Assembly: GCA_025526915.1 (NCBI GenBank)
Contig: JAHLKH010000002.1
Location: 248,001 to 312,000 of the forward strand
Direction of reading: 5' to 3'
Length of the DNA: 64,000 nucleotides
Source of the DNA: Entophlyctis helioformis
Lineage: Eukaryota; Chytridiomycota; Chytridiomycetes; Chytridiales; Chytriomycetaceae
Below the pieces are notes generated by a model. It was not told the DNA's origin, ran no database searches, and worked only from the letters and a program-made list of their open reading frames with translations. Position 1 is the first letter of the stretch, and each line of letters begins with the position of its first letter. The translations under genes were made by a program, and so were the position numbers. Of the stretch, positions 1 through 64,000 are shown one piece after another.

Positions 1-2
1 AC

Positions 3-1859
3 ATGACACGCACGATCGAGCAGTGGGCAAGCGACGAAAATCTGGCTGCCGGTCTTGCCTTTGATGCCATGCGAGGCCCGTACTTCCACCAGAAGGACTC
101 GAGCGCAGAGAGCATCGCGTCCAACAAGACGCCACGCGAGACGGTTGTTGCGCAGCAGGCTTCAGCGCAAAGCGCTCTGCGTCTCATGGCAGACAACCGC
201 CAGCGCACCGCAGGCAAGGACGCGCTCTCGCCCAGTGCCATCTCGCCGCCCACCATGTCGCCGCCTCAAAAGACGCTTGCAATCCAGGCACAATGGCAGG
301 CGACCATGCACGAGCAGGGAGGCACGACCAGCCCCACGTCGCCGATGGATTATGGTTCGATGCCGAGTTCGATGCCAGGATCTGGCCGTCCAAGCGGAAC
401 AGACTCTCCTGCTACCGCCATGTCTCGCAATGCCACTATCTATCGCGGTGTCGCCCAGCAGCCATCGCAGCAGCAGCAGCAGCAGCAGCAGCAGATCGTG
501 ACACCACAGCGTCCGACCACTCCGCACGCACTGTACACGCCGCAGAGCCAGAGCCAGCAGCAGCATCCTTACATGGCGCACGCCCCGCCGCCGCTCGATG
601 TTCGGACGCCTGTCGCAACACCCATTTACCCTGCCCGCGTGGAGTCTGCACAGTTGCCAGACTCGGCGCGGTCAGCAGACACGCAGACGCTTTACTCGGG
701 AATCAAGGACCGCCTGCCCATGTCTCCACCACGTCTCGGTGGAAACATTGAGAGCTCCGCGTCGCCGTTTGTCGCTGAGATGCTGGACGTGATTGTCACG
801 ACCACGTCGAGCATGCCCAGTAATCTCGCGTACGTTCCACCAGCAGGACACGCGCCGGGTAGCGGCACGCTCGGCTCCAGCGTGGCTCGGCCGCTGTTCA
901 CTGACGCAGACGGCTTCATGGATGGGTATGCAGACGACAACGCGTCTGGCGAGGAGAGCCTGATTGATTCGTTCGGCCTGCCATCCAAGCAGTCTGATGA
1001 TGGCAGCACGAGCTCGACCACCACGGCCGCCAAGCGCGCTGGCATGATGTCGCCCATGGCGTTGCGATTCCAGATGAGCAGCTCTGGCGCAGGAGCTCCT
1101 GCCGCCAACAGTCCCATGACTCCATCTTCCAAGAGCGGGCCCTTCTCCAATGTCGGCGAGTACACGTCTGTTGCCTCGCCGTACAGCGTCCCGTCGATTC
1201 CCAAGCGTACACACAGTGCCGCCCCCTCGAGTGCGGCGTACCACGCCGCCGCTGCTGTCACGGAAAAGACACCGCCCATGCCCACGTCCAACCTCGTGAC
1301 GTCGCAGTACAACGGATCGTTCAGCCAGCCCAGCGACACGACCACAATGGCGTTCTTGAACACCGCCAGTAACCCAGCCAGCGCGATCCCCATCGAGCGA
1401 CCACGCACGCCTGGCAGCGCCATCCCCATAGACAGACCCCGCACGCCAGGGCGTATTGCATATGGTGGCACTGGCGACACGTCTGCACCGTCCTCTGCGC
1501 CAACATCTGCGCAGCTGATTCCCGACGCGCGCTCGAACCTGCAGTCGACAGACTCGTTGTATGCGCTTTACGAAACCTACGGCGCTGCGTCTCGTCAGCA
1601 GTCGTCCACCAATGTACAGCTCATGGCGCGGTCAACGTCACTCGCACAAGGCGTCGACGGCACAGATCCGTCGCAGTCTGGCGTGCCCAACCCCACCGTG
1701 TCGCAGGCTGCTGCTCTGCTGTTCCCTGAGCGCGGCTCGTCTACGCGGCCCATGCACGGCGGGCAGATGAAGCGTCTGGAAACAGACAATGCGTCGCCAA
1801 TGGCGTCGCCTGTCACGTCGCCGACGACCATGCCTCAGCCGCTGAATGGAAGCAAGTGA
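3..1859 (+). CDS. Unknown Ser/Thr/Pro-rich protein, 3' portion
   Basis: An open frame of 618 codons runs from the window edge to TGA at 1857-1859; the gene may begin upstream of the window. I do not recognise the family. The protein is low-complexity and rich in Ser, Thr, Pro and Ala, with a Gln run from a CAG tract (about 467-494). It has many SP/TP motifs of the kind phosphorylated by CDK or MAP kinases, and a short internal duplication of the type IPIERPRTPGS/IPIDRPRTPGR near residues 465-485. No membrane segment or catalytic motif is visible, so a disordered regulatory tail is the likeliest reading. It converges on SGT1 with about 170 bp between the two stop codons. Confidence 0.6.
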   Translation: MTRTIEQWASDENLAAGLAFDAMRGPYFHQKDSSAESIASNKTPRETVVAQQASAQSALRLMADNRQRTAGKDALSPSAISPPTMSPPQKTLAIQAQWQATMHEQGGTTSPTSPMDYGSMPSSMPGSGRPSGTDSPATAMSRNATIYRGVAQQPSQQQQQQQQQIVTPQRPTTPHALYTPQSQSQQQHPYMAHAPPPLDVRTPVATPIYPARVESAQLPDSARSADTQTLYSGIKDRLPMSPPRLGGNIESSASPFVAEMLDVIVTTTSSMPSNLAYVPPAGHAPGSGTLGSSVARPLFTDADGFMDGYADDNASGEESLIDSFGLPSKQSDDGSTSSTTTAAKRAGMMSPMALRFQMSSSGAGAPAANSPMTPSSKSGPFSNVGEYTSVASPYSVPSIPKRTHSAAPSSAAYHAAAAVTEKTPPMPTSNLVTSQYNGSFSQPSDTTTMAFLNTASNPASAIPIERPRTPGSAIPIDRPRTPGRIAYGGTGDTSAPSSAPTSAQLIPDARSNLQSTDSLYALYETYGAASRQQSSTNVQLMARSTSLAQGVDGTDPSQSGVPNPTVSQAAALLFPERGSSTRPMHGGQMKRLETDNASPMASPVTSPTTMPQPLNGSK

Positions 1860-2031
1860 AGCGCGATGAGTGCGTTGATGCCGAATACCGTACATGTGTG
1901 TGTCTGATGATGATGATGATCTATAAAAACACCTTGCAATCCAAGAAGCTTTGGTTCATTCCCTTTGATGTTGGCCAGCAAATGCGCGATGGAAACGAGA
2001 CGTGAATGTGAACAGTGTGCAGGCAGCCGCA

Positions 2032-2915
2032 CTAGACCTCAAACTTTTTGGCCACCATGCCCTCGGGCGGCGTGACTTCGACCTTTTTCTTGCCCACCTC
2101 GTCCCAGTTTGTAGACAGACAGGTGCCGTTGGACTCGACATACGACTTCATCATGGCACGACGCGTGTCCTCGTTGGCGTCCTTGAAGATCTGCTGGAAC
2201 AGCGCATTGAGCGCCTGCTCGCCCTCGGGCTTGTCCTCCTCGACGCCCCGCTCGATCTCATTCCAGTCGTGCTTCTGTCAACGGCATCGCAGCCACGCCA
2301 TGTCAGCAACACTGCGCCACGTCGGTCGGCAACTCCGATCGGAACGCCGTGGAACGTGGTGGAACACACCTTTCGAGACGACGATGGGTACGAAGGCTTG
2401 GCACCAGCCACTGCCGCCGGCGACGACCCAGCGGCAGCAGACGTGCCGACAGAGGGCGAGGCCAGCATCGCCGCCACGCCGCCTTCCTGCAGACGCTCCT
2501 CCTCGGTGCCTTCAAGGTCGCCCCACCGCAGGCCGATGCGCTCCTTCTTGAGGCTGACCTCGATCTTGGTCTTGAGCACCTCGACCTTGCTCTCTGACGG
2601 CAGGATCGGGTGTGCCAGCGGGTCAAAGTCGACGACTGTCTCTGAGGAGGCAGCCGACGGCCGGATGTGCAGCGACAGGCTGCGGGCCGCCATGTCGACG
2701 GTCAGCGTGGCCGGGTCGACGTTCTTGATAAAGACAGAGACGGTGACGTGGGTGTCGGTCTGGAACCACTCGTGGCGGATTCGGGGAGTGGGTGCTGCTT
2801 CAGTCGTGGGTCAGTCTGGTGCGCCCGTCTGCGTGTGTATCTGTCTGGCTGTGTGCCTGTCTGTGTGTGTATCTGTCTGTCTGTGTGTGTCAGCGACCGT
2901 ACCTGTTGTGGCCAT
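2032..2915 (-). CDS. SGT1: SGT1-type HSP90 co-chaperone, CS + SGS domains, no TPR
   Basis: Exons on the minus strand: 2903-2915, 2370-2794 and 2032-2274, giving 226 aa in phase. The first exon holds only ATG plus 10 nt (MATT). The CS (p23-like) domain starts almost at once (RIRHEWFQTD) and ends near ERIGLRWGDLEG. A short linker leads to a canonical SGS domain beginning KHDWNEIERG and ending with the stop after KKFEV. SGT1 links HSP90 to client complexes such as SCF ubiquitin ligases, kinetochore assembly factors and NLR-type proteins. Yeast and plant SGT1 carry an N-terminal TPR domain; this model has none, and no TPR-like frame was found upstream before the divergent ABC transporter gene. 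The 3' acceptor of intron 1 is a tandem NAGNAG, so one Ala may be optional. Family call is very secure; absence of TPR is fairly secure. Confidence 0.9.
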
Positions 2916-3097
2916 TTGAGTTTGTCAATCTCAGTGCAGGGTTGTCGTTTGTTGTGTAAAGTGACATGCACGTTTGCGGCGTGCAAGTCACCGGCCAGCT
3001 GGACCGGCGCGCTCTCTGGCTGCTGCTCTCCAGCCCGTGCGGCCAGCGTCTGTGCGTCGTTGACTGTGTCTGTCTGCCCTGCTTGGACGGCCCAGCC

Positions 3098-6000
3098 ATG
3101 CACGCCATGCCCAACACACCATGGCTCCTGCACGGCCCATTCCCTGATAACAATTGCACTGACACGGCATCTGACGGATCTGACTCGATTGACAGCCTGC
3201 TCAACGGCCTGCTGCCCCTGCTGCTGGCCGTGGCCGCCCTCGCATGGACGCTCCTGCGGGTCCTGCCTGCCGCCGCTGCCCGTCTCGGATACGCTCCTCT
3301 GCCGGCCCACGACTCGCCACTGCCCACTTCAACCGCTTCGTCGCGTGCATCAGTGCCTGTTGGCGGTGCTCGCGATGCTGCTGCTGCCCACAACGACCAC
3401 GACCACGACCACGACCACGACACCACGACGGTGCTGTCTTGCACGAAAAGAGCATCGCCAAGTCGCTTGCCCGCACCGCCCTCCTCAAGCCGCTCCTCGC
3501 CGGCCTGCTCCTCGGCCAGGCCGTCCTTGCTGCCGCCATCCTCGCCGACCTCGCGTCCATCACAAACACGCAGACCGTCCAAGATCTCGTGTCCGCGTTC
3601 CCAGGCCAGACGCTCGCCATCGCCTTCTGGCTGCACGCCCTGCTCCTCTTTGCCATCGGCCTTGCCCTCGATGCGTGGGCCTCGCCCGCCCGCTCCGCCG
3701 ACCCCGCCTCGTCGCCTGGCAAGCCTGCATACCGCGCGCTCGTCTGGATCGCCCTGTTTGTGCTGGCAACCGCCCCTTCCAACCTGCGCCTGCTCTGGAT
3801 CGAATGCGAGGCTTCGTCGCTCGCCTTGCCGCAGCAGCAGCAGCTCGTCTGCGATCGCCCTCGCGTGGTCTCGATCCTGTGCAGCTACGTCATCACTATC
3901 CTCATCATGGGCGGCACCACGTCGCTCATGAACGAACACAGGCTCCGTGTCTGGCTCATCAGCAATGTGAGTCGCTTATCTCTGCCTGCGTGCTTCTACT
4001 GCCCATACACATTGATGCTGATCCCTTCTGACCCACTCCTGGCATCACATCACAGGACAAGTCGTCCAAGGAGCGCACCGCGTCGCTTTGGTCCTACTTG
4101 ACCTTCTCGTGGTTTGACGACATCATTGCTCTGGGATACGACAAGCCGCTTGACCCCGAAGACCTCAACAATCTTCTTCCAGACGACCAGTCAAAGAACG
4201 TCTATGCCCGATTCGTCGCAGGGAAAATCCCTCACTGGAGTCTCGTGCCAAACCTCCTCTGGCTCATCCGAGATCTCCTGTTGATTCAGTCAGCATATGC
4301 CACTTTATCGGCGTTTTTGAGTGTAGCCAGTCCGTTCTTTCTCCGTCGGATCCTCAGATTTGTGCAGGACTCGTCCACGCTCTCGCACCCGTCCATCGCC
4401 ATCTTGTACGCCTTTATCATCTTTGCATGCACCATTGCACGCTCAATCTCGGATGGCCAAATGTACTTTCTATCGCGCCGCATGGGCTTGAATATCCGAT
4501 GCGTGGTCATCATGTCGCTCTACCACAAGAGCATAAAGCCGTTCAGTCGCCAGTCGCCAGACGGAAACGCAGAGAGCCAGCACAACGACAGGATGATGTC
4601 GGGCCAGGTGCTCAATCTCATGGCGTTCCGTAAGTGATCTGGCTGAGTTCTTGACTGACCCGAAATGGCGTGCTCACGCAGAGTTTCCTTTTCAGAGCCG
4701 ATCAAAACTCTGGAATATCTCATGTACCTGTGGAGCACGCCATTACAGGCTGCTATTGCTCTCACGTTCCTGTACATGGTTGCTGGAGTTCCTGGTCTTG
4801 CGGGTGCAGTTGTCATGGTGCTTGTTGTACCACTGGGCAGCGTGATTGGCAAGGTGGTGGCTAGAAAACAAAAGGAGCTGCTCAAGTCAACGGACATGCG
4901 CATGGCCGCCATCAACGAGGTACCCATCCATGGCATGCCATCATCACATGTCTCATCACTGACCCGTATACGTAGCTGCTGCAAGGTATCCGCATCATCA
5001 AGTTCTTTGCCTGGGAGCCGCGCTTCAACGACAAGATCGGCAAGCTGCGCGAGAATGAGCTGAGCAAACTGTGGGCTTACGTGTTCACGCAATCCAGCAT
5101 GAAGATTATCTGGATTGCTACGCATATCCTCGTCTCGTTCCTTACGTTCACGTCCATGACCCTCCTTGCTGGCCAGACCCTGGATGCCGCCACCGCATTC
5201 ACCGCTCTCTCCATCTTCAACCTCTTGCGCGTCCCTGTACAATCTTTCCCGGACTCTATTGTCAAGTTGACCGATGCCCTTGTTGATCTACGTCGCATTG
5301 AGGCGTATCTCGGCAAGGAGGAGATCCCAGACTCGACCGACAACCATCCCGAGAACGCAGGCGTTGTGCAGTTTACAAAGAACGCGTCGTTCTCGTGGTA
5401 TGAGCCGCCCACCGACTTGCACGTGGACACGCTCGTGACAGAGCTGCACAACATCACCCTCAAGTTTCCCCAGGGCGGGCTGACGGTCATCTGTGGCCCG
5501 ACTGGCGGTGGCAAGAGCAGCCTGCTCATGGCTCTGCTTGGCGGTATGTGCTCTGGCTGCCCGTCCCGCCTTGCTGATCCCCAGAACTCGCTATGCTGGC
5601 TGCTGACACGCTGCCGTATGTTCAGAGCTCCATGCGGTGTCGGGCGGCGTGCATCTGGGCCAGCTTCAGCTGCCCAGCGGCCACCTGCCCATCGCATTTG
5701 CGTCGCAGCAAGTATGGCTGCAGAACGCCACCATCCGCGAGAACATCTGTTTTGGCACGCCGTTTGACCAGGCTCGCTACGACGCCACTCTGCGTGCCTG
5801 TGCGCTCGTCAAGGATCTCCAGAACCTCGACGGCGGCGATATGACCGAAGTGGGCGAAAAAGGCGTCAACCTGTCCGGAGGTCAAAAGGCACGCATCTCG
5901 CTGGCGCGTGCCGTGTACTCGCCGTCGCCCGTGGTCCTCATGGACGATCCCCTCTCGGCCGTCGATGCACCCACCGCCAAATACTTGTTTGAGAAATGCA

Positions 6001-8590
6001 TCTGCGGCCCGCTGCTTGCTGGTCGCACGCGCATCCTTGTCACGCACGCCGAGGCGCTCTGTGCACCAAGTGCAGATTTCGTCGTGCATATTGCCCAGGG
6101 TCTGTTGTCTCGGCGGTTGTCAACCAGGCCAAGTTGGTTGACCTTGCGCCGGACATGACGCCGAGCGGGATCGTCGTCGAGCTCGATGCGCACGCGTGGT
6201 GCTGCCACTGCTGCCACGCTCAAGCCGAGCCCGCTGTCTGGCGCTGTGAGTGTGGCGTCGGACGACAGCACGGCGGAACAGCCTGCTGTGGTTGCCAATG
6301 TCAAGCGCATCACGATCGATGAGGCTCGGTCGCGCGGATCGGTGTCTCTGGGTGTGTACCTGGCATACGGCAAGGCTGCTGGCGGTGTCCTCTTTGTGCT
6401 TCTCGTTGTGCTCTGCTACTTTGGCGGACAGATGCTGTTCATTGGCAACGACTGGTGGCTCAAGACCTGGGCAGACGCGTATCGCCATGTTGCATCGGTT
6501 GCATCGGTTGCCAGCACGCGTCTCCTCACTCTCCAAGGCTCGACCGCCGCGCTGGGCGACTCTCTCTTCTCGACCATGAGACTCGAGTCGAAGCCTGGCG
6601 CTGTTGACGCTCCACGTCCCCCTGTCAACCTCACCTACTATGTCGGCATCTACGCTCTCCTCGGCTTCTCCACCATCGCTGCCCTGTTTCTCCGTGTGTG
6701 GGTCGTCGCGTCGGGCTCCCTCCGTGCCTCTCGCGACCTCCACTCCCGCCTCATCACCAAGATCCTCCGTGCACCGGTCCAGTTCTTTGAGAAGACGCCT
6801 GTCGGCCGCATCCTTAACCGGTTCGCCAAAGATTTCAAAGACATTGACCAGGAAGTCGGATCCTCTATTGGCGACTTTCTTGGCCGTCTCATTTCAACGA
6901 TTGTCACACTGCTCCTCATTATTGTCGTCACGCCAAGCACGATATTCGGTATTGCCCCCGTGGCGGCTGTGTATGTCGGCATCGGACTGCAGTACCTGCG
7001 GAGCTCGCGTGAGCTCAAGCGGATGGAATCCACGACGCGGTCGCCCATCTACTCGCACTTTGGCGAATCATCTACCGGTGCATCTACGATCCGTGCCTAT
7101 GCCGCGCAGGGCCGATTCATTGACGAGACTCACGAGCTGTGAGTTGAGCCGTGTCTTGATGATGCAGCGCACTCTACTGATACTTGTTGAAATGCGACAG
7201 AGTTAACAACAACCATAAAGCATGGTTCCATCTGTGGATCTCCAACCGCTGGCTGGGCATCCGTATCGACTTTAGTGGCGCACTTGTCACGCTCGCGTCG
7301 TCGATTGCAATCGTGTCGGCTGTGCTCTTTGAGGGTGGCATCAACCCTGGTCTTGCTGGTCTGAGTCTCAGCTATGCGATGGCGTTCAGCGACTCTCTTC
7401 TTGTGAGTGCCGACGGTGATGGTTGCTTGTGTACGTGGCGTGGCGTGGCGTGCGGAACTGACTCGTGGTGTTGGTGGTTTGCAGTGGTTGATCCGTGAGC
7501 ACGCGTCAATGGAGATGGTCATAAACTCGGTGGAAAGAGCTGAAGAGTATCTGACGATGCAGGAAGAGGCACCTGCGGTCATTCCTGAATCGCGTCCACC
7601 GTCCAGTGTGAGTGATGCCGTGATGTGCAGTCTGTGGACGCGGTCAACTAACGCTCGAGACAGTGGCCTGCAAGTGGAGAAATCGTGGTCAGCAACCTCA
7701 CGCTCAAGTACACGCCTGAATCGCCTCCTGTGCTCCGGAACGTCAGCTTCAACGCACGTCCGGGCGAGAAGATTGCCATTGTTGGCCGCACGGGTGCCGG
7801 CAAGACGTCGCTCTCCCTCGCCTTCTTCCGGTTCCTCGAACACGATGCTGGCCGCATCGTGATTGACGGCGTCGATATCTCGCGCATCGGTCTGCACGAT
7901 CTCCGGTCGCGCATCACCATCATCCCACAGGACCCCGTGCTGTTCTCGGGCACGCTCCGGTCCAACCTCGACCCGTTTGGCGAATGCACCGATCAGGCCA
8001 TCTGGGCGAGTCTCAAGCAATCCCACGTGATCGAGTCGCTGGACAGCGATGGCACCGCATCGACGGATGGCTCGCAGTCGCGGTCGCAGTCACGGTCGCC
8101 CACACGGTCGGCATCGCCTGCCCGCGGACCCAGACCCGACTCGCCCACCTCCCCCGCCGAACGCCTCATCTCGGTCGACTCGTACGTCGCCGAGGGCGGC
8201 GCCAACTTCTCGCAAGGCCAACGCCAGCTGCTGTGTCTTGCCCGCGCGCTCCTCCGCCGCTGCCGGCTCATTATCCTCGACGAGGCCACCGCCTCGGTCG
8301 ACCATGCCACCGACGCGCGTATCCAACAGACCATCCGCGAGGCGTTTGCCGACGCGACGGTGCTGTGTATCGCTCACCGGCTCCGCACGGTCATTGACAT
8401 GGACAAGGTGCTCGTGCTCGACCGTGGCCATGTGGCCGAGTTTGGCTCGCCGGCTGAGCTCATCCGCAGTGAGAATGGCCTGTTCCGTGGGATGTGCATG
8501 GAGACGGGCGAGTTTGAGGTGTTGGTCGAGATGGCCGAGGCGGCGGCGGCTGCTCGCGCTGCGTCTGCGTCTGCGTCTGTTGTGCCGTGA
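3098..8590 (+). CDS. ABCC (MRP/YCF1-like) full ABC transporter
   Basis: Nine exons: 3098-3352 (end tentative), 3451-3966, 4056-4629, 4696-4919, 4976-5543, 5626-7138, 7201-7402, 7485-7607 and 7664-8590; about 1,630 aa. The N-terminus has about five hydrophobic helices before 3966, a TMD0 as in MRP/YCF1 proteins. Then follow TMD1, NBD1 (Walker A GPTGGGKSS, signature LSGGQKARIS, Walker B VVLMDDPLSAVD), TMD2, and NBD2 (Walker A GRTGAGKTS, signature FSQGQRQ, Walker B LIILDEATASVD). ABCC pumps export or sequester glutathione conjugates, bile-acid-like anions and metals at vacuole or plasma membrane; the substrate here is unknown. Exon 5626-7138 contains an in-frame TGA at 6156. The conserved linker after NBD1 (about 6100-6180) reads in another frame and the original frame returns by about 6186, so either two compensating indels or an atypical 66-nt intron (6100-6165) is present. 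The second start at 3107 is also possible. Confidence 0.92.
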
Positions 8591-8864
8591 TGGCTGCTGT
8601 GTCTCGCTGCCCGTTTGGTGAATAAATACGTGCTGGGATGGCAGACGCTCGTTGGCACAGATCTCAGTTCAACGCTGTGCACCATGGCATGCCGTGTCTG
8701 TGCATGTCCCACATTCTCATGTGTTGTGATGGCGCTTGTTGGACGCGGTCGCTTCGAGTGGATCTTGTCCGGACAACAACAAAGCGAGCAAGCAGCTGTG
8801 ACGATGACGACGAAGCGACAGACTGCAATCAACGCAGGCACAGCAGCAGCAGCCAGCGACGAGC
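8591..8864. other. Intergenic, ABC transporter 3' end to ankyrin copy 1
   Basis: About 270 bp. An ATG at about 8806 opens an out-of-frame start relative to the ankyrin protein. The last part (about 8820-8864) resembles the 5' coding region of ankyrin copy 2 but is shifted in frame. I see no other feature. Confidence 0.4.
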
Positions 8865-10134
8865 ATGTGCGCAGTCGTCGAGCAGGTCGCTGGAGCGAGT
8901 GGCAGCCAAGCCGTCGAGCCAGGACAGCCACGACAGCTAGCGGCAACGACTGCACAGCCAGGTGTGCCTCGCTATGTGGTGCCGCCAGCCGCCGGCGACC
9001 TTGCGTTCGGCAGCAGCCACTGGGACCGCAAGCCCGCCGAGATCCACGCCTTGATCCTCAAGCACGCCAGCCCGCTCACTCGCTTCCTCAACGGCCTGCT
9101 CGGGGACACGGCCACACTCGACCGAGCGATCAAGCTGCAGCTGTGGATCGAAGCGTTCAAGATGGACTGGCAGGGCGATCTGGCGCTGCTGCCTGACGTT
9201 TGGCTGTCGGCCGACAACGGACTGCTGCTCGCACACTCTCGCTCCATGTACGACCGTCTCTGCAAGCGCTTTCCTCGTTACACTGAGCCCTCCTGTGCGA
9301 GAGACGACGCAGACATCAACAACTACGACTGCAGTTCTTCGACATTTACTTTGACGGCTGCCGCCTCCTTCTCATTCCCATGCGGCACGGCTGGTTCGAT
9401 CTGGTCGACTTTTCGTATCCTATCACACTGTCTCGCATGGCCATCCGCTTTGGATGCCTCGATCTGCTCAAGCATCTCGACGACAAGTACAAGACTCTCA
9501 AACGCTGGATGGCGAAACACGATCCGACAAGCAAGTACTGGCACAGAGCAGTTGAAGAGGCAGCGGGCAATGGACACCTCGATGTTGTGCAGTACCTGTT
9601 TGATCTCGGTGTGACGGGATGCACGACCTATGCAATGGACCTTGCGGCCGAAAACGGCCACCTGCATGTCGTCAAGTGGCTCCACGAGAACACGACGGCA
9701 GGATGCACGACAAAGGCGATGGACCGAGCGGCTGGCAACGGCCATCTGCGTATCGTCAAGTGGTTGCACGAGACCCGCGGTGTAGAGTGTACGCCCCGCG
9801 CAGTGGATGCCGCCATCGGCTCGGAACATGTGGACGTTGTCAAGTACATGCACTCGAAAGGCGGCCGCGCATCAAGCGATATTGTCAAGATGGCGGCAAG
9901 CTATGGTAAAACCAAGGTGCTGCCGTGCTTGTTGGATCTCGGATACGCCGTCGAACTCGAGGCACTCAACCAAGCCAAGACTGCTGCCATTGCTGATATC
10001 CTACTTGGCAGTCTCACCTGGACCGGGCAAAAGAGCTGCTTGCACAAGCGAGACAAGATAATGCCATCAAACAGGCCACCGTTGAGAGACTCCAAGCGAC
10101 GATCCAGGCACTGCAAGCATCAAACATGCAATGA
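8865..10134 (+). pseudogene. F-box-like/ankyrin repeat gene, copy 1 (frame-broken)
   Basis: The N-terminal part contains an F-box-like stretch (KPAEIHALILKHASPLTRFL). The C-terminal part has ankyrin-like repeats of about 28-34 residues (for example LAAENGHLHVVKWLHEN, RAAGNGHLRIVKWLHE). Compared with the second copy at 36192-37542, this copy lacks one G at about 9330 and one A at about 10016, each shifting the frame. The extreme N-terminus (before 8865) is also shifted. Elsewhere the copies are nearly identical. Large families of such ankyrin proteins are common in chytrids; a ubiquitin-ligase adaptor role is only inference from the F-box-like segment. Because each copy is intact where the other is broken, sequencing deletions are as likely as true decay. 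A tRNA-Gln and a retrotransposon lie immediately downstream. Confidence 0.75.
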
Positions 10135-10361
10135 ACGGATGGCCAAGGCTCGCAGTTGGAATGAAGACGCGAATACCGCACTTGCTGCCTTGCCACTGCT
10201 CGTTCCAGAAAGTCACAAAGGAAGCAGTTGTGATGCTCAAGATCGTGCGGAGTGGAGCATCGATGGACACACGGCACACACGCACACGCACACAGCTGCA
10301 AAAACAGAAGCGATCCTGCAGGTTGTGACGAGCAGCAAAAGGAAAGCAGTCGAAGAGGGAA

Positions 10362-10433
10362 GGTCCCACCGAGATTCGAACTCGGGTCTCAGGAATCAGA
10401 ATCCTATGTGATGACCACCTACACTATGGAACC
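10362..10433 (-). tRNA. tRNA-Gln (CTG), copy 1
   Basis: A 72-nt cloverleaf on the minus strand. The acceptor stem pairs GGTTCCA with TGGGACC. The anticodon stem TAGGA/TCCTG encloses the loop TTCTGAT with anticodon CTG (glutamine). The T arm contains GTTCGAATC, a standard B box. There is no intron. An identical gene lies at 37800-37871. The 5' end of this tRNA is 12 bp from the LTR retrotransposon junction at 10445/10446, so the element sits in the Pol III initiation region. Confidence 0.95.
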
Positions 10434-10441
10434 CCCTTCGA

Positions 10442-10445
10442 TCGC
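10442..10445. repeat. Target site duplication, left (tcgc)
   Basis: The 4 bp tcgc precede the left LTR and reappear at 16117-16120 after the right LTR. The unoccupied second locus (37871-37890) reads straight through with a single tcgc followed by attttt, which confirms the insertion point. The duplication is 5 bp (atcgc) if the A at 16116 is assigned to the target rather than to the LTR end. Confidence 0.85.
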
Positions 10446-10738
10446 TGAAACAGGTCGAGCTGCACTACTGGTCAGAGATGCACAAAGGGTTCATTCCAAT
10501 ACACGTCAATGTCACGTACCTGCACTACTGGTCAGAGATGCACAAAGGGTTGACCAGAAGTGCAGGGCGGCGGCGCTTGCGTTTTATAGTCCATGTAGAG
10601 CCCCAAACACGCGGTCGTCTGTGTTGTGTCGCACCAGTAACTATGCCAAATATGGTAACTGAGACACGACACTGTGTGACGGTGGCGTTGTCTGAGGTAT
10701 TGCGCCACCGCTGTGCTAGTCAGACGAGACGCGCAACA
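10446..10738 (-). repeat. 3' LTR of the Ty3/gypsy element
   Basis: A 293-bp repeat beginning TG and ending CA. It contains an internal direct repeat of about 32 bp (cores at about 10462 and 10521, both around ctactggtcagagatgcac). It differs from the other LTR by an A for G in gagac[a/g]cgac, near 10665. Confidence 0.95.
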
Positions 10739-13700
10739 CTCCTCCCTCTCTAGAGGACGTCACGTCCACAGACGACAAGGTCGGGCGAGCGCGTTGCACA
10801 AGGGGAACGCCGCGCGTGTCGCGCGGAATGTCAGTGGCGGCAGGTGCTGGAACCGCGATGCGTGGCGGTGCGGCGGCTGCTGCTGGAACCGGCGTGAGCG
10901 GCTGGCTAGACGAACCTCCGTAGAACACGTCCGTCTGCGGGCTGTAGTACGGTGCGAGGTGGTCGCCGTTGACGAGATTCTCGAGCATGGATCCGTTGGT
11001 GCGCATCAGCCGGTACGTGTCGTTGGGGCAGACCTCCTGCACGATGTATGGTCCGGTCCACGAGAGCTCGAACTTGGTCTGGCCGTGATGCTTCTGCTTG
11101 ACGTACTCGCCCACGACAAACCGATCTGCTTGCACCGTGTGCGTCGTGTTGTAGCGCTCCTCCATGCGCTTGGCCTGAGCCTGCGATCGCACGTACGCGG
11201 CCTGGCGCGCGAGCCCGACCTCATTGAGACTGCGGGCGGTCCAGGCGGCCATGTCCTGCCAGTCCTTGGGATCGTACTCGTGCGGCAGGCTGTCGTCTCC
11301 GAGTAGGCGCGGCTCGACTCCAAACAGCAAGTAGAACGGCGAGTAGCCCGTGACCTCGTGGCGCCGCGTGCGCAGCGCGAGCAGAGCCTGTGGCACGTAC
11401 TTGTCCCAGCGCTCGGGCGATCCGGCGCACAGCTTGGTGAGAATGGCGTTCAGCGACCGGTGCATGCGCTCGACGGCTCCATTCGTGCGCGGATGGTACG
11501 GCGTCGACGGCAGGTGGTTGGTTGCTTGCAGCTTGAGATACTCGCGCAGGCCGTCGTTGGTGAACACGTTCGCGCGATCCGTGATAATCTCGCGTGGTGC
11601 ACCAAACTGGCACAGGATCTCCTCGTAGATGAACTTGGCGGCGGTCGTGGCGTCGCGGTTGGGATACGCCTTGGCCACCACCCAGCGTGTGGCGTAGTCG
11701 ATCGCGGTGAACAGCTGCGTGTTGCCGTCGGCCGTTGCAGGCAGATCCTGCACAATATCCACCCCCCACCTCTCAAAGGGCAGCGCGGCGGGCTCGAGCG
11801 GATGCAGCGGGTTGCGAACCGGCGCGACCAGCGTCTCGTGCAGCTGACAAACGGCACAATGACGCACAAACTGTACCATCTCTGTCTCCATGTTGGCCAC
11901 CAGTAGCGCGTCTGCAGCACGCCATACAGCGAGGCGGCTCCCATGTGGCCCATGGCGCGATGATACTTGTCCATGATGGCGTCGCGCTCCGTAGACACAA
12001 TGAATGGCACCACAAACTCCTTGCCATTGACCGTGACCCGTCGGTGCAGAGTGTCGTCGCGCAGCACAAACAGGCGGTTCTGCTGCGAGATCAGAGCAGT
12101 GTGGCGCGGCGACAGACCGGGCGGCACCGTGTTGTTGAGCTTGAACTGGATCGCGTGCATCGGCCAATCGCGCTCTGGATCCAGCTGTGGCGGGGCGGCT
12201 GGTGCGGCTTCCAGTGGGTGCAGCTGAACAGCGTCTGCGCGAATGCCATACGGGTCAGCATCGATGATCGGGACCGCTGGCTCGGGCAGATCGGTGCGGC
12301 GGGACGGCGCGTCTGCAGGCTGCCACTTGCCAGGCGTGTACTCCAGTGACGGCCCGTAGTGCTCAAACTCCAGCTGCCAACCCCACTGGCGCGGTCCAGG
12401 TCGATTCAGCCCCTTCAGCCACGTCAGCGGCTGGTGATCCGTGTGCACGATCGTGCGGACGCCATCCACATAACAGCGCCAAGTGCGCAGCGCATGAATC
12501 ACAGCCATCGCCTCACGCTCGGTCGCCGAGTAGTTGCGTTCCGCCGGCGACAGCTTGTGCGACAAGAACGCGATCGGCTGGTGGCCCTGCCCATGATCCT
12601 GCGAGAGCACGCCGCCGACGGCATCCTGGCTGGCGTCCGTCCAGATGTGCATCGGCTTGGAAAGTCCGGCGCAGCGCAGACGGGCGCCGAGACGAGCGCG
12701 TCCTTGAGTGCCTGGAACGCCGCCATCTCGTCCGGACCCATCGCGAACGGCACGTCCTTGCGCGTCAATCGATTCAGCGGGATTGCGATGCGTCCGTAGT
12801 TGCGCACGAACCGCCGGTAGTAGTTGCACAGGCCTAGGAATGATTGCAACTGCACAAGCGACTCCGGGACAGGCCAGCTGGCGATCGCCTCCAGCTTGCG
12901 CGGATCCGGCCGAATGCCCGCGGCTGACACCAGGTGGCCGCAGTACTCGACCTCGTCCAGGCCAAACCGACACTTCTTGGCGTTGGCGACCAGCCCGTAC
13001 TTGGCCAGCCGCTCAAACACCAGCCGGACGCGCCGCTGCAGCTCCTCGTCGTCAGGCGCATAGATGAGAATGTCGTCCAGATAAACGATGCAAATCTCAT
13101 CCACGAGACCTACCAGCACACGATTCATCATGCGCTGGTAGGTCGCGGGGGCGTTGCGCAGGCCGAATGGCATCGCCAGGTACTCGAACTGGCCGTACCG
13201 CGTGTTGAACGCCGTGTACTGCACCGAATCGGCCGCCATCGGCACCTGCTGGTAGCCAGACTGCATGTCCAGCACGGCGAAACGGCGCATGCCATGCAGC
13301 CGATCCAAGTTATCGTCGATCCTCGGCAGGCCCGTCGCGTCCGCCTTGGTCTGCTGGTTGAGTGCGCGGTAGTCGACGCACATGCGCAGCGTGCCGTCCT
13401 TCTTCTTGACAAACAGGATCGGCAGCGACCACGGGCTGCTGCTGGGGCGGATGACGCCAGCCTCCAGCAGCGCGATCAGCTGCTTGCGAACCTCGTCCAG
13501 CTCGCGCGGGCTCATGCGGTACGCCTGGCGCTTGACCGGCGTGGCGTCCAACAGCTCGATGCGGTGCACGCCGTGCTCGCCCAGCTGGGCCAGCTCCTTG
13601 GAGATCTTGAGCTTGCTGCCAGCGGGCGGCAGGACGCCGGGAAACTCCGCGCGCAGCGTCTCGACCCACTCGGGGAACGAGCCGTCCTCCTCGGGCGTGG

Positions 13701-14286
13701 CGGCCAGCTCAAACAGGCTGACGGCCCACTCAATCTGGCCGCGCTTGTTGGCCCACTTGAACTGCTCGTATGACATGAGCTCGACCGAGCTGGTGGCGAG
13801 CGACGACGACGCGGGTGGCGGCTTGGCATCGGCCATCACAATGGGGCCGCGGGGCACGTTGGCGACGAGCTGCCCGTCCTTGCCAAACGTCCAGTTGGCC
13901 TTGACGGCCTCGAGCCATGGCAGGCCCAGCACCAAGTCGTGGTGCTTGTCAATGGGCGCGACAAAGGCGTCCAAACGTCCGAGCGCCAGGCCGTCAGGCG
14001 TGTGCAACTCGAGAACACAGGCGTCGGACAGCGTGATGCGGTCGGACCCATCGCCCAGCCGGAGCGGAACGGGCTGGGGCAGCTTGTACGGCGTGGCGAG
14101 TCCCTTGGCCACAAGCTGCTGACAGAGGCTGATGCCTACAAAGTTGGCCCCTGCGCCAGAGTCGCCAAGCGCAGTGGCAGGAACAGATCCAATGGCCACC
14201 TTGAACCGACGAAGGTGGCGCGTTTTCGGCGAAAAATCGAGCTTGAACAGATCAGGGCCAGCTGGCTTGCTGGCTGGCGGCAGCAC
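10716..14286 (-). CDS. pol: Retrotransposon pol: protease, RT, RNase H, integrase (frame-broken)
   Basis: On the minus strand an aspartic protease core (GDSGAGANF) is followed by reverse transcriptase with the FVKKKDGTLRMCVDYRALN block and catalytic YLDD. RNase H follows (HIWTDASQDAVGG, ATEREAMAV, HTDHQPL). The integrase has a zinc-binding HHCC region (about 11830-11990), DDE acidic residues (VDIVQDL; IITDRANVF; Glu in AVERMHRS) and a GPY/F module (WTGPYIVQEV). The frame is interrupted by apparent one-base losses near 12661 (RT to RNase H) and near 11895 (inside the integrase zinc region). The C-terminal tail is Ala/Pro-rich without a chromodomain. How pol is expressed relative to gag (stop at 14378) is not resolved. 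Confidence 0.92.
10739..10751 (-). other. Polypurine tract of the retrotransposon
   Basis: On the minus strand AGAGAGGGAGGAG directly abuts the 3' LTR, the expected primer site for plus-strand DNA synthesis. The pol frame reads across it and ends inside the LTR at about 10716. Confidence 0.85.
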
Positions 14287-14377
14287 TGGCGGCGGCGGCC
14301 CAGAAGAAGACGAATGAGGGGATATGGCAACCGGACATGGCAGTGGTTGTGTATGCGTGTCTTCATTCGCACCACAA

Positions 14378-15777
14378 TCACCGGCATGCCGGCCCCGTCA
14401 GTCGTCGGCGTCGGCATTGGGGCCCGAGCTGCTTGGACCAGATCTCGGGACCGCGGATGGCGAGGCCGGCGACACTCCGAAACCGAGACTGCGCAGGGCG
14501 TCGCAGATCAGCAGCCGAGAACGAGTGCAGCTGCGCAGGTGGATGGTTGTTGTGCTGCTTGAAGCGGAACGTTGAGCGACAGCCCTGTCGGTGGCTGCCG
14601 ACGCCGCGGCACGTGTAGCACATTCTGCGGTCATTGGCGCCACTTCTCGCGGCCTGCTGATTGGGGAACGGGTTGGCCGACGATCCTTGAGATGGCACCA
14701 GCGCGGCAGCTGCGGGTGGCTGCAGCTGTGACAGATCCATGGGCCACGGGCCTGTGTTACTGGCGATGGGCTTGGGCAGCGGGCCGTTGCGCAGGATGTC
14801 GTCAACAGTGGGGATGAAGTCGCACACTTGGGCATAGTCCATCGCGCGGAATCTCAGCTCGCGGCGCACCTCGGAGGCATACTGCCCGTACAAGCCGCGT
14901 ATGATCACCTCGGCCAGCCAGTTGTTGTGCACTTCCGAGTCCAAGCCTGCGGCCATCATCTCAAACCGTGCCACGTACTGAGCGCCAGACTCCTTCTCGC
15001 CTTGCTTTGTGTTAACGAGGGCGTCCTTGACTCGACGGGTCATATCGGGTGGCGTAAACGCGGCATCGAAGGCGGCGAGAAACGTGGCGGGGTGGACGAC
15101 CTTGTTGCGGCGCAGGTGGCGAGTCAGCCACTGACCGGCGATCCCGACGAAGGCAGGGTGCAGCAGGGCGGTCAACTCGGCACTCGATGCGGTCTTGTAG
15201 AGCCCGAAGAACTGCTCCAGCAGGCGGCGGAAATCGGTGGCCGCCACAAGCTGCTCCGGCAGACCGGCAAACGTGCCGAGGCTGAACTGGCGCCGCACCT
15301 CGCGACTTATCGAGCTGTCTGACGGCGCCGCAGCGGTGGGAACGGGTCTGTCTTGCGGGGCCGGGGACTCGTGGGCCGTGTGCATTGACGGCGACGGGGG
15401 ACGCATCCAAGAAGCGCCACGGCGACGAGCGACCGCGAGAACCGAGCCGACGGTGGCCAGTGGGTTGCCGCACTCGTCCTCGACCACGCGCGCGATGTCA
15501 AACACGAGCTGGGAGCCGCCCTGAGTGGCAAGCCACCACAGGCGGCCGGAGATGGCTCAAGCGTAAACCCTGGCGTGGCGGCGACGTCCTCGATGTGCAG
15601 GATCGCGGCCGCCAGTTGGTGACCGAGGGGGCTCTCGTCCGTCACCATGGGGATCGCCGCGGCAGGGACAGGGGCGGCGTTGGAGGCGCTAGCGGCGGCG
15701 TTGGACGCGGTGGCGTTGGGATCGGCGGCGGCGTCAGCCGCACCATCGGCCGCGTTCGCAGCGGGCGTGGTAGACAT
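14378..15777 (-). CDS. gag: Retrotransposon gag (frame-broken)
   Basis: It begins with ATG at 15777 in an Ala-rich leader. The main capsid-like frame occupies about 15550-14378, with a frame break around 15540-15560. The capsid region has the helical pattern seen in Ty3-type Gag (for example FRRLLEQFFGLYKTAS). Near the C-terminus is a zinc-knuckle-like motif, CYTCRGVGSHRQGC, whose spacing CX2CX5HX3C departs from the usual CX2CX4HX4C. Gag forms the virus-like particle and binds element RNA. It lies directly downstream of the 5' LTR and PBS. Confidence 0.82.
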
Positions 15778-15805
15778 GGGGGAACAGCGGAAGGCAGCTG
15801 GTAGA

Positions 15806-15822
15806 GTATACCAGTGCTACCA
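15806..15822 (-). other. Probable primer binding site
   Basis: One nucleotide inside the 5' LTR the minus strand reads TGGTAGCACTGG, starting with the TGG expected to pair with the CCA end of a primer tRNA. TGGTAGC matches the start of initiator-Met PBS sequences used by Ty elements, but the match weakens after 7 nt. The primer identity is unproven. Confidence 0.5.
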
Positions 15823-15823
15823 G

Positions 15824-16116
15824 TGAAACAGGTCGAGCTGCACTACTGGTCAGAGATGCACAAAGGGTTCATTCCAATACACGTCAATGTCACGTACCTG
15901 CACTACTGGTCAGAGATGCACAAAGGGTTGACCAGAAGTGCAGGGCGGCGGCGCTTGCGTTTTATAGTCCATGTAGAGCCCCAAACACGCGGTCGTCTGT
16001 GTTGTGTCGCACCAGTAACTATGCCAAATATGGTAACTGAGACGCGACACTGTGTGACGGTGGCGTTGTCTGAGGTATTGCGCCACCGCTGTGCTAGTCA
16101 GACGAGACGCGCAACA
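15824..16116 (-). repeat. 5' LTR of the Ty3/gypsy element
   Basis: A 293-bp partner of 10446-10738, identical apart from one noted base. It includes the same internal direct repeat. After it the tcgc target duplication (16117-16120) rejoins the sequence homologous to ankyrin/tRNA copy 2 (atttttcgg...caaataccagg). Confidence 0.95.
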
Positions 16117-16321
16117 TCGCATTTTTCGGCAATGACATACAAATACCAGGTTGCAAAGCGATACCACAAACAGGAGATTTCAATACGTTTGTATCCACAT
16201 GACAACTTGAGCTGGCTATTGCAAGAGAGTGTATGATGGAAATGGTTCATTCATGGAATTGTGTTCAGATGATGAGGAAAGGAGTCTAGAGGGAAAGCGA
16301 AAGAAACAAAGAGTCGAGACT

Positions 16322-19202
16322 TTAGGCGATCGACTTGTACATGGCCTCAATCTGGGCGGCGTAGAAAGCCTTGGCCTCGTGGCGCTTGAGCTTGAAGGTG
16401 GGCGAGAGGAGGCCGCTCTCGGGGGTCATGAGGGTGCTGCTGAGGTGGATGGCGCGGATGTTCTCAAAGCCCTTGAGGTCGTTCTGCTTGCCGTATGCAA
16501 TGAGGGTCTTGAGGAGGATCTTGGAAACCTCCTGGTCCTGGCAGAGCTCGACATACGACTTGCCGGTGATGCCCTGCTCGGCGGCCCACTTGGGGAAGGT
16601 CTCCTCGTCGGGGATGATCACACCAACGACGGCAGACTGGAGCGAGTCGCCGTACACGAAAGCCTGGGCGACGGCCTCGTGCTTCTGGTAGATGATCTCG
16701 ACCTTCTCAGGAGCAATGTACTCGCCCTGGGAGAGCTTGAAGATGTGCTTGACACGGTCGATGATGACCAGGCGGCCCTGGGCGTCCCAGAGACCAATGT
16801 CACCAGTGTGGCACCAGCCGTCGGCGTCGAGGGTCTCGGCGGTCTTGGCAGGCTCCTTGTAGTAGCCAGAGAAGACGTTGGAGCCACGGATGCAGATCTC
16901 ACCGCGGGGGTGGGGCTTGTCGGCAGAGGTGTAGTTGAGGTTGGGCACGTCAATGAGCTTGATCTCACAGTGGGGCATGGGGACACCAATGTGGCCCGAG
17001 GTGAGGTCCTCGAAGATGGTGGTGCAGGCAGCAGCCGAGGTCTCAGTCTGGCCGTAGCCCTCAGTGAGCTCGGCAGAGAAGCAGATGCGGAGGAAGTCAA
17101 TGACGTCCTTGGAGATGGGGGCGGCACCGGTGAGGAGGTACTTGACGCGACCGCCGAGACGAGCGCGGACCTTGGCAAAGACAAGGGCGTCCCAGAAGGG
17201 GTGCTTGATGTAGCCGTGGGTGAGGTTCTCCTTCTTGGCGGCGTAAGCCATGTTGAAGAGCGAGGTGGCAATGCCGCCAGCAGCCTTGGCGTTGGCAAGG
17301 ACCTTGTCGTAGATGCGGTTGTAGAGACGGGGCACGGACACGAAGATGGTGGGCTTGAGCTCGGCAACGTCGTCGAGGAGCTTGAGGGTGTCGCCCTGGT
17401 AGAAGCCAACCTGGCCGCCGACGTTGACGAGGGCAGCCTGGATGGTGCGCTCGAAGATGTGGGCGAGCGGCAGGTACGAGATGTGCACGTCGTTGTGGTC
17501 AAAGTCGTACACGTTCTTGGTCTGCTTGTGGAGATCGACACCAGCCTTGAACGACAGGATGTTCTTGTGGCTGAGGATGACACCCTTGGGGAGGCCGGTG
17601 GTGCCAGAGGTGAAGCAGATGGTGGCGACGGTCTCGCCGTTGGTGGGGACGGCCGGGACGGGGGCGGCAGCACCCTCGGCCTCGATCGCCTTGATCGAGA
17701 CGACCTCGATGCCGGCAGCCTTGCCCTTGGCGATCAGCTCCTCCGAGGGAGTGTCCATGATGACCACAACCTTGAGGCTCTTGAGCTTGAGCGCGAGCTC
17801 GACGAGCTGGGCGGCCTTGTCGGCGGTGGCAAGGACGACGGGGGTCTCGGTGAGCTGGAGGATGTACTCGATGGCCTCATCGCCGAGGGTGTCGTAGAGG
17901 GGGACGGTGGTCCACGAGTACATGTAGCACGACTGCTCGCCAATGACCCACTCGGCGCGGTTCACGGAGAAGAGACCGACGTTGTCGCCAGTCTTGAGAC
18001 CGCGCTTGAGGAGACCAGATCTGGTGGGGGGAAGAGGGCGATCAGGTCAGCAAGTGTGGTCGCGACAGCCGTGGCCAGCCAGGTGCACGCACCCGAGGTT
18101 CTGGATGCGGGTGTAGACCTGGTTGTACGACTCCCACTCGTAGGGGCCTGCACGTCGTTGGCGCGGGTTGGTTGGCGCGACGAGACGCGACGGCAGGGCA
18201 GACAGGAGCAAAAGGAGGCGTCGACGACGTCACGAGGACGGGCAAACACGTCAGCACAAGATGGTCACAAGACTGCATCGGCCGATAACATCAACCGCAG
18301 CGACAGCGGCAGGACGCCATGCTTGCTTACCAGCGACGCCGTCGACAACGGGGCGGGTGCCGAGGAAAGGAGCATCGCCTGTGCACGGGAGCGCCGGGAG
18401 GGATTGTTGTAGAGACGGGCAGATGGGCAGACAGAGACAGAGAGACAGAGAGACAGACGGCGGTTAGTGGCTGCAATGCAATCACATGACAGTGGAGGCG
18501 CAAGATGACGAGAGACAGCGCGCGCACGAGACAGAGGCCGACGGCAGGAGACGCCGACGGCAAGAGACACGCACCAGCAATGCGGCGGCCCTTGAGGAAG
18601 TTCTCGTGGAGGTTGGTGACGCCCTCGGGGAGCGTGACGAGGGGGCCGAGGGGCGTCTGGCGGTAGCGGCGGGCCTGCAGAGGTGCGGTGAGACAGGCGG
18701 CACGAGAAGGCAGCACGAGACGGGCAACGGCAGCGAGGCAGACGGGCAGCACGAGACAGCGGCGCAACGATAAGCGAGTTGATCGGACGGTCAGTATGGA
18801 GACGGCCGACGAGCAACAGCAGCAGCAACAGCAGGAACAACAGCAGCAGGGGCAGGATGATGAGGAGGAGGAGCAGCAGTGGCAGTGGCCCACGGATCTC
18901 GCTGTCGCCCGCCGGCCCGCCCGCACATGCACGGCACATGCATGGGACATGCACGGGCCAGGGCGTATGGCTGCTGCACGGCGCAACCATACGAGCGACC
19001 GGGCGACTGAGCAACCGACCAAGCACACGGCGCACGGCGCACGGAGCACGGCGACAACTATAGTTGCGGGGGGTGGGACAGGCGGCGCTCGTGCTCGACT
19101 TACTTTGCCCTCTCCGGGCTTGGCGTCGCCGACCTCGACGGTGTAGACGGCGGTCTTGGAGACACGGTCGGTGTCGATGTTGAGGAACGATGCAAACGAC
19201 AT
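16322..19202 (-). CDS. Long-chain acyl-CoA synthetase (ACSL/FAA type)
   Basis: Minus-strand exons 19104-19202, 18575-18674, 18093-18147 and 16322-18020 join in phase to 650 aa, the usual length for ACSL/FAA enzymes. It activates fatty acids to acyl-CoA with ATP, via acyl-AMP. Diagnostic motifs are the AMP-binding loop FTSGTTGLPKG, the GYGQTETSA box, and DGWCHTGDIG followed by DRVKHIFKLSQGEYIAPEKVE, the fatty-acid signature region. The N-terminus (MSFASFLNIDTDRVSKTAVY) has no obvious signal; the tail lacks a clear PTS1, ending KSIA. Introns 1 and 2 are about 430 nt, long for this window, and hold low-complexity tracts including a CAG/CAA-type repeat near 18810-18880. Peroxisomal versus ER location cannot be told from sequence. 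Very secure family call. Confidence 0.95.
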
Positions 19203-20231
19203 TGCGGACGGTGTGTGTGCGGGTTGGATCGTATGATGCTGCAAAAGAAGGGGGAGCCGGCGGTCCTTTTAAACAGACTTTTGGGGGCGGCGGCGGCGGC
19301 GGCGGGGGCGTTTGCAGGCGTTGTTTGCAGCAGCAGCAGCGTTTGCAGGCGTCTGCAGGCGTTTGTGTTTGTGGCGTTTGTTGAGCCTGGTGCTCGCGTG
19401 AGGGACGCTCGCGTGGACGTGGAAAAACTCAAAGTGCTGCTTGGCTCAGGCTCTGTTCCAAAGGGTCGTCGTGCAGCGTCACATGTGCTCACACGGTTGC
19501 TGATCCATGGGACTGGCTGGCTGGCGTCTGGACGTGGGTGTGTGTGGGTGGGTGTGTCTGTGTCTGTGTGTGTTTGTGTGCACAGTAGTCATAGGGGCGT
19601 GCACAGTTGTGTCAAGGGCCAGAGCGACGCGGCTGGCTGGCCCCTGTCGCAGCAGCTCGAGCAGACGCGCCGCCTACTGGCAGTCTACCAGTCGTCCAGC
19701 GAATGTCCAACGAATGCCCAACAAACGAGCGGTCTTGTGACGTCTTGCGCCTCCGAGCTGCCTCGACTGATCTGTCCCGCCGGCTGCCATTCTGAGCCTG
19801 TGGCCCAAACAACCTGCTGCGACAAATTTGTTCCTGGCCAAGCGTCTGACCAAGCGTCGGGCCAAGCACATGACTCACGGCCTGTGCACCGAGGCGGCGC
19901 TCCTGGGATAGTTCCGCCCCTGTCGTCCGGAACTTGCCATATGGTGTGATGGGCGGCGGCGGCTAGCTGGCGGCTTGTTGGCGGCTTCCAGAAGGCTTGA
20001 TGGCAAGGTCCTATGCAACAGCGCCGCGTGCCGTGCAAGGGCTGCTGCGCTTGGCGGTCGAGCCCACCGAGCCCGGCTGTCCACTCGCGGCCGCTGTCGC
20101 AGCAGCTGCATCGTCGGCTGTCCACGCCACACTCCGACACAGCAGCTGGACAGCCGCGACCAGATCGCGGCGGTCGGCCGATTCCCTCAGCATCCATCCG
20201 TCCATCCATCGCCAGATCCGCTCATCGCACC
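19203..20231. promoter_or_regulatory. Divergent intergenic region, ACSL / CDH1
   Basis: About 1.03 kb between the two start codons. It contains GC-rich low-complexity DNA (ggcggcggcgg near 19290) and GT-rich tracts (about 19535-19580). No gene or RNA was recognised. Confidence 0.4.
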
Positions 20232-22498
20232 ATGAGCTCCACGTTCGAGCAGCGTCTGGACAGCGGCATCCAAGCCAGCGAGCAACAGCAGCTGCAGCAG
20301 CACCACAGCCGCCGCCACCACCACCACCAGCAGCAGCAACGGCAGAAGCAGCGACCAAAGCAACGGCACCAACAGCAGCATGCCAGCAGCACAAGCCACG
20401 CCAAACGAAGCGGTCGCACTGCCAGCAGGCCAACTACGCCACTGCAGTCCGACCCGGCCTCTGCCCATGTCGCCACCGCAGCCGAAGAGGCGACCACCGA
20501 CGAGGCCAAGATGCGCGACGCCGACGCTGCTGCTCGGGCCGCAACGCCCCCGCCAGACGGCAGCCGCACGCAGCACAGACCCCGGCCAGCGCCCGCATGG
20601 AGGCCGCTGGATGCCGAGGCGTCGCTGGCCCCGTATCTGGAGAAGCCGCGGCGGCTGTCGACGGCAGATTCGCCTGTTGTGCGCACCGACAGGTTCGTGT
20701 CGACCCCCTTGTGCTGCGACGCTCGTGTCTCTGACAGCTGGCACCCCCCAAACAGGTACATCAACGCCAGCAGTGGGCATGATGCTCGCACGGCATTCGT
20801 CCTCGCTGCCCCCTTGTACGGCACTCCCTCTCGGTCGAAGCGCAAGCAGCCCGGCGACCCAGACAACACAACCACAAACAACCCTGCTGCTGCCGCTGCC
20901 ACCAACGGCAACGCTGCCAACGGCAACGCTGGCAACGCAAACGGAGGCTCGGCAGCCACCATGCCAGCCAGCCACGGCCACGGCCAGTCGCACCAAAACG
21001 GCACACTTGAAGTCTACCATGCCGTCATGCTCAACGAAGCCATCGAGTCTCGATCGGCTCGCGGCTCGTCCAGCTCTCACTCGGTGCCTGGCCAGACCCG
21101 CGTCTTCAGCTTCGAAACCACAACCACGCCAAGCAAGCGCGCCAGGATAACCCCGGCCGACATGATCGTTGCCAACTCGGTGAGCAGCTTCAAGCCGAGC
21201 AGCCTCGATATGCTCAAGTCGCCCGTGCGCAAGGTGCGCCACATTGCCAAGACGCCGTACAAGGTGCTGGATGCGCCAGAGCTCCAGGACGACTTTTATC
21301 TCAATCTGGTCGACTGGTCGGCAGGCAACCAGCTGAGCGTCGGCCTGGGGTCGTGTGTGTATCTCTGGCACGCCAAATCACACGCGGTATGCAGCTGCAC
21401 ACACACACACACACACACACAGTGTGTCCTTGGATGCATCCGGTTGATGCTGATCAGCGTGGCCTGTGCGCTTGACAGGTGACCAAGCTGTGCGATCTCG
21501 GCCAAAACGACCACGTCACATCCGTTAGCTGGATCCAGCGGGTGCGTCTTTCCGTTCCTGCCGGCCCCGCCTGCTTGCTCGCTTTCTCGGTACACATGTC
21601 CCAGCAGACAAGACTGGCTGACGCGCTTCTGCCCTCTGACAGGCGTCCCATCTGGCTGTTGGAACCAACAAGGGGCTTGTCCAGATCTGGGACGTTGAGC
21701 GCTCCAAACTCGTGCGCCAGTTTACTGGCCACCAGGGGCGTGTTGGCGCACTGGCATGGAACGCCAACGTGCTCACCTCGAGCAGCCGCGACCGCTCGAT
21801 CTTCAACCGCGACACCCGCGAGCCACGGGATCACGTCACAAAGCTTGTCGGGCATCGGCAGGAAGTCTGTGGGCTCAAGTGGAGTCCGAGCGGCGACATT
21901 CTGGCATCGGGCGGCAACGACAATCGGCTGTTCCTGTGGGACAAGCGGCAGTGGAGCTCGCTTGCCTCGTTTGACCAGCACGTTGCTGCCGTCAAGGCCA
22001 TCTCGTGGTCGCCACACGAAGTAAGTGTCGCCGCCTGCCCACTGCTCTCTGTCTCATGCCTCATGCCCCCCTACCGCGCATCAGCGTGGGCGACAATCAC
22101 CGTGTCTAACGCTTGCTCTGACGCAGCACGGGCTTCTGGCGTCTGGCGGCGGCACCGCCGACCGCTGCATCCGCTTCTGGAACACGCAAACACTGACGCC
22201 CATCAGCCACGTCGACACGGGGTCGCAGGTCTGCAACCTCGCCTGGTCCAAAAACTCCAACGAGATTGTGAGCACGCACGGGTACTCGCTCAACCAGATC
22301 ATTGTGTGGAAGTACCCGCGCATGGAGCCCGTCGCGACCCTCACGGGACACACGTTCCGTGTGCTGTACCTCGCCATGTCGCCGGATGGCCAGAATATCG
22401 TCACGGGCGCCGGCGACGAGACGTTGCGCTTCTGGAACGTGTTTGCAAAACCCAAGCAGCGTGGTAGTGGCACGCCAACTGGAATGACCGTGCGATGA
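20232..22498 (+). CDS. CDH1: CDH1/FZR1-type APC/C activator, WD40
   Basis: Exons 20232-20692, 20756-21386, 21479-21541, 21643-22020 and 22127-22498 give 634 aa. CDH1 activates the anaphase-promoting complex in late mitosis and G1 and recruits degron-bearing substrates. The C-terminal half is a seven-bladed WD40 propeller, starting at the family-specific KVLDAPELQDDFYLNLVDWS and including ASGGGTADRCIRFWNT and TGAGDETLRFWNVF. The N-terminus is His/Gln-rich. A C-box-like DRYINAS is created only by splicing the 63-nt intron 20693-20755; that intron is a multiple of three without a stop, so an unspliced model would look open. A TPSKR-type CDK site region precedes the propeller. The C-terminus ends TVR rather than the usual Ile-Arg (IR) tail that docks on APC3. 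Confidence 0.95.
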
Positions 22499-22704
22499 AC
22501 GCTCCGTCGTGGCTGCTGGGCTGGTGCGATGTGATGACGATGACGATGATGACGATGGACCTCTTCTCCTTTCTCCTGACTAGACGTTTCTTTCCCACTG
22601 TTTTTTCATACCCTCCCCTTTCTCCTTTTGATGAACACGTGCTGCTTTCCCATGTCGCTCTTCATTGGCGTGCACGGTCCGTGTCATGGCGGCGTGCATC
22701 GAAA

Positions 22705-25511
22705 CTATGCACCGGCCACTTCGTACTCGGGCGACTTGGACCGGCTGGCATGCTTGCGTGTCCGCTGCGTCATGAGCGTATTGATGCTCAGTTGCAGTTC
22801 CTTCATCTACAGACACACGCCATGTCAGTCACACAGAAAGAGAGAGCCCCAAAACACCACCCACCTTGATGAAATTATCTTCCTCTTTGGCATCCAGCTC
22901 CTCGTCTCGCCGGCGAATCTCTTCCTTGAGCCGGCCAATGACAGCATCTCTCGCAACCATCATCTGATGCATCTTGTCCGCATCTTCACGCCGTTCGCGT
23001 TTCTCACGCTCGCCCTCGTCGCGCGCGCGAGCGAGATCCGCATGCAGGCTCGCCAGCTGGCCCTCGAGCGCCTTGGTCTCTCGACGCGCGTCCTCGAGCC
23101 GCGAACGCAGCTGTGCCGCGTCAGACGCGTGGTGCGTTTCTTTGGCTTTGAGGTCCGACAGCTCTTGGTGGAGGGACGACCGCTGCTCCTGGAGTCGTCG
23201 CAGCTCCGACTCGTGCTCTTTGATCGTCTGCGTGTAGGTGTGCAGGTGGGTCGACACTTCGGACTGCAGAGTGTCGCGCTGGCGTGAGAGGCTCTGGATC
23301 TGGCTCTCCAGATCCTTGCGCTTGGCATCCTGTGCCACGGTTCCAAGCAGACTGTGTGTAAGTGGCCGTGCCAGCATGAGCTGCAGTGTCCTGAGCCATC
23401 TACCTCGTCTTTGTGGATCCTGGCCTCTGTCTCGGACAGCGACTCTGCCCAGTGCCGCTTCTCCGATAGGAACTTGTTGCGCACCGCTTCCGTCTCCTGC
23501 TCAGCCAGCCGCATCTTTGAGCATCTATGAAGGGAGTGATCCAGCACCCGCAGCAACAACACGCCGTCCGTCTCACCTCTTGCGCACGCGTCTTTTCTGC
23601 CTCAAGCCCGCGCACCCGCTCCTCAAACTTGCGTGTCCGATCTGCAATCTCCTCGTCCTTGGCGCTTTGCAACGCCAGCAGCTTGTTGTGGTTGATCGCC
23701 TCGTGCCGCTGCAGTTTCTCTGCACAGGCCGGCAGAGTCTCGTCAGCCATCGCCTCAGCGCCAGCATTCTGCAGCATGACACCGTGCATTACCTTCCCAT
23801 AGATCGATGATCGCCCGCTCCTTCTCCTTGGCCTTGGCCAGGTCTTCCAGCAGCATGGTCTTGTCGCGTCGCAGCACTTCGACATCCATCTCTGCCTTTT
23901 TGACTTCCGCCTCGAGCTGCAGCGTGCGCGTTGAAGCCTCTGCAGACACTTTCTGGAACCCGTCTTCGGCTTTCATGCGTCTCTGTCCAACCACAACACG
24001 GAGTGAGGTTGATGTCCATCCAAGACAGCGAAACAGTCACCGTTTGCAGACGTGCATGCCAACTGTCATGAGCATACCTCGCGCTCAACAACGAGCTCGT
24101 GCTGCAGATCGTTGATGCGAGCATTGGTTTGTGACCGTTCTGTCGTGACTTGCTCTTCCAGCGCACGCTTCTCGCCAACAACACGCTCCAGCTTCGCCTC
24201 AAGCACGCGATACGCTTCCTGGCTCTGCGCAATCTCGGAGCTCGCCAACGACAGCTGCTGCGACAGCGTCATTGACTTTTGGTCAGACGACGCCAGCTTC
24301 GAGGTCAGTCTCGACAGCGTCTCTTGATGCGACGATGTGATGGACTGCAGCGTGCTTGTCAGGTTCTCCGTATGCGCTTTGGTGTGGATGTCGTGTTTGT
24401 ACCGGTCGCGGTTGCGGTCGAGGGCAGAGGCGATACTTCGGTGGACGTCTTCAGGGACCTCGTTGCCTGTCAAGTCAATCTCCATGAGGACGACGTTCCA
24501 TTTGAGCAGATCGGCTATAGCCCGTCCGCCAATGATGCCCGCATTGTTCCATCGCAGATCTGGTGGGCATTCAGCAAGGTAAGAGCGTGCATGGACGGAT
24601 CGATGCAAGGGACGAATCTGCAAACCACCGACCCAGTTTCCGCAGTTTGGTGTTGTGCTTGAGACAGAGCGCCACATTCTGGATAGCCTGAGGGCCTATC
24701 TTGTTGTTGCGCACATCCAGCTCCTCGAGCGTCTGGTTGATGGACAGCGCATCGGCAATGGCTCGAATGCCAGCCTCCCAGATGCCGATGCAGTTCCACT
24801 CGAGATTGAGTCTGCCGCGCATGTGGACGAGTCAGCATGCGGTGTGTACGTGCGTGGGCACAGCAAGCAGAGGCGACAGCCGGCGGCACTTGCGATTTGA
24901 GGGTCGAGTTGACCTTGAGCATCTGGCCCAGCGCCATGGCACCGTCGGCACGGATGCTGTTTCCCCGCAGGTCCAGATGCGTGACGGTAGCATTGGTCTT
25001 GAGCGCATTCGCAATCAGGATGCATCCTGGCAGTCGCTTTGCGTCAGTCTGGCAGCGCGCGTCCACGAGCCACGTTGCACATGGACGCGCTCATTGTGTC
25101 TGAGCGTGCCACCAACATGGGCAGACATGGGCAGACAGCCGCAGACAGTCGCAGACATGGGCAGGCATGGGCAGACATGGGCTGCGTACCGTCGTCGCCC
25201 AGAAACGCATCGGCAAGCACCAGCCGCGAGAAGAACACGTCGTTGGCAAGGGCGGCAGCCACGGCCGAGCAAGCCTTGAGCGGCACGGACTGGCCGGACA
25301 GGTCCAGCGACTCGAACGACGGCCGCTCATGCTCTGGATCTGCAGCCGCATCCAGCTGCTGCCGCAGGCCCGGGCTGCTGCTCCCTCGGCGGCCGTCGTG
25401 CGCCCGTGTCTGCTGCCGCTGCCGCCGCGAGAGGGCGTCCAGCACGCCGGCCAGTGGCTGGATGCTCAGCTCGGCGCACTTGGCGTGGTACTCGGCCTTG
25501 AAGGCGTCCAT
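22705..25511 (-). CDS. LRRC45: LRRC45-like centriole/basal body linker protein
   Basis: Nine minus-strand exons: 25190-25511, 24894-25026, 24633-24811, 24078-24559, 23793-23982, 23577-23719, 23404-23514, 22865-23329 and 22705-22806; 708 aa (human about 670). The start MDAFKAEYHAKCAEL aligns with the LRRC45 N-terminus. Residues about 100-235 are RNase-inhibitor-type leucine-rich repeats: HLDLRGNSIRADGAMALG, LNLEWNCIGIWEAGI, ELDVRNNKIGPQA and DLRWNNAGIIGGRAI. The rest is a long heptad-rich coiled coil rich in Glu, Lys and Arg, ending in a basic SRSKSPEYEVAGA tail. In animals LRRC45 is a centrosome-linker and basal-body protein, so its presence fits a flagellated fungus. Intron 2 uses a GC donor (TC|GCAAGT), required for phase and for the conserved STLKSLNLEWN junction. 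It diverges from SELENOK-like with 33 bp between start codons. Confidence 0.9.
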
Positions 25512-25544
25512 CTGCGAAGTGATCAGACTTTCCGGGCAACTGCG

Positions 25545-26079
25545 ATGCCATACGTCAACAGCAAGGGCGAGCTCGTCCAGGACCGGCCGCTGTGGAGGTG
25601 AGCGCCGGAGCATGCAGCGTCGCCTGCTCCTGCTGTTGCTGCTGTGGGGACTGCAGCATGTATGGCGGACGGATGGACGGACTGACACACGGACGGACGG
25701 CACAGGTCGGTCTACGACGCCATCCGCGGCGCCATCAACGTGGTGTTCCTGTTCATCGTGTCGCTGCTGTGGGTGAGTGCATGCACGCAGCACCGCTCGC
25801 CTGCCGCCAAGCGCTGGCTGACTGGCAGCCTGCCCGGCGTGATCGCCAGCCTGCGGAGCCCATCAGGCCAGCCAGACGGGACCGCGACATGCAGCCGCCC
25901 GGACGGGGCAGCGGGAGCGGTGGTGGTGGCAGGGGCGGTGGCCGGATCCACGGCATCCAGCACGGCTCCAACACCATCGGTGGATGTGCGTCTGCGAGCA
26001 GGTGCCTGCCCTCGTGGCTGGCGTGCGCATCTGATCGCTGACCCGTGCATGCCCCCCGACAGGCTCGACATGCGGGTAG
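25545..26079 (+). CDS. SELENOK: SELENOK-like small ER membrane protein (Cys form)
   Basis: Exons 25545-25597, 25706-25772, 25829-25979 (start tentative) and 26063-26079 give about 95 aa, matching the family (human 94). The N-terminus MPYVNSKGELVQDRPLWRS resembles the SelK start, with a conserved Trp-Arg before a single transmembrane helix (AINVVFLFIVSLLW). A Gly/Arg-rich cytosolic tail follows (GRGSGSGGGGRGGGRIHG). The last exon gives GSTCG and TAG, so a Cys codon (TGC) lies where the animal protein has Sec close to the C-terminus. SelK proteins act in ERAD and protein palmitoylation complexes at the ER. The short length and splice choice make the C-terminus the least certain part. Confidence 0.72.
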
Positions 26080-26166
26080 CCACGGCGCCGCTCTACAGCA
26101 GCAGCAGTCGCTTGCACACACAATAAACGACTTTTCCTGGCTGCTTGCTTGTCCACGATCTGCAAG

Positions 26167-27842
26167 ATGTCAGGTTGGTGTCGGACGCTGACGCTCGGCT
26201 GACGCTCGGCTGGCGCTCGGCTGACAAGCTGGTGCGCTGCCATGCACAGCGACAGAAGCAGCGACAGACGCAGCCGCACACGCACATGCAGACGCAGCCG
26301 CTCTCGTCGCCGAGCACCGCGCGGCCCTCGAGCTCGAGCACAGCAAGTCGCTGCGCATGCTGCAGGCCAGCCTCGACGAGCACTTGGCCCGCTTTCCGCC
26401 CGCGCTGCTGCAGCAGGTCACGCTCCGGGTCTTTCTCGAGACGTATGACGGGAGCCTCGACAAGTACCTCGGCCGTTCAAGGTCGGTGCCGGCCACCGGC
26501 GAGGCTCCTGCCGCAGGTGCGTCGTCGGCGCCACCGTCCCCTGGCCCTGTCGCTGCTCCAGGTGAGGATCTGCCGCAGGTGTGCGTCTGGCCGCTTGGTG
26601 TCGGACTGGTGGCTGACGCTGGCTCGAGCCGCTTGTGCAGAGACGCTGGCCGACGATGCGCCGGCCAAGAGGCAGCGAGGACGCAAGGCCAGGCCGGCAA
26701 AGGCAAAGACGACCGCTGCTGCTGCTGCGATTGCGCTCATGGACAGCCCAGCCGCCTGCGATGACGACGGCGTGCAGCAGGCGGATGATGCTGGAACGGC
26801 ACGAGAGTCAGAGGCAGGGGCAGACGCTGAGGCAGAGGCAGACACACAGGCACAGGCGGAGGACGGGACGAGTGTTGTGGAAACGGTGCCATCTGCACCA
26901 AGGGCGACGCACACCAGATCGCGAGCGGCTACCATCATGGCAGCAGCACCAGCATCTTTGGCGCCGACAGCAGGCGATGCCTCAACAGTGCCGGACAGCA
27001 GCACGTCTGCAAAACGGTCAAGGCGTGTCGGTGCTCAGACCGCCAAGACGCAGGAGCAGGTAGCCACAGCAGCAGACGACGCAGACGACGCAACAGACAA
27101 GCAGCCGCCTGCCACAACAGCAAAGCCGCGACAAAGCACACGCGCAGCTCACGCCGCTGTGCACCCGTCCAAGCCGCGCTCGCCCGTCCGCCGCTCTACT
27201 CGGTCACAGAGTATCATGGTGTCTGCCCAACCCGCCCTCCAGCCGCCGCCAACACCTGCATTCAGCCACCTCCTTCCCCAGACACCAGCCGCCCTGCGTC
27301 TCCGCCGCCCGCGTCCCAACGAGCCGCTCCTGTCGTCCAACGGATCTCCCATTGTCAATCCCTTTGCGTCCACCGCCTCTGCCTCTGCCTCTGCCTCTGC
27401 ATTCGACGATGGCGACGATGGCGATGCTGCCAGCGACAGCACAATGGACAATGGTCGTGTGCGCGACTCGTTTGCCGGCCGACGCCGCATCACGCTGCGC
27501 AGCGCGTCCATGGCGGTTGATGCCCATCTCGCCGTGGCCGCCAAGCCGCGTGTTGCCAAGAAAGGCGGCGGCGGCGGCGGCGCGCCAGCCAAGGCTGCCA
27601 GGAAGCCGCGAAAGACGGCACGGGCCACAGCGGTAGGCGGCGATGGCGGGGGGACGCACGAGACCAAGAACCCGCTGCTGATGATGCAGCTCGGGGATGG
27701 CACGGTGCTGGATTTCGATGCGGCGGTGTCGGGTGCTGTCATCAACCAGCAGCTGGGCGACGCGCAACGGAAAGAGGTTGCCGAACAGATCCGGAGCGTG
27801 CAGGCACATTTGGCGACCCTGCTGGGCGACATGGGCTTATGA
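26167..27842 (+). CDS. Borealin-like chromosomal passenger complex subunit
   Basis: Exons 26167-26173, 26292-26561 and 26641-27842 give 492 aa; the first coding exon is only ATGTCAG. Residues about 10-50 form a helix of the Nbl1/borealin N-terminal type (LEHSKSLRMLQASLDEHLAR, then FPPALLQQVTLRVFLETY), the part that joins INCENP and survivin in a three-helix bundle. The middle is long, basic and disordered, with RRSTRSQS- and KPRKTARAT-like Aurora-type sites. The C-terminus (NPLLMMQLGDGTVLDF, then an amphipathic helix ending LATLLGDMGL) resembles the borealin C-terminal dimerisation domain. Borealin targets Aurora B to centromeres. The family call rests on both ends; the middle is unalignable. 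Confidence 0.68.
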
Positions 27843-28221
27843 CGACGATGCAGGCTGGAACGAGTCTAGCGCTGCATGGCAGAGTGGGCAGCATCCCCTT
27901 GGAAATAAAAGGTGTGTTGGCTGATGCGGTATGGTTTCATTGGGTCAGTCTCGGTCCAATGCGTCTTGTTCGTCTGTACCGGCCAATCTCGAGCCAGACG
28001 GCTGGCGAGGAATGCGGTGACGGTCGGGTTGTGACTGCGACGGTAGCAACGACGAAGACGAAAAGGGCCCGCGCGAATGGAGATGGTCACCGCCTGCTCG
28101 CATCTTTGCCCTTTCTGCGCGAGATGCCAGAGTATCCGACCGACAGCGACATTAGCGTCAGACTGTCGTCAGGCACATTGCAAACCATGGCGTGGCGGCA
28201 TGCACGGCAGCCATGCGGCAC
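27843..28221. other. Convergent intergenic region, borealin-like / CSN7
   Basis: About 380 bp between two gene ends. An AATAAA signal lies near 27903-27908. No further gene was recognised, although a GTAGGT just after the CSN7 stop could in principle serve as a donor for an extra CSN7 exon in this stretch. Confidence 0.35.
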
Positions 28222-29407
28222 CTACCGCTTGTGCTGGACACCGCCGCGGGGAGGCTCGTCGCGGTCGTCGCTGAACATGAGACCCGTGTTTTCGTTCTGG
28301 TCGCCAGCTCGCCGAGTGCGCGACGCGAGCGTGGCCGACACCTGGGCCATGGCCTGCTCAAGCTGAATGGCATACTGCTCCTGGTGGGTGTTTCGCGCCA
28401 TGATCGAGTCGGAAAGCGTCTGCACCTTGCTATCCGTGTGGCTGAGAATGTCTTCTGTTGTCCGCAGCCTATCCAGCGATCGTATCCAGTCCAGATCAGT
28501 TCAGCCCAGATCAGCCCATGCTCAACACTATGCCAGAGACGGCCATAGACAGCAAGCATCCAGGCGGAACGCACCACTGGCGCAGAACGGCAAGGATCTC
28601 GCCCGTCTGCTCTTGCTTGACGTCGCGACCCATGGCGTACTCGACCACCACGCACTTTTTCTTCTGGTCCAGCTTGCCCGTCAGGATGTTCTGGTAGATG
28701 GCGTCGATGATGATGTCCTCGAGCTCGCGGACATTGGGGATGTCGAGGGCATGCAGCAGGTCGTCGTACAACAGGATCTGTCAAGGGTGCATTTGAGATG
28801 CCGGTCAGCCAGAGGGAGGAGCACGACGGTCTGGACAGCGAGCCAAGACGAACTCTGTTCTTGCTGGACAAGGTGACCATGGTCAGATGCTGGAGCTTCT
28901 TGAGCTGCAGAGGGTTGAGCGGAGGCAGCGTCGAGGCATTGTCTGTTCACGGCAAGCCAGGCAGGTGGTCAGGCAGGCAGGTGGTCAGCCAGATGGCCAG
29001 GCAGTTCGCGTTGAAGCATCCTGCCCCATACCCTTGTAGTCTTGCAGAGTGCCGTAGGCAAACACCTCGAGCAGACGAAAGTACTTGGCGTGCTGCTCGC
29101 TCTTGGCCAGCTGCATCGCAGACAGTCGGCCAGATGGGCAGTCGGTCAGCGAGGTGGGCAGCCAGACAGAGCAGCCAGGGTACGTGCACGGCCAGCAGTG
29201 GCACAGGCCACGGACAGACAGACGGACAGACGGACTTGCCTCGTGCACGGCGGGCAGGTCGAGCAGCTCGCCAAAGACAAAGACGCCGGGGGCCGCCAGA
29301 GCGTCCTGGATGAGCTTTGCGCAGGCGGCCCCGCGCGCGCTCTTGGCCAGCAGCAGGAACGGCTCGAGCCTGTGCGGAGTCGACGACGCAAGCACCGGCT
29401 GGGCCAT
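28222..29407 (-). CDS. CSN7: COP9 signalosome subunit 7 (PCI domain)
   Basis: Minus-strand exons 29240-29407, 29032-29110, 28854-28942, 28551-28777 and 28222-28468 give about 269 aa. The sequence follows CSN7 from end to end: [47 protein letters not shown], and the PCI winged-helix stretch [20 protein letters not shown] followed by [10 protein letters not shown]. The COP9 signalosome removes NEDD8 from cullins; CSN7 is a scaffold subunit. Intron 1 uses a GC donor (GAG|GCAAGT), which keeps the conserved VHE-LAKSE join. The donor of intron 4 is ambiguous (28551 preferred because it keeps the QWC motif). The C-terminal tail is helical and polar. Confidence 0.92.
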
Positions 29408-29502
29408 GCGAGATCTTGCGAGGCGTTGGTTGGGCAAGTGGGCGGCAAGTGCGAGACAAGGCGTTTGGCAGCACAAGGTGTTTGGCAGCACCACTCGAGC
29501 CC

Positions 29503-31230
29503 ATGAACTGGACGACCGGCGAGCGGCAGACGCTGCGCAGGCACGCGGGGCGGGAGCTCGCACGCGGCCACGCACGGGGCCAGGCCGATCCCGCAGACGC
29601 CGCCGCAGAAGCCGCCCGCCCGCACGGCGTGCGCAGCGCCATGCTGGCCTCGATCGCCGCCTCGCTCGCCATCCGCCCGCATCCGGACGAGCCGGCCGGC
29701 CGTGTCTCGCCCGCGTCGCACACCGTGTCTCACGCCGTGTCTCACGCCGCGTCCCACGACCGCAGCCGGCCGCAGAGCCACGAGCGTGTCGCCCAGATGC
29801 TCGCCTCGGACGACATCCGCTCGCTGCTCATGGACCCTGCGGTGCATGCGCGGCACCGCCCGTCTGCGCACCATGGCCAGCCGCCCCTCCACCGCCCGCG
29901 CCTTGCTCGTGCGTCCCCAAGCGATGGCCCGCCTGCGTCGCAGCCGCACACCAAGCGGCACCGCATCCTGCACACGCAGCGACAGGCACTCGACGACGCT
30001 TCCGTCGGTGCACCCACGGCCACGTTCACGAGCGCGCAGTCTGTGTCGTGCGCGGTCGGATCCACCCGCGACGCCAGAGACTGCCGGCTGAGCCTGATGC
30101 GCGACGGCAGGCGTGCGGCCTTGGGACCAGCCAGCCCGCACAGCAACGATGGCAGCGACGACGGCAGTGGCCAGCGAGAGACGGCAGTCGCTGCAGACGA
30201 CGACGACAAGGACACGATGGATCTGCTCAACGATGCGGCGAGGTCGCTGGTGGCAGAGATGCGCCGTCGCGTCCCCAGTGCCAGCAGCACGGGCACCAGC
30301 ACCGGCACGCTCGGGGACGCGACTGGCCACGATCATCGCGACCGCGACCGCGACGCCTGGATGCTGGACGACTACGGCCTGGCCGACCACGAGCTGGCTG
30401 AGCTGACTCGCCCGCCATCTGCCGAGCTGATTCGTGGCGGGTCTGACAACAGCGTGTGCGACGGCCTAAGCGGCCATCGGCACGTGCAGCAACGCTCAAC
30501 CGAGTCTCCCAGCCACGCATCAGCGTCCATGGCTCCACTGCAGCTGTCGCTCTACAACACGCAAGGATCGACAGTCGGCTCGTCGACTCTCTGGAACGTG
30601 TTTGTCAATGGCGCTGGCAGCGAGGGCAGCGAGGGCAGTGCAGGCAGCACGGGCAACGGCATCTCAGCCGACATTGCTGCTGCGGAGCACGCCGTCTTGC
30701 CCGATGAACACGGCAACCAGGCCGGCCATGAGCAGCAGGATCGGACGGACGAGAGCGATGGGTCGCAAGAGTGGCTAGCGATGCTCGCTGACCATGACAC
30801 GCAAGCCAAGCCATCCGAACAACAAGGGCTCGAAGCGGCGGCCGTGACGGGTGGATCGCCAGGCATTGCCAACAGCAGCGCAGGCCAGACGGACATGCTC
30901 GGCGAGCTGGAGGCTCGACTCGAGGCCATCATCGGGCAGCACATGCATGCGATGAGAGCGCAGGTGCATGCAGTGATCCAAGACACTCGCAGGCGGCTGG
31001 GTCTGCATCGCCGCGCCACTGCACTCCATCCGACGCCACACTTGAGCGAGCACGCAGCGGCCGGTGGAGCAGCCGTGCAGGGGGACAGCCAGCCCGACAG
31101 ACCCGATGGCCGGGATGGGTGCGCCGGCAGGGCCGAATGCGGCGACGGCATTGTGCAGACACCGCCGCAGCGAGGCGGCAGCGGTCTTGGCGGCCGCCTT
31201 GTTGAAGAGGCGCTTGAACTGGCGGTGTGA
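29503..31230 (+). CDS. Unknown Ala/Asp/Ser-rich protein
   Basis: A single open frame; ATG 29503 gives 575 aa, 95 bp from the divergent CSN7 start. I do not recognise a family. The sequence is rich in Ala, Asp, Ser, Thr and His and looks disordered. A predicted helix near the C-terminus ([20 protein letters not shown] continuing [13 protein letters not shown]) could form a coiled coil. An acidic patch ([16 protein letters not shown]) lies near residue 230. There is no signal peptide or membrane segment. Its TGA lies 26 bp before the Lunapark start on the same strand. The long open frame in high-GC DNA could be partly spurious, but codon third positions look like those of neighbouring real genes. 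Confidence 0.55.
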
Positions 31231-31256
31231 TGTTTCCCTCAGAACAAGTTGCCGTG

Positions 31257-32161
31257 ATGTCGTTCTTTGGTTGGTTGTCCAAGAAGGTGTGTGTGGAGTG
31301 TGTGTGTGTGTGTGTGAGGTGGCAGGCAGGGGCGGCGGCGAGACGCACAGAGGGCCTTGCCTGTGCGAAGCCGCCTGCATCGGCCGGATGGCCTGGTCTT
31401 GGCTGGCCTTGTCTGACCGGCTGGCTGACTGGCTGACCGACTGGCTGACGACACAACGACCATCGGTGGCGGCGGCACCACAGGAGGACGTGGACTTTGA
31501 AAAGGTGCTGGCGGAGCTGGACGACAAGATACGGCGGAGCGAGCTGCGCATGGCCGAGCTGTCGCTGCGTGAGCGCCGCCTGCTGCATGCCTGGCTGTTC
31601 TACACCGTCCCGGCCTTTATCGTCGGCATCGCCGTGTACGTCTTCTACGTGCGCGGCGCCGCCAAGAACGATGCCTGGGACCTGTTCCTGCTCAAGACGC
31701 TGGCGCTCCTGCTGGCTCCCGTGATGTGAGTGCCCTGCCCCATCATGCCCCTGTCCTGTCATGCCCCTGCCACACTCCGACTGACTGACGGACTGACGTG
31801 CGTGTGAATGGCAACAGCATCTACGTCGGACGCACGCTTATCCTGGTGTGGTACCGTCGAAGCCGCAGTCGCGAAGGTGCGTCTTGCATGGGCTGGCTTG
31901 CATGGACCGACCGGCTGGGTGACTAACGCTCTGGCGCTCGCATGCAGAGGATCACCTGGACGAGCTCAAGACCAAGCAGAAGGGCCACGTTGAAGAACTG
32001 AAGCGCAAGACGGCGTACTATCTGACCAAGGGCCTCATTGAGCGCTACGACACGCCGTCCAAGAAGGATCGCCGTGCCCATGGCCCTGCCAGCAGCACCA
32101 ACGGTCCCAATCCCAACGGCCCCGCTGGTCCCAGTGGACATGGCAGACAGCACAATCCCCA

Positions 32162-32209
<48 letters not shown>

Positions 32210-33194
32210 ACAGCAACCACAACAGCAGCAACCACAACAGACCAAGCCTCAACCTCAGCCAGCCGCTTCCACACCAACAAGCGCGACACAGCCAACACCT
32301 CATACTCAGCCAGCACCTCAACCACAACCTCAGCCGCAACCACAGCAGCCCGCACCTCATCAGCAACCACAGCAATTGCCTCATATCAATCACCAGCAGC
32401 AACAGATGCAGCAGCAGATCTTGATGCAGCAACAGCTGCAACATCAATTGCAAATGCAGAACCAGATGCAGCAGCACATGATCCAGCAGCAGCGTATCCA
32501 GCAACAGATGCAGCAGCCCGTCACGCCTCCCAATGGCCACATGGCACAGGCTGGACAGGCTGGAATCTCGCCGCCATCCACGCGTACGTTCTTTGACCGC
32601 GTTCTGGATGCCATTGTTGGCGAATCAGACGGTCCTCAGCACAAGTATGCCCTTGTCTGCGAGGCTTGCTTCACGCATAACGGCCTTGTCCTTCCCGATG
32701 AGTACCTCGTCGCAAGTATGTATGCTTGACTCGCCCCCCACTCAAGCATTCATCTAACGGCTGCTCCATCAACAGAGTTCAAGTGCATGCAGTGCGGTCA
32801 CCTTAACGCCAAGAACACGTCTTCGATCTACGACTTTAACATCCGCAGTATACGCCAGCAGAGCGGGCTCAGAGACGGCTTCACGCCATCGCCGCCTGGC
32901 TCTCCTTCCCTTGGATTCCGCCACCGCAGCAATTCCATCCACAGCAACTCCAGCATCACAAGCGCAACAAGCATGCAGACCACCAGTGCCCGCGCTGCAC
33001 CTGCAGCGACTGCAGCGGCTTCGTCTGGTGCTCCGCGTGACGAGTCATGGGCAGCAAACACCACGACCAACCCAGACTCGGACAGCAATGGCGATCTGCC
33101 CATTGTGTCGGACCCCGACGAAGAGCGCGAGCCCCTCTTGCAGAAGCCGCCAACACCGTCGGTGCCTGCAGAAGAGGACAAGGCCGAGAAATGA
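31257..33194 (+). CDS. LNP1: Lunapark-family ER junction protein
   Basis: Exons 31257-31286, 31484-31725, 31818-31876, 31948-32715 and 32776-33194 give 505 aa. Lunapark stabilises three-way junctions of tubular ER. Visible in order: short N-terminus MSFFGWLSKK; coiled coil (VLAELDDKIRRSELRMAELS); two hydrophobic segments (AWLFYTVPAFIVGIAVYVFY and LLKTLALLLAPV then IIYVGRTLILVW); a second helix (DHLDELKTKQKGHVEELKRK); a Gln/Pro/His-rich region with a CAG repeat at about 32164-32208; and a zinc ribbon with CEAC and CMQC pairs, the second on the last exon. The acidic tail carries EEDKAEK. Four Cys in two CX2C pairs match the family. Confidence 0.93.
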
Positions 33195-33310
33195 GGTTTC
33201 TTATGCCCGCCTCCACAGCCTTTCTCTCTCTCTCTCTCTGACGGCACATTGCTTCCTAGCGCTCCACATACATAAAACCTAGTGGCATCCTTTCTCCGCG
33301 CTGTTTTTCA

Positions 33311-33914
33311 TTATAGATTCATGTTGGCTTTGAAGATGCTCGACACAACGGTTGTCGACAGACCGGCAAGAGACAGATTGGCCAGCGCCGTGTATGGACC
33401 GCGCGCCACACGCGTCTCAAAGATGGCCTCTGCGCGTTTCTTGCCAATCTGCTTGAGCTGCATGATCTCCTTGAGCGTGCCCGTGTTGACCACACGCAGT
33501 ATCTCCGTCTCGGTGCGTTGCTTCATCTGCTCAAGCGACGTCTGATCCGCTTCCCCATCAATAGCTGGCTTGTCTTTGGTGGCTTCGACACCAGCCGCAC
33601 ACGCACTGTCGTTACCCAAACTCGCAGCATGGCCGCTGGCGTCGCCTGCTGCAGCCGCACGAGTATCACGCGTTGCAGCGGCCCCCATCAGCTGCGCGTC
33701 AATCGTCGTCAACAGCCGCTCATCGCCATGTGTCGCGCTGCGTACGAGCATGAGCAGCGGTTAGACCAGACAGACTGGGATCAACACAGCTGCTGCCATG
33801 CAAACGCACCCGAGTAATTCGGTTCGCAGGTGGGCGAGCCGTTGTCGCACCTGCTCGTCGACCTGCTGCCTGACCATCTCATCCAGCCGTTTGGCCTGCT
33901 CAGCCTGCTGCTGC

Positions 33915-33946
<32 letters not shown>

Positions 33947-36159
33947 TGTTGTTGTTGTTGTTGCTGGTGCCGGTGCTGCTGTTGACCACCGATCCGTCCC
34001 TTGGTTGGGATAGCACTCGCATGGTTGCCCGGCCCCGTGCCACTGTCCGATGAACAGTTCGAGCCGCCACTCAGCCGCAGACTCTTGGGGTTTCTGCCAC
34101 CCTGGCTGCTATGGAGTCTTGCACGCTGCTTCCATTCGAGCAGCTCCTGTTTGCGGCTTGGTGGTCCGAGAAGGCCTGCAGCTCCTGTTCCGTCCTGTGC
34201 CATGGACAGCAGACTCGCGTGGCCAGATGCTGCGGAATGGCCTGGCGGCTGGACAGGCACCGGCGGCGGCGGTGCTGTTGCAACCCATGTAAGCCGAACG
34301 GTGGATGGAATCGGGAACAGGGACATGGGCACCATGTGCCAGCGCACCTGCAATCTCGTGCTTGACCACGACATTCTTGATGAGCGAGGACTTGAGGGCA
34401 AAGTTGAGCGTGTTGTACGTGTCCCAGTAATGTTGCTGGTTGTGCCATCATCCGGCCATCGCGTGTCAGTATCTGCCACGGCAATTCTGGTCTTGGCCGA
34501 GATTCGGCCACGGCCACGACCACCGACCTGTCCCGGCGCACAGCATGCAATCATCAGCCCAATGGCGCTTCCGCCGAGCGAGTCTTGCAACAGTCGCGTG
34601 ACCTTGCTGTCTCTGATGCCAACCATGGTCAATGCCTGCCAATGTGGATCCGGCAAGGAGTGCCCAACAAACCTGTATGGTATCCGTGCATGGCCCTTGT
34701 TGAGTGCTTCCACGACCTGGCCAAGCACAAAGAGCGACTTGTTGATGGCACCGCTCTCCACCATCCGCGCGCCAACGTTCCCTGTCCGCTTGTTGTCCTC
34801 ACTGCCAGCCTGTCCATGCGGTCCACGCTTCAGTGTCTGCCAGCCACACATGACAGCACGGCCCGCCGTACCAGATCGATGATGTGCAGCTTTGACATGA
34901 GCATCTTGCCATTCTGCAGCGTGTTTTGGATCTGCGCCGTTTCCATGCAAGGGGCGGTGATCAGCTATATGTGCACACTTGCCCCCCAAAACTCGGCGAT
35001 ACTCTTGCCTACCGTTAGCTGCATGATAAAATGCGATCGCGACGACTCTTCGTTCAGGTTTGTCGCTGCTGTCGACCTGTTTTTGAGGGCCAGCCTTGCA
35101 CAATAAACAAATCAGTCAGCAAGTCAGTCGTCAGGCCAGCCAGCCAAAGCCTCGGTGTGACTCCCAACCCAGCCTGGCCATGACCCACTCGTGATGTTTC
35201 TCGAAATCTGCCAACGACTTGATGGCCACTGACGACAAGCCCGTGACCACAATGCTCCCGCTTGACGTCTGCCTCACATCCAGGTTCGAGTGCGCCTTGG
35301 AGTCTCCTGCCAGCAGGTCGTAGATTTTCTCGTTGTAGATCTCGAGATACGCGGCCGAGATGGATGCGTTCAAGACGTTCTCGTCAACGTGAGCGAGCAG
35401 CGTCTTGATGGTGCGTGGAATGATGCCTTGGTCGTCCCCTGATGTGCCGTTGATCGTGTGTGTCTTGCCACTGCCTGTCTGGCCATACGCAAAGACTGCC
35501 GGGCAACAGGCAGCCGTGTGTCAGCCACAGGATCAGAATCTGGGACGCACGGCTTTGGCGGCACGTACTTGTGGCGTTGTTGCCGCTCAAGGCCTGCAAG
35601 ACGACAGACTTGACCTCTGCAAACACTTGCTCCTGTGCACATGCGATGGGAGGCGGGCCGATCAGCAGCCACTCGCCCGTACCCTGCAGGCCGGCGCATC
35701 GATCCTCACCTGAGTTTCGCTCGTGCCAAAGGTGTGGTTGAACCTGCACCGACCGCAGCAAGCCAAGCCCCAAACACAAGTGTGAGTATGGAGGACGGCT
35801 GGCAGATGCATCGCTGCCGTTGCTCTGCATCGAAGCCACATACTTGTAGCTGAGCTTCTCTGCCGCATTCCGGGGATTGACAATGGTGACCTCGTCAGGC
35901 CCCGACACGGAGATGCAAGGCGGGCGGTCGTCTCGTTCATGCGAAAGCGTTGGCCTCACTCGAATGAGCACACGCACGGTCTGCTTGCTGCCGTTGCAGC
36001 TGCCACTGTTGCTGCTTGCACCGGCTGTCCCTGCTGCGGTTGTTGATGCCGGACAGACCAGACGCAGACGCAGACGCAGACCGACGCAGACGCACCAGCG
36101 ACAGGCGGTTGCTGCTCCTTGGACACACGTCTGGCTCGTGTTGTCGTTGTCGCCAGCAT
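33311..36159 (-). CDS. Kinesin-10 (KIF22/Kid-like) motor with C-terminal HhH
   Basis: A multi-exon minus-strand gene from ATG 36159 to TAA 33311; I did not fix every junction. The motor begins [18 protein letters not shown] (about 35950) and includes the P-loop [11 protein letters not shown] (about 35455-35490), the [15 protein letters not shown] strand, and switch II in [12 protein letters not shown] followed by [16 protein letters not shown]. Downstream are a Gln-rich tract (CAA/CAG run about 33905-33965) and a coiled coil ([19 protein letters not shown]). The last exon carries a helix-hairpin-helix ([20 protein letters not shown]) like the DNA-binding end of KIF22. Kinesin-10 generates polar ejection forces on mitotic chromosome arms. 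The first-exon start is 32 bp from ankyrin copy 2. Confidence 0.88.
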
Positions 36160-36191
36160 TTTCTTGATCTTGGGCGTGATTGGACGTGACG

Positions 36192-37542
36192 ATGCAGACA
36201 ACGCAGACGACAGGCAACACAGACGCAGACGCAGCAGCAGTCAGCAACGAGCAGCCGGCTGTGGTCGAGCAGGTCGTTGGAGCGAGCGGCAGCCAAGCCG
36301 TCGAGCCAGGACAGCCAGGACAGCCACGACAGCCAGGACAGCCATCAGCAGCAACGACCGCACAGCCAGGCGTGCCTCGCTATGTGGTGCCGCCAGCCGC
36401 CGGCGACCTTGCGTTCAGGAGCAGCCACTGGGACCGCAAGCCCGCCGAGATCCACGCCATGATCCTCAAGGCAGCCGGCCCGCTCACTCGCTTCCTGTGT
36501 GGCCTGCTCGGGACAAGGCCACACTCGACCGAGCGACCAAGCTGCAGCTGTGGATCGAAGCGTTCAAGATGGACTGGCAGGGCGATCTGGCGCTGCTGCC
36601 TGACGTTGACCTGACGGCCGACAACGGACTGCTGCTCGCACACTCTCGCTCCATGTACGACCGTCTCTGCAAGCGCTTTCCTCGTTACACTGAGCCCTCC
36701 TGTGCGAGAGACGACGCATACAACAACAACTACGACTGGCAGTTCTTCGACATTTACTTTGACGGCTGCCGCCTCCTTCTCATTCCCATGCGGCACGGCT
36801 GGTTCGATCTGGTCGACTTTTCGTATCCTATCACACTGTCTCGCATGGCCATCCGCTTTGGATGCCTCGATCTGCTCAAGCATCTCGACGACAAGTACAA
36901 GATCTCCAACGCTGGATGGCGAAACACGATCCGACAAGCAAGTACTGGCACAGAGCAGTTGAAGAGGCAGCGGGCAATGGACACCTCGATGTTGTGCAGT
37001 ACCTGTTTGATCTCGGTGTGACGGGATGCACGACCTATGCAATGGACCTTGCGGCCGAAAACGGCCACCTGCATGTCGTCAAGTGGCTCCACGAGAACAC
37101 GACGGCAGGATGCACGACAAAGGCGATGGACCGAGCGGCTGGCAACGGCCATCTGCGTATCGTCAAGTGGTTGCACGAGACCCGCGGTGTAGAGTGTACG
37201 CCCCGCGCAGTGGATGCCGCCATCGGCTCGGAACATGTGGACGTTGTCAAGTACATGCACTCGAAAGGCGGCCGCGCATCAAGCGATATTGTCAAGATGG
37301 CGGCAAGCTATGGTAAAACCAAGGTGCTGCCGTGCTTGTTGGATCTCGGATACGCCGTCGAACTCGAGGCACTCAACCAAGCCAAGACTGCTGCCATTGC
37401 TGATATCCTACTTGGCAGCCTCACACTGGACCGGGCAAAAGAGCTGCTTGCACAAGCGAGACAAGATAATGCCATCAAACAGGCCACCGTTGAGAGGCTC
37501 CAAGCGACCATCCAGGCACGGCAAGCATCAAACATGCGATGA
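36192..37542 (+). pseudogene. F-box-like/ankyrin repeat gene, copy 2 (frame-broken)
   Basis: Paralogue of 8865-10134. ATG 36192 (MQTTQTTGNTDADAAA) leads into the F-box-like segment KPAEIHAMILKAAGPLTRFL. One G is missing relative to copy 1 at about 36510, and one base near 36903-36909, so the frame shifts twice; copy 1 is intact at both places. Five or so ankyrin-like repeats follow, and the true tail LAQARQDNAIKQATVERLQ is read here to TGA at 37540. The two loci share the downstream tRNA-Gln and at least 40 bp beyond it, so the unit was duplicated as about 1.7 kb. Only this copy lacks the retrotransposon. Confidence 0.75.
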
Positions 37543-37799
37543 ATGGAATGGCAAGGCTCGCAGTTGGAATGAAGACGCGAATACCGCACTTGCTGCCTTG
37601 CCACTGCTCGTTCCAGAAAGTCACAAAGGAAGCAGTTGTGATGCTCAAGATCGTGCGAGTGAGCCTTGCTGGACAGACGAAGCGGAGCATCGATGGCAGT
37701 CACAACAGAGGCACACACGCACACACGCACACAGCTGCAAAAACAGAAGCGATCTGCAGGTTGTGACGAGCAGCAAAAGGAAAGCAGTCGAAGAGGGAA

Positions 37800-37871
37800 G
37801 GTCCCACCGAGATTCGAACTCGGGTCTCAGGAATCAGAATCCTATGTGATGACCACCTACACTATGGAACC
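37800..37871 (-). tRNA. tRNA-Gln (CTG), copy 2
   Basis: Identical in sequence to 10362-10433: 72 nt, acceptor GGTTCCA/TGGGACC, anticodon CTG. The sequence upstream of its 5' end (37872 onward: ccccttcgatcgcattttt) is the empty counterpart of the retrotransposon insertion site. Confidence 0.95.
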
Positions 37872-38001
37872 CCCTTCGATCGCATTTTTCGCCAATGGCA
37901 TACAAATACCAGGTAGCAAAGATGCAAACGCATTCACGACTCGCATTCCTGCAAAGTGACGACTGCAGGCGACGGGCCAATTGACGGCATGCTTCATTCC
38001 G

Positions 38002-39809
38002 TCAATGTACAGGCGGAGATTGGACTGGACTGGGCTGTGAGAGCAGCCGAGATCTGATCTCAAACACCAGAGCAGCAACACCAACAGCAACAAAGACTGC
38101 AATCACATACTGTAACGCGATACGGGCAATATGGGAAGCAAGCAGGACAAGCGCCTCAAATGGAGCCAGCGATTTGCGCATGATGAGTCTCGAGTGTCTG
38201 AGCAGCGACATGGACGACGATGGCGTGCCTCCCCCATGGTTAGCTGGCGGCAAGGACGGCATGGCTAGTCCGGCAGCAGGCGACACGAGAGATAACAGCG
38301 ACGAAGACAGCGATCCCCACGATTGCGATAGAGATGACCAGGAAGCGGTGGTGGCGGTGTCGGCTGACGGAGGCTTGGGTTTGGACGTCCATCGGTACGA
38401 GAGCCGGAGAAGATCGCGGTATGTTAATGAGCCCCATGACTGCCATCGCGTGAGTTGGCGCAGACAGAGCATCAGGTCCAGGTAGGTCAGAAACTCGTCA
38501 AAGTCGGACTCGTGCACAAAGAGGTTGTAGTCGAGGCGTTCCAAGAATGCGCGTTCCATGGCATTGATGTCTTTGAGTGCGTACCGGCCGTCACTAAAGT
38601 TGGCCCAATCCTGCTCGCGTGGTCGAGGAGTGGCATGGGCTGTCCCATCAGTCGCCGGGGTAGAGACGCGCGCCACGGGGATCAAGCCTGGACTAGGCAT
38701 GCACATACCTGATTCGTGTAGGTTGCGTCGTACAGGTACTTGTCGGCGCAAATGACCGACGACAGAAACGTTTCCACATGGCCGCCGTACTTGACCTGCT
38801 CGTGGTTGGACCGCCGAAGCGAAAACAGCATGGATGGCTTCATGCTGCGCTCGCGCTGATTGAGTCGGTACGCGAGAATGAGACCAAAGATGAACGTGCT
38901 GCAGCTCAGCTGTGTGCGCTGGATGATGTTGAGAATGAAGCTGAAGATGGATTCGTCGTAGTGGGAGCCAGGTCCCGTGTTTCTGTGGCTACGGCTGTTT
39001 TGGCTGTTCTGGATCGGCGTGGCGGTTGACGATGCTGGCGTTGAAGGCCGGCTGCTGGCTCCTGCATCCAGGCTTGCTGCGCTCGTGCCCATGTCTCCCT
39101 CGGCGATGCTGTCCAGCGATCCCTCCTGCGCTGCTCGACTGCGGCTGCTTCTGGCTCGTCTGGCGCGTCGCGATGACTTGGATCCCGACCGCCGATGGCT
39201 GGCTGGAGAGGACGCCTCAGACTGCGGTGCAGACGTCCTTGTCCTGGAGAACTGGGCGTCCGAGTCTGCGCCGAGGTCCATGTCTCCGTCGCTTGCAGCC
39301 GACGACAAAAAGGCAAAGTCGGAGAAGGATCCCTCCGTCCAGCCACCGCGACCGGCCGAGGACGAGCTGTTGATGCTGGCGAGCGAGCCGTGGCTTTGGC
39401 TTTGGCTGTGGATGCGATCGGAGCGCAAACGGCGGCCGGTAAGCAGCGAGGTGATCAGGCTGGCAGTCAGCTCGACGAGGTTGACGGGGATCTGCAGGTA
39501 GTCGACTGCCTCGATGCCCGCACTGCGGACCTGCTCCAGAAAGCGGCGGTACTCGCCGAGCGGGTCTGTGCATCCACGGCCGTTGTCAGCCACCACGGCA
39601 GGCTGCGCACGCTGGCCGGCACGGCAAGGCTTACCAGCGAGGTGCCTGCCGAGCTCAAAGTACTGCTCGTCTCTGGCCCTCTCTGCCTGCTCTCTGCGTC
39701 GCTGCCTGCGCTCACGCTTGGACGGCGCAGCCGACCCATATGCCGACGGTGTCGACGTGGACTGCCGTGGCATCGTGTTCGGTGGAAAGCCACGTTGCGG
39801 GTTTCCCAT
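38002..39809 (-). CDS. CNPPD1: CNPPD1-like cyclin with C-terminal membrane segment
   Basis: Minus-strand exons 39635-39809, 38709-39565 and 38002-38610 give 546 aa. The 69-nt intron 39566-39634 is in frame and open, so it could be missed. A PHO80/PAS1-type cyclin box spans about residues 270-380: SIFSFILNIIQRTQLSCSTF, then VETFLSSVICADKYLYDATY and INAMERAFLERLDYNLFVHE. Between the N-terminal helix and the cyclin box is a Ser/Arg-rich insert. After the cyclin box comes a WQSWGSLTYRDLLRL block and a single transmembrane helix (LQYVIAVFVAVGVAALVF), the arrangement of animal CNPPD1. Such cyclins bind CDK5/PHO85-like kinases; a membrane-anchored role is inferred. The start codon is 8 bp from that of the phosducin-like gene, so a downstream Met may be used. 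Confidence 0.83.
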
Positions 39810-39817
39810 CGCCTTGA

Positions 39818-40798
39818 ATGGACGCCAGCGACGAAGCCATCCTGCGAGCCATCCAGCGCAGCTGCGACCCGGATGCAGAGCCCCGCAGAACAGGCTCAGA
39901 CGCCGACTCGGACGTGGACTCTGACGAAGAGGCTGCCCGCACCGCCGCAGCCCAGGCAGCCGCATCCGACGTCGACCCAGACATGGCCCGCCTCCTCGAA
40001 GACAGCGCCATCCGGCGGCAGCTCGGCGTCGGCGGCAGCTTCACCGGGCCCAAGGGAGTGGCCAACGATGCCAAGTTCCACAGGCGCCAGGAGCAGGCAA
40101 GGGCCGCCATCCAGCGGCAGGCCTTGGCCGACAAGTGGTCCAGCCAGGCGCTCTCGTCCGGCTGGCTCCAACGCCAGCTCGCCAGCGAGCGAGCCGCTGC
40201 GGCTGCCGACGGCGACAAGCTCCGCTCGCTCCAGCGCGGCCGGCTGGAGCATCCGGAACCTGCCGCCAACGCCTCGGACTCGGACGACGATCTCGAGGGC
40301 CTCGAAGACCTCGAGGACGACGACGAGTACATCCAAGAGTACCGCGCGCGGCGCATGCTGCAGCTCCAAGTGCAAAGCGTCCGGCCGCGGTTCGGTGTCG
40401 TGGCCGACCTCCAAACCGCCGACTATGTCTCGGCGATTGACGATGTCGACCCGTCGGTCACGGTCGTCATCCACCTGTACCAACAGTCCCTCGACGCCTG
40501 CCGCCTGGTCAACACCTTTCTCGACACCCTCGCGACAGCCTACCCGACGGTCAAGTTTGCCAAGATCGTGTCCACAAAGGCGGATGCCGTGTTCACCGAC
40601 GACGTGCTGCCTGCCGTGCTGGTGTACGAGGCGGGTGCGCTCACACACACGCTGCTGAGGATCACGGACGAGATCCCCGGGTGGGCCAAGACCGGCCGCG
40701 TGTCGTACACCGAGTTTGAAGAGTATTTATGGGACATGGGCGTGCTGGCCGAGTCGACGTCTTCTCTTGTTCGCAATATCGGCAAGCTGGGGTTGTAG
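39818..40798 (+). CDS. PDCL: Phosducin-like protein (class I)
   Basis: A single exon of 326 aa. Class I phosducin-like proteins help the CCT chaperonin assemble G-protein beta-gamma dimers. The helical N-terminal domain includes the signature FTGPKGVANDAKFHRRQEQA. An acidic SDSDDDLEGLEDLEDDDEY stretch precedes DEYIQEYRARRMLQ. The C-terminal thioredoxin-like fold includes SVTVVIHLYQQSLDACRLVN and YPTVKFAKIVSTKADAVF then LPAVLVYEAGAL, without a catalytic CXXC, as in the family. The start lies 8 bp from the divergent CNPPD1-like start. Confidence 0.9.
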   Translation: MDASDEAILRAIQRSCDPDAEPRRTGSDADSDVDSDEEAARTAAAQAAASDVDPDMARLLEDSAIRRQLGVGGSFTGPKGVANDAKFHRRQEQARAAIQRQALADKWSSQALSSGWLQRQLASERAAAAADGDKLRSLQRGRLEHPEPAANASDSDDDLEGLEDLEDDDEYIQEYRARRMLQLQVQSVRPRFGVVADLQTADYVSAIDDVDPSVTVVIHLYQQSLDACRLVNTFLDTLATAYPTVKFAKIVSTKADAVFTDDVLPAVLVYEAGALTHTLLRITDEIPGWAKTGRVSYTEFEEYLWDMGVLAESTSSLVRNIGKLGL

Positions 40799-40850
40799 TG
40801 ACGGATTGCCAGCATTTTATTACGACGGGTAGCAGGGATAGGCTTGCCGA

Positions 40851-42155
40851 CTATGTAAGGATCCTGATGCCGTCTTCGACAACAAGCACCGTGTGTTCTG
40901 TGTCACAGAGCCATGTCGTGTTGGTAAATACAAAACACAATACATGACAGTGTCCGCTGGGCTCGAAACACCGACGGCAGACGCCACTTACCAAATTGTG
41001 CCGAACGGCCGCCGTCCTGTGTGACAATGGTCCAGTTGTCAGGCCATCTGACATACTCTGCGCCGCCTTGGCACAAGATTGGTTCAACGGTGAACGTCAT
41101 GCCCACTTGCATGACGTCCTTGGCGCTGTTCGGGTAATGCAACACGAGCGGCGGCTGGTGGAACTGCCGCCCAATGCCGTGCCCGCAAAAGTCCTTGTTG
41201 ATGGAGAACTTGTGGGCCTGCGCGACCTTGTGGACCGCGTCGCCAATGGCTGAAAACGGCACACCAGGGCCGCAAACGGACAGCGCCTCGTCCAGCGATT
41301 CTTGCGTGGCCGCCACGAGTGTTTTCCCTGCCTCGTCCACGTCACCCACCAGCACCGTGCAGCTCGTGTCGCCATGGAAGCTGCCAACGCGTGCCGTTAG
41401 TCTTGCATGCCCTTGTAGGTTGTGGATCTGCAGTTGCGTGATGGCTTACCCATTCAAGTACACCTGCATCGCCGGCCATTGCATTGCAGTCGATCAGCAT
41501 ACCATGCGATGCCATGCACTGCAATGTCATGCACTGCAAGCCATCGGTCAACGACACTCACCGTCACGTCAATGTTGACGATATCGCCGTCAACCAGAGC
41601 CCGCTCATCCGGGATCCCATGGCAGATGACGTTGTTCACCGACGTGCACACCGACCGCGGAAACGCCTGGTATCCCAGCGGGCTCGGATACGCACCGCCC
41701 TCGACGACCTTGTCGTGCACGATGCGGTCAATGTCGAGCGTCGTCATGCCAGGAACCACCGATGCGGCCGCCGACGCCAGCACCGATCGAGCGAGCCGGC
41801 CGGCAGCCTCCATGCCAGCCACCTCGGCGGCGCTGTTGATATGCGTAGCGTCGAGAGTGACGAGCGGCTTTCCGGTGGAGAAGTCGTACGGCGGGCGCGG
41901 GATGGAGGACGGAAGCGGCCGGTCCGACATCTCGAGCGTGGTGCCATTGAGGACGGATTCCGACGGCAGGATGAGCGAGTATGCGCCAAAGCGCTTGAGT
42001 CGCTCTGCGGGAGAGAGCAGCCGCGGCCCACGGAGGCGGCTGAACAGGCCGCGGTGCATGGGCGGTGTGGTGTGCAGCATGTGTGTGGACATGAACTGGT
42101 GCCTTGGTGCACTGGACGCTGCCGTTGCGGCGAGTGCCGTTGCCGACCTGAACAT
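40851..42155 (-). CDS. Methionine aminopeptidase type 1, organelle-type (MAP1D-like)
   Basis: Minus-strand exons 41562-42155, 41450-41463, 40992-41380 and 40851-40897 give 347 aa. It removes the initiator Met. The dinuclear metal site is complete: Asp in DIVNIDVTV, Asp in GFHGDTSCTV, His in CGHGIGRQFH, Glu in MTFTVEP, and Glu in AQFEHTVLVV. The second exon is a 14-nt microexon (41450-41463) that supplies VYLNG; without it the metal-binding segment is out of frame. The N-terminus is rich in Arg, Ala, Ser and Thr, lacks acids and lacks the zinc-finger domain of cytosolic MAP1, suggesting a mitochondrial presequence. It faces FEN1 with about 220 bp between starts. Confidence 0.93.
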
Positions 42156-42375
42156 GGCAATGGTCTCTGTGGCCGGCGTATCGCATCATGGCGCAAGAGT
42201 CAGCAGGCCGCATGGACGGCCAGCGGACGGCGCCCATCTGCGAGCATGCCGCCTACAAGTAGGTGACTGTTTGTGGTCGATCGGGAGGACCAGCGATGCT
42301 CGTCTTGCTGCAGGGGATGCTCAGGGGCACGATCCAATGTTTTCGATCGGCCAAGTTCGCTTGAAGCAGAACAAC

Positions 42376-44356
42376 ATGGGCATCCAAGGTCGGACATTGA
42401 TCGAGCAGCTGCGGATACGCTGCAGATGCACTGCAGATGCACTGCAGGACGGCGTCCGCTGAGCTGACACGGACGTGCAGGTCTCTCCAAGGTCATCTAC
42501 GACAATGCACCGGCCGCCACCAAGGAGAACGACATCAAGAACTACTTTGGCCGCAAGGTCGCCATTGATGCGTCCATGTCCATCTACCAGTTCCTGATTG
42601 CCGTGCGCTCCAACGACGGCCAGATGCTGACCAACGAGGCGGGCGAGACGACCAGGTACGGCGACTGCTGCCTCTTCTCTCTCTCTCTCCTTCATCTGGT
42701 CTTGTCTTGTCTTGTCTAGCCTTGTCTTGTCTGGTCTTGCTCAGACTGTGTGAACAATGCACTCATCTCTGGCCCGCGTTCGGACATGGCATGCTGGATC
42801 TGGCAACGCAACACAATGCAATCCACTCACGACATGCAGCCACTTGATGGGGCTGTTCTACCGCACCATCCGCATGCTGGAGAACGGCATCAAGCCTGCG
42901 TACGTCTTTGATGGCAAGCCGCCGTCCCTCAAGTCGGGCGAGCTGCAGAAGCGTGGCGAGAAACGCGCCGAAGCCCAGAAGGAAGCCGATGCCGCCGAAG
43001 AAGCAGGCGAGTCTCCCCTTTCTTCTGTCCGCCTGCCGGATCCTGGCGGTTCTGTGGATGACTTGGGATGCACATGCTGACTGGATCGACCGGTGGGCGA
43101 TGCAGGCGATACGGAAAACTTTGATCGGTTCAGTCGCCGCACGGTCAAGGTCACCAAAGAGCACAACGAAGAGTGCCGCAAGCTGCTCACGCTGATGGGC
43201 ATTCCATTCGTCATTGCGCCGTGCGAGGCAGAGGCGCAGTGCGCAGCTCTTGCCAAGGCTGGCAAGGCAAGCTTGCCTCCCACGTCGCGAGACCCGTTGT
43301 GTAGCGGCAGGCTGACGCGTGTGCACTGTGGCTGCCAAAGGTGTACGCGGCAGGCTCAGAGGACATGGACACACTCACGTTTGGCGCGCCAGTGCTTCTG
43401 CGGCACCTGACGTTCAGCGAGGCCAAAAAGGCACCCATTGCCGAATTCCACATTGACAAGGTTCTGGCTGGTCTCGGCATGACCCAAGACGAGGTATGCC
43501 AATCCGACACGGCTGCATTGACCTATTCACACACAATGCCAAATGCTGACGCAAGGCTGCCAGTTTATCGATCTGTGCATTCTGCTTGGATGCGACTACT
43601 GTGACTCGATCCGAGGCATTGGGCCGCTGCGTGCCGTGCAGCTCATGAAGGAGCACCGGTCGCTTGAGAATGTGCTCAAGGCCATTGACAAGAAAAAGTA
43701 CACTGTGCCAGAAGACTGGCCGTACCAAGAGGCGCGCAAGTTATTCCAGAAGCCGGACGTGACAGATCCCGAGACGCTTGATGTGAGCGGAGCTGGGATG
43801 GAGGGATGGATTGCGATAGATGGATTGCGATGGACAATGGCAGCAAGGCTTACATGATGCCCTGCGATGCAGCTTGTGTGGAACGAGCCAGACGAGGAGG
43901 GCATTGTCGAGTACATGGTCAAGGAAAAGGGCTTCAAGTGAGTGGCGATGGCGAATGCATGCACTGAAAGTGATTCTTGGCCGCTTACGGGACAGCACGA
44001 TGGCGTGGACCACGACAGCGAGGAGCGTATCCGCAAGGGCGTGCAGAAGATGCAAAAGCTCCGCGGTGTCGGCACGCAGGGCCGCCTGGACTCGTTCTTC
44101 AAGCCCGTGGCCAAGGATCCGTCGGCCGCACCAGCGACGACGCCCAAGCGCAAGGTAAGGCCGGGCTGGTGGCTGTGGCCGATGGCGGTTGCTTGTGGAC
44201 TGACAGGACGATGGCTTGATGACTGGCTTGATGGCTTGGTGGATGGACGGATGGATGGACGCGCAGGCCGATTCGGCAGCGGCGGGAAGTGCAGGAGCCC
44301 GGGGCAAGGCGGCTAAGAAGGGATCAGGATCCAGCCGCGGCAAGCCTCGGCGATAG
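42376..44356 (+). CDS. FEN1: Flap endonuclease 1 (FEN1/RAD27)
   Basis: Exons 42376-42388, 42481-42655, 42840-43006, 43106-43266, 43341-43493, 43564-43782, 43873-43937, 44019-44154 and 44267-44356 give 392 aa (human 380). FEN1 removes 5' flaps in Okazaki fragment maturation and long-patch repair. The first exon encodes only MGIQ, which carries the conserved N-terminal Gly. Active-site acids are visible in [40 protein letters not shown] and [19 protein letters not shown]-binding box GRLDSFFK lies near the C-terminus, followed by a basic tail. Introns 3 and 4 use GC donors (G|GCGAGT at 43007, AAG|GCAAGC at 43267); no GT donor restores these junctions. Confidence 0.96.
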
Positions 44357-44439
44357 AGCGCGTTGGCAGACAGCGACAAGTGCGCGTGGCATCGAATTAA
44401 AGACCCTTTATCGCAAGAAAGGTGACCAGTTTGTGCCCC

Positions 44440-45013
44440 GATTCTAAATGTTGGTGGTGGTAGGCATGGCAGCATGATCTGATCGCATGAGGTGACATGC
44501 GACTTGAAAGGAAGCGGATCGGGTGCTGGAGGCTGCTGGTCGACAGGCTGATCGACTGGCGTGTGCGTCAAGTAGAGTGGCCGTTGTCCAAAAAGCAGAT
44601 GCTCCAGTGCGACCATCCCGATGTTGGTGGCTCCAAGCACATCGCGGTGGTAGACGGTCGTGCATGGTATGCACTCGTAGCGTCGCAGGTTGGTGCGGTT
44701 CTCGTATGGGATCCGCTGCTTGCACTGCGGGCACATCTGGCTGGTCAGGTTCTCGTTGCAGCGGTAGATCTGTGTGTGTGTGTGCATGATCGTGTGGTCA
44801 GTTGGTGCACAGATGGATGGATGGATGGATGGATGGACAGTGTGGCATCAGACGCACATAGGCATATCCAGACGACCGCAGATGCCTGATGAGAAACTTC
44901 TCAAACACAGCTTGCCGGCCACCTTGGCCTGTAAAGTCGATGCCAAATGCCCAGACAACATGGAACGCGACGACAAGGTTCAGTAAAGCCAAGCCACTCG
45001 CGCGCGTTGGCAT
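44440..45013 (-). pseudogene. Fanzor/TnpB-type nuclease, C-terminal remnant
   Basis: Two minus-strand segments join in phase: an upstream part with ATG 45013 (LVVAFHVVWAFGIDFTGQGG, then FEKFLIRHLRSSGYAY; donor GTGCGT at about 44865) and a downstream part starting at about 44769 (IYRCNENLTSQMCPQCKQRI). The latter has the OrfB/TnpB zinc ribbon, CPQC...CIPC, directly followed by YHRDVLGATNIG, whose Asp is the RuvC-III catalytic residue. The Glu in NENLTS lies where eukaryotic Fanzors place their relocated catalytic Glu (family knowledge, my alignment). RPL32 on the same strand ends 126 bp upstream and an in-frame stop lies near 45036, so the guide-RNA-binding and RuvC-I parts are missing. The 3' end is unresolved; the frame runs on antisense to FEN1. 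Fanzors are RNA-guided DNA nucleases; this copy is probably dead. Confidence 0.7.
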
Positions 45014-45139
45014 GGCAAAGCAATCAGGGCATATAGACTAGTGAGGATAGTGTGCACAAGTAGGCGTAGGGTGTATATATCGTAGAAGAACCCAGGTTCA
45101 TTACAATGCCAACAAGTCGATTCTCAAGGGAAGGAGAAT

Positions 45140-45745
45140 TTACTCGTTCTCAGCCGTCTGCAGTCTGGCGGCAGCGTTGGTGACCTTGACGTCGAGCTGG
45201 CGAGCGCGCTGGACAATAGCAATGCGCTTCTTGGAGCTGACGTTGTGGGCAATCTCAGCAGCGTAGACGCGGTTGTGCATGAGGAGGAGCTCAAGGTCCT
45301 GGACATTGCTGACAAGGAACTTCTTGAAGCCGTTGGGGAGGACGTGGCGGGTGTTGGCGTTGGAGCCGTAACCGATCTTGGGCATGGCGATCTGGCCCTT
45401 GAAACGGCGACGAACGCGGTTATCAATACCCTTGGGCTTTCTCCACGAAGCCTGTTGACGTTGACCATGCACGTGTGTCCATCATCAACGTCGGTTGCCG
45501 TCCACCCAGATCAGCACACGATCAGCACGGCGGATTGTTGCAGTCGTCCAGAATGTGCGTCCCAGTCATATGGTTGGACACCAAAGCATTCGCGACGGTC
45601 AGCAGTCCGATCCACAGAACCACAGCCCGCAAACAGAATGCTGCAGCCAACGTACATCGAGCTTCTTGTATCTGTCCGACTGGTGGCGGGCGAACTTCTT
45701 CGTGCGCTTCTTGACGATATCAACCTTCTTGATCGGGACGGGCAT
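45140..45745 (-). CDS. RPL32: Ribosomal protein eL32
   Basis: Exons 45656-45745 and 45140-45451 give 133 aa, the family length. The whole protein matches eL32: start [20 protein letters not shown], then [48 protein letters not shown] and ending [10 protein letters not shown]. It is a large-subunit component. The intron is 204 nt, long for this window; I looked for a boxed C/D snoRNA in it and found no convincing C-then-D order. An AG directly before ATG (ACAG|A) suggests a possible 5' UTR intron acceptor as well. Confidence 0.97.
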
Positions 45746-46754
45746 TCTGTTTTCGGTGCAGGGCAGCTGCGTTAGCCTGCGGTGATGGTTGAATGATGGC
45801 AGCCAGACGAGCCGTCAAGTCGTTGCAGGTTCTCGCAAGCGGTTGAAGCTGAATGCCGCGAGAGTGTGCAGCTGGCAAGTGCTGCAGAGGTGTGTGCGGC
45901 TGACGAGAGCGCACAGCTGGTTGGCGCAAGCGCTGGCATGTCTGCAGGTGCGGCAGTTGTCTTGCACAGTCGGTCGTGCGGCGGCTAGTCGACACGATTC
46001 GTTGTTGTTGCTGCTGCTGAATCGGTTGCTGCTCGTTGGCGCAGCCGTCGGCCAAGTCATCCATCCCATCCCATCCATCCCATCCATATGCCCAGAGCAT
46101 CCCCAGCAAGGGATGGCCTGGATGGTGGTGCAGCGTCTGTAGGGTGGTGCGTCCCGCCTGGTGCTGCTGTCGTATGCGCGCAACTCCTGCTCTGGCCACC
46201 TGTCTCTGCAACGGCTTGACGGCTCGGCTGGGCTCGTGCCAGCGACAGACTCACGTTAGGTTTGACGAGTGTGGCGAAACGGCAGAGACAAACGGCCGTG
46301 CGATTTCGATGCTGCAAAGTGAAACTGGCTCTGGCAGCCATCTGGCCAATCACAGGCCTTCATGTGACGCCACGTGACCTTGGATCACGTTGTTGGAGGT
46401 CGCGTTGCACGCGTTGGAGGGACTGCCAGTGCGGCCAGGCGTGAGTGTGTGTACATGGACGGTGTTTATAGATATCAATGAAGGTGCCGCAGACAGGTAG
46501 TTGTTGGAGAGACTGCTGCGGACGGACAGCGAAGGCCGAGGGTGCTGCAGGATCTGTGGATTCGGCGAGAGCCGTGAGGGAAAGTGCAAGGAGCGTCCAC
46601 GTCGATGCTGCATCTGGCTGCTGCTGGAACATGCTGTGCTCGACGGTGTCGTGAGTTTTTACAGGCAAGCTGCATTCGCAATGGTATCAATTGGACTCTG
46701 ATTGTTTGGCAGTAATGCATGGAGCACTGGTCTGTGTGTGTGGAATGGCATGCT

Positions 46755-46758
<4 letters not shown>

Positions 46759-46791
<33 letters not shown>
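46759..46791. repeat. (GA)n microsatellite
   Basis: About 16 uninterrupted AG units, between RPL32 and CCR4. Confidence 0.95.
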
Positions 46792-46792
<1 letters not shown>

Positions 46793-46935
46793 TTGCACAT
46801 GGCTATGCATTCGCCCATCTCTATTCATGGAGGACACACACGCACGGCCCAGCGAGACAGCAGACGCTGCTGCCTGCACCACTGCCGTTGCTGGACTCGC
46901 ATCGCGCAGTGTCTGCACCACGCAAGGGCTCTCAC

Positions 46936-46991
46936 GATCGACCAATTACAGCGATCCCACCAGGATCGACCAATCACAGCGGCTCCACCAG
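46936..46991. promoter_or_regulatory. 28-bp direct repeat with two CCAAT boxes
   Basis: Two adjacent copies (46936-46963 and 46964-46991) of a unit starting gatcgaccaat and ending ccaccag, differing at four positions. Each carries CCAAT, the NF-Y/HAP complex site, so paired binding is possible. It lies about 1.2 kb from both flanking starts. Confidence 0.5.
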
Positions 46992-47096
46992 GAGAATGGT
47001 CAAGACCCTTGTCGGGTCGCGTTGCCGCCTGCCCTCCGTCCCGGCTGAATCCAAGTGAGTCTTCCGAGCCGTGTCTGGCTTGCCGTGTCTGGCTTG

Positions 47097-47152
47097 CCTG
47101 GCTTGGACAGCCTGGCTTGGACAGCCTGGCTTGGACAGCCTGGCTTGGACGG
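47097..47152. repeat. 14-bp minisatellite, four units
   Basis: Four tandem copies of cctggcttggacag, the last with one change. Degenerate further copies follow to about 47165. Confidence 0.9.
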
Positions 47153-48219
47153 CTTGGCTTGGATGGGCAGCAAGTGGCGGCAAGTGGCAGCAGAGCAGCT
47201 GGCAGCAGAGACCGACCACCAAGCGAGACAGACAGCCGGCCGGCCAGCCAGCCAGATAGACTGATAGTCAGGCGGCTGCCCTCGGCAAGACAAGACACAG
47301 CAAGACACAGCGAGGCAAGGCGAGCCAAGGCTGGCCTGGCCCCGTCTGCAAGCACCGGCAGCACCACTAGCAGCAGCAGTCGCAGCACCATCAACAGCAG
47401 CAGCCGTGGCCGTAGCACCACCAGACTGCTCCTCCCTGCCGCCTGCGCTTCCATGCCGCCGAGCGTGCAGCCGAGTGGGGCCAGCCAGCCGAGTGGGGCC
47501 AGCCAGCCAGCCAGCACCAGCCAGCCAGCACCAGCCGCCTGTACCGCCCGTGCCGTGCGTGCGCTCTCTCCTCCAAGCGCCGCCTGTCTGCTGCTTCTCC
47601 TTCGACTGCTGCTGCTGCTCCTGCTGCTGCCCATCAGCCATCGTCGCATCATCATCACAAGCTCGTCATCACAAGCTCATCGTGCTGTGGGCCTGTCAGC
47701 GTGCCGCTTGCCCGCTTGCCCGCTCACCCGCCTGCCCGCCTGTGCCACACACCACTGACTCTGCTGCCCGTCATCACGCTCGTCTGCGCTCTTCGTCATC
47801 CTCCTCCTCCTCCTCCTCTGCTGCTGCCAGCCGTCCCGGTAAGCCATTATGGTCTGCCCATAGTGTCCCGCTGCCACCCAGCCACTCACGCTGCTTGCAA
47901 TGGTGATGTGGTGCGATACTCGGTGCGATGCTTTCCTTGCAATCCCCCTTCTCCAATCTCGCTTCGTCGGATCCCTCACTCTCGTCGGCTGCCCGTCGTC
48001 CGACAGCTGCCAACAACTACAGCCAACAACGACAGCCAACGACTCTTCGCATCACATCGCTTACACAGGCTCTTGCATCGGCCACCAACCAGTCCGCATC
48101 AGCACCTCGCCCATCATCAACATCTGCCAAAACAGCCCGCCCGCCTTGCTCGCCGGACTCTGCCTTCCGTCGCGCCTGGTATCGCCCTCTCCCCGTCCCG
48201 TCCGCTTGCATCGCTTTCA

Positions 48220-50883
48220 ATGAGCGACAAGGACGAAATATACGCAAACCCGTATCCGTTCCCGCAGCATCTGCACCATCAGCACGCCGCATCTCTCCAG
48301 GCCTTTTACCAGCAGCACTCTCCCGGTGTCTCTCTTCCGCACACCTCTGGATCGTCCCTCGCTGGATCGCCCGTCACCATGTCAAACTATCCAAACCATC
48401 AGCAGCAGCTTTTCAACGCGTCCATGGCCGGCCCCATGCAGCAGCACCGCTTTGGCATTCCGTTTGGCGGCGGTCCCAAGCTGCAGCAGTCGCTCGCACA
48501 CAACCAGCACCTGATCGGCCCGTACGGCGTCCAGATGTCGCAGCACACGGCCGGCTCCTTGGCCAATGCCGCCAGCATCTCGGCAATGGCTGGCTTGAGT
48601 CCCCACTACCAGAAGCAGCTCGAGCTGGCTCAGCAGGCCCGTCTCTCTTCTTCGCCGCACCACCATGCCAGACAGCACGCCACTGCCGCACGCGCCAGCA
48701 TCTTGGCCAATGCGAATGGAAGCGCCAGCGGCCTCAACGGAAACCTTGCTGGCAGTGGCCTGCTTGCTGCCAGCACCAGCAGCGCAATTGCCATCACCGC
48801 ACCAGGAGGAGGACCGGCCGCCAATGCAAACGGAAACAATGCGGCTGGAAACGGAACTGGCAACGGTAACGCCAACGGCAACACCACCACAACCAACAAC
48901 AACGCAGAAAACATGAACGAATCGCGCATGTCGGTTGCATCGCACACGAATGGATCGGCACAGCAGCCCTCTGAACGCGCGTCGGGATGGACTTCCATTG
49001 ACATGGGCGGCATGCTCATCCACAACATCAGCAAAGAGTTGTTTCGGTACACATTCCTCACCCACTTGTATCTCAACCACAACAACCTGATCTCGATCCC
49101 GTCCGAAATCTCCAAGCTGTGCCAACTCGCCCTCCTCAACCTCTCTGGAAACAAGCTCTCGTCCATCCCCGCCGAACTCGGTCTGGTGGTCTCTCTAAAG
49201 GAACTCCTTCTGTTTGACAATGAGCTCACGTTCCTGCCGCCCGAGCTTGGCCAGTTGTATCAGCTCGAAACGCTCGGCATTGAAGGCAATCCGCTCGGCG
49301 AGCCCATCCCGTCCCTGTTGCAAAAAGACGGCACCGTCGGCGTGATCACGTACCTCCGAGACATGTGTCCAAGTATGTGCTGACTTGTGAATGTCTCGTG
49401 TCACAGCATGGACTCACCTCGTCGGTGTTGCTGCTCACTCGCTCGCTCACTTGCTCGCGCGCTGCCAGTCGGCAATCCTCCTGCCGATCGTGAATGGGTC
49501 GTTCTTGAGGACGAAACCTACGGTGCAAACGCGATAGGTAGGCCATTTGATGGTGCTGCGGCACGGCACGGCACGGCTTCTTGGCTTCTTGACCGGCTGG
49601 CGTTTGCATGCTGACCCATGTGCTTGGCGCGATCCTCTTGCCCAGAAACGTGCACCGTCATGTGCTACAACACACTTTGCGAAAAGTACGCGTCGCCTCA
49701 GGCATACGCGTACACACCATCCTGGGCCCTGGCATGGGACTACCGCAAGGATCTAATTTTGCAAGATATTCTCAACTACAATGCAGATATTGTTTGTTTG
49801 CAGGTGAGCGCGTGGCTTGCTTGGCTCGTTGCTTGCTTGGCTGCGCTTGTCTCGTTGACGGCCTGCGACGGACTGACGTGAGTGGCCGGCCCGTGCGTGA
49901 TGCCATGGCAATGCAGGAAATGGAAATCGGGCAGTTTGAAGACTTTTTCCGAGAGCAGTTGTCGCAGCTTGCCGAGTACGACGGCGTCATTTACCCCAAG
50001 TCGCGTGCAAGGACCATGCCCGAGTTTGAGCGGCGCCAGGTGGACGGCTGCGCGACATTGTACAAGGCCAACAAGTATGCTGCGATGCCCGTTCTGATTA
50101 GCCTTGACTGTGAACGAGCGCCGCTGACGCGAGCATCATCATCTGCTGCGCGTCTGTCGCAGGTTCAAGCTCCTTGAGAAGCACAACATTGAGTTCCAGC
50201 AGGTTGTGACGCAGCGGCCCGAGCTTCGGCAGTGCGAGGACGTGCTCAACCGTGTCATGGTCAAGGACAACATTGCCGTGGTGACGTTCTTGGAGCACAA
50301 GACGACAGGCATGCGCTACATGGTCGTCAACGCGCATCTGCACTGGGACCCGGCCTACAGTGACGTCAAGCTCATCCAGACGGCGCTGATGATTGAGGAG
50401 ATGGACCGTCTCATGTCCGTGTGGCTCAAGGTGCACCCGACCGACCCGCCCAACCAGGTGCCCGCCATCCTTCTCTGCGGCGACCTCAACTCGCTGCCAG
50501 ACTCTGGCGTGTTCGAGTTCCTGTCGCGCGGCCAAGTGTCGGCAGACCACGACGACATCCGCGACTTCAAGTACAAGCCGTTTACCGACGGCGGGCTCAG
50601 CCACAAGCACGCACTCAAGTCGGCATACGCGCAGATTGAGGACCTCGGGTTCACCAACTTCACGCCCACGTTCCGCGGCATCATTGACTACATCTGGTTC
50701 TCGACCAACACGTTCACCGTCACGGGCGTGCTGTCGCATGTGGACAAGGAGTATGTCGGCCGCACCGTTGGATTCCCAAACGCCCACCACCCGTCGGACC
50801 ATATTCCGCTGGTGGCGTCGCTGCGGCCAAGACAACCTGTCGCGCCGTCCGGGCCGCGCAAAGTCAACTTTAACAACAAGTGA
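48220..50883 (+). CDS. CCR4: CCR4 deadenylase (LRR + EEP nuclease)
   Basis: Exons 48220-49372, 49469-49537, 49646-49803, 49917-50074 and 50163-50883 give 752 aa. CCR4 is the catalytic poly(A) nuclease of the CCR4-NOT complex. The N-terminal 240 residues are Gln/Asn/Ala/Gly-rich. Leucine-rich repeats at about 265-370 (FLTHLYLNHNNLISIPSEIS, LALLNLSGNKLSSIPAELG) bind CAF1/POP2; the LRR-CCR4 fusion is typical of fungi and many eukaryotes. The exonuclease-endonuclease-phosphatase domain has VMCYNTLCEKY, the catalytic Glu in CLQEMEIGQFEDFF, ILLCGDLNSLPDSGV and the terminal HHPSDHIPLVASL His-Asp pair. All key residues are present. VTS1, a specificity factor for CCR4-NOT, lies 3.5 kb downstream. Confidence 0.96.
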
Positions 50884-51194
50884 TGCTGCCAGCGTGGCTG
50901 GCCGGGGGCATTGCATCCCGCTCCCGCCCACCTTTGGCTGCCGCCCCATCTCCTGTGTGCCCATCGTTTTGCGATCTCACCCGACGCTCTCTGTCCATGT
51001 TGTTTTCTGCCTTTCACCCTTGTCTCGGTTCTCTTTCTGCACATCCCAGCAGCACCCCTTCCCGCCGGCCCGCCAGCCTTCTTTCTTCTCTCCCTTCGGA
51101 CGCACATCCCTCCCCCTCTCCTCCCACACCAACCCTTATCAAAAAAACCTACAATGTCTTTTTTTCTTTCTAGCCTGTCGTGTGGTTTGCTCTT
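50884..51194. other. Convergent intergenic region, CCR4 / CCDC115
   Basis: About 310 bp, strongly C/T-rich on the plus strand (about 50930-51170). It includes an A run near 51142 and a T run near 51156, plausible 3' UTR and poly(A) region. No gene was seen. Confidence 0.45.
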
Positions 51195-52145
51195 TCATTG
51201 CTCGCCGCCGTCTGCCTCGTTGGCTGTTGTGGAAGCAGGGTTCTGGAGAGTGTCTGCCGATCGCGACATGCGCAGATCCACCTCGAGGTCTTGGACGCGT
51301 GCCATCAACTCGCGTCTCATATTTGCGAGTGCAACAATGTGCGGCAGTCCTGTTTCAACAAACACACACTCGGTCGTTGGTCAGACGGGCTTTGGCTGGT
51401 CCAACGAGCATGCCATGGCATGACACGGCACGCGACGCTACCTGCTTTAAACGACGACTGTGAGTCGCGTAGTGCTGACGGCACCAGCACGCCGTACCAG
51501 TGCAACGGATCCCGTTCCGGCTTGGCTGTGCTCTGCGCAGGCGGTTTCGTGTCTGTTGTTGGTGGACTCGGTTTCTGCTGCGCGCGGGCTCGTCTGTTTC
51601 GGAGTGCCTGTTCTGTCTGCTCTGTCTGGGCCGTGGGCTCTGTCTGGTCTGTCTGGCCATCATCGTCGGACTTGCTCGTCGGCGCGTCGCCTGGCAGCCG
51701 GAGCTCGAACCGAGCGTCTGTGGTGTCACTGGCCAAGCGTGTCAGAAAGCAGAAGCAGACGACCAGCAGGACGACCAGCAAGACGGCAGACACACACTGT
51801 GACCAGGGCTTGCATGCGGCGGTCGTACTGGCTCCTGGTCAGCCTGCTTGGGCCGATGATGTACTTGGCTTGCGCCAGGTTGAAGAAGGCCTGTTGCCGT
51901 GTCCGCGCGCGTCAGTCACTGCGGGCAAGGGAAGGCGGCAGACGGCAGCCTACGCTGTTGAGGGTCTTGGCCAGCAGCGGCGTTTGCGCCAGGTAGTCGT
52001 CGGCAAGGTCCATGAGGCCGAGCAGCTTGGCATCGATGCGGGCGTCCAAGTCGGCGCTTGTGGTGGTGGCGGCAGCGAGCATGGCGGCGATCTTGGCGGC
52101 GTTGTCGACAAGCGAGGCAGGCGAGGCAGCCGCTCGCACACACAT
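51195..52145 (-). CDS. VMA22: CCDC115/VMA22-like V-ATPase assembly factor
   Basis: Minus-strand exons 51954-52145, 51796-51890, 51442-51728 and 51195-51349 give 242 aa. VMA22 with VMA12 and VMA21 assembles the Vo sector of the V-ATPase in the ER. Family marks are AFFNLAQAKYIIGPSRLTRS near residue 65-85 and, after an acidic disordered stretch, DPLHWYGVLVPSALRDSQSS, the signature of CCDC115, followed by a helix LPHIVALANMRRELMARVQD. Human CCDC115 is 180 aa; the extra length is in the linker. The first ATG (52145-52143) overlaps the ALG2 ATG on the other strand; a second Met 21 residues in may be used. The intron 2 donor choice (51796 rather than 51798) is needed for phase. Confidence 0.85.
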
Positions 52146-52179
52146 GGCCAGACGCACTGCACAGGGAAGCAGCCTCGGA

Positions 52180-52216
<37 letters not shown>

Positions 52217-53947
52217 CAGACGCACAGCCGGCCGCACAGCCGCAGCGGCTGCGGGTGGCCTTTGTGCACCCCGACCTCGGCATCGGTAAGCACCCGGCCG
52301 TGGCGTCGGCGGCGGCCGTCCCGCAGTGGCTCACCGTGCGCACACACACAAACACCCTCCAGGCGGCGCCGAGCGGCTCGTGGTCGATGCAGCCGCCGGC
52401 CTCCAGCGGCTGGGCCACTCGGTCGTGCTGTACACGTCGCACCACGACCCGTCCCACTGCTTCCAGGAGACGCGGGACGGCACGCTGGACGTGCGCGTGC
52501 GAGGCGACTGGCTGCCGCGTGCGCTGCTCGGCAAGGGCCACATTGTCTTTGCCATTCTGCGCAACCTGTACCTTGCCCTGACGCTCGTGCTGGCGTCGTC
52601 GGTTTCGTTGGCGTCGTACGACGTGCTGCTGGTCGATCAGCTGTCCGTGTCGATCCCCCTGCTACGGCTCACGGGTGCAAAGGTCTGCCAGTCTGCAAGT
52701 GGCATTCCCTCTTGGTGATCGTGTACGTGGGCAGGGTGCTGATCTGCACATGCGACGACAGATCCTGTTCTACTGCCACTTTCCAGACAAGCTGTTGACC
52801 ACACGGACATCGCTGGCCAAGCAGCTGTACCGCATACCGATCGACTTTGTCGAAGAAATGACCACCAGTGAGTCCACAGCGTGGACCTGGTCTGCCCGCA
52901 GCAGCAGCATCTGACACAGTGAACAGAAATGGCAGACGATATCGTGGTCAATAGTCAATTCACCGCGTCGGTATTCGGGGCCTCGTTCAAGCGCATCAGC
53001 AAGACACCTGATGTGCTGTATCCGGGCATTCATCTTGACTCGTACTCGGCGACTGTTGATCCGGCCAGCCCGGCCATCAAGACGCTCGTCTCGTATGTGC
53101 ACTTGGACGCATGTCGTCTGGCGCGTGAGCTAAGAATGCCGTCCATGGCGTAGGAACAAGACGACGATTGTGTCGATCAACCGGTTTGAGCGCAAGAAGA
53201 ACATTGGCCTCGCGATTCGTGCATTTGCACTGTTGCGCACACAGGCGGCCGCCCAGTTTCCGTCTCTGCGGCTGGTGATTGCAGGTCAGACGCAACGCCA
53301 AGTGCCGCACATGCCGACCGGGGGAATCCCAAACTGACAGGCTGTGGTGCATGGCAGGCGGCTATGACAAACGCGTCGCGGAAAACGTGGAGCATCTGCA
53401 GGAGCTGGTGAGCCTCGCCCACGAACTTGAGCTGAGCACCTTTATCATGGACACCAAGGACGCCACACCGCAGCCCACAAGCCAAGTCGTCTTTTTGCCA
53501 TCGTTCAACGAGGCGCAGCGCACGTATCTCCTGGCGTCGTCGCTGTGCCTCGTCTACACGCCTAGCAACGAGCATTTTGGCATTGTGCCCATCGAGGCCA
53601 TGGTTGCCCAGCTGCCCGTGGTCGCTGTCAACTCGGGCGGGCCCACCGAGACCGTCCAGCACGGCCGCACGGGGTTCCTCTGCGAGCCGACCGAATCGTC
53701 GTTTGCGGATGCGCTGACGCGGCTTGTCACGGGCGAGCACAGCAAGCAGACCATGGGTGCGGCTGGACGACGCCGTGTGGTCGAGGGGTTCACACTGGAC
53801 GTGTTTGTCGGGCGACTCGAGCAGATCCTATATGGCGTGCTCAGGGGACGGAACGCTGAAGCCGAGTCTGCATTCTATGGGCTCGTTGGTGTCGTTGTCC
53901 TGGTGGTTGTCGCGTGCGTGTCGGCAGGTGTTCTGTATGGGCGCTGA
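52144..53947 (+). CDS. ALG2: ALG2 alpha-1,3/1,6-mannosyltransferase
   Basis: Exons 52144-52285, 52363-52682, 52762-52867, 52927-53092, 53154-53284 and 53358-53947 give 484 aa. ALG2 adds the second and third mannose to the dolichol-linked oligosaccharide on the cytosolic face of the ER. A Ser-rich N-terminal extension from a CAG/AGC repeat (about 52182-52212) precedes the GT-B fold: [30 protein letters not shown], the sugar-nucleotide domain TTIVSINRFERKKNIGLAIR, and the EX7E motif in NEHFGIVPIEAM. A C-terminal hydrophobic helix (GLVGVVVLVVVACVSAGVLY) is present, as in fungal ALG2. The start codon overlaps that of VMA22 in a shared CATG. Confidence 0.96.
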
Positions 53948-54450
53948 CGCCGTGGGCCAGGAGCCCCCAATAAAGGGTCATGGGCCAGTGATTGGCGCAG
54001 TGGCTGCTGCACCAAACGAGGTCAGGACGCGACCACCGACGCGACCACCAACGCGACCAAGCGATCCAGACGGCCGTTTGGCGTGGGTGTGTGCCGGCGT
54101 GGCGACGGCCGAGCAGCACGAGCGCCTCCATCCAGCGCACAGGCGAGCAGGCGCCAGCCAGCCTCGCTGCCACCAGACGGCCACAGGACGGCGCCGTCTG
54201 CACGGGGCAGCATACGCAGCAGCCTTGGCGACGCCCGATTGCGCGCCGCCGCGCCATCTTTGCCCGCCTCAAAGCAACGCCGGTCCACGGGCCAACCGTC
54301 GGCAACGCAGCAGCAGCAGCAGCAGCAGAACAGACGCACGCACACGCACGCACACACGCACGGACAGACCTGCTCGGCATCCGTCCTCCCACCGCCTGCT
54401 CACCACCGCCCGCCTTCCAGCCTTCCAGCCCCTCGCCAGCCGCCCGCAGT
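53948..54450. promoter_or_regulatory. Intergenic region, ALG2 to VTS1
   Basis: About 500 bp between genes on the same strand. It carries an AATAAA signal at 53969-53974 (probable ALG2 end), CA-rich tracts (54330-54360) and an AGC repeat (54308-54328). No gene was recognised. Confidence 0.4.
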
Positions 54451-57056
54451 ATGGCGTCCTCGCAACGGCCGCATTCTGACCTGCTGCCCGCGGGCATCGC
54501 CTCGCCCGTCCATGCCATCCCGCCCTCTGCCGCCTCGTCGCTCGCACACGCCGGCGCACACGCCTATGTCCACGCAGGCCATGCTGGCCACGCAGGCCAC
54601 GCCGGCCACGGAACAGGCACGCTGGGGCGGCCCACATCCGCCAATCTGGAGCAGCGGGCCGTCAAGGCTGCCAATGCACCGATGGGCGCAGCCGCCGCAG
54701 CCGCAGCCGCAGCTGCCGTGCGCCCGTCGTCTGAAATCATATCGTCGACATACAAGTCGCCCGAGGCTGAAGGTGTGCCCTCGCCCTGCTGTGCCCGCGG
54801 CCTGCCGCTGTCGGGCACAGCTCTTGCCCGCTCGCCTGTTCGCTTTCTCGCTTTCTCGCTCGTGCCCGCCCGCCCGCCTGCTTTGGCCGTGTTTGCTGCC
54901 GAGCACCCTCGCCGGCTTCGCTTGCCGGGCGGCTTGAACAGCGTGAATGGCTTGGACCGCACGCGTCGCCTGCGTCCGCCACGCCCTGACTGCCGTGACT
55001 GACCCGTCTTACACACAACACAAACCCGCCTTACATCCAACCCAACCCAACCCGCCGCATCTCCCGCCACAGCCATCGATCGCTGGTTCGAAGACCTCTC
55101 GTACTACGAGCGCACGCTGGAGCAGATGGCCCGTGCCAAGCTGGACGACCATTTCCGCGACGAGCTGCGTGCCATCGAGCAGTGGTTCTCGGTTCTCTCT
55201 GAGCCCGAACGCACAACGGCCCTGTACACCCTGCTGCAGAACACCACACAGGTTCAGATCCGCTTCTTCATCACCGTGCTGCAGCAGATGGCGCAGCGCG
55301 ACCAGTCGGCTGGCCCGTTGTCTCCAACCCCACCGGCCCCCGCTGGATCCTCCACCATGGGTGCGTCCTGTTGACTGTTTTGACAGAGCTAGCAGAGACT
55401 GGCAGAGACTGGCTTGGCTGGACAGATGTGTCGGCATGGCTAACGTGATTCTGACGGACGACTCGACACGCGACCTGTGCACGAGCAGCCACTGCGTCCA
55501 TGAGGGACGGCGACGAGGCATCCGTGTCGGCAGCAGCTTCGGCGGTCGCTGCTGCAGTCGCTGCCGCCGGAACCGACGACGAGCTGTTTGGCGTCAAGAG
55601 CAGCATGACATCAACGACATCCCGCAACACGCGGCGACTCTACGACCGGCACAGCGCTCCGACTGCAGACGACAAGTACGTGCAGCTGCTGGGTGCTCTC
55701 GGCTCCGGCGACTCGTACAAGGTGGTTCCGGACGGCCCCAGTGGAGCCAGTGGCAGTGCCGCTGGACGCGGCGTGCGGCTGTCGCGCGACGATATAGACT
55801 TTGACGAGTTTTCCGCCAACAGCAGCTTCGGGTCGAACGGCAAACACGTGTCTGGATCGTCCAACAGCTCGGGCCTGAGCGCGCTGGCTGTTGGGTCCAT
55901 GATCCGGCCCAAGACACCCGTGGACGAGGCGATTGCGTCTGCGAACTGGTCCATGATGCCGCCGCCGCCGCCTGCGCCACAGGTGTCTGAACGGACCACG
56001 TCGCTCAGTGTTGCTTCAGAGACGATGCCGCGCATCTCGGCGCGCACAACGTCGAGCCATCTGGGTAACTTGACTGGATCGCCAGCACAAATGGACATCC
56101 CGGCGGCGAATGCAGCCAGTGGCTTGCATCCGTCGCTGAGATCGGCACTGTCGCCGCCGCGGGCAGCATCGCCAGCGCCGCTTGGGCACCATGCACCAAC
56201 CAGCCCGATTCCGGGCACAGCCGGTATTGTCGGCATGGGCATCCCGACCCGCGTCGCCAGCATGTCATCGCCCCTCATGAGCAGCCCCCTCCTCACGTCC
56301 AACCTTGCAACCTCGTCACTCTCAACCCCATCGGCAACCACCACCACTACCACCACCACCACAACAACAACAGTAGTAGCAGCAGCAGCAGCAGCAGTAA
56401 TCGGCGCCGGCGCTGACACGCCCACTTCTTCGGCGAGCACACCGCTTGGCGCTGCGACGCCGACGCAGGGCTTGATGGGACACCCGTCGCCCGGGTGGAA
56501 CCATGTCGTTGCTGGTGGGCATGCCCACCACTCGCTCTACGCGACGTCGGACGTGTCGGACGATACGGGCGAGCACGAGTCGAATGACCCGCGGAGCAGG
56601 ACTGGCACGGGCGGCCTGCATCACAAGGAAAAGGGCAAGATACCCGACTCTGTGGATCTCGAGGCCATCAAGGGTGGGTTGTCTGTCTCTCTGTCTGCCT
56701 GCGTGTCTGTCTGTCTGCCTGTCTGCTCCTCGCTGTTTTGGGGGGTTTGGGTAGGCTGGTAGACTGACGCGCGAGAGTGGTGCTGGATGTGTGCCGCAGA
56801 TATCCCCGGATGGTTGAGGAGCTTACGGCTGCACAAGTACACGCACATCTTTGAGAACGATGACTGGCGTGTCATGGTCAAGTTGTCCGAGGAAGATCTG
56901 ATTGGTCGTGGCGTGGCGGCACTCGGTGCTCGACGCAAGATGCTCAAAGTGTTTGAGCTTGTGCGCAAAGAGCTTGAGGACCAGGTACCTGCCCTGCCCT
57001 GCTCTGCCCTGCCCTGCCCTATGGTGTTGTGTTGCGTTGGCGTCGGCGGTGACTGA
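54451..57056 (+). CDS. VTS1: VTS1/Smaug-like SAM-domain RNA-binding protein
   Basis: Exons 54451-54772, 55073-55360, 55489-56673 (start tentative) and 56800-56984, with the 3' end unresolved; about 660 aa. VTS1/Smaug proteins bind hairpins (SRE) through the SAM domain and recruit CCR4-NOT. The conserved N-terminal block reads [20 protein letters not shown] then [20 protein letters not shown], specific to fungal VTS1. The middle is Ser/Pro/Thr/Ala-rich with a Thr run and an Ala run (about 56330-56400). The SAM domain is [20 protein letters not shown], then [20 protein letters not shown]. After ELEDQ either the frame reads on to TGA at 57054-57056 or a GT donor at 56985 splices to about 57064; in the latter case I see no early stop. 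Confidence 0.88.
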
Positions 57057-57328
57057 CTGGCAGTCGATGGGCATGTATGTATGCACGACAGGGCGTCGAG
57101 TTGTAGACAGCGTCTCCGAGGTTACACACACACGTGCACGCACGCACGCATACAACACCTTCCCCTGTTTTCATTTTGCCTCTTACGGGTGGCTGGCCCT
57201 CCTTGATCCCCTCGCGAGCGTGCACTCTTTGCACCGCAGCCATAAAACAACAACGTACTACACACATCAGCCTTCCTCGTCCTTCCCTCGGCTTTATTCC
57301 TCTGCTCGTGTTGCTTGTCAAACTCGAA

Positions 57329-58806
57329 TCACTTTTGTAGCAGGTGGATCGGCGCGTCCGTGGCAATGGCAGCCTCCTTGCCGCCGATGGTGCCGACAGA
57401 CCCCGTGATGCCAAACGACGTCCACGACGTCACGTTGTCGGTGGGCTCGATCGCCACCCAGCTGAGACCGTTTGCCTTTTTGAGCACAATCTCGATCTTG
57501 GTCGACAGGATCTCGTATCTCGATGCCGCGGGATCAATCGGCTATCCCATCCCATCGCATCGTTGTCAAACCGCACCGGGCATGAGTATCTGCCCACATA
57601 CACTCGGTAAATCCAACACATCCAAACAAACAACGCACCTGGAACAGCGGCGTGTGGTACGTGTGCACACTCCCGTCCATGAACGCGACATTGACCTCGA
57701 GCCGACGCTCGCCAAACACAACCGTCGTCGACGCGCGATCGACTTTTTTGGCAAACACCGAGACAATGACCTCGCCGGGTGTCTGGTACCAATCGCGTCT
57801 GCACTCGACCTGCACGCGTCCCTTGCCCTCGCCCGCCGCGCCGGCCAGGACGCCGTCCGTGAACCGGTGCAGCGCGGTCGTGCAGCCGGGGATTTTGAGA
57901 AACTCGTCAAACTCGAGGACGCGACGCGCGCAGCACGACCAGCCCTTGGAGCCTTCATGGAAGATGGGGGCGCCCGGGTGGTGGACGCACGGTTGTGTGC
58001 GCGAGGCCGCGTCGACGTGCGCGGCGTTGCAGCCTTTGCGGCGGCAGACGGTGCCTGGGGCGATGACGGCGTCGGGTGCGTCGTGGAGGTCCTGCTCGCG
58101 TGGCGCGGCTGGCTTTTCGGGCGTGGGCTGTGCGAGTGCGGGTGCAGGTGCCGGTGTGGGTGCCGGTGCAGCCGTGGTAAAGGTTTCGACGCCTGCAGAT
58201 GAGACGGATGACGCGACGGCCGACGGGGTGTCGACGGGCTTGGCGACGGGTTTGGGGATCGGCGCCGGGGCAACGGCCGAGTGCTTGCCAGCGGTGCATC
58301 CGGGGATCTGCATGCGCATTGCACGGTCAGCGTCGGGACGCGTGAACATGGCGTGAACGGCGTGAACGGCATGAGGCCCACCTTGAGAAAGTCGTCAAAG
58401 TCGGTGACCTTCTTGGTGCAGCAAGACCATCCCTGTGGCGTTGCCAGTGCAAAGGTGGGCTAGTGTGAGTGTGTGTGTATGTGCCGACGCACAGCCGTGT
58501 CTGCCGTCGCAGTTGCTGCTGGTGAACAGCAGGCTTGTAGGCAGCGGCAGCCAGCCCAGCCACGCGGCAGAACGCTGTGGAACGTTGCGGATTCTGGCTT
58601 GGCAGGGCCGTGGGCTTGCAGCAGCCAGACTGGTGCAGAGCAGCGACGAGCGCAGCAACGGGCACGGCAACGGGAAGATGGCTTGCCTTGAGACCCTCGT
58701 GGAAGATGGGGCCGCCCGGGTGGAAGCGGCAGGCCTCGGCGGCAGCATCGGCGTCCGGGTCGAACGTCTGGCCGCAGCCCTTGTTCAGGCAGGCGATGGA
58801 CGGCAT
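57329..58806 (-). CDS. CHORDC1: CHORD-CS protein (CHORDC1/CHP1, RAR1 family)
   Basis: Minus-strand exons 58687-58806, 58382-58432, 57639-58307 and 57329-57541 give 350 aa. Two CHORD zinc-binding domains (CLNKGCGQTF...HPGGPIFHEGLK...GWSCC and CRRKGCNAAH...HHPGAPIFHEGSKGWSCC) flank an Ala/Pro/Thr-rich linker. A C-terminal CS domain follows (VQVECRRDWYQTPGEVIVSV, then YEILSTKIEIVLKKANG). CHORD proteins bind the HSP90 ATPase domain and SGT1, which is also in this window at 2.0-2.9 kb. Intron 1 has a GC donor (AAG|GCAAGC at 58686-58681), placed inside the first CHORD so that HEGLK joins GWSCC. All Cys/His ligands appear intact. Confidence 0.94.
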
Positions 58807-58880
58807 GTCGTGTTTGTCGAGATCTGGAGAAGCCGGCTCGGGCTGCTTTCGTCTTCGCTTGTTCCCTGAGAGTCGCCCGC

Positions 58881-58920
58881 TGATTGGCCCGCCATCCAGT
58901 CACGTGATAGCACACGTGAC
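58881..58920 (-). promoter_or_regulatory. CHORDC1 promoter: CCAAT box and inverted E-box pair
   Basis: 75-115 bp upstream of the CHORDC1 ATG lie a reverse CCAAT (attgg, 58883-58887) and an inverted repeat gtcacgtg-N6-cacgtgac (899-906 and 913-920 of 58.8-58.9 kb). Each arm contains CACGTG, the bHLH (Cbf1/Pho4/MYC type) site. The pairing is seen in sequence; which factor binds is inference. Confidence 0.6.
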
Positions 58921-59648
58921 CTGCATTCCATCAGCATCGGTTGTGCATCGGTTGAAGGTCCTCACGACAGATCTGGCTGGTCACACTACTACTACGGGTG
59001 GCTTTCCCGCCTTACAAAGGCTGTAGGTGCAGGCCGCTGACTCTTGGGCCATGCGACGGGTCGCTGGCCGGATGGTAAAGAGGCTGACAAGACAAATGGC
59101 AGTTCAATCGTCTGTCAAAGAACAACGAGGAGGGCAGCAGACGCAAGGAGACGATGGGGCAAGAATAAGGACTGTGCAAGCAGATATGGGACAGGATCAC
59201 GGGACAGCAGGCCGTCTGGAGGATGCGCGGCATTAACGACCAGAGAGACTGAGAGGGACAAGGATCCCACAAAGGTCCGTGGCATCAAGCACACGGACGC
59301 GATGTGCTGAACAATCGATCCATCCATCCATCCAGGCTATCTGCTCGTGGTCTGGCTGCTGGTGTTGCTGATCCTGTCTCCATCTTGCGAGTGCATATTC
59401 TTTGGTCTCTGGCGGGTTGCGGCGTGTTTGCTGGATAATGGGATGTGGCGAAGTCGGGTCTGGGGGAGTTGCTGCTGTAAAATGTTGGCGGCTGGGCGGG
59501 TAGTTGGATGGGTGCGGATGAAGAAGGAAAGGTCGGGTCAAGAATGAAGAGACGAAGCGAGATGCAGTCGGGCGGTCGGGCGGGCGGTGGGTCGGTCGGT
59601 GGGGGGGAAGTGTGGTCGGGGGATGGAATGTCTGCAGCGGCGGAGGTA
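58921..59648. other. Intergenic region between CHORDC1 and PP1 genes
   Basis: About 730 bp. It contains G/A-rich sequence and a GGTCGG/GGGCGG-type run (59570-59620). No coding frame with family features was seen. It probably holds CHORDC1 upstream DNA and the PP1 3' UTR. Confidence 0.35.
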
Positions 59649-61317
<1,669 letters not shown>

Positions 61318-63324
61318 CATACAAGAGTGCTATGTGAAGAAGAAGCGTGCGGGGAGGTGTTTGTCGTGGTGGGCTGTAAGCGACCGAGGCAGACCAATCT
61401 GAGGCTGGAGGGAACGGGATTCCTCCTGGCTGCGGGTGTTGGCAGACGCGCAATGGTTGGGTTCGGTGGTGATGCCAATAGTGGTCGTCGTGGATCCCGC
61501 GGGTCGCAAGGAGCAAGGCAGGCAGGCGGACAGGCAGGCAGGCAATCGTGTCAGTCTCGTGCGACACAGCAGCAGGTGGGCAGACACGGCAAGAGACAGC
61601 AAGAGACAGCGCGAGACGGCAGAAGGCGAGACTGGGCAGGACAGCAAGGCACGACCGACAGAGTCCGCCAGGCCCAGCATCTCCGGTGCCAGACAGCCAG
61701 ATGGCCACGCCTCCCAACCCCAGGAAAACAAGACAGGCAGGAGGGACGGCAGGGAGAGGAAGAGAAAGAGTGGGCTGCCGTGTCATGGTGCTGTCATTGG
61801 CGCTGCTGCTGTGGTGGCCACCGCTGCTGTTGCTGTTGCTGTCGCTGCTGCTGTGGGGCGGCCGTGCAGCTGGAGGAGCAGCAGACAGCGGCGCCATGCC
61901 GCGCTGTGCCGCGCTGTGCCGCGCTGTGCCGTGATGGCACACGACCAGCTGGGCACACGCTTCTGTGCTGCGACTTTCAGATCGAGAAAAGACGAGGCGG
62001 GCGGCCTTGGCGGGCAGCAGCTGGACTGGGCCTGTGCTGGGCAGTGTTGTGGTGCTGTGCTGAGGGTGCGGTGGTTGGCGAGAGCGAGGTGCGGCTGGCG
62101 ACAGGGCGAGGCGGCCATATGCAGCGGGTTGTGCTGGCGCTGCTGGTGCTGGTGCTGGTGCTGCCGAGTGTTGCTGCTGCTACTGCCGAGTGTTGCTGCG
62201 CAGCGTGCCGCATGATTGCTCGAGACGAGACAGACACAGGGCAGAGGGAGAGGCAAGGGTGCGAGAGGGTGCGGTGGGAGGCCGGCTGGCTGGCTGGCTG
62301 GCCGTGGTGGCTGGCCGTGGTGGCTGGCTGGCCGTGGTGGGCATGCATGGGGGCGGCAGGCGCTCTGGCCGTGTGCCGGGCAGCGACGCCCCGACACGCG
62401 GCCGCATGCGCTCTGGCCCTGCTGTCTGCTGTCTTCGCTCTGTCTTCGCTCTGCGCTCTGCCCGTCTGCCCGTCCGCATGGCTTGACGTGGCGGCAGCGG
62501 CACAAACTCACGTCTGCTGATGATTTGTGGTGAAAGGCAAAACGCAACTTGCCACGGCGCGACGTTGCCATTGCCGTGCGTGATGCAGAAGCGAGCGAGC
62601 GCTCTGGACCTGCTGCTGGGATGCTGCGGCCCCGTTGGATCCTTGCCGTCTGCCGCCTCGCCGCCGCCGTCGTCCTTGTCGCCGTCGCCTGCCGCACGCC
62701 GCACGCCAGCCAGCGCACTCGCGCAGCCGCATGCGCTGCACCAGGGATCGGCAGCCGAGATCAGAGAGTCGCAGGCTGCACGGCCGCCTTTGCTCACACC
62801 GCAGCAGCCGCAGCAGCAGCAGCAGCTTCGCAACATTGGCCGCATCGTGCCCATCGACGACTCGTCGGCCGCATCTGCGTCTGCATCTGCATCTGGACTG
62901 CCAACTGCTGTCGAGCCAGCCGTCGTGGTGGATACGAGACCAGCATCTGGCCGCTTGAACGCCGGCGCCGCCGCTGCTGCTGCTACTGCTGCCCACAGCC
63001 AGACCAGCCAGACCAGCCGCGCCATCTGCAGCGATCGTGGGCCGCAGCACCACTCGACTGCCACGCCATCAGCGAATGCCGCCGTCGCCAACTTGCCACA
63101 ACATCAAACAGCCAACATGGTCTTCCCCATCTCGCAAGGCAAGCCGCCGTGCCGTGCCGAATGCTGCCGCGGGGTTCCGTCTGCCCATGCCTGCCCATGT
63201 CTGCCATGCCTGCCATGCCTGCTTACCATCCACGTGCACGCTCTCTCGCCTCGCCCTTCTGGCCATGCAACCCCGTCGCTGGACGTCTGCGCTCGTGCTC
63301 GTGTCCGTCGCGCCTGTCGCCGCC
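61318..63324. other. Long intergenic/5' region upstream of pyruvate kinase
   Basis: About 2 kb of G/C-rich simple sequence: purine-rich agacag/caggcagg tracts (61490-61770), gctgctg runs (61800-61860), ctggctgg runs (62280-62340) and cagcagcag (62806-62822). Long open frames on both strands (for example 61162-62520 and 62520-63404) look composed of repeats. The pyruvate kinase N-terminal exon(s) must lie in the right part, but I could not fix them. Just upstream of the PP1 start, 61115-61215 is a cagtcagtc/ccaatcca repeat inside PP1 intron 1. Confidence 0.4.
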
Positions 63325-63835
63325 AACGCTGCAACAACACGACGGCCAACGCCCAACCCTGCTCAGCCAGCTCATCGGGCATCCTCCGCACAAAGGTCGT
63401 CTGACCATTGGACCTGGTACGCCTCTTGCCCAGCCAGTCGCCAGCCAGCCAGCAGCCAGCCAGCCCTGGCCTGCTGGCCTGCTTCTTGTGCCTCTTGTGC
63501 TGACCATCGGCTGCCATCATTGCTGCCCTTCACATCGCATCGCATCGCATCACATCGCATCACATCGCATCGCTGCGGATCTGCGTCTTGTCCGCTGCTT
63601 CCCTCGGCTGCCTGCCAATGGCTCGCCGCCAACTCTCGGCCCGCAACAGCTTCGCAGTCCAAGGAGACGCTCACCAAGCTCGTCAAGAGCGGCATGAACA
63701 TTGCCGTCTTAACATGAGCCACTGCACCCACGAATCCGCCGCAGAGATCATCAGCACCCTGCGCGAGGTCCTCCAAGAACTCCCAAACAGCCCTCCCGTC
63801 GGCATCTGGCTCGACATCAACGGCCCCAAAGTCAG
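63325..63835 (+). CDS. PYK1: Pyruvate kinase, 5' portion (partial, frame-broken)
   Basis: Two exons are recognisable: one ending at 63416 (SGILRTKVV, then TIGP in a shifted frame) and one at 63650-63835 (ASQSKETLTKLVKSGMNIA, then LNMSHCTHESAAEIISTLRE and GIWLDINGPKV). The gene continues beyond the window. Pyruvate kinase makes pyruvate and ATP from PEP and ADP. The motifs match the start of the A domain, where the conserved Arg and Asn of NIARLN-type sequences bind substrate. Two one-base losses interrupt the frame: near 63400 (within gtctgacc) and near 63704 (gccgtctt). Since this is normally an essential single gene, I judge these to be sequence errors. The intron between the exons holds a catcgcatcg pentamer-like repeat (63533-63574). 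Confidence 0.82.
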
Positions 63836-64000
63836 GTACGCCCTCGCATGTCCCGTCGCAGCGTCCATGCCTGCCTCGTCTGCCGCCAGCATGCACACGT
63901 GGCCATCGTCGCAGATCGATTGGCGATGCTAGCTGGCATCCACCTCGCGTGGCGGATGCATGTCCGCCTCGCTCGCAGCCTGATGCGATCAGATACACAG
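63836..64000 (+). other. Start of next pyruvate kinase intron
   Basis: GTACGC donor follows GTCAG at 63835. No convincing continuation exon is visible before the window ends, although an AG close to the end could be an acceptor. Confidence 0.45.

Follow-up and report, generated by a model that had tools for sequence, protein, structure and literature searches.

A Ty3/gypsy clade of the chytrid Entophlyctis helioformis probably integrates at the transcription start sites of tRNA genes

Background

In the literature examined, the hosts of Ty3/gypsy retrotransposons with documented precise tRNA targeting are dictyostelid amoebae and yeasts of the ascomycetes. According to the cryo-EM account of Ty3 from Saccharomyces cerevisiae (PMC8632968), integration takes place at -6/-2 of the start site, TFIIIB occupies -15 to -32 and the Ty3 chromodomain (446-511) binds Brf1. 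For the dictyostelid element DGLT-A, PMC5006619 gives a distance of 10-34 bp to the tRNA gene downstream of it in D. discoideum and D. purpureum and one of 55-65 bp in D. lacteum, and the same description includes several families from P. pallidum and the D. fasciculatum group that do not target tRNA genes. For Tj1, a Ty3/gypsy element of Schizosaccharomyces japonicus, 13 of 17 new inserts are reported to lie upstream of tRNA genes at a distance of no more than 12 bp (PMC4600332). Beta/Tca8, Tyl3, Tyl6 and Ylt1 belong to hosts from the Saccharomycotina (Candida albicans and Yarrowia lipolytica), and no chytrid is listed with them. Among the open-licence PMC papers listed, no title or abstract opening reports a tRNA-targeting Ty3/gypsy element from chytrids; the word 'tRNA' does not occur in the main text of 'LTR Retrotransposons in Fungi' (PMC3248453), nor the word 'chytrid' in PMC7175516.

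The element studied here was found in a stretch of 64,000 nucleotides of the chytrid E. helioformis (hereafter, the window). By its published description (PMC5006619), DGLT-A is its nearest match in behaviour and integrase make-up: both are Ty3/gypsy elements that insert a short way upstream of tRNA genes, stacking at one tRNA gene is noted for DGLT-A as well, and DGLT-A has no chromodomain, while none is detectable in the chytrid integrase. The host of the former, however, is an amoebozoan and that of the latter a fungus. Ty3, by contrast, bears a chromodomain and generates a 5-bp duplication, whereas the chytrid families have no detectable chromodomain and the element duplicates 4 bp. The reverse transcription of Tj1 is described as self-primed (PMC4600332), while the chytrid element has a tRNA-Met primer site. 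The chytrid case carries tRNA targeting to an early fungal branch, and it brings together in one nucleus several targeting families, several non-targeting ones and a natural empty site. Since the targeting families examined lack a detectable chromodomain, the need for this domain in TFIIIB-guided integration is now directly testable.

Results and discussion

The window element and its empty site

The Ty3/gypsy element spans positions 10446-16116 of the window (Table 1). Its junction lies at 10445/10446, exactly where the original prediction had put it, and the neighbouring tRNA-Gln (minus strand) has its mature 5' end at position 10434 (ARAGORN), which leaves a gap of 11 bp; the upstream position that had been claimed is correct and the 12 bp given for it are reached by counting to the first LTR base. 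Both LTRs start with TG and end with CA and they differ at only one of 293 bases; the tRNA-proximal one contains a 32-bp unit twice, the copies being 60 bp apart. TCGC is found on both sides of the element, which settles the duplication, previously given as 4-5 bp, at 4 bp and not 5 bp. These LTR ends, the 4-bp target duplication, the tRNA-Met primer site and the order of the domains recognised by Pfam (gag, then reverse transcriptase - RNase H - integrase) are all hallmarks of Metaviridae. The primer binding site pairs over 14 bases with the 3' end, CCA added, of a tRNA-Met similar to the initiator Met (locus L042), and a 12-base core of this site is common to families 2 and 3. The nearest solved structure to the reverse transcriptase is that of Ty3 (PDB 4ol8, E 8.1e-62). 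Since the reverse transcriptase, the RNase H/H2C2 region and the integrase core are in three different reading frames, the window copy looks broken in the assembly; a 1219-codon open frame with both reverse transcriptase and integrase core was reported on contig C154.

An uninterrupted paralogous ankyrin/tRNA locus had also been proposed, and it is indeed present in the window. The host flanks of the element were joined, minus one TCGC, and aligned to this locus: they match at 93% over 1743 columns, and none of the 64 gap positions falls at the junction. Given this ungapped alignment, the paralogous tRNA-Gln locus is a true empty site.

Table 1 Features of the window element and of the empty site (window coordinates)
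Feature	Position	Strand	Evidence
Target tRNA-Gln (anticodon CTG)	10358..10434	-	ARAGORN; Rfam RF00005, 59.5 bits
Target site duplication TCGC, tRNA-proximal	10442..10445	.	Sequence; single copy in the empty site
3' LTR (LTR1, 293 bp, TG...CA), adjoins the tRNA	10446..10738	-	Sequence comparison
Integrase ORF: rve core, SH3-like C-terminal domain, tail	10719..12254	-	Pfam; structure model
ORF for RNase H and the H2C2 zinc finger of the integrase	11450..12973	-	Pfam
ORF with reverse transcriptase	12499..14286	-	Pfam; PDB search
ORF with Retrotrans_gag	14378..15505	-	Pfam
Primer binding site	15809..15822	-	Hand comparison with the tRNA-Met in L042
5' LTR (LTR1)	15824..16116	-	99.66% identity to the 3' LTR
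Target site duplication TCGC, distal	16117..16120	.	Sequence
Paralogous ankyrin/tRNA-Gln locus, empty site	36186..37921	.	Alignment ungapped at the junction
tRNA-Gln of the empty site	37796..37872	-	ARAGORN

Distribution of the related LTRs

The LTR of the window element (LTR1) is found in 22 copies at 14 loci, and a search with a 26-bp pattern of the LTR terminus returned the identical 22. At ten of these loci a tRNA 5' end lies 10-17 bp away, and the same holds for 20 of the 22 loci of the sister family LTR2 (gaps of 8-16 bp). Pol III targeting had been proposed with the caution that a single insertion proves no preference, and the peak predicted under it, at distances of 5-25 bp on the upstream side of tRNAs, is thus present; the opposite outcome, a scatter of copies that ignores Pol III genes, is not seen for LTR1. 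LTR3 adjoins a tRNA at both of its loci (two 67-bp partial matches on C43 being outside the count), and LTR3b and LTR7 at one of three loci each; the loci of LTR3b and LTR7 are those that lie in the stretches of sequence inspected, and the counts for these two and for the control LTR6 cover part of the genome. Together, the five related LTR types are beside a tRNA at 34 of 44 loci, with gaps of 8-19 bp, and every tRNA found beside an LTR presents its 5' end to it. The reverse transcriptase matches on C31, C9 and C430 (67-96% identity) and the second ends of C425 and C393 were left out of this census. ARAGORN assigned no type to one tRNA (on C21), and the LTR on C85 has just 86-88% identity to the LTR7 copies of C142 and C458.

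Further Ty3/gypsy families from the E. helioformis genome served as controls. Flanks of about 200 bp or more were inspected on each side of 22 of the 41 LTR4 matches, 21 of the 45 LTR5 matches and two LTR6 matches, and none of these 45 matches is at a tRNA. Insertion no more than ~20 bp upstream of a wide range of tRNA genes is thus a property of the first group (34/44 versus 0/45). A rough calculation, which assumes 1000 tRNA genes, puts the chance of 30 in 40 such loci at ~1e-85. Scatter unrelated to Pol III genes is the pattern of the control families.

Several scenarios may explain this association. One is that the elements inserted at random and that selection in a compact genome purged the copies that were not beside tRNA genes; such selection is indeed named in PMC5006619 as the cause of the evolution of this kind of targeting. 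Yet, the control families survive away from tRNA genes, four of the nine LTR pairs compared are identical, and therefore young, and a window of 8-19 bp could hardly be fixed by selection. This scenario is largely refuted by the control families and we regard it as extremely improbable. A second possibility is that the elements inserted only a few times and that segmental duplication of tRNA loci then multiplied these insertions. Some flanks are in fact duplicates (those of C381 and C55:101361 are identical, as are those of C374 and C151), and merging five similar locus pairs leaves ~29 independent cases. But the targeted tRNAs cover 16 amino acids, the target duplications differ, the insertions occur in both orientations and one paralogous locus is free of the element. 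The distinct flanks and duplications refute an inherited association for most loci, and as a general explanation it has hardly any likelihood. Very probably, the window element belongs instead to an E. helioformis Ty3/gypsy clade whose integrase is steered to the start sites of tRNA genes.

Irregular loci

Ten of the 44 loci are not beside a tRNA, and nine of them adjoin another LTR from the targeting group; the exceptional locus C55:26543 is not accounted for. The sequences fetched around the C142, C458 and C72 loci contain no tRNA, and neither do 1401 bases of C425, which is outside the 44-locus set (a copy of the 88% family, with one end seen). Copy B of LTR1 on C43 was considered as a counter-example and rejected: it is 331 bp from a tRNA-Gln because an LTR2, itself 10 bp from the tRNA, lies in between.

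An exact 4-bp duplication flanks the element at only seven of the 14 LTR1 loci. The others are C330, C174, C431 and C373, all of them beside a tRNA, and C142, C55 and C163. The last three have in common a near-identical right flank of 9.7 kb and, as they also lack duplications, were treated as probably rearranged copies; for the same reasons, the idea that they represent a longer element type was rejected. The left junction of C163 adjoins a tRNA-Ala and is included among the ten tRNA loci of LTR1. The C142 copy has ~2.3 kb more than the window copy in the gag region, and its 613-codon frame has no Pfam match.

Start-site signals

The surroundings of the insertions were profiled at 16 sites with clean duplications and compared with 2000 shuffles. 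A TATATA-like box (at least 5 of 6 bases) starts 23-29 bp before the duplication at eight sites (shuffle mean 1.0; no shuffle reached 8), and a CAA triplet occupies duplication positions 4-6 at 12 sites (shuffle mean 1.1; no shuffle reached 12). The insertions follow a TATA-like box by ~25 bp and fall at a CAA triplet. We read this place as the probable Pol III start site, so that the targeting families seem to hit the tRNA transcription start site itself. To our knowledge, this is also the first view, from sequence, of chytrid Pol III start sites with their TATA-like box and CAA.

These signals could also mean that the integrase reads the local DNA (the TATA-like box and CAA, or a bendable stretch) rather than the Pol III machinery. 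The 4-bp target, however, is not itself conserved, a good TATA-like box is missing from eight of the 16 sites and CAA from four, and all direct adjacencies are to tRNA genes, while TATA/CAA pairs would be expected elsewhere too in the 29.6 Mb; this makes the recognition of local DNA improbable, if less so than selection or segmental duplication. If the Pol III machinery steers the integrase, the intasome would use the C-terminal domain of the integrase, or its tail, to dock on the initiation complex of Pol III. The likeliest partner there would be TFIIIB (TBP/Brf1/Bdp1) over the TATA-like box, and the intasome would then join the element DNA at the start site. The genome sequence shows later insertions stacked where earlier ones had gone in. 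No insertions were found at 5S genes: the three found when 47 of 1114 first-look candidates were scored (C107, C204 and C251) are on contigs without a match to LTR1, LTR2 or LTR3.

The integrase C-terminus and the relationship to Ty3

The integrase had been described as lacking a visible chromodomain, and Pfam finds none in families 1-3 even at E <= 1. A C-terminal chromodomain recognisable by profile, the mark of chromoviruses, is thus absent from these families. The window integrase has an SH3-like C-terminal domain (GPY motif); the tail that follows is mostly of low confidence in the structure model. Structural matches mainly cover model residues 86-439, and Ty3 chain A aligns only up to its residue 437, so that the tail is barely covered and the non-match to a chromodomain there is no proof; the tail may hold a divergent chromodomain. 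Among the five non-targeting elements scanned, a chromodomain (PF00385) was detected in C231 (E 2e-5) and C39 (E 6.5e-6), and none in the C262 element or in the pieces read of C89 (a broken frame) and C481. A simple rule by which a chromodomain means no targeting was therefore dropped: since none was seen in these three either, its absence is not by itself linked to targeting.

Because no chromodomain was detected, a contact with TFIIIB would differ from that of Ty3, which binds Brf1 through its chromodomain. It is plausible, but we suggest it tentatively, that Pol III start-site targeting arose in chytrids independently of Ty3, the integrase of this clade reaching TFIIIB without a chromodomain, so that a different protein contact would lead to the same few base pairs. 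In PDB searches with the integrase, Ty3 and the foamy virus integrase tie. The reverse transcriptase tree leaves Ty3 unplaced and not as a sister group to the chytrid elements, and an AU test in which both were held as one clade does not reject this grouping (p = 0.069). A search of IMG/VR with alignment A2 recovered nine distant loci.

The window element and its empty site

The window element carries gag, reverse transcriptase (RT), RNase H, H2C2 and integrase core domains (Pfam) in the order typical of Ty3/gypsy, and its two LTRs differ by 1 base over 293 bp in a pairwise comparison. The pol domains are spread over three different frames (ORF and Pfam analyses), which makes this copy look broken as assembled; on contig C154, a single 1219-codon frame was reported to hold both RT and integrase core. 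The original prediction placed the element 12 bp from the 5' end of a tRNA-Gln gene; the adjacency stands, with a measured gap of 11 bp between the mature tRNA 5' end and the start of the tRNA-proximal LTR. Sequence inspection reveals TCGC on either side of the element, and the host flanks, joined minus one TCGC, align to the paralogous ankyrin/tRNA-Gln locus without a gap at the junction. The empty site proposed at that locus is therefore real, and the target duplication, previously put at 4-5 bp, is 4 bp long. The ankyrin-repeat gene and its tRNA-Gln are duplicated within 28 kb at ~93% identity, the tRNA-Gln itself being unchanged between the copies. The LTR contains a 32-bp unit twice, at a spacing of 60 bp; LTRs shorter by one unit occur at C174 (left LTR), C381 and C55:101361, and the LTR of the sister family has the same kind of length variants.

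Features of the window
Feature	Coordinates	Strand	Remarks
Ankyrin-repeat gene + tRNA-Gln, first copy	8798-10445		
tRNA-Gln	10358-10434	minus	ARAGORN call
Ty3/gypsy element	10446-16116		two 293-bp LTRs
32-bp unit, first	10460-10491		
32-bp unit, second	10520-10551		
Acyl-CoA synthetase	16322-17965		identical to Entophlyctis helioformis protein
Ankyrin-repeat gene + tRNA-Gln, second copy	36186-37921		empty site

Genomic distribution of the LTRs

A search of the genome of the chytrid fungus Entophlyctis helioformis (29.57 Mb, 482 contigs) with the LTR of the window element (LTR1) gave 22 matches at 14 loci, and the same 22 LTRs were recovered when the 26-bp terminus was searched separately (<=3 mismatches). 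At 10 of the 14 loci a tRNA 5' end lies 10-17 bp from the LTR edge (Gln, Lys, Val, Phe, Ala, Thr, Met, Glu, Phe, Phe). RT searches revealed a sister family, ~88% identical in amino-acid sequence, and further families at 53-61%. The 315-bp LTR of the sister family (LTR2) has 30 matches at 22 loci, 20 of them 8-16 bp from a tRNA 5' end. Both LTR3 loci are tRNA-adjacent (C83, Asp, 19 bp; C160, Leu, 13 bp), excluding two 67-bp partial matches on C43. Among the loci met in the stretches examined, the same holds for one of three LTR3b loci (C393, Thr, 11 bp; the others on C72 and C83) and one of three LTR7 loci (C85, Ala, 12 bp, in a form 86-88% identical; the others on C142 and C458). Taken together, 34 of 44 loci are tRNA-adjacent, with tRNAs for 16 amino acids. 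The gap at 34 measured junctions is 8-19 bp (median 12), a set in which one element on C326 is entered twice (tRNA-Leu and tRNA-Pro) and C393 was measured apart. The element runs in the direction of the tRNA at 11/31 LTR1 and LTR2 junctions and in the opposite one at 20/31.

Three further Ty3/gypsy families in this genome served as controls. With ~200 bp or more inspected per side, tRNA adjacency was found in 0/22 LTR4 matches (22 of 41 examined), 0/21 LTR5 matches (21 of 45) and 0/2 LTR6 matches; the fetched edges of the C262 and C481 elements, whose LTRs were not found, contain no tRNA. The probability of 30/40 loci falling at 8-18 bp by chance is of the order of 1e-85, on the generous assumption of 1000 tRNA genes (the tRNA search scored 63 tRNAs among 551 candidates). 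Judging from the genome sequence, the Pol III targeting proposed from a single insertion is supported, and tRNA-gene targeting by these families is clearly a rule and not a one-off.

The C326 element (6017-11792; family 2) lies between tRNA-Leu and tRNA-Pro genes facing away, at 13 and 12 bp; it has no target duplication, and its first right-flank bases match those of the C21 copy. Two tRNA-Tyr genes, each predicted to contain an intron of 10 bases, both have an LTR2 8 bp upstream.

Exceptions and rearranged copies

Of the ten loci without an adjacent tRNA, nine lie no more than a few bases from a further LTR of these related types; C55:26543 is the one left unexplained. The four LTR1 cases are copy B on C43, C142, C55:26543 and a solo LTR on C83. 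Copy B lies 331 bp from a tRNA-Gln only because an LTR2, itself 10 bp from the tRNA, intervenes. At C83:12862-18476, LTRs of three types follow one another beyond a single tRNA-Asp gene and record repeated insertion at one position. The C72 locus stops at a contig end, and the stretches retrieved around C142 and C458 showed no tRNA. One end of C425, outside the 44 loci, was seen and has no tRNA.

The LTR1 copies on C142, C55 and C163 have in common a right flank of ~9.7 kb (99.8-100% identity), and no target duplications were found in them, which marks them as rearranged after insertion. This flank reaches two contig ends and may be a subtelomeric repeat that recombination between LTRs has spread. 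In its gag region, the C142 copy carries ~2.3 kb extra (L035:4739-7068, in the stretch examined), including a 613-codon frame without Pfam matches. Exact 4-bp duplications flank 7/14 LTR1 loci and 17/21 of the tRNA-adjacent insertions compared. Some loci are themselves duplicates (C381/C55:101361 and C374/C151, with identical near flanks) and other pairs are similar; counting each of five similar pairs once gives about 29 cases.

Insertion position and probable start-site signals

In plants and fission yeast, Pol III genes carry a TATA-like box about 25-30 bp upstream of a start at CAA. The flanks of the seventeen sites with an exact 4-bp duplication, minus the near-duplicate C315b, were joined, and the duplication served as the anchor of the alignment. 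A TATA-like hexamer (at least 5 of 6) starts 23-29 bp before the duplication in 8/16 sites (shuffle mean 1.0; 0/2000 shuffles reach 8), and CAA begins at duplication positions 4-6 in 12/16 (mean 1.1; 0/2000). Moving the windows by -20, -15, -10 or +10 bp gives 0 for TATA and 1-3 for CAA. From their sequence, these two signals likely mark the Pol III start site. At uninserted tRNA genes, the best hexamer reaches at least 5 of 6 and starts 31-41 bp upstream in 10/18, a count without shuffle control. Two of these uninserted genes, L128 and L133, are by eye closely similar to the C431 and C154 sites and appear to be additional empty sites.

Relationship to known targeting elements

The chytrid elements join a kind of targeting already known elsewhere: Table 1 of PMC5911963 includes Ty3, Ty3p, Tj1, Beta/Tca8, Tyl3, Tyl6, Ylt1 and DGLT-A. 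The nearest in behaviour is DGLT-A, which lacks a chromodomain and lies 10-34 bp upstream of tRNA genes in two species (PMC5006619). No report of such tRNA targeting in chytrids was found among the open-licence papers listed. The integrase of the chytrid elements differs from that of Ty3 in having no detectable chromodomain, which makes the mechanism worth testing. In the RT tree (52 rows), Ty3 has no placement; a tree constrained to unite it with the targeting clade is 22 log units worse (AU p 0.069), which neither establishes nor rejects such a grouping. A separate set (100/100) consists of the control elements C39, C89 and C297, and families 1 and 3 group with two proteins from JGI sources (support 100/99).
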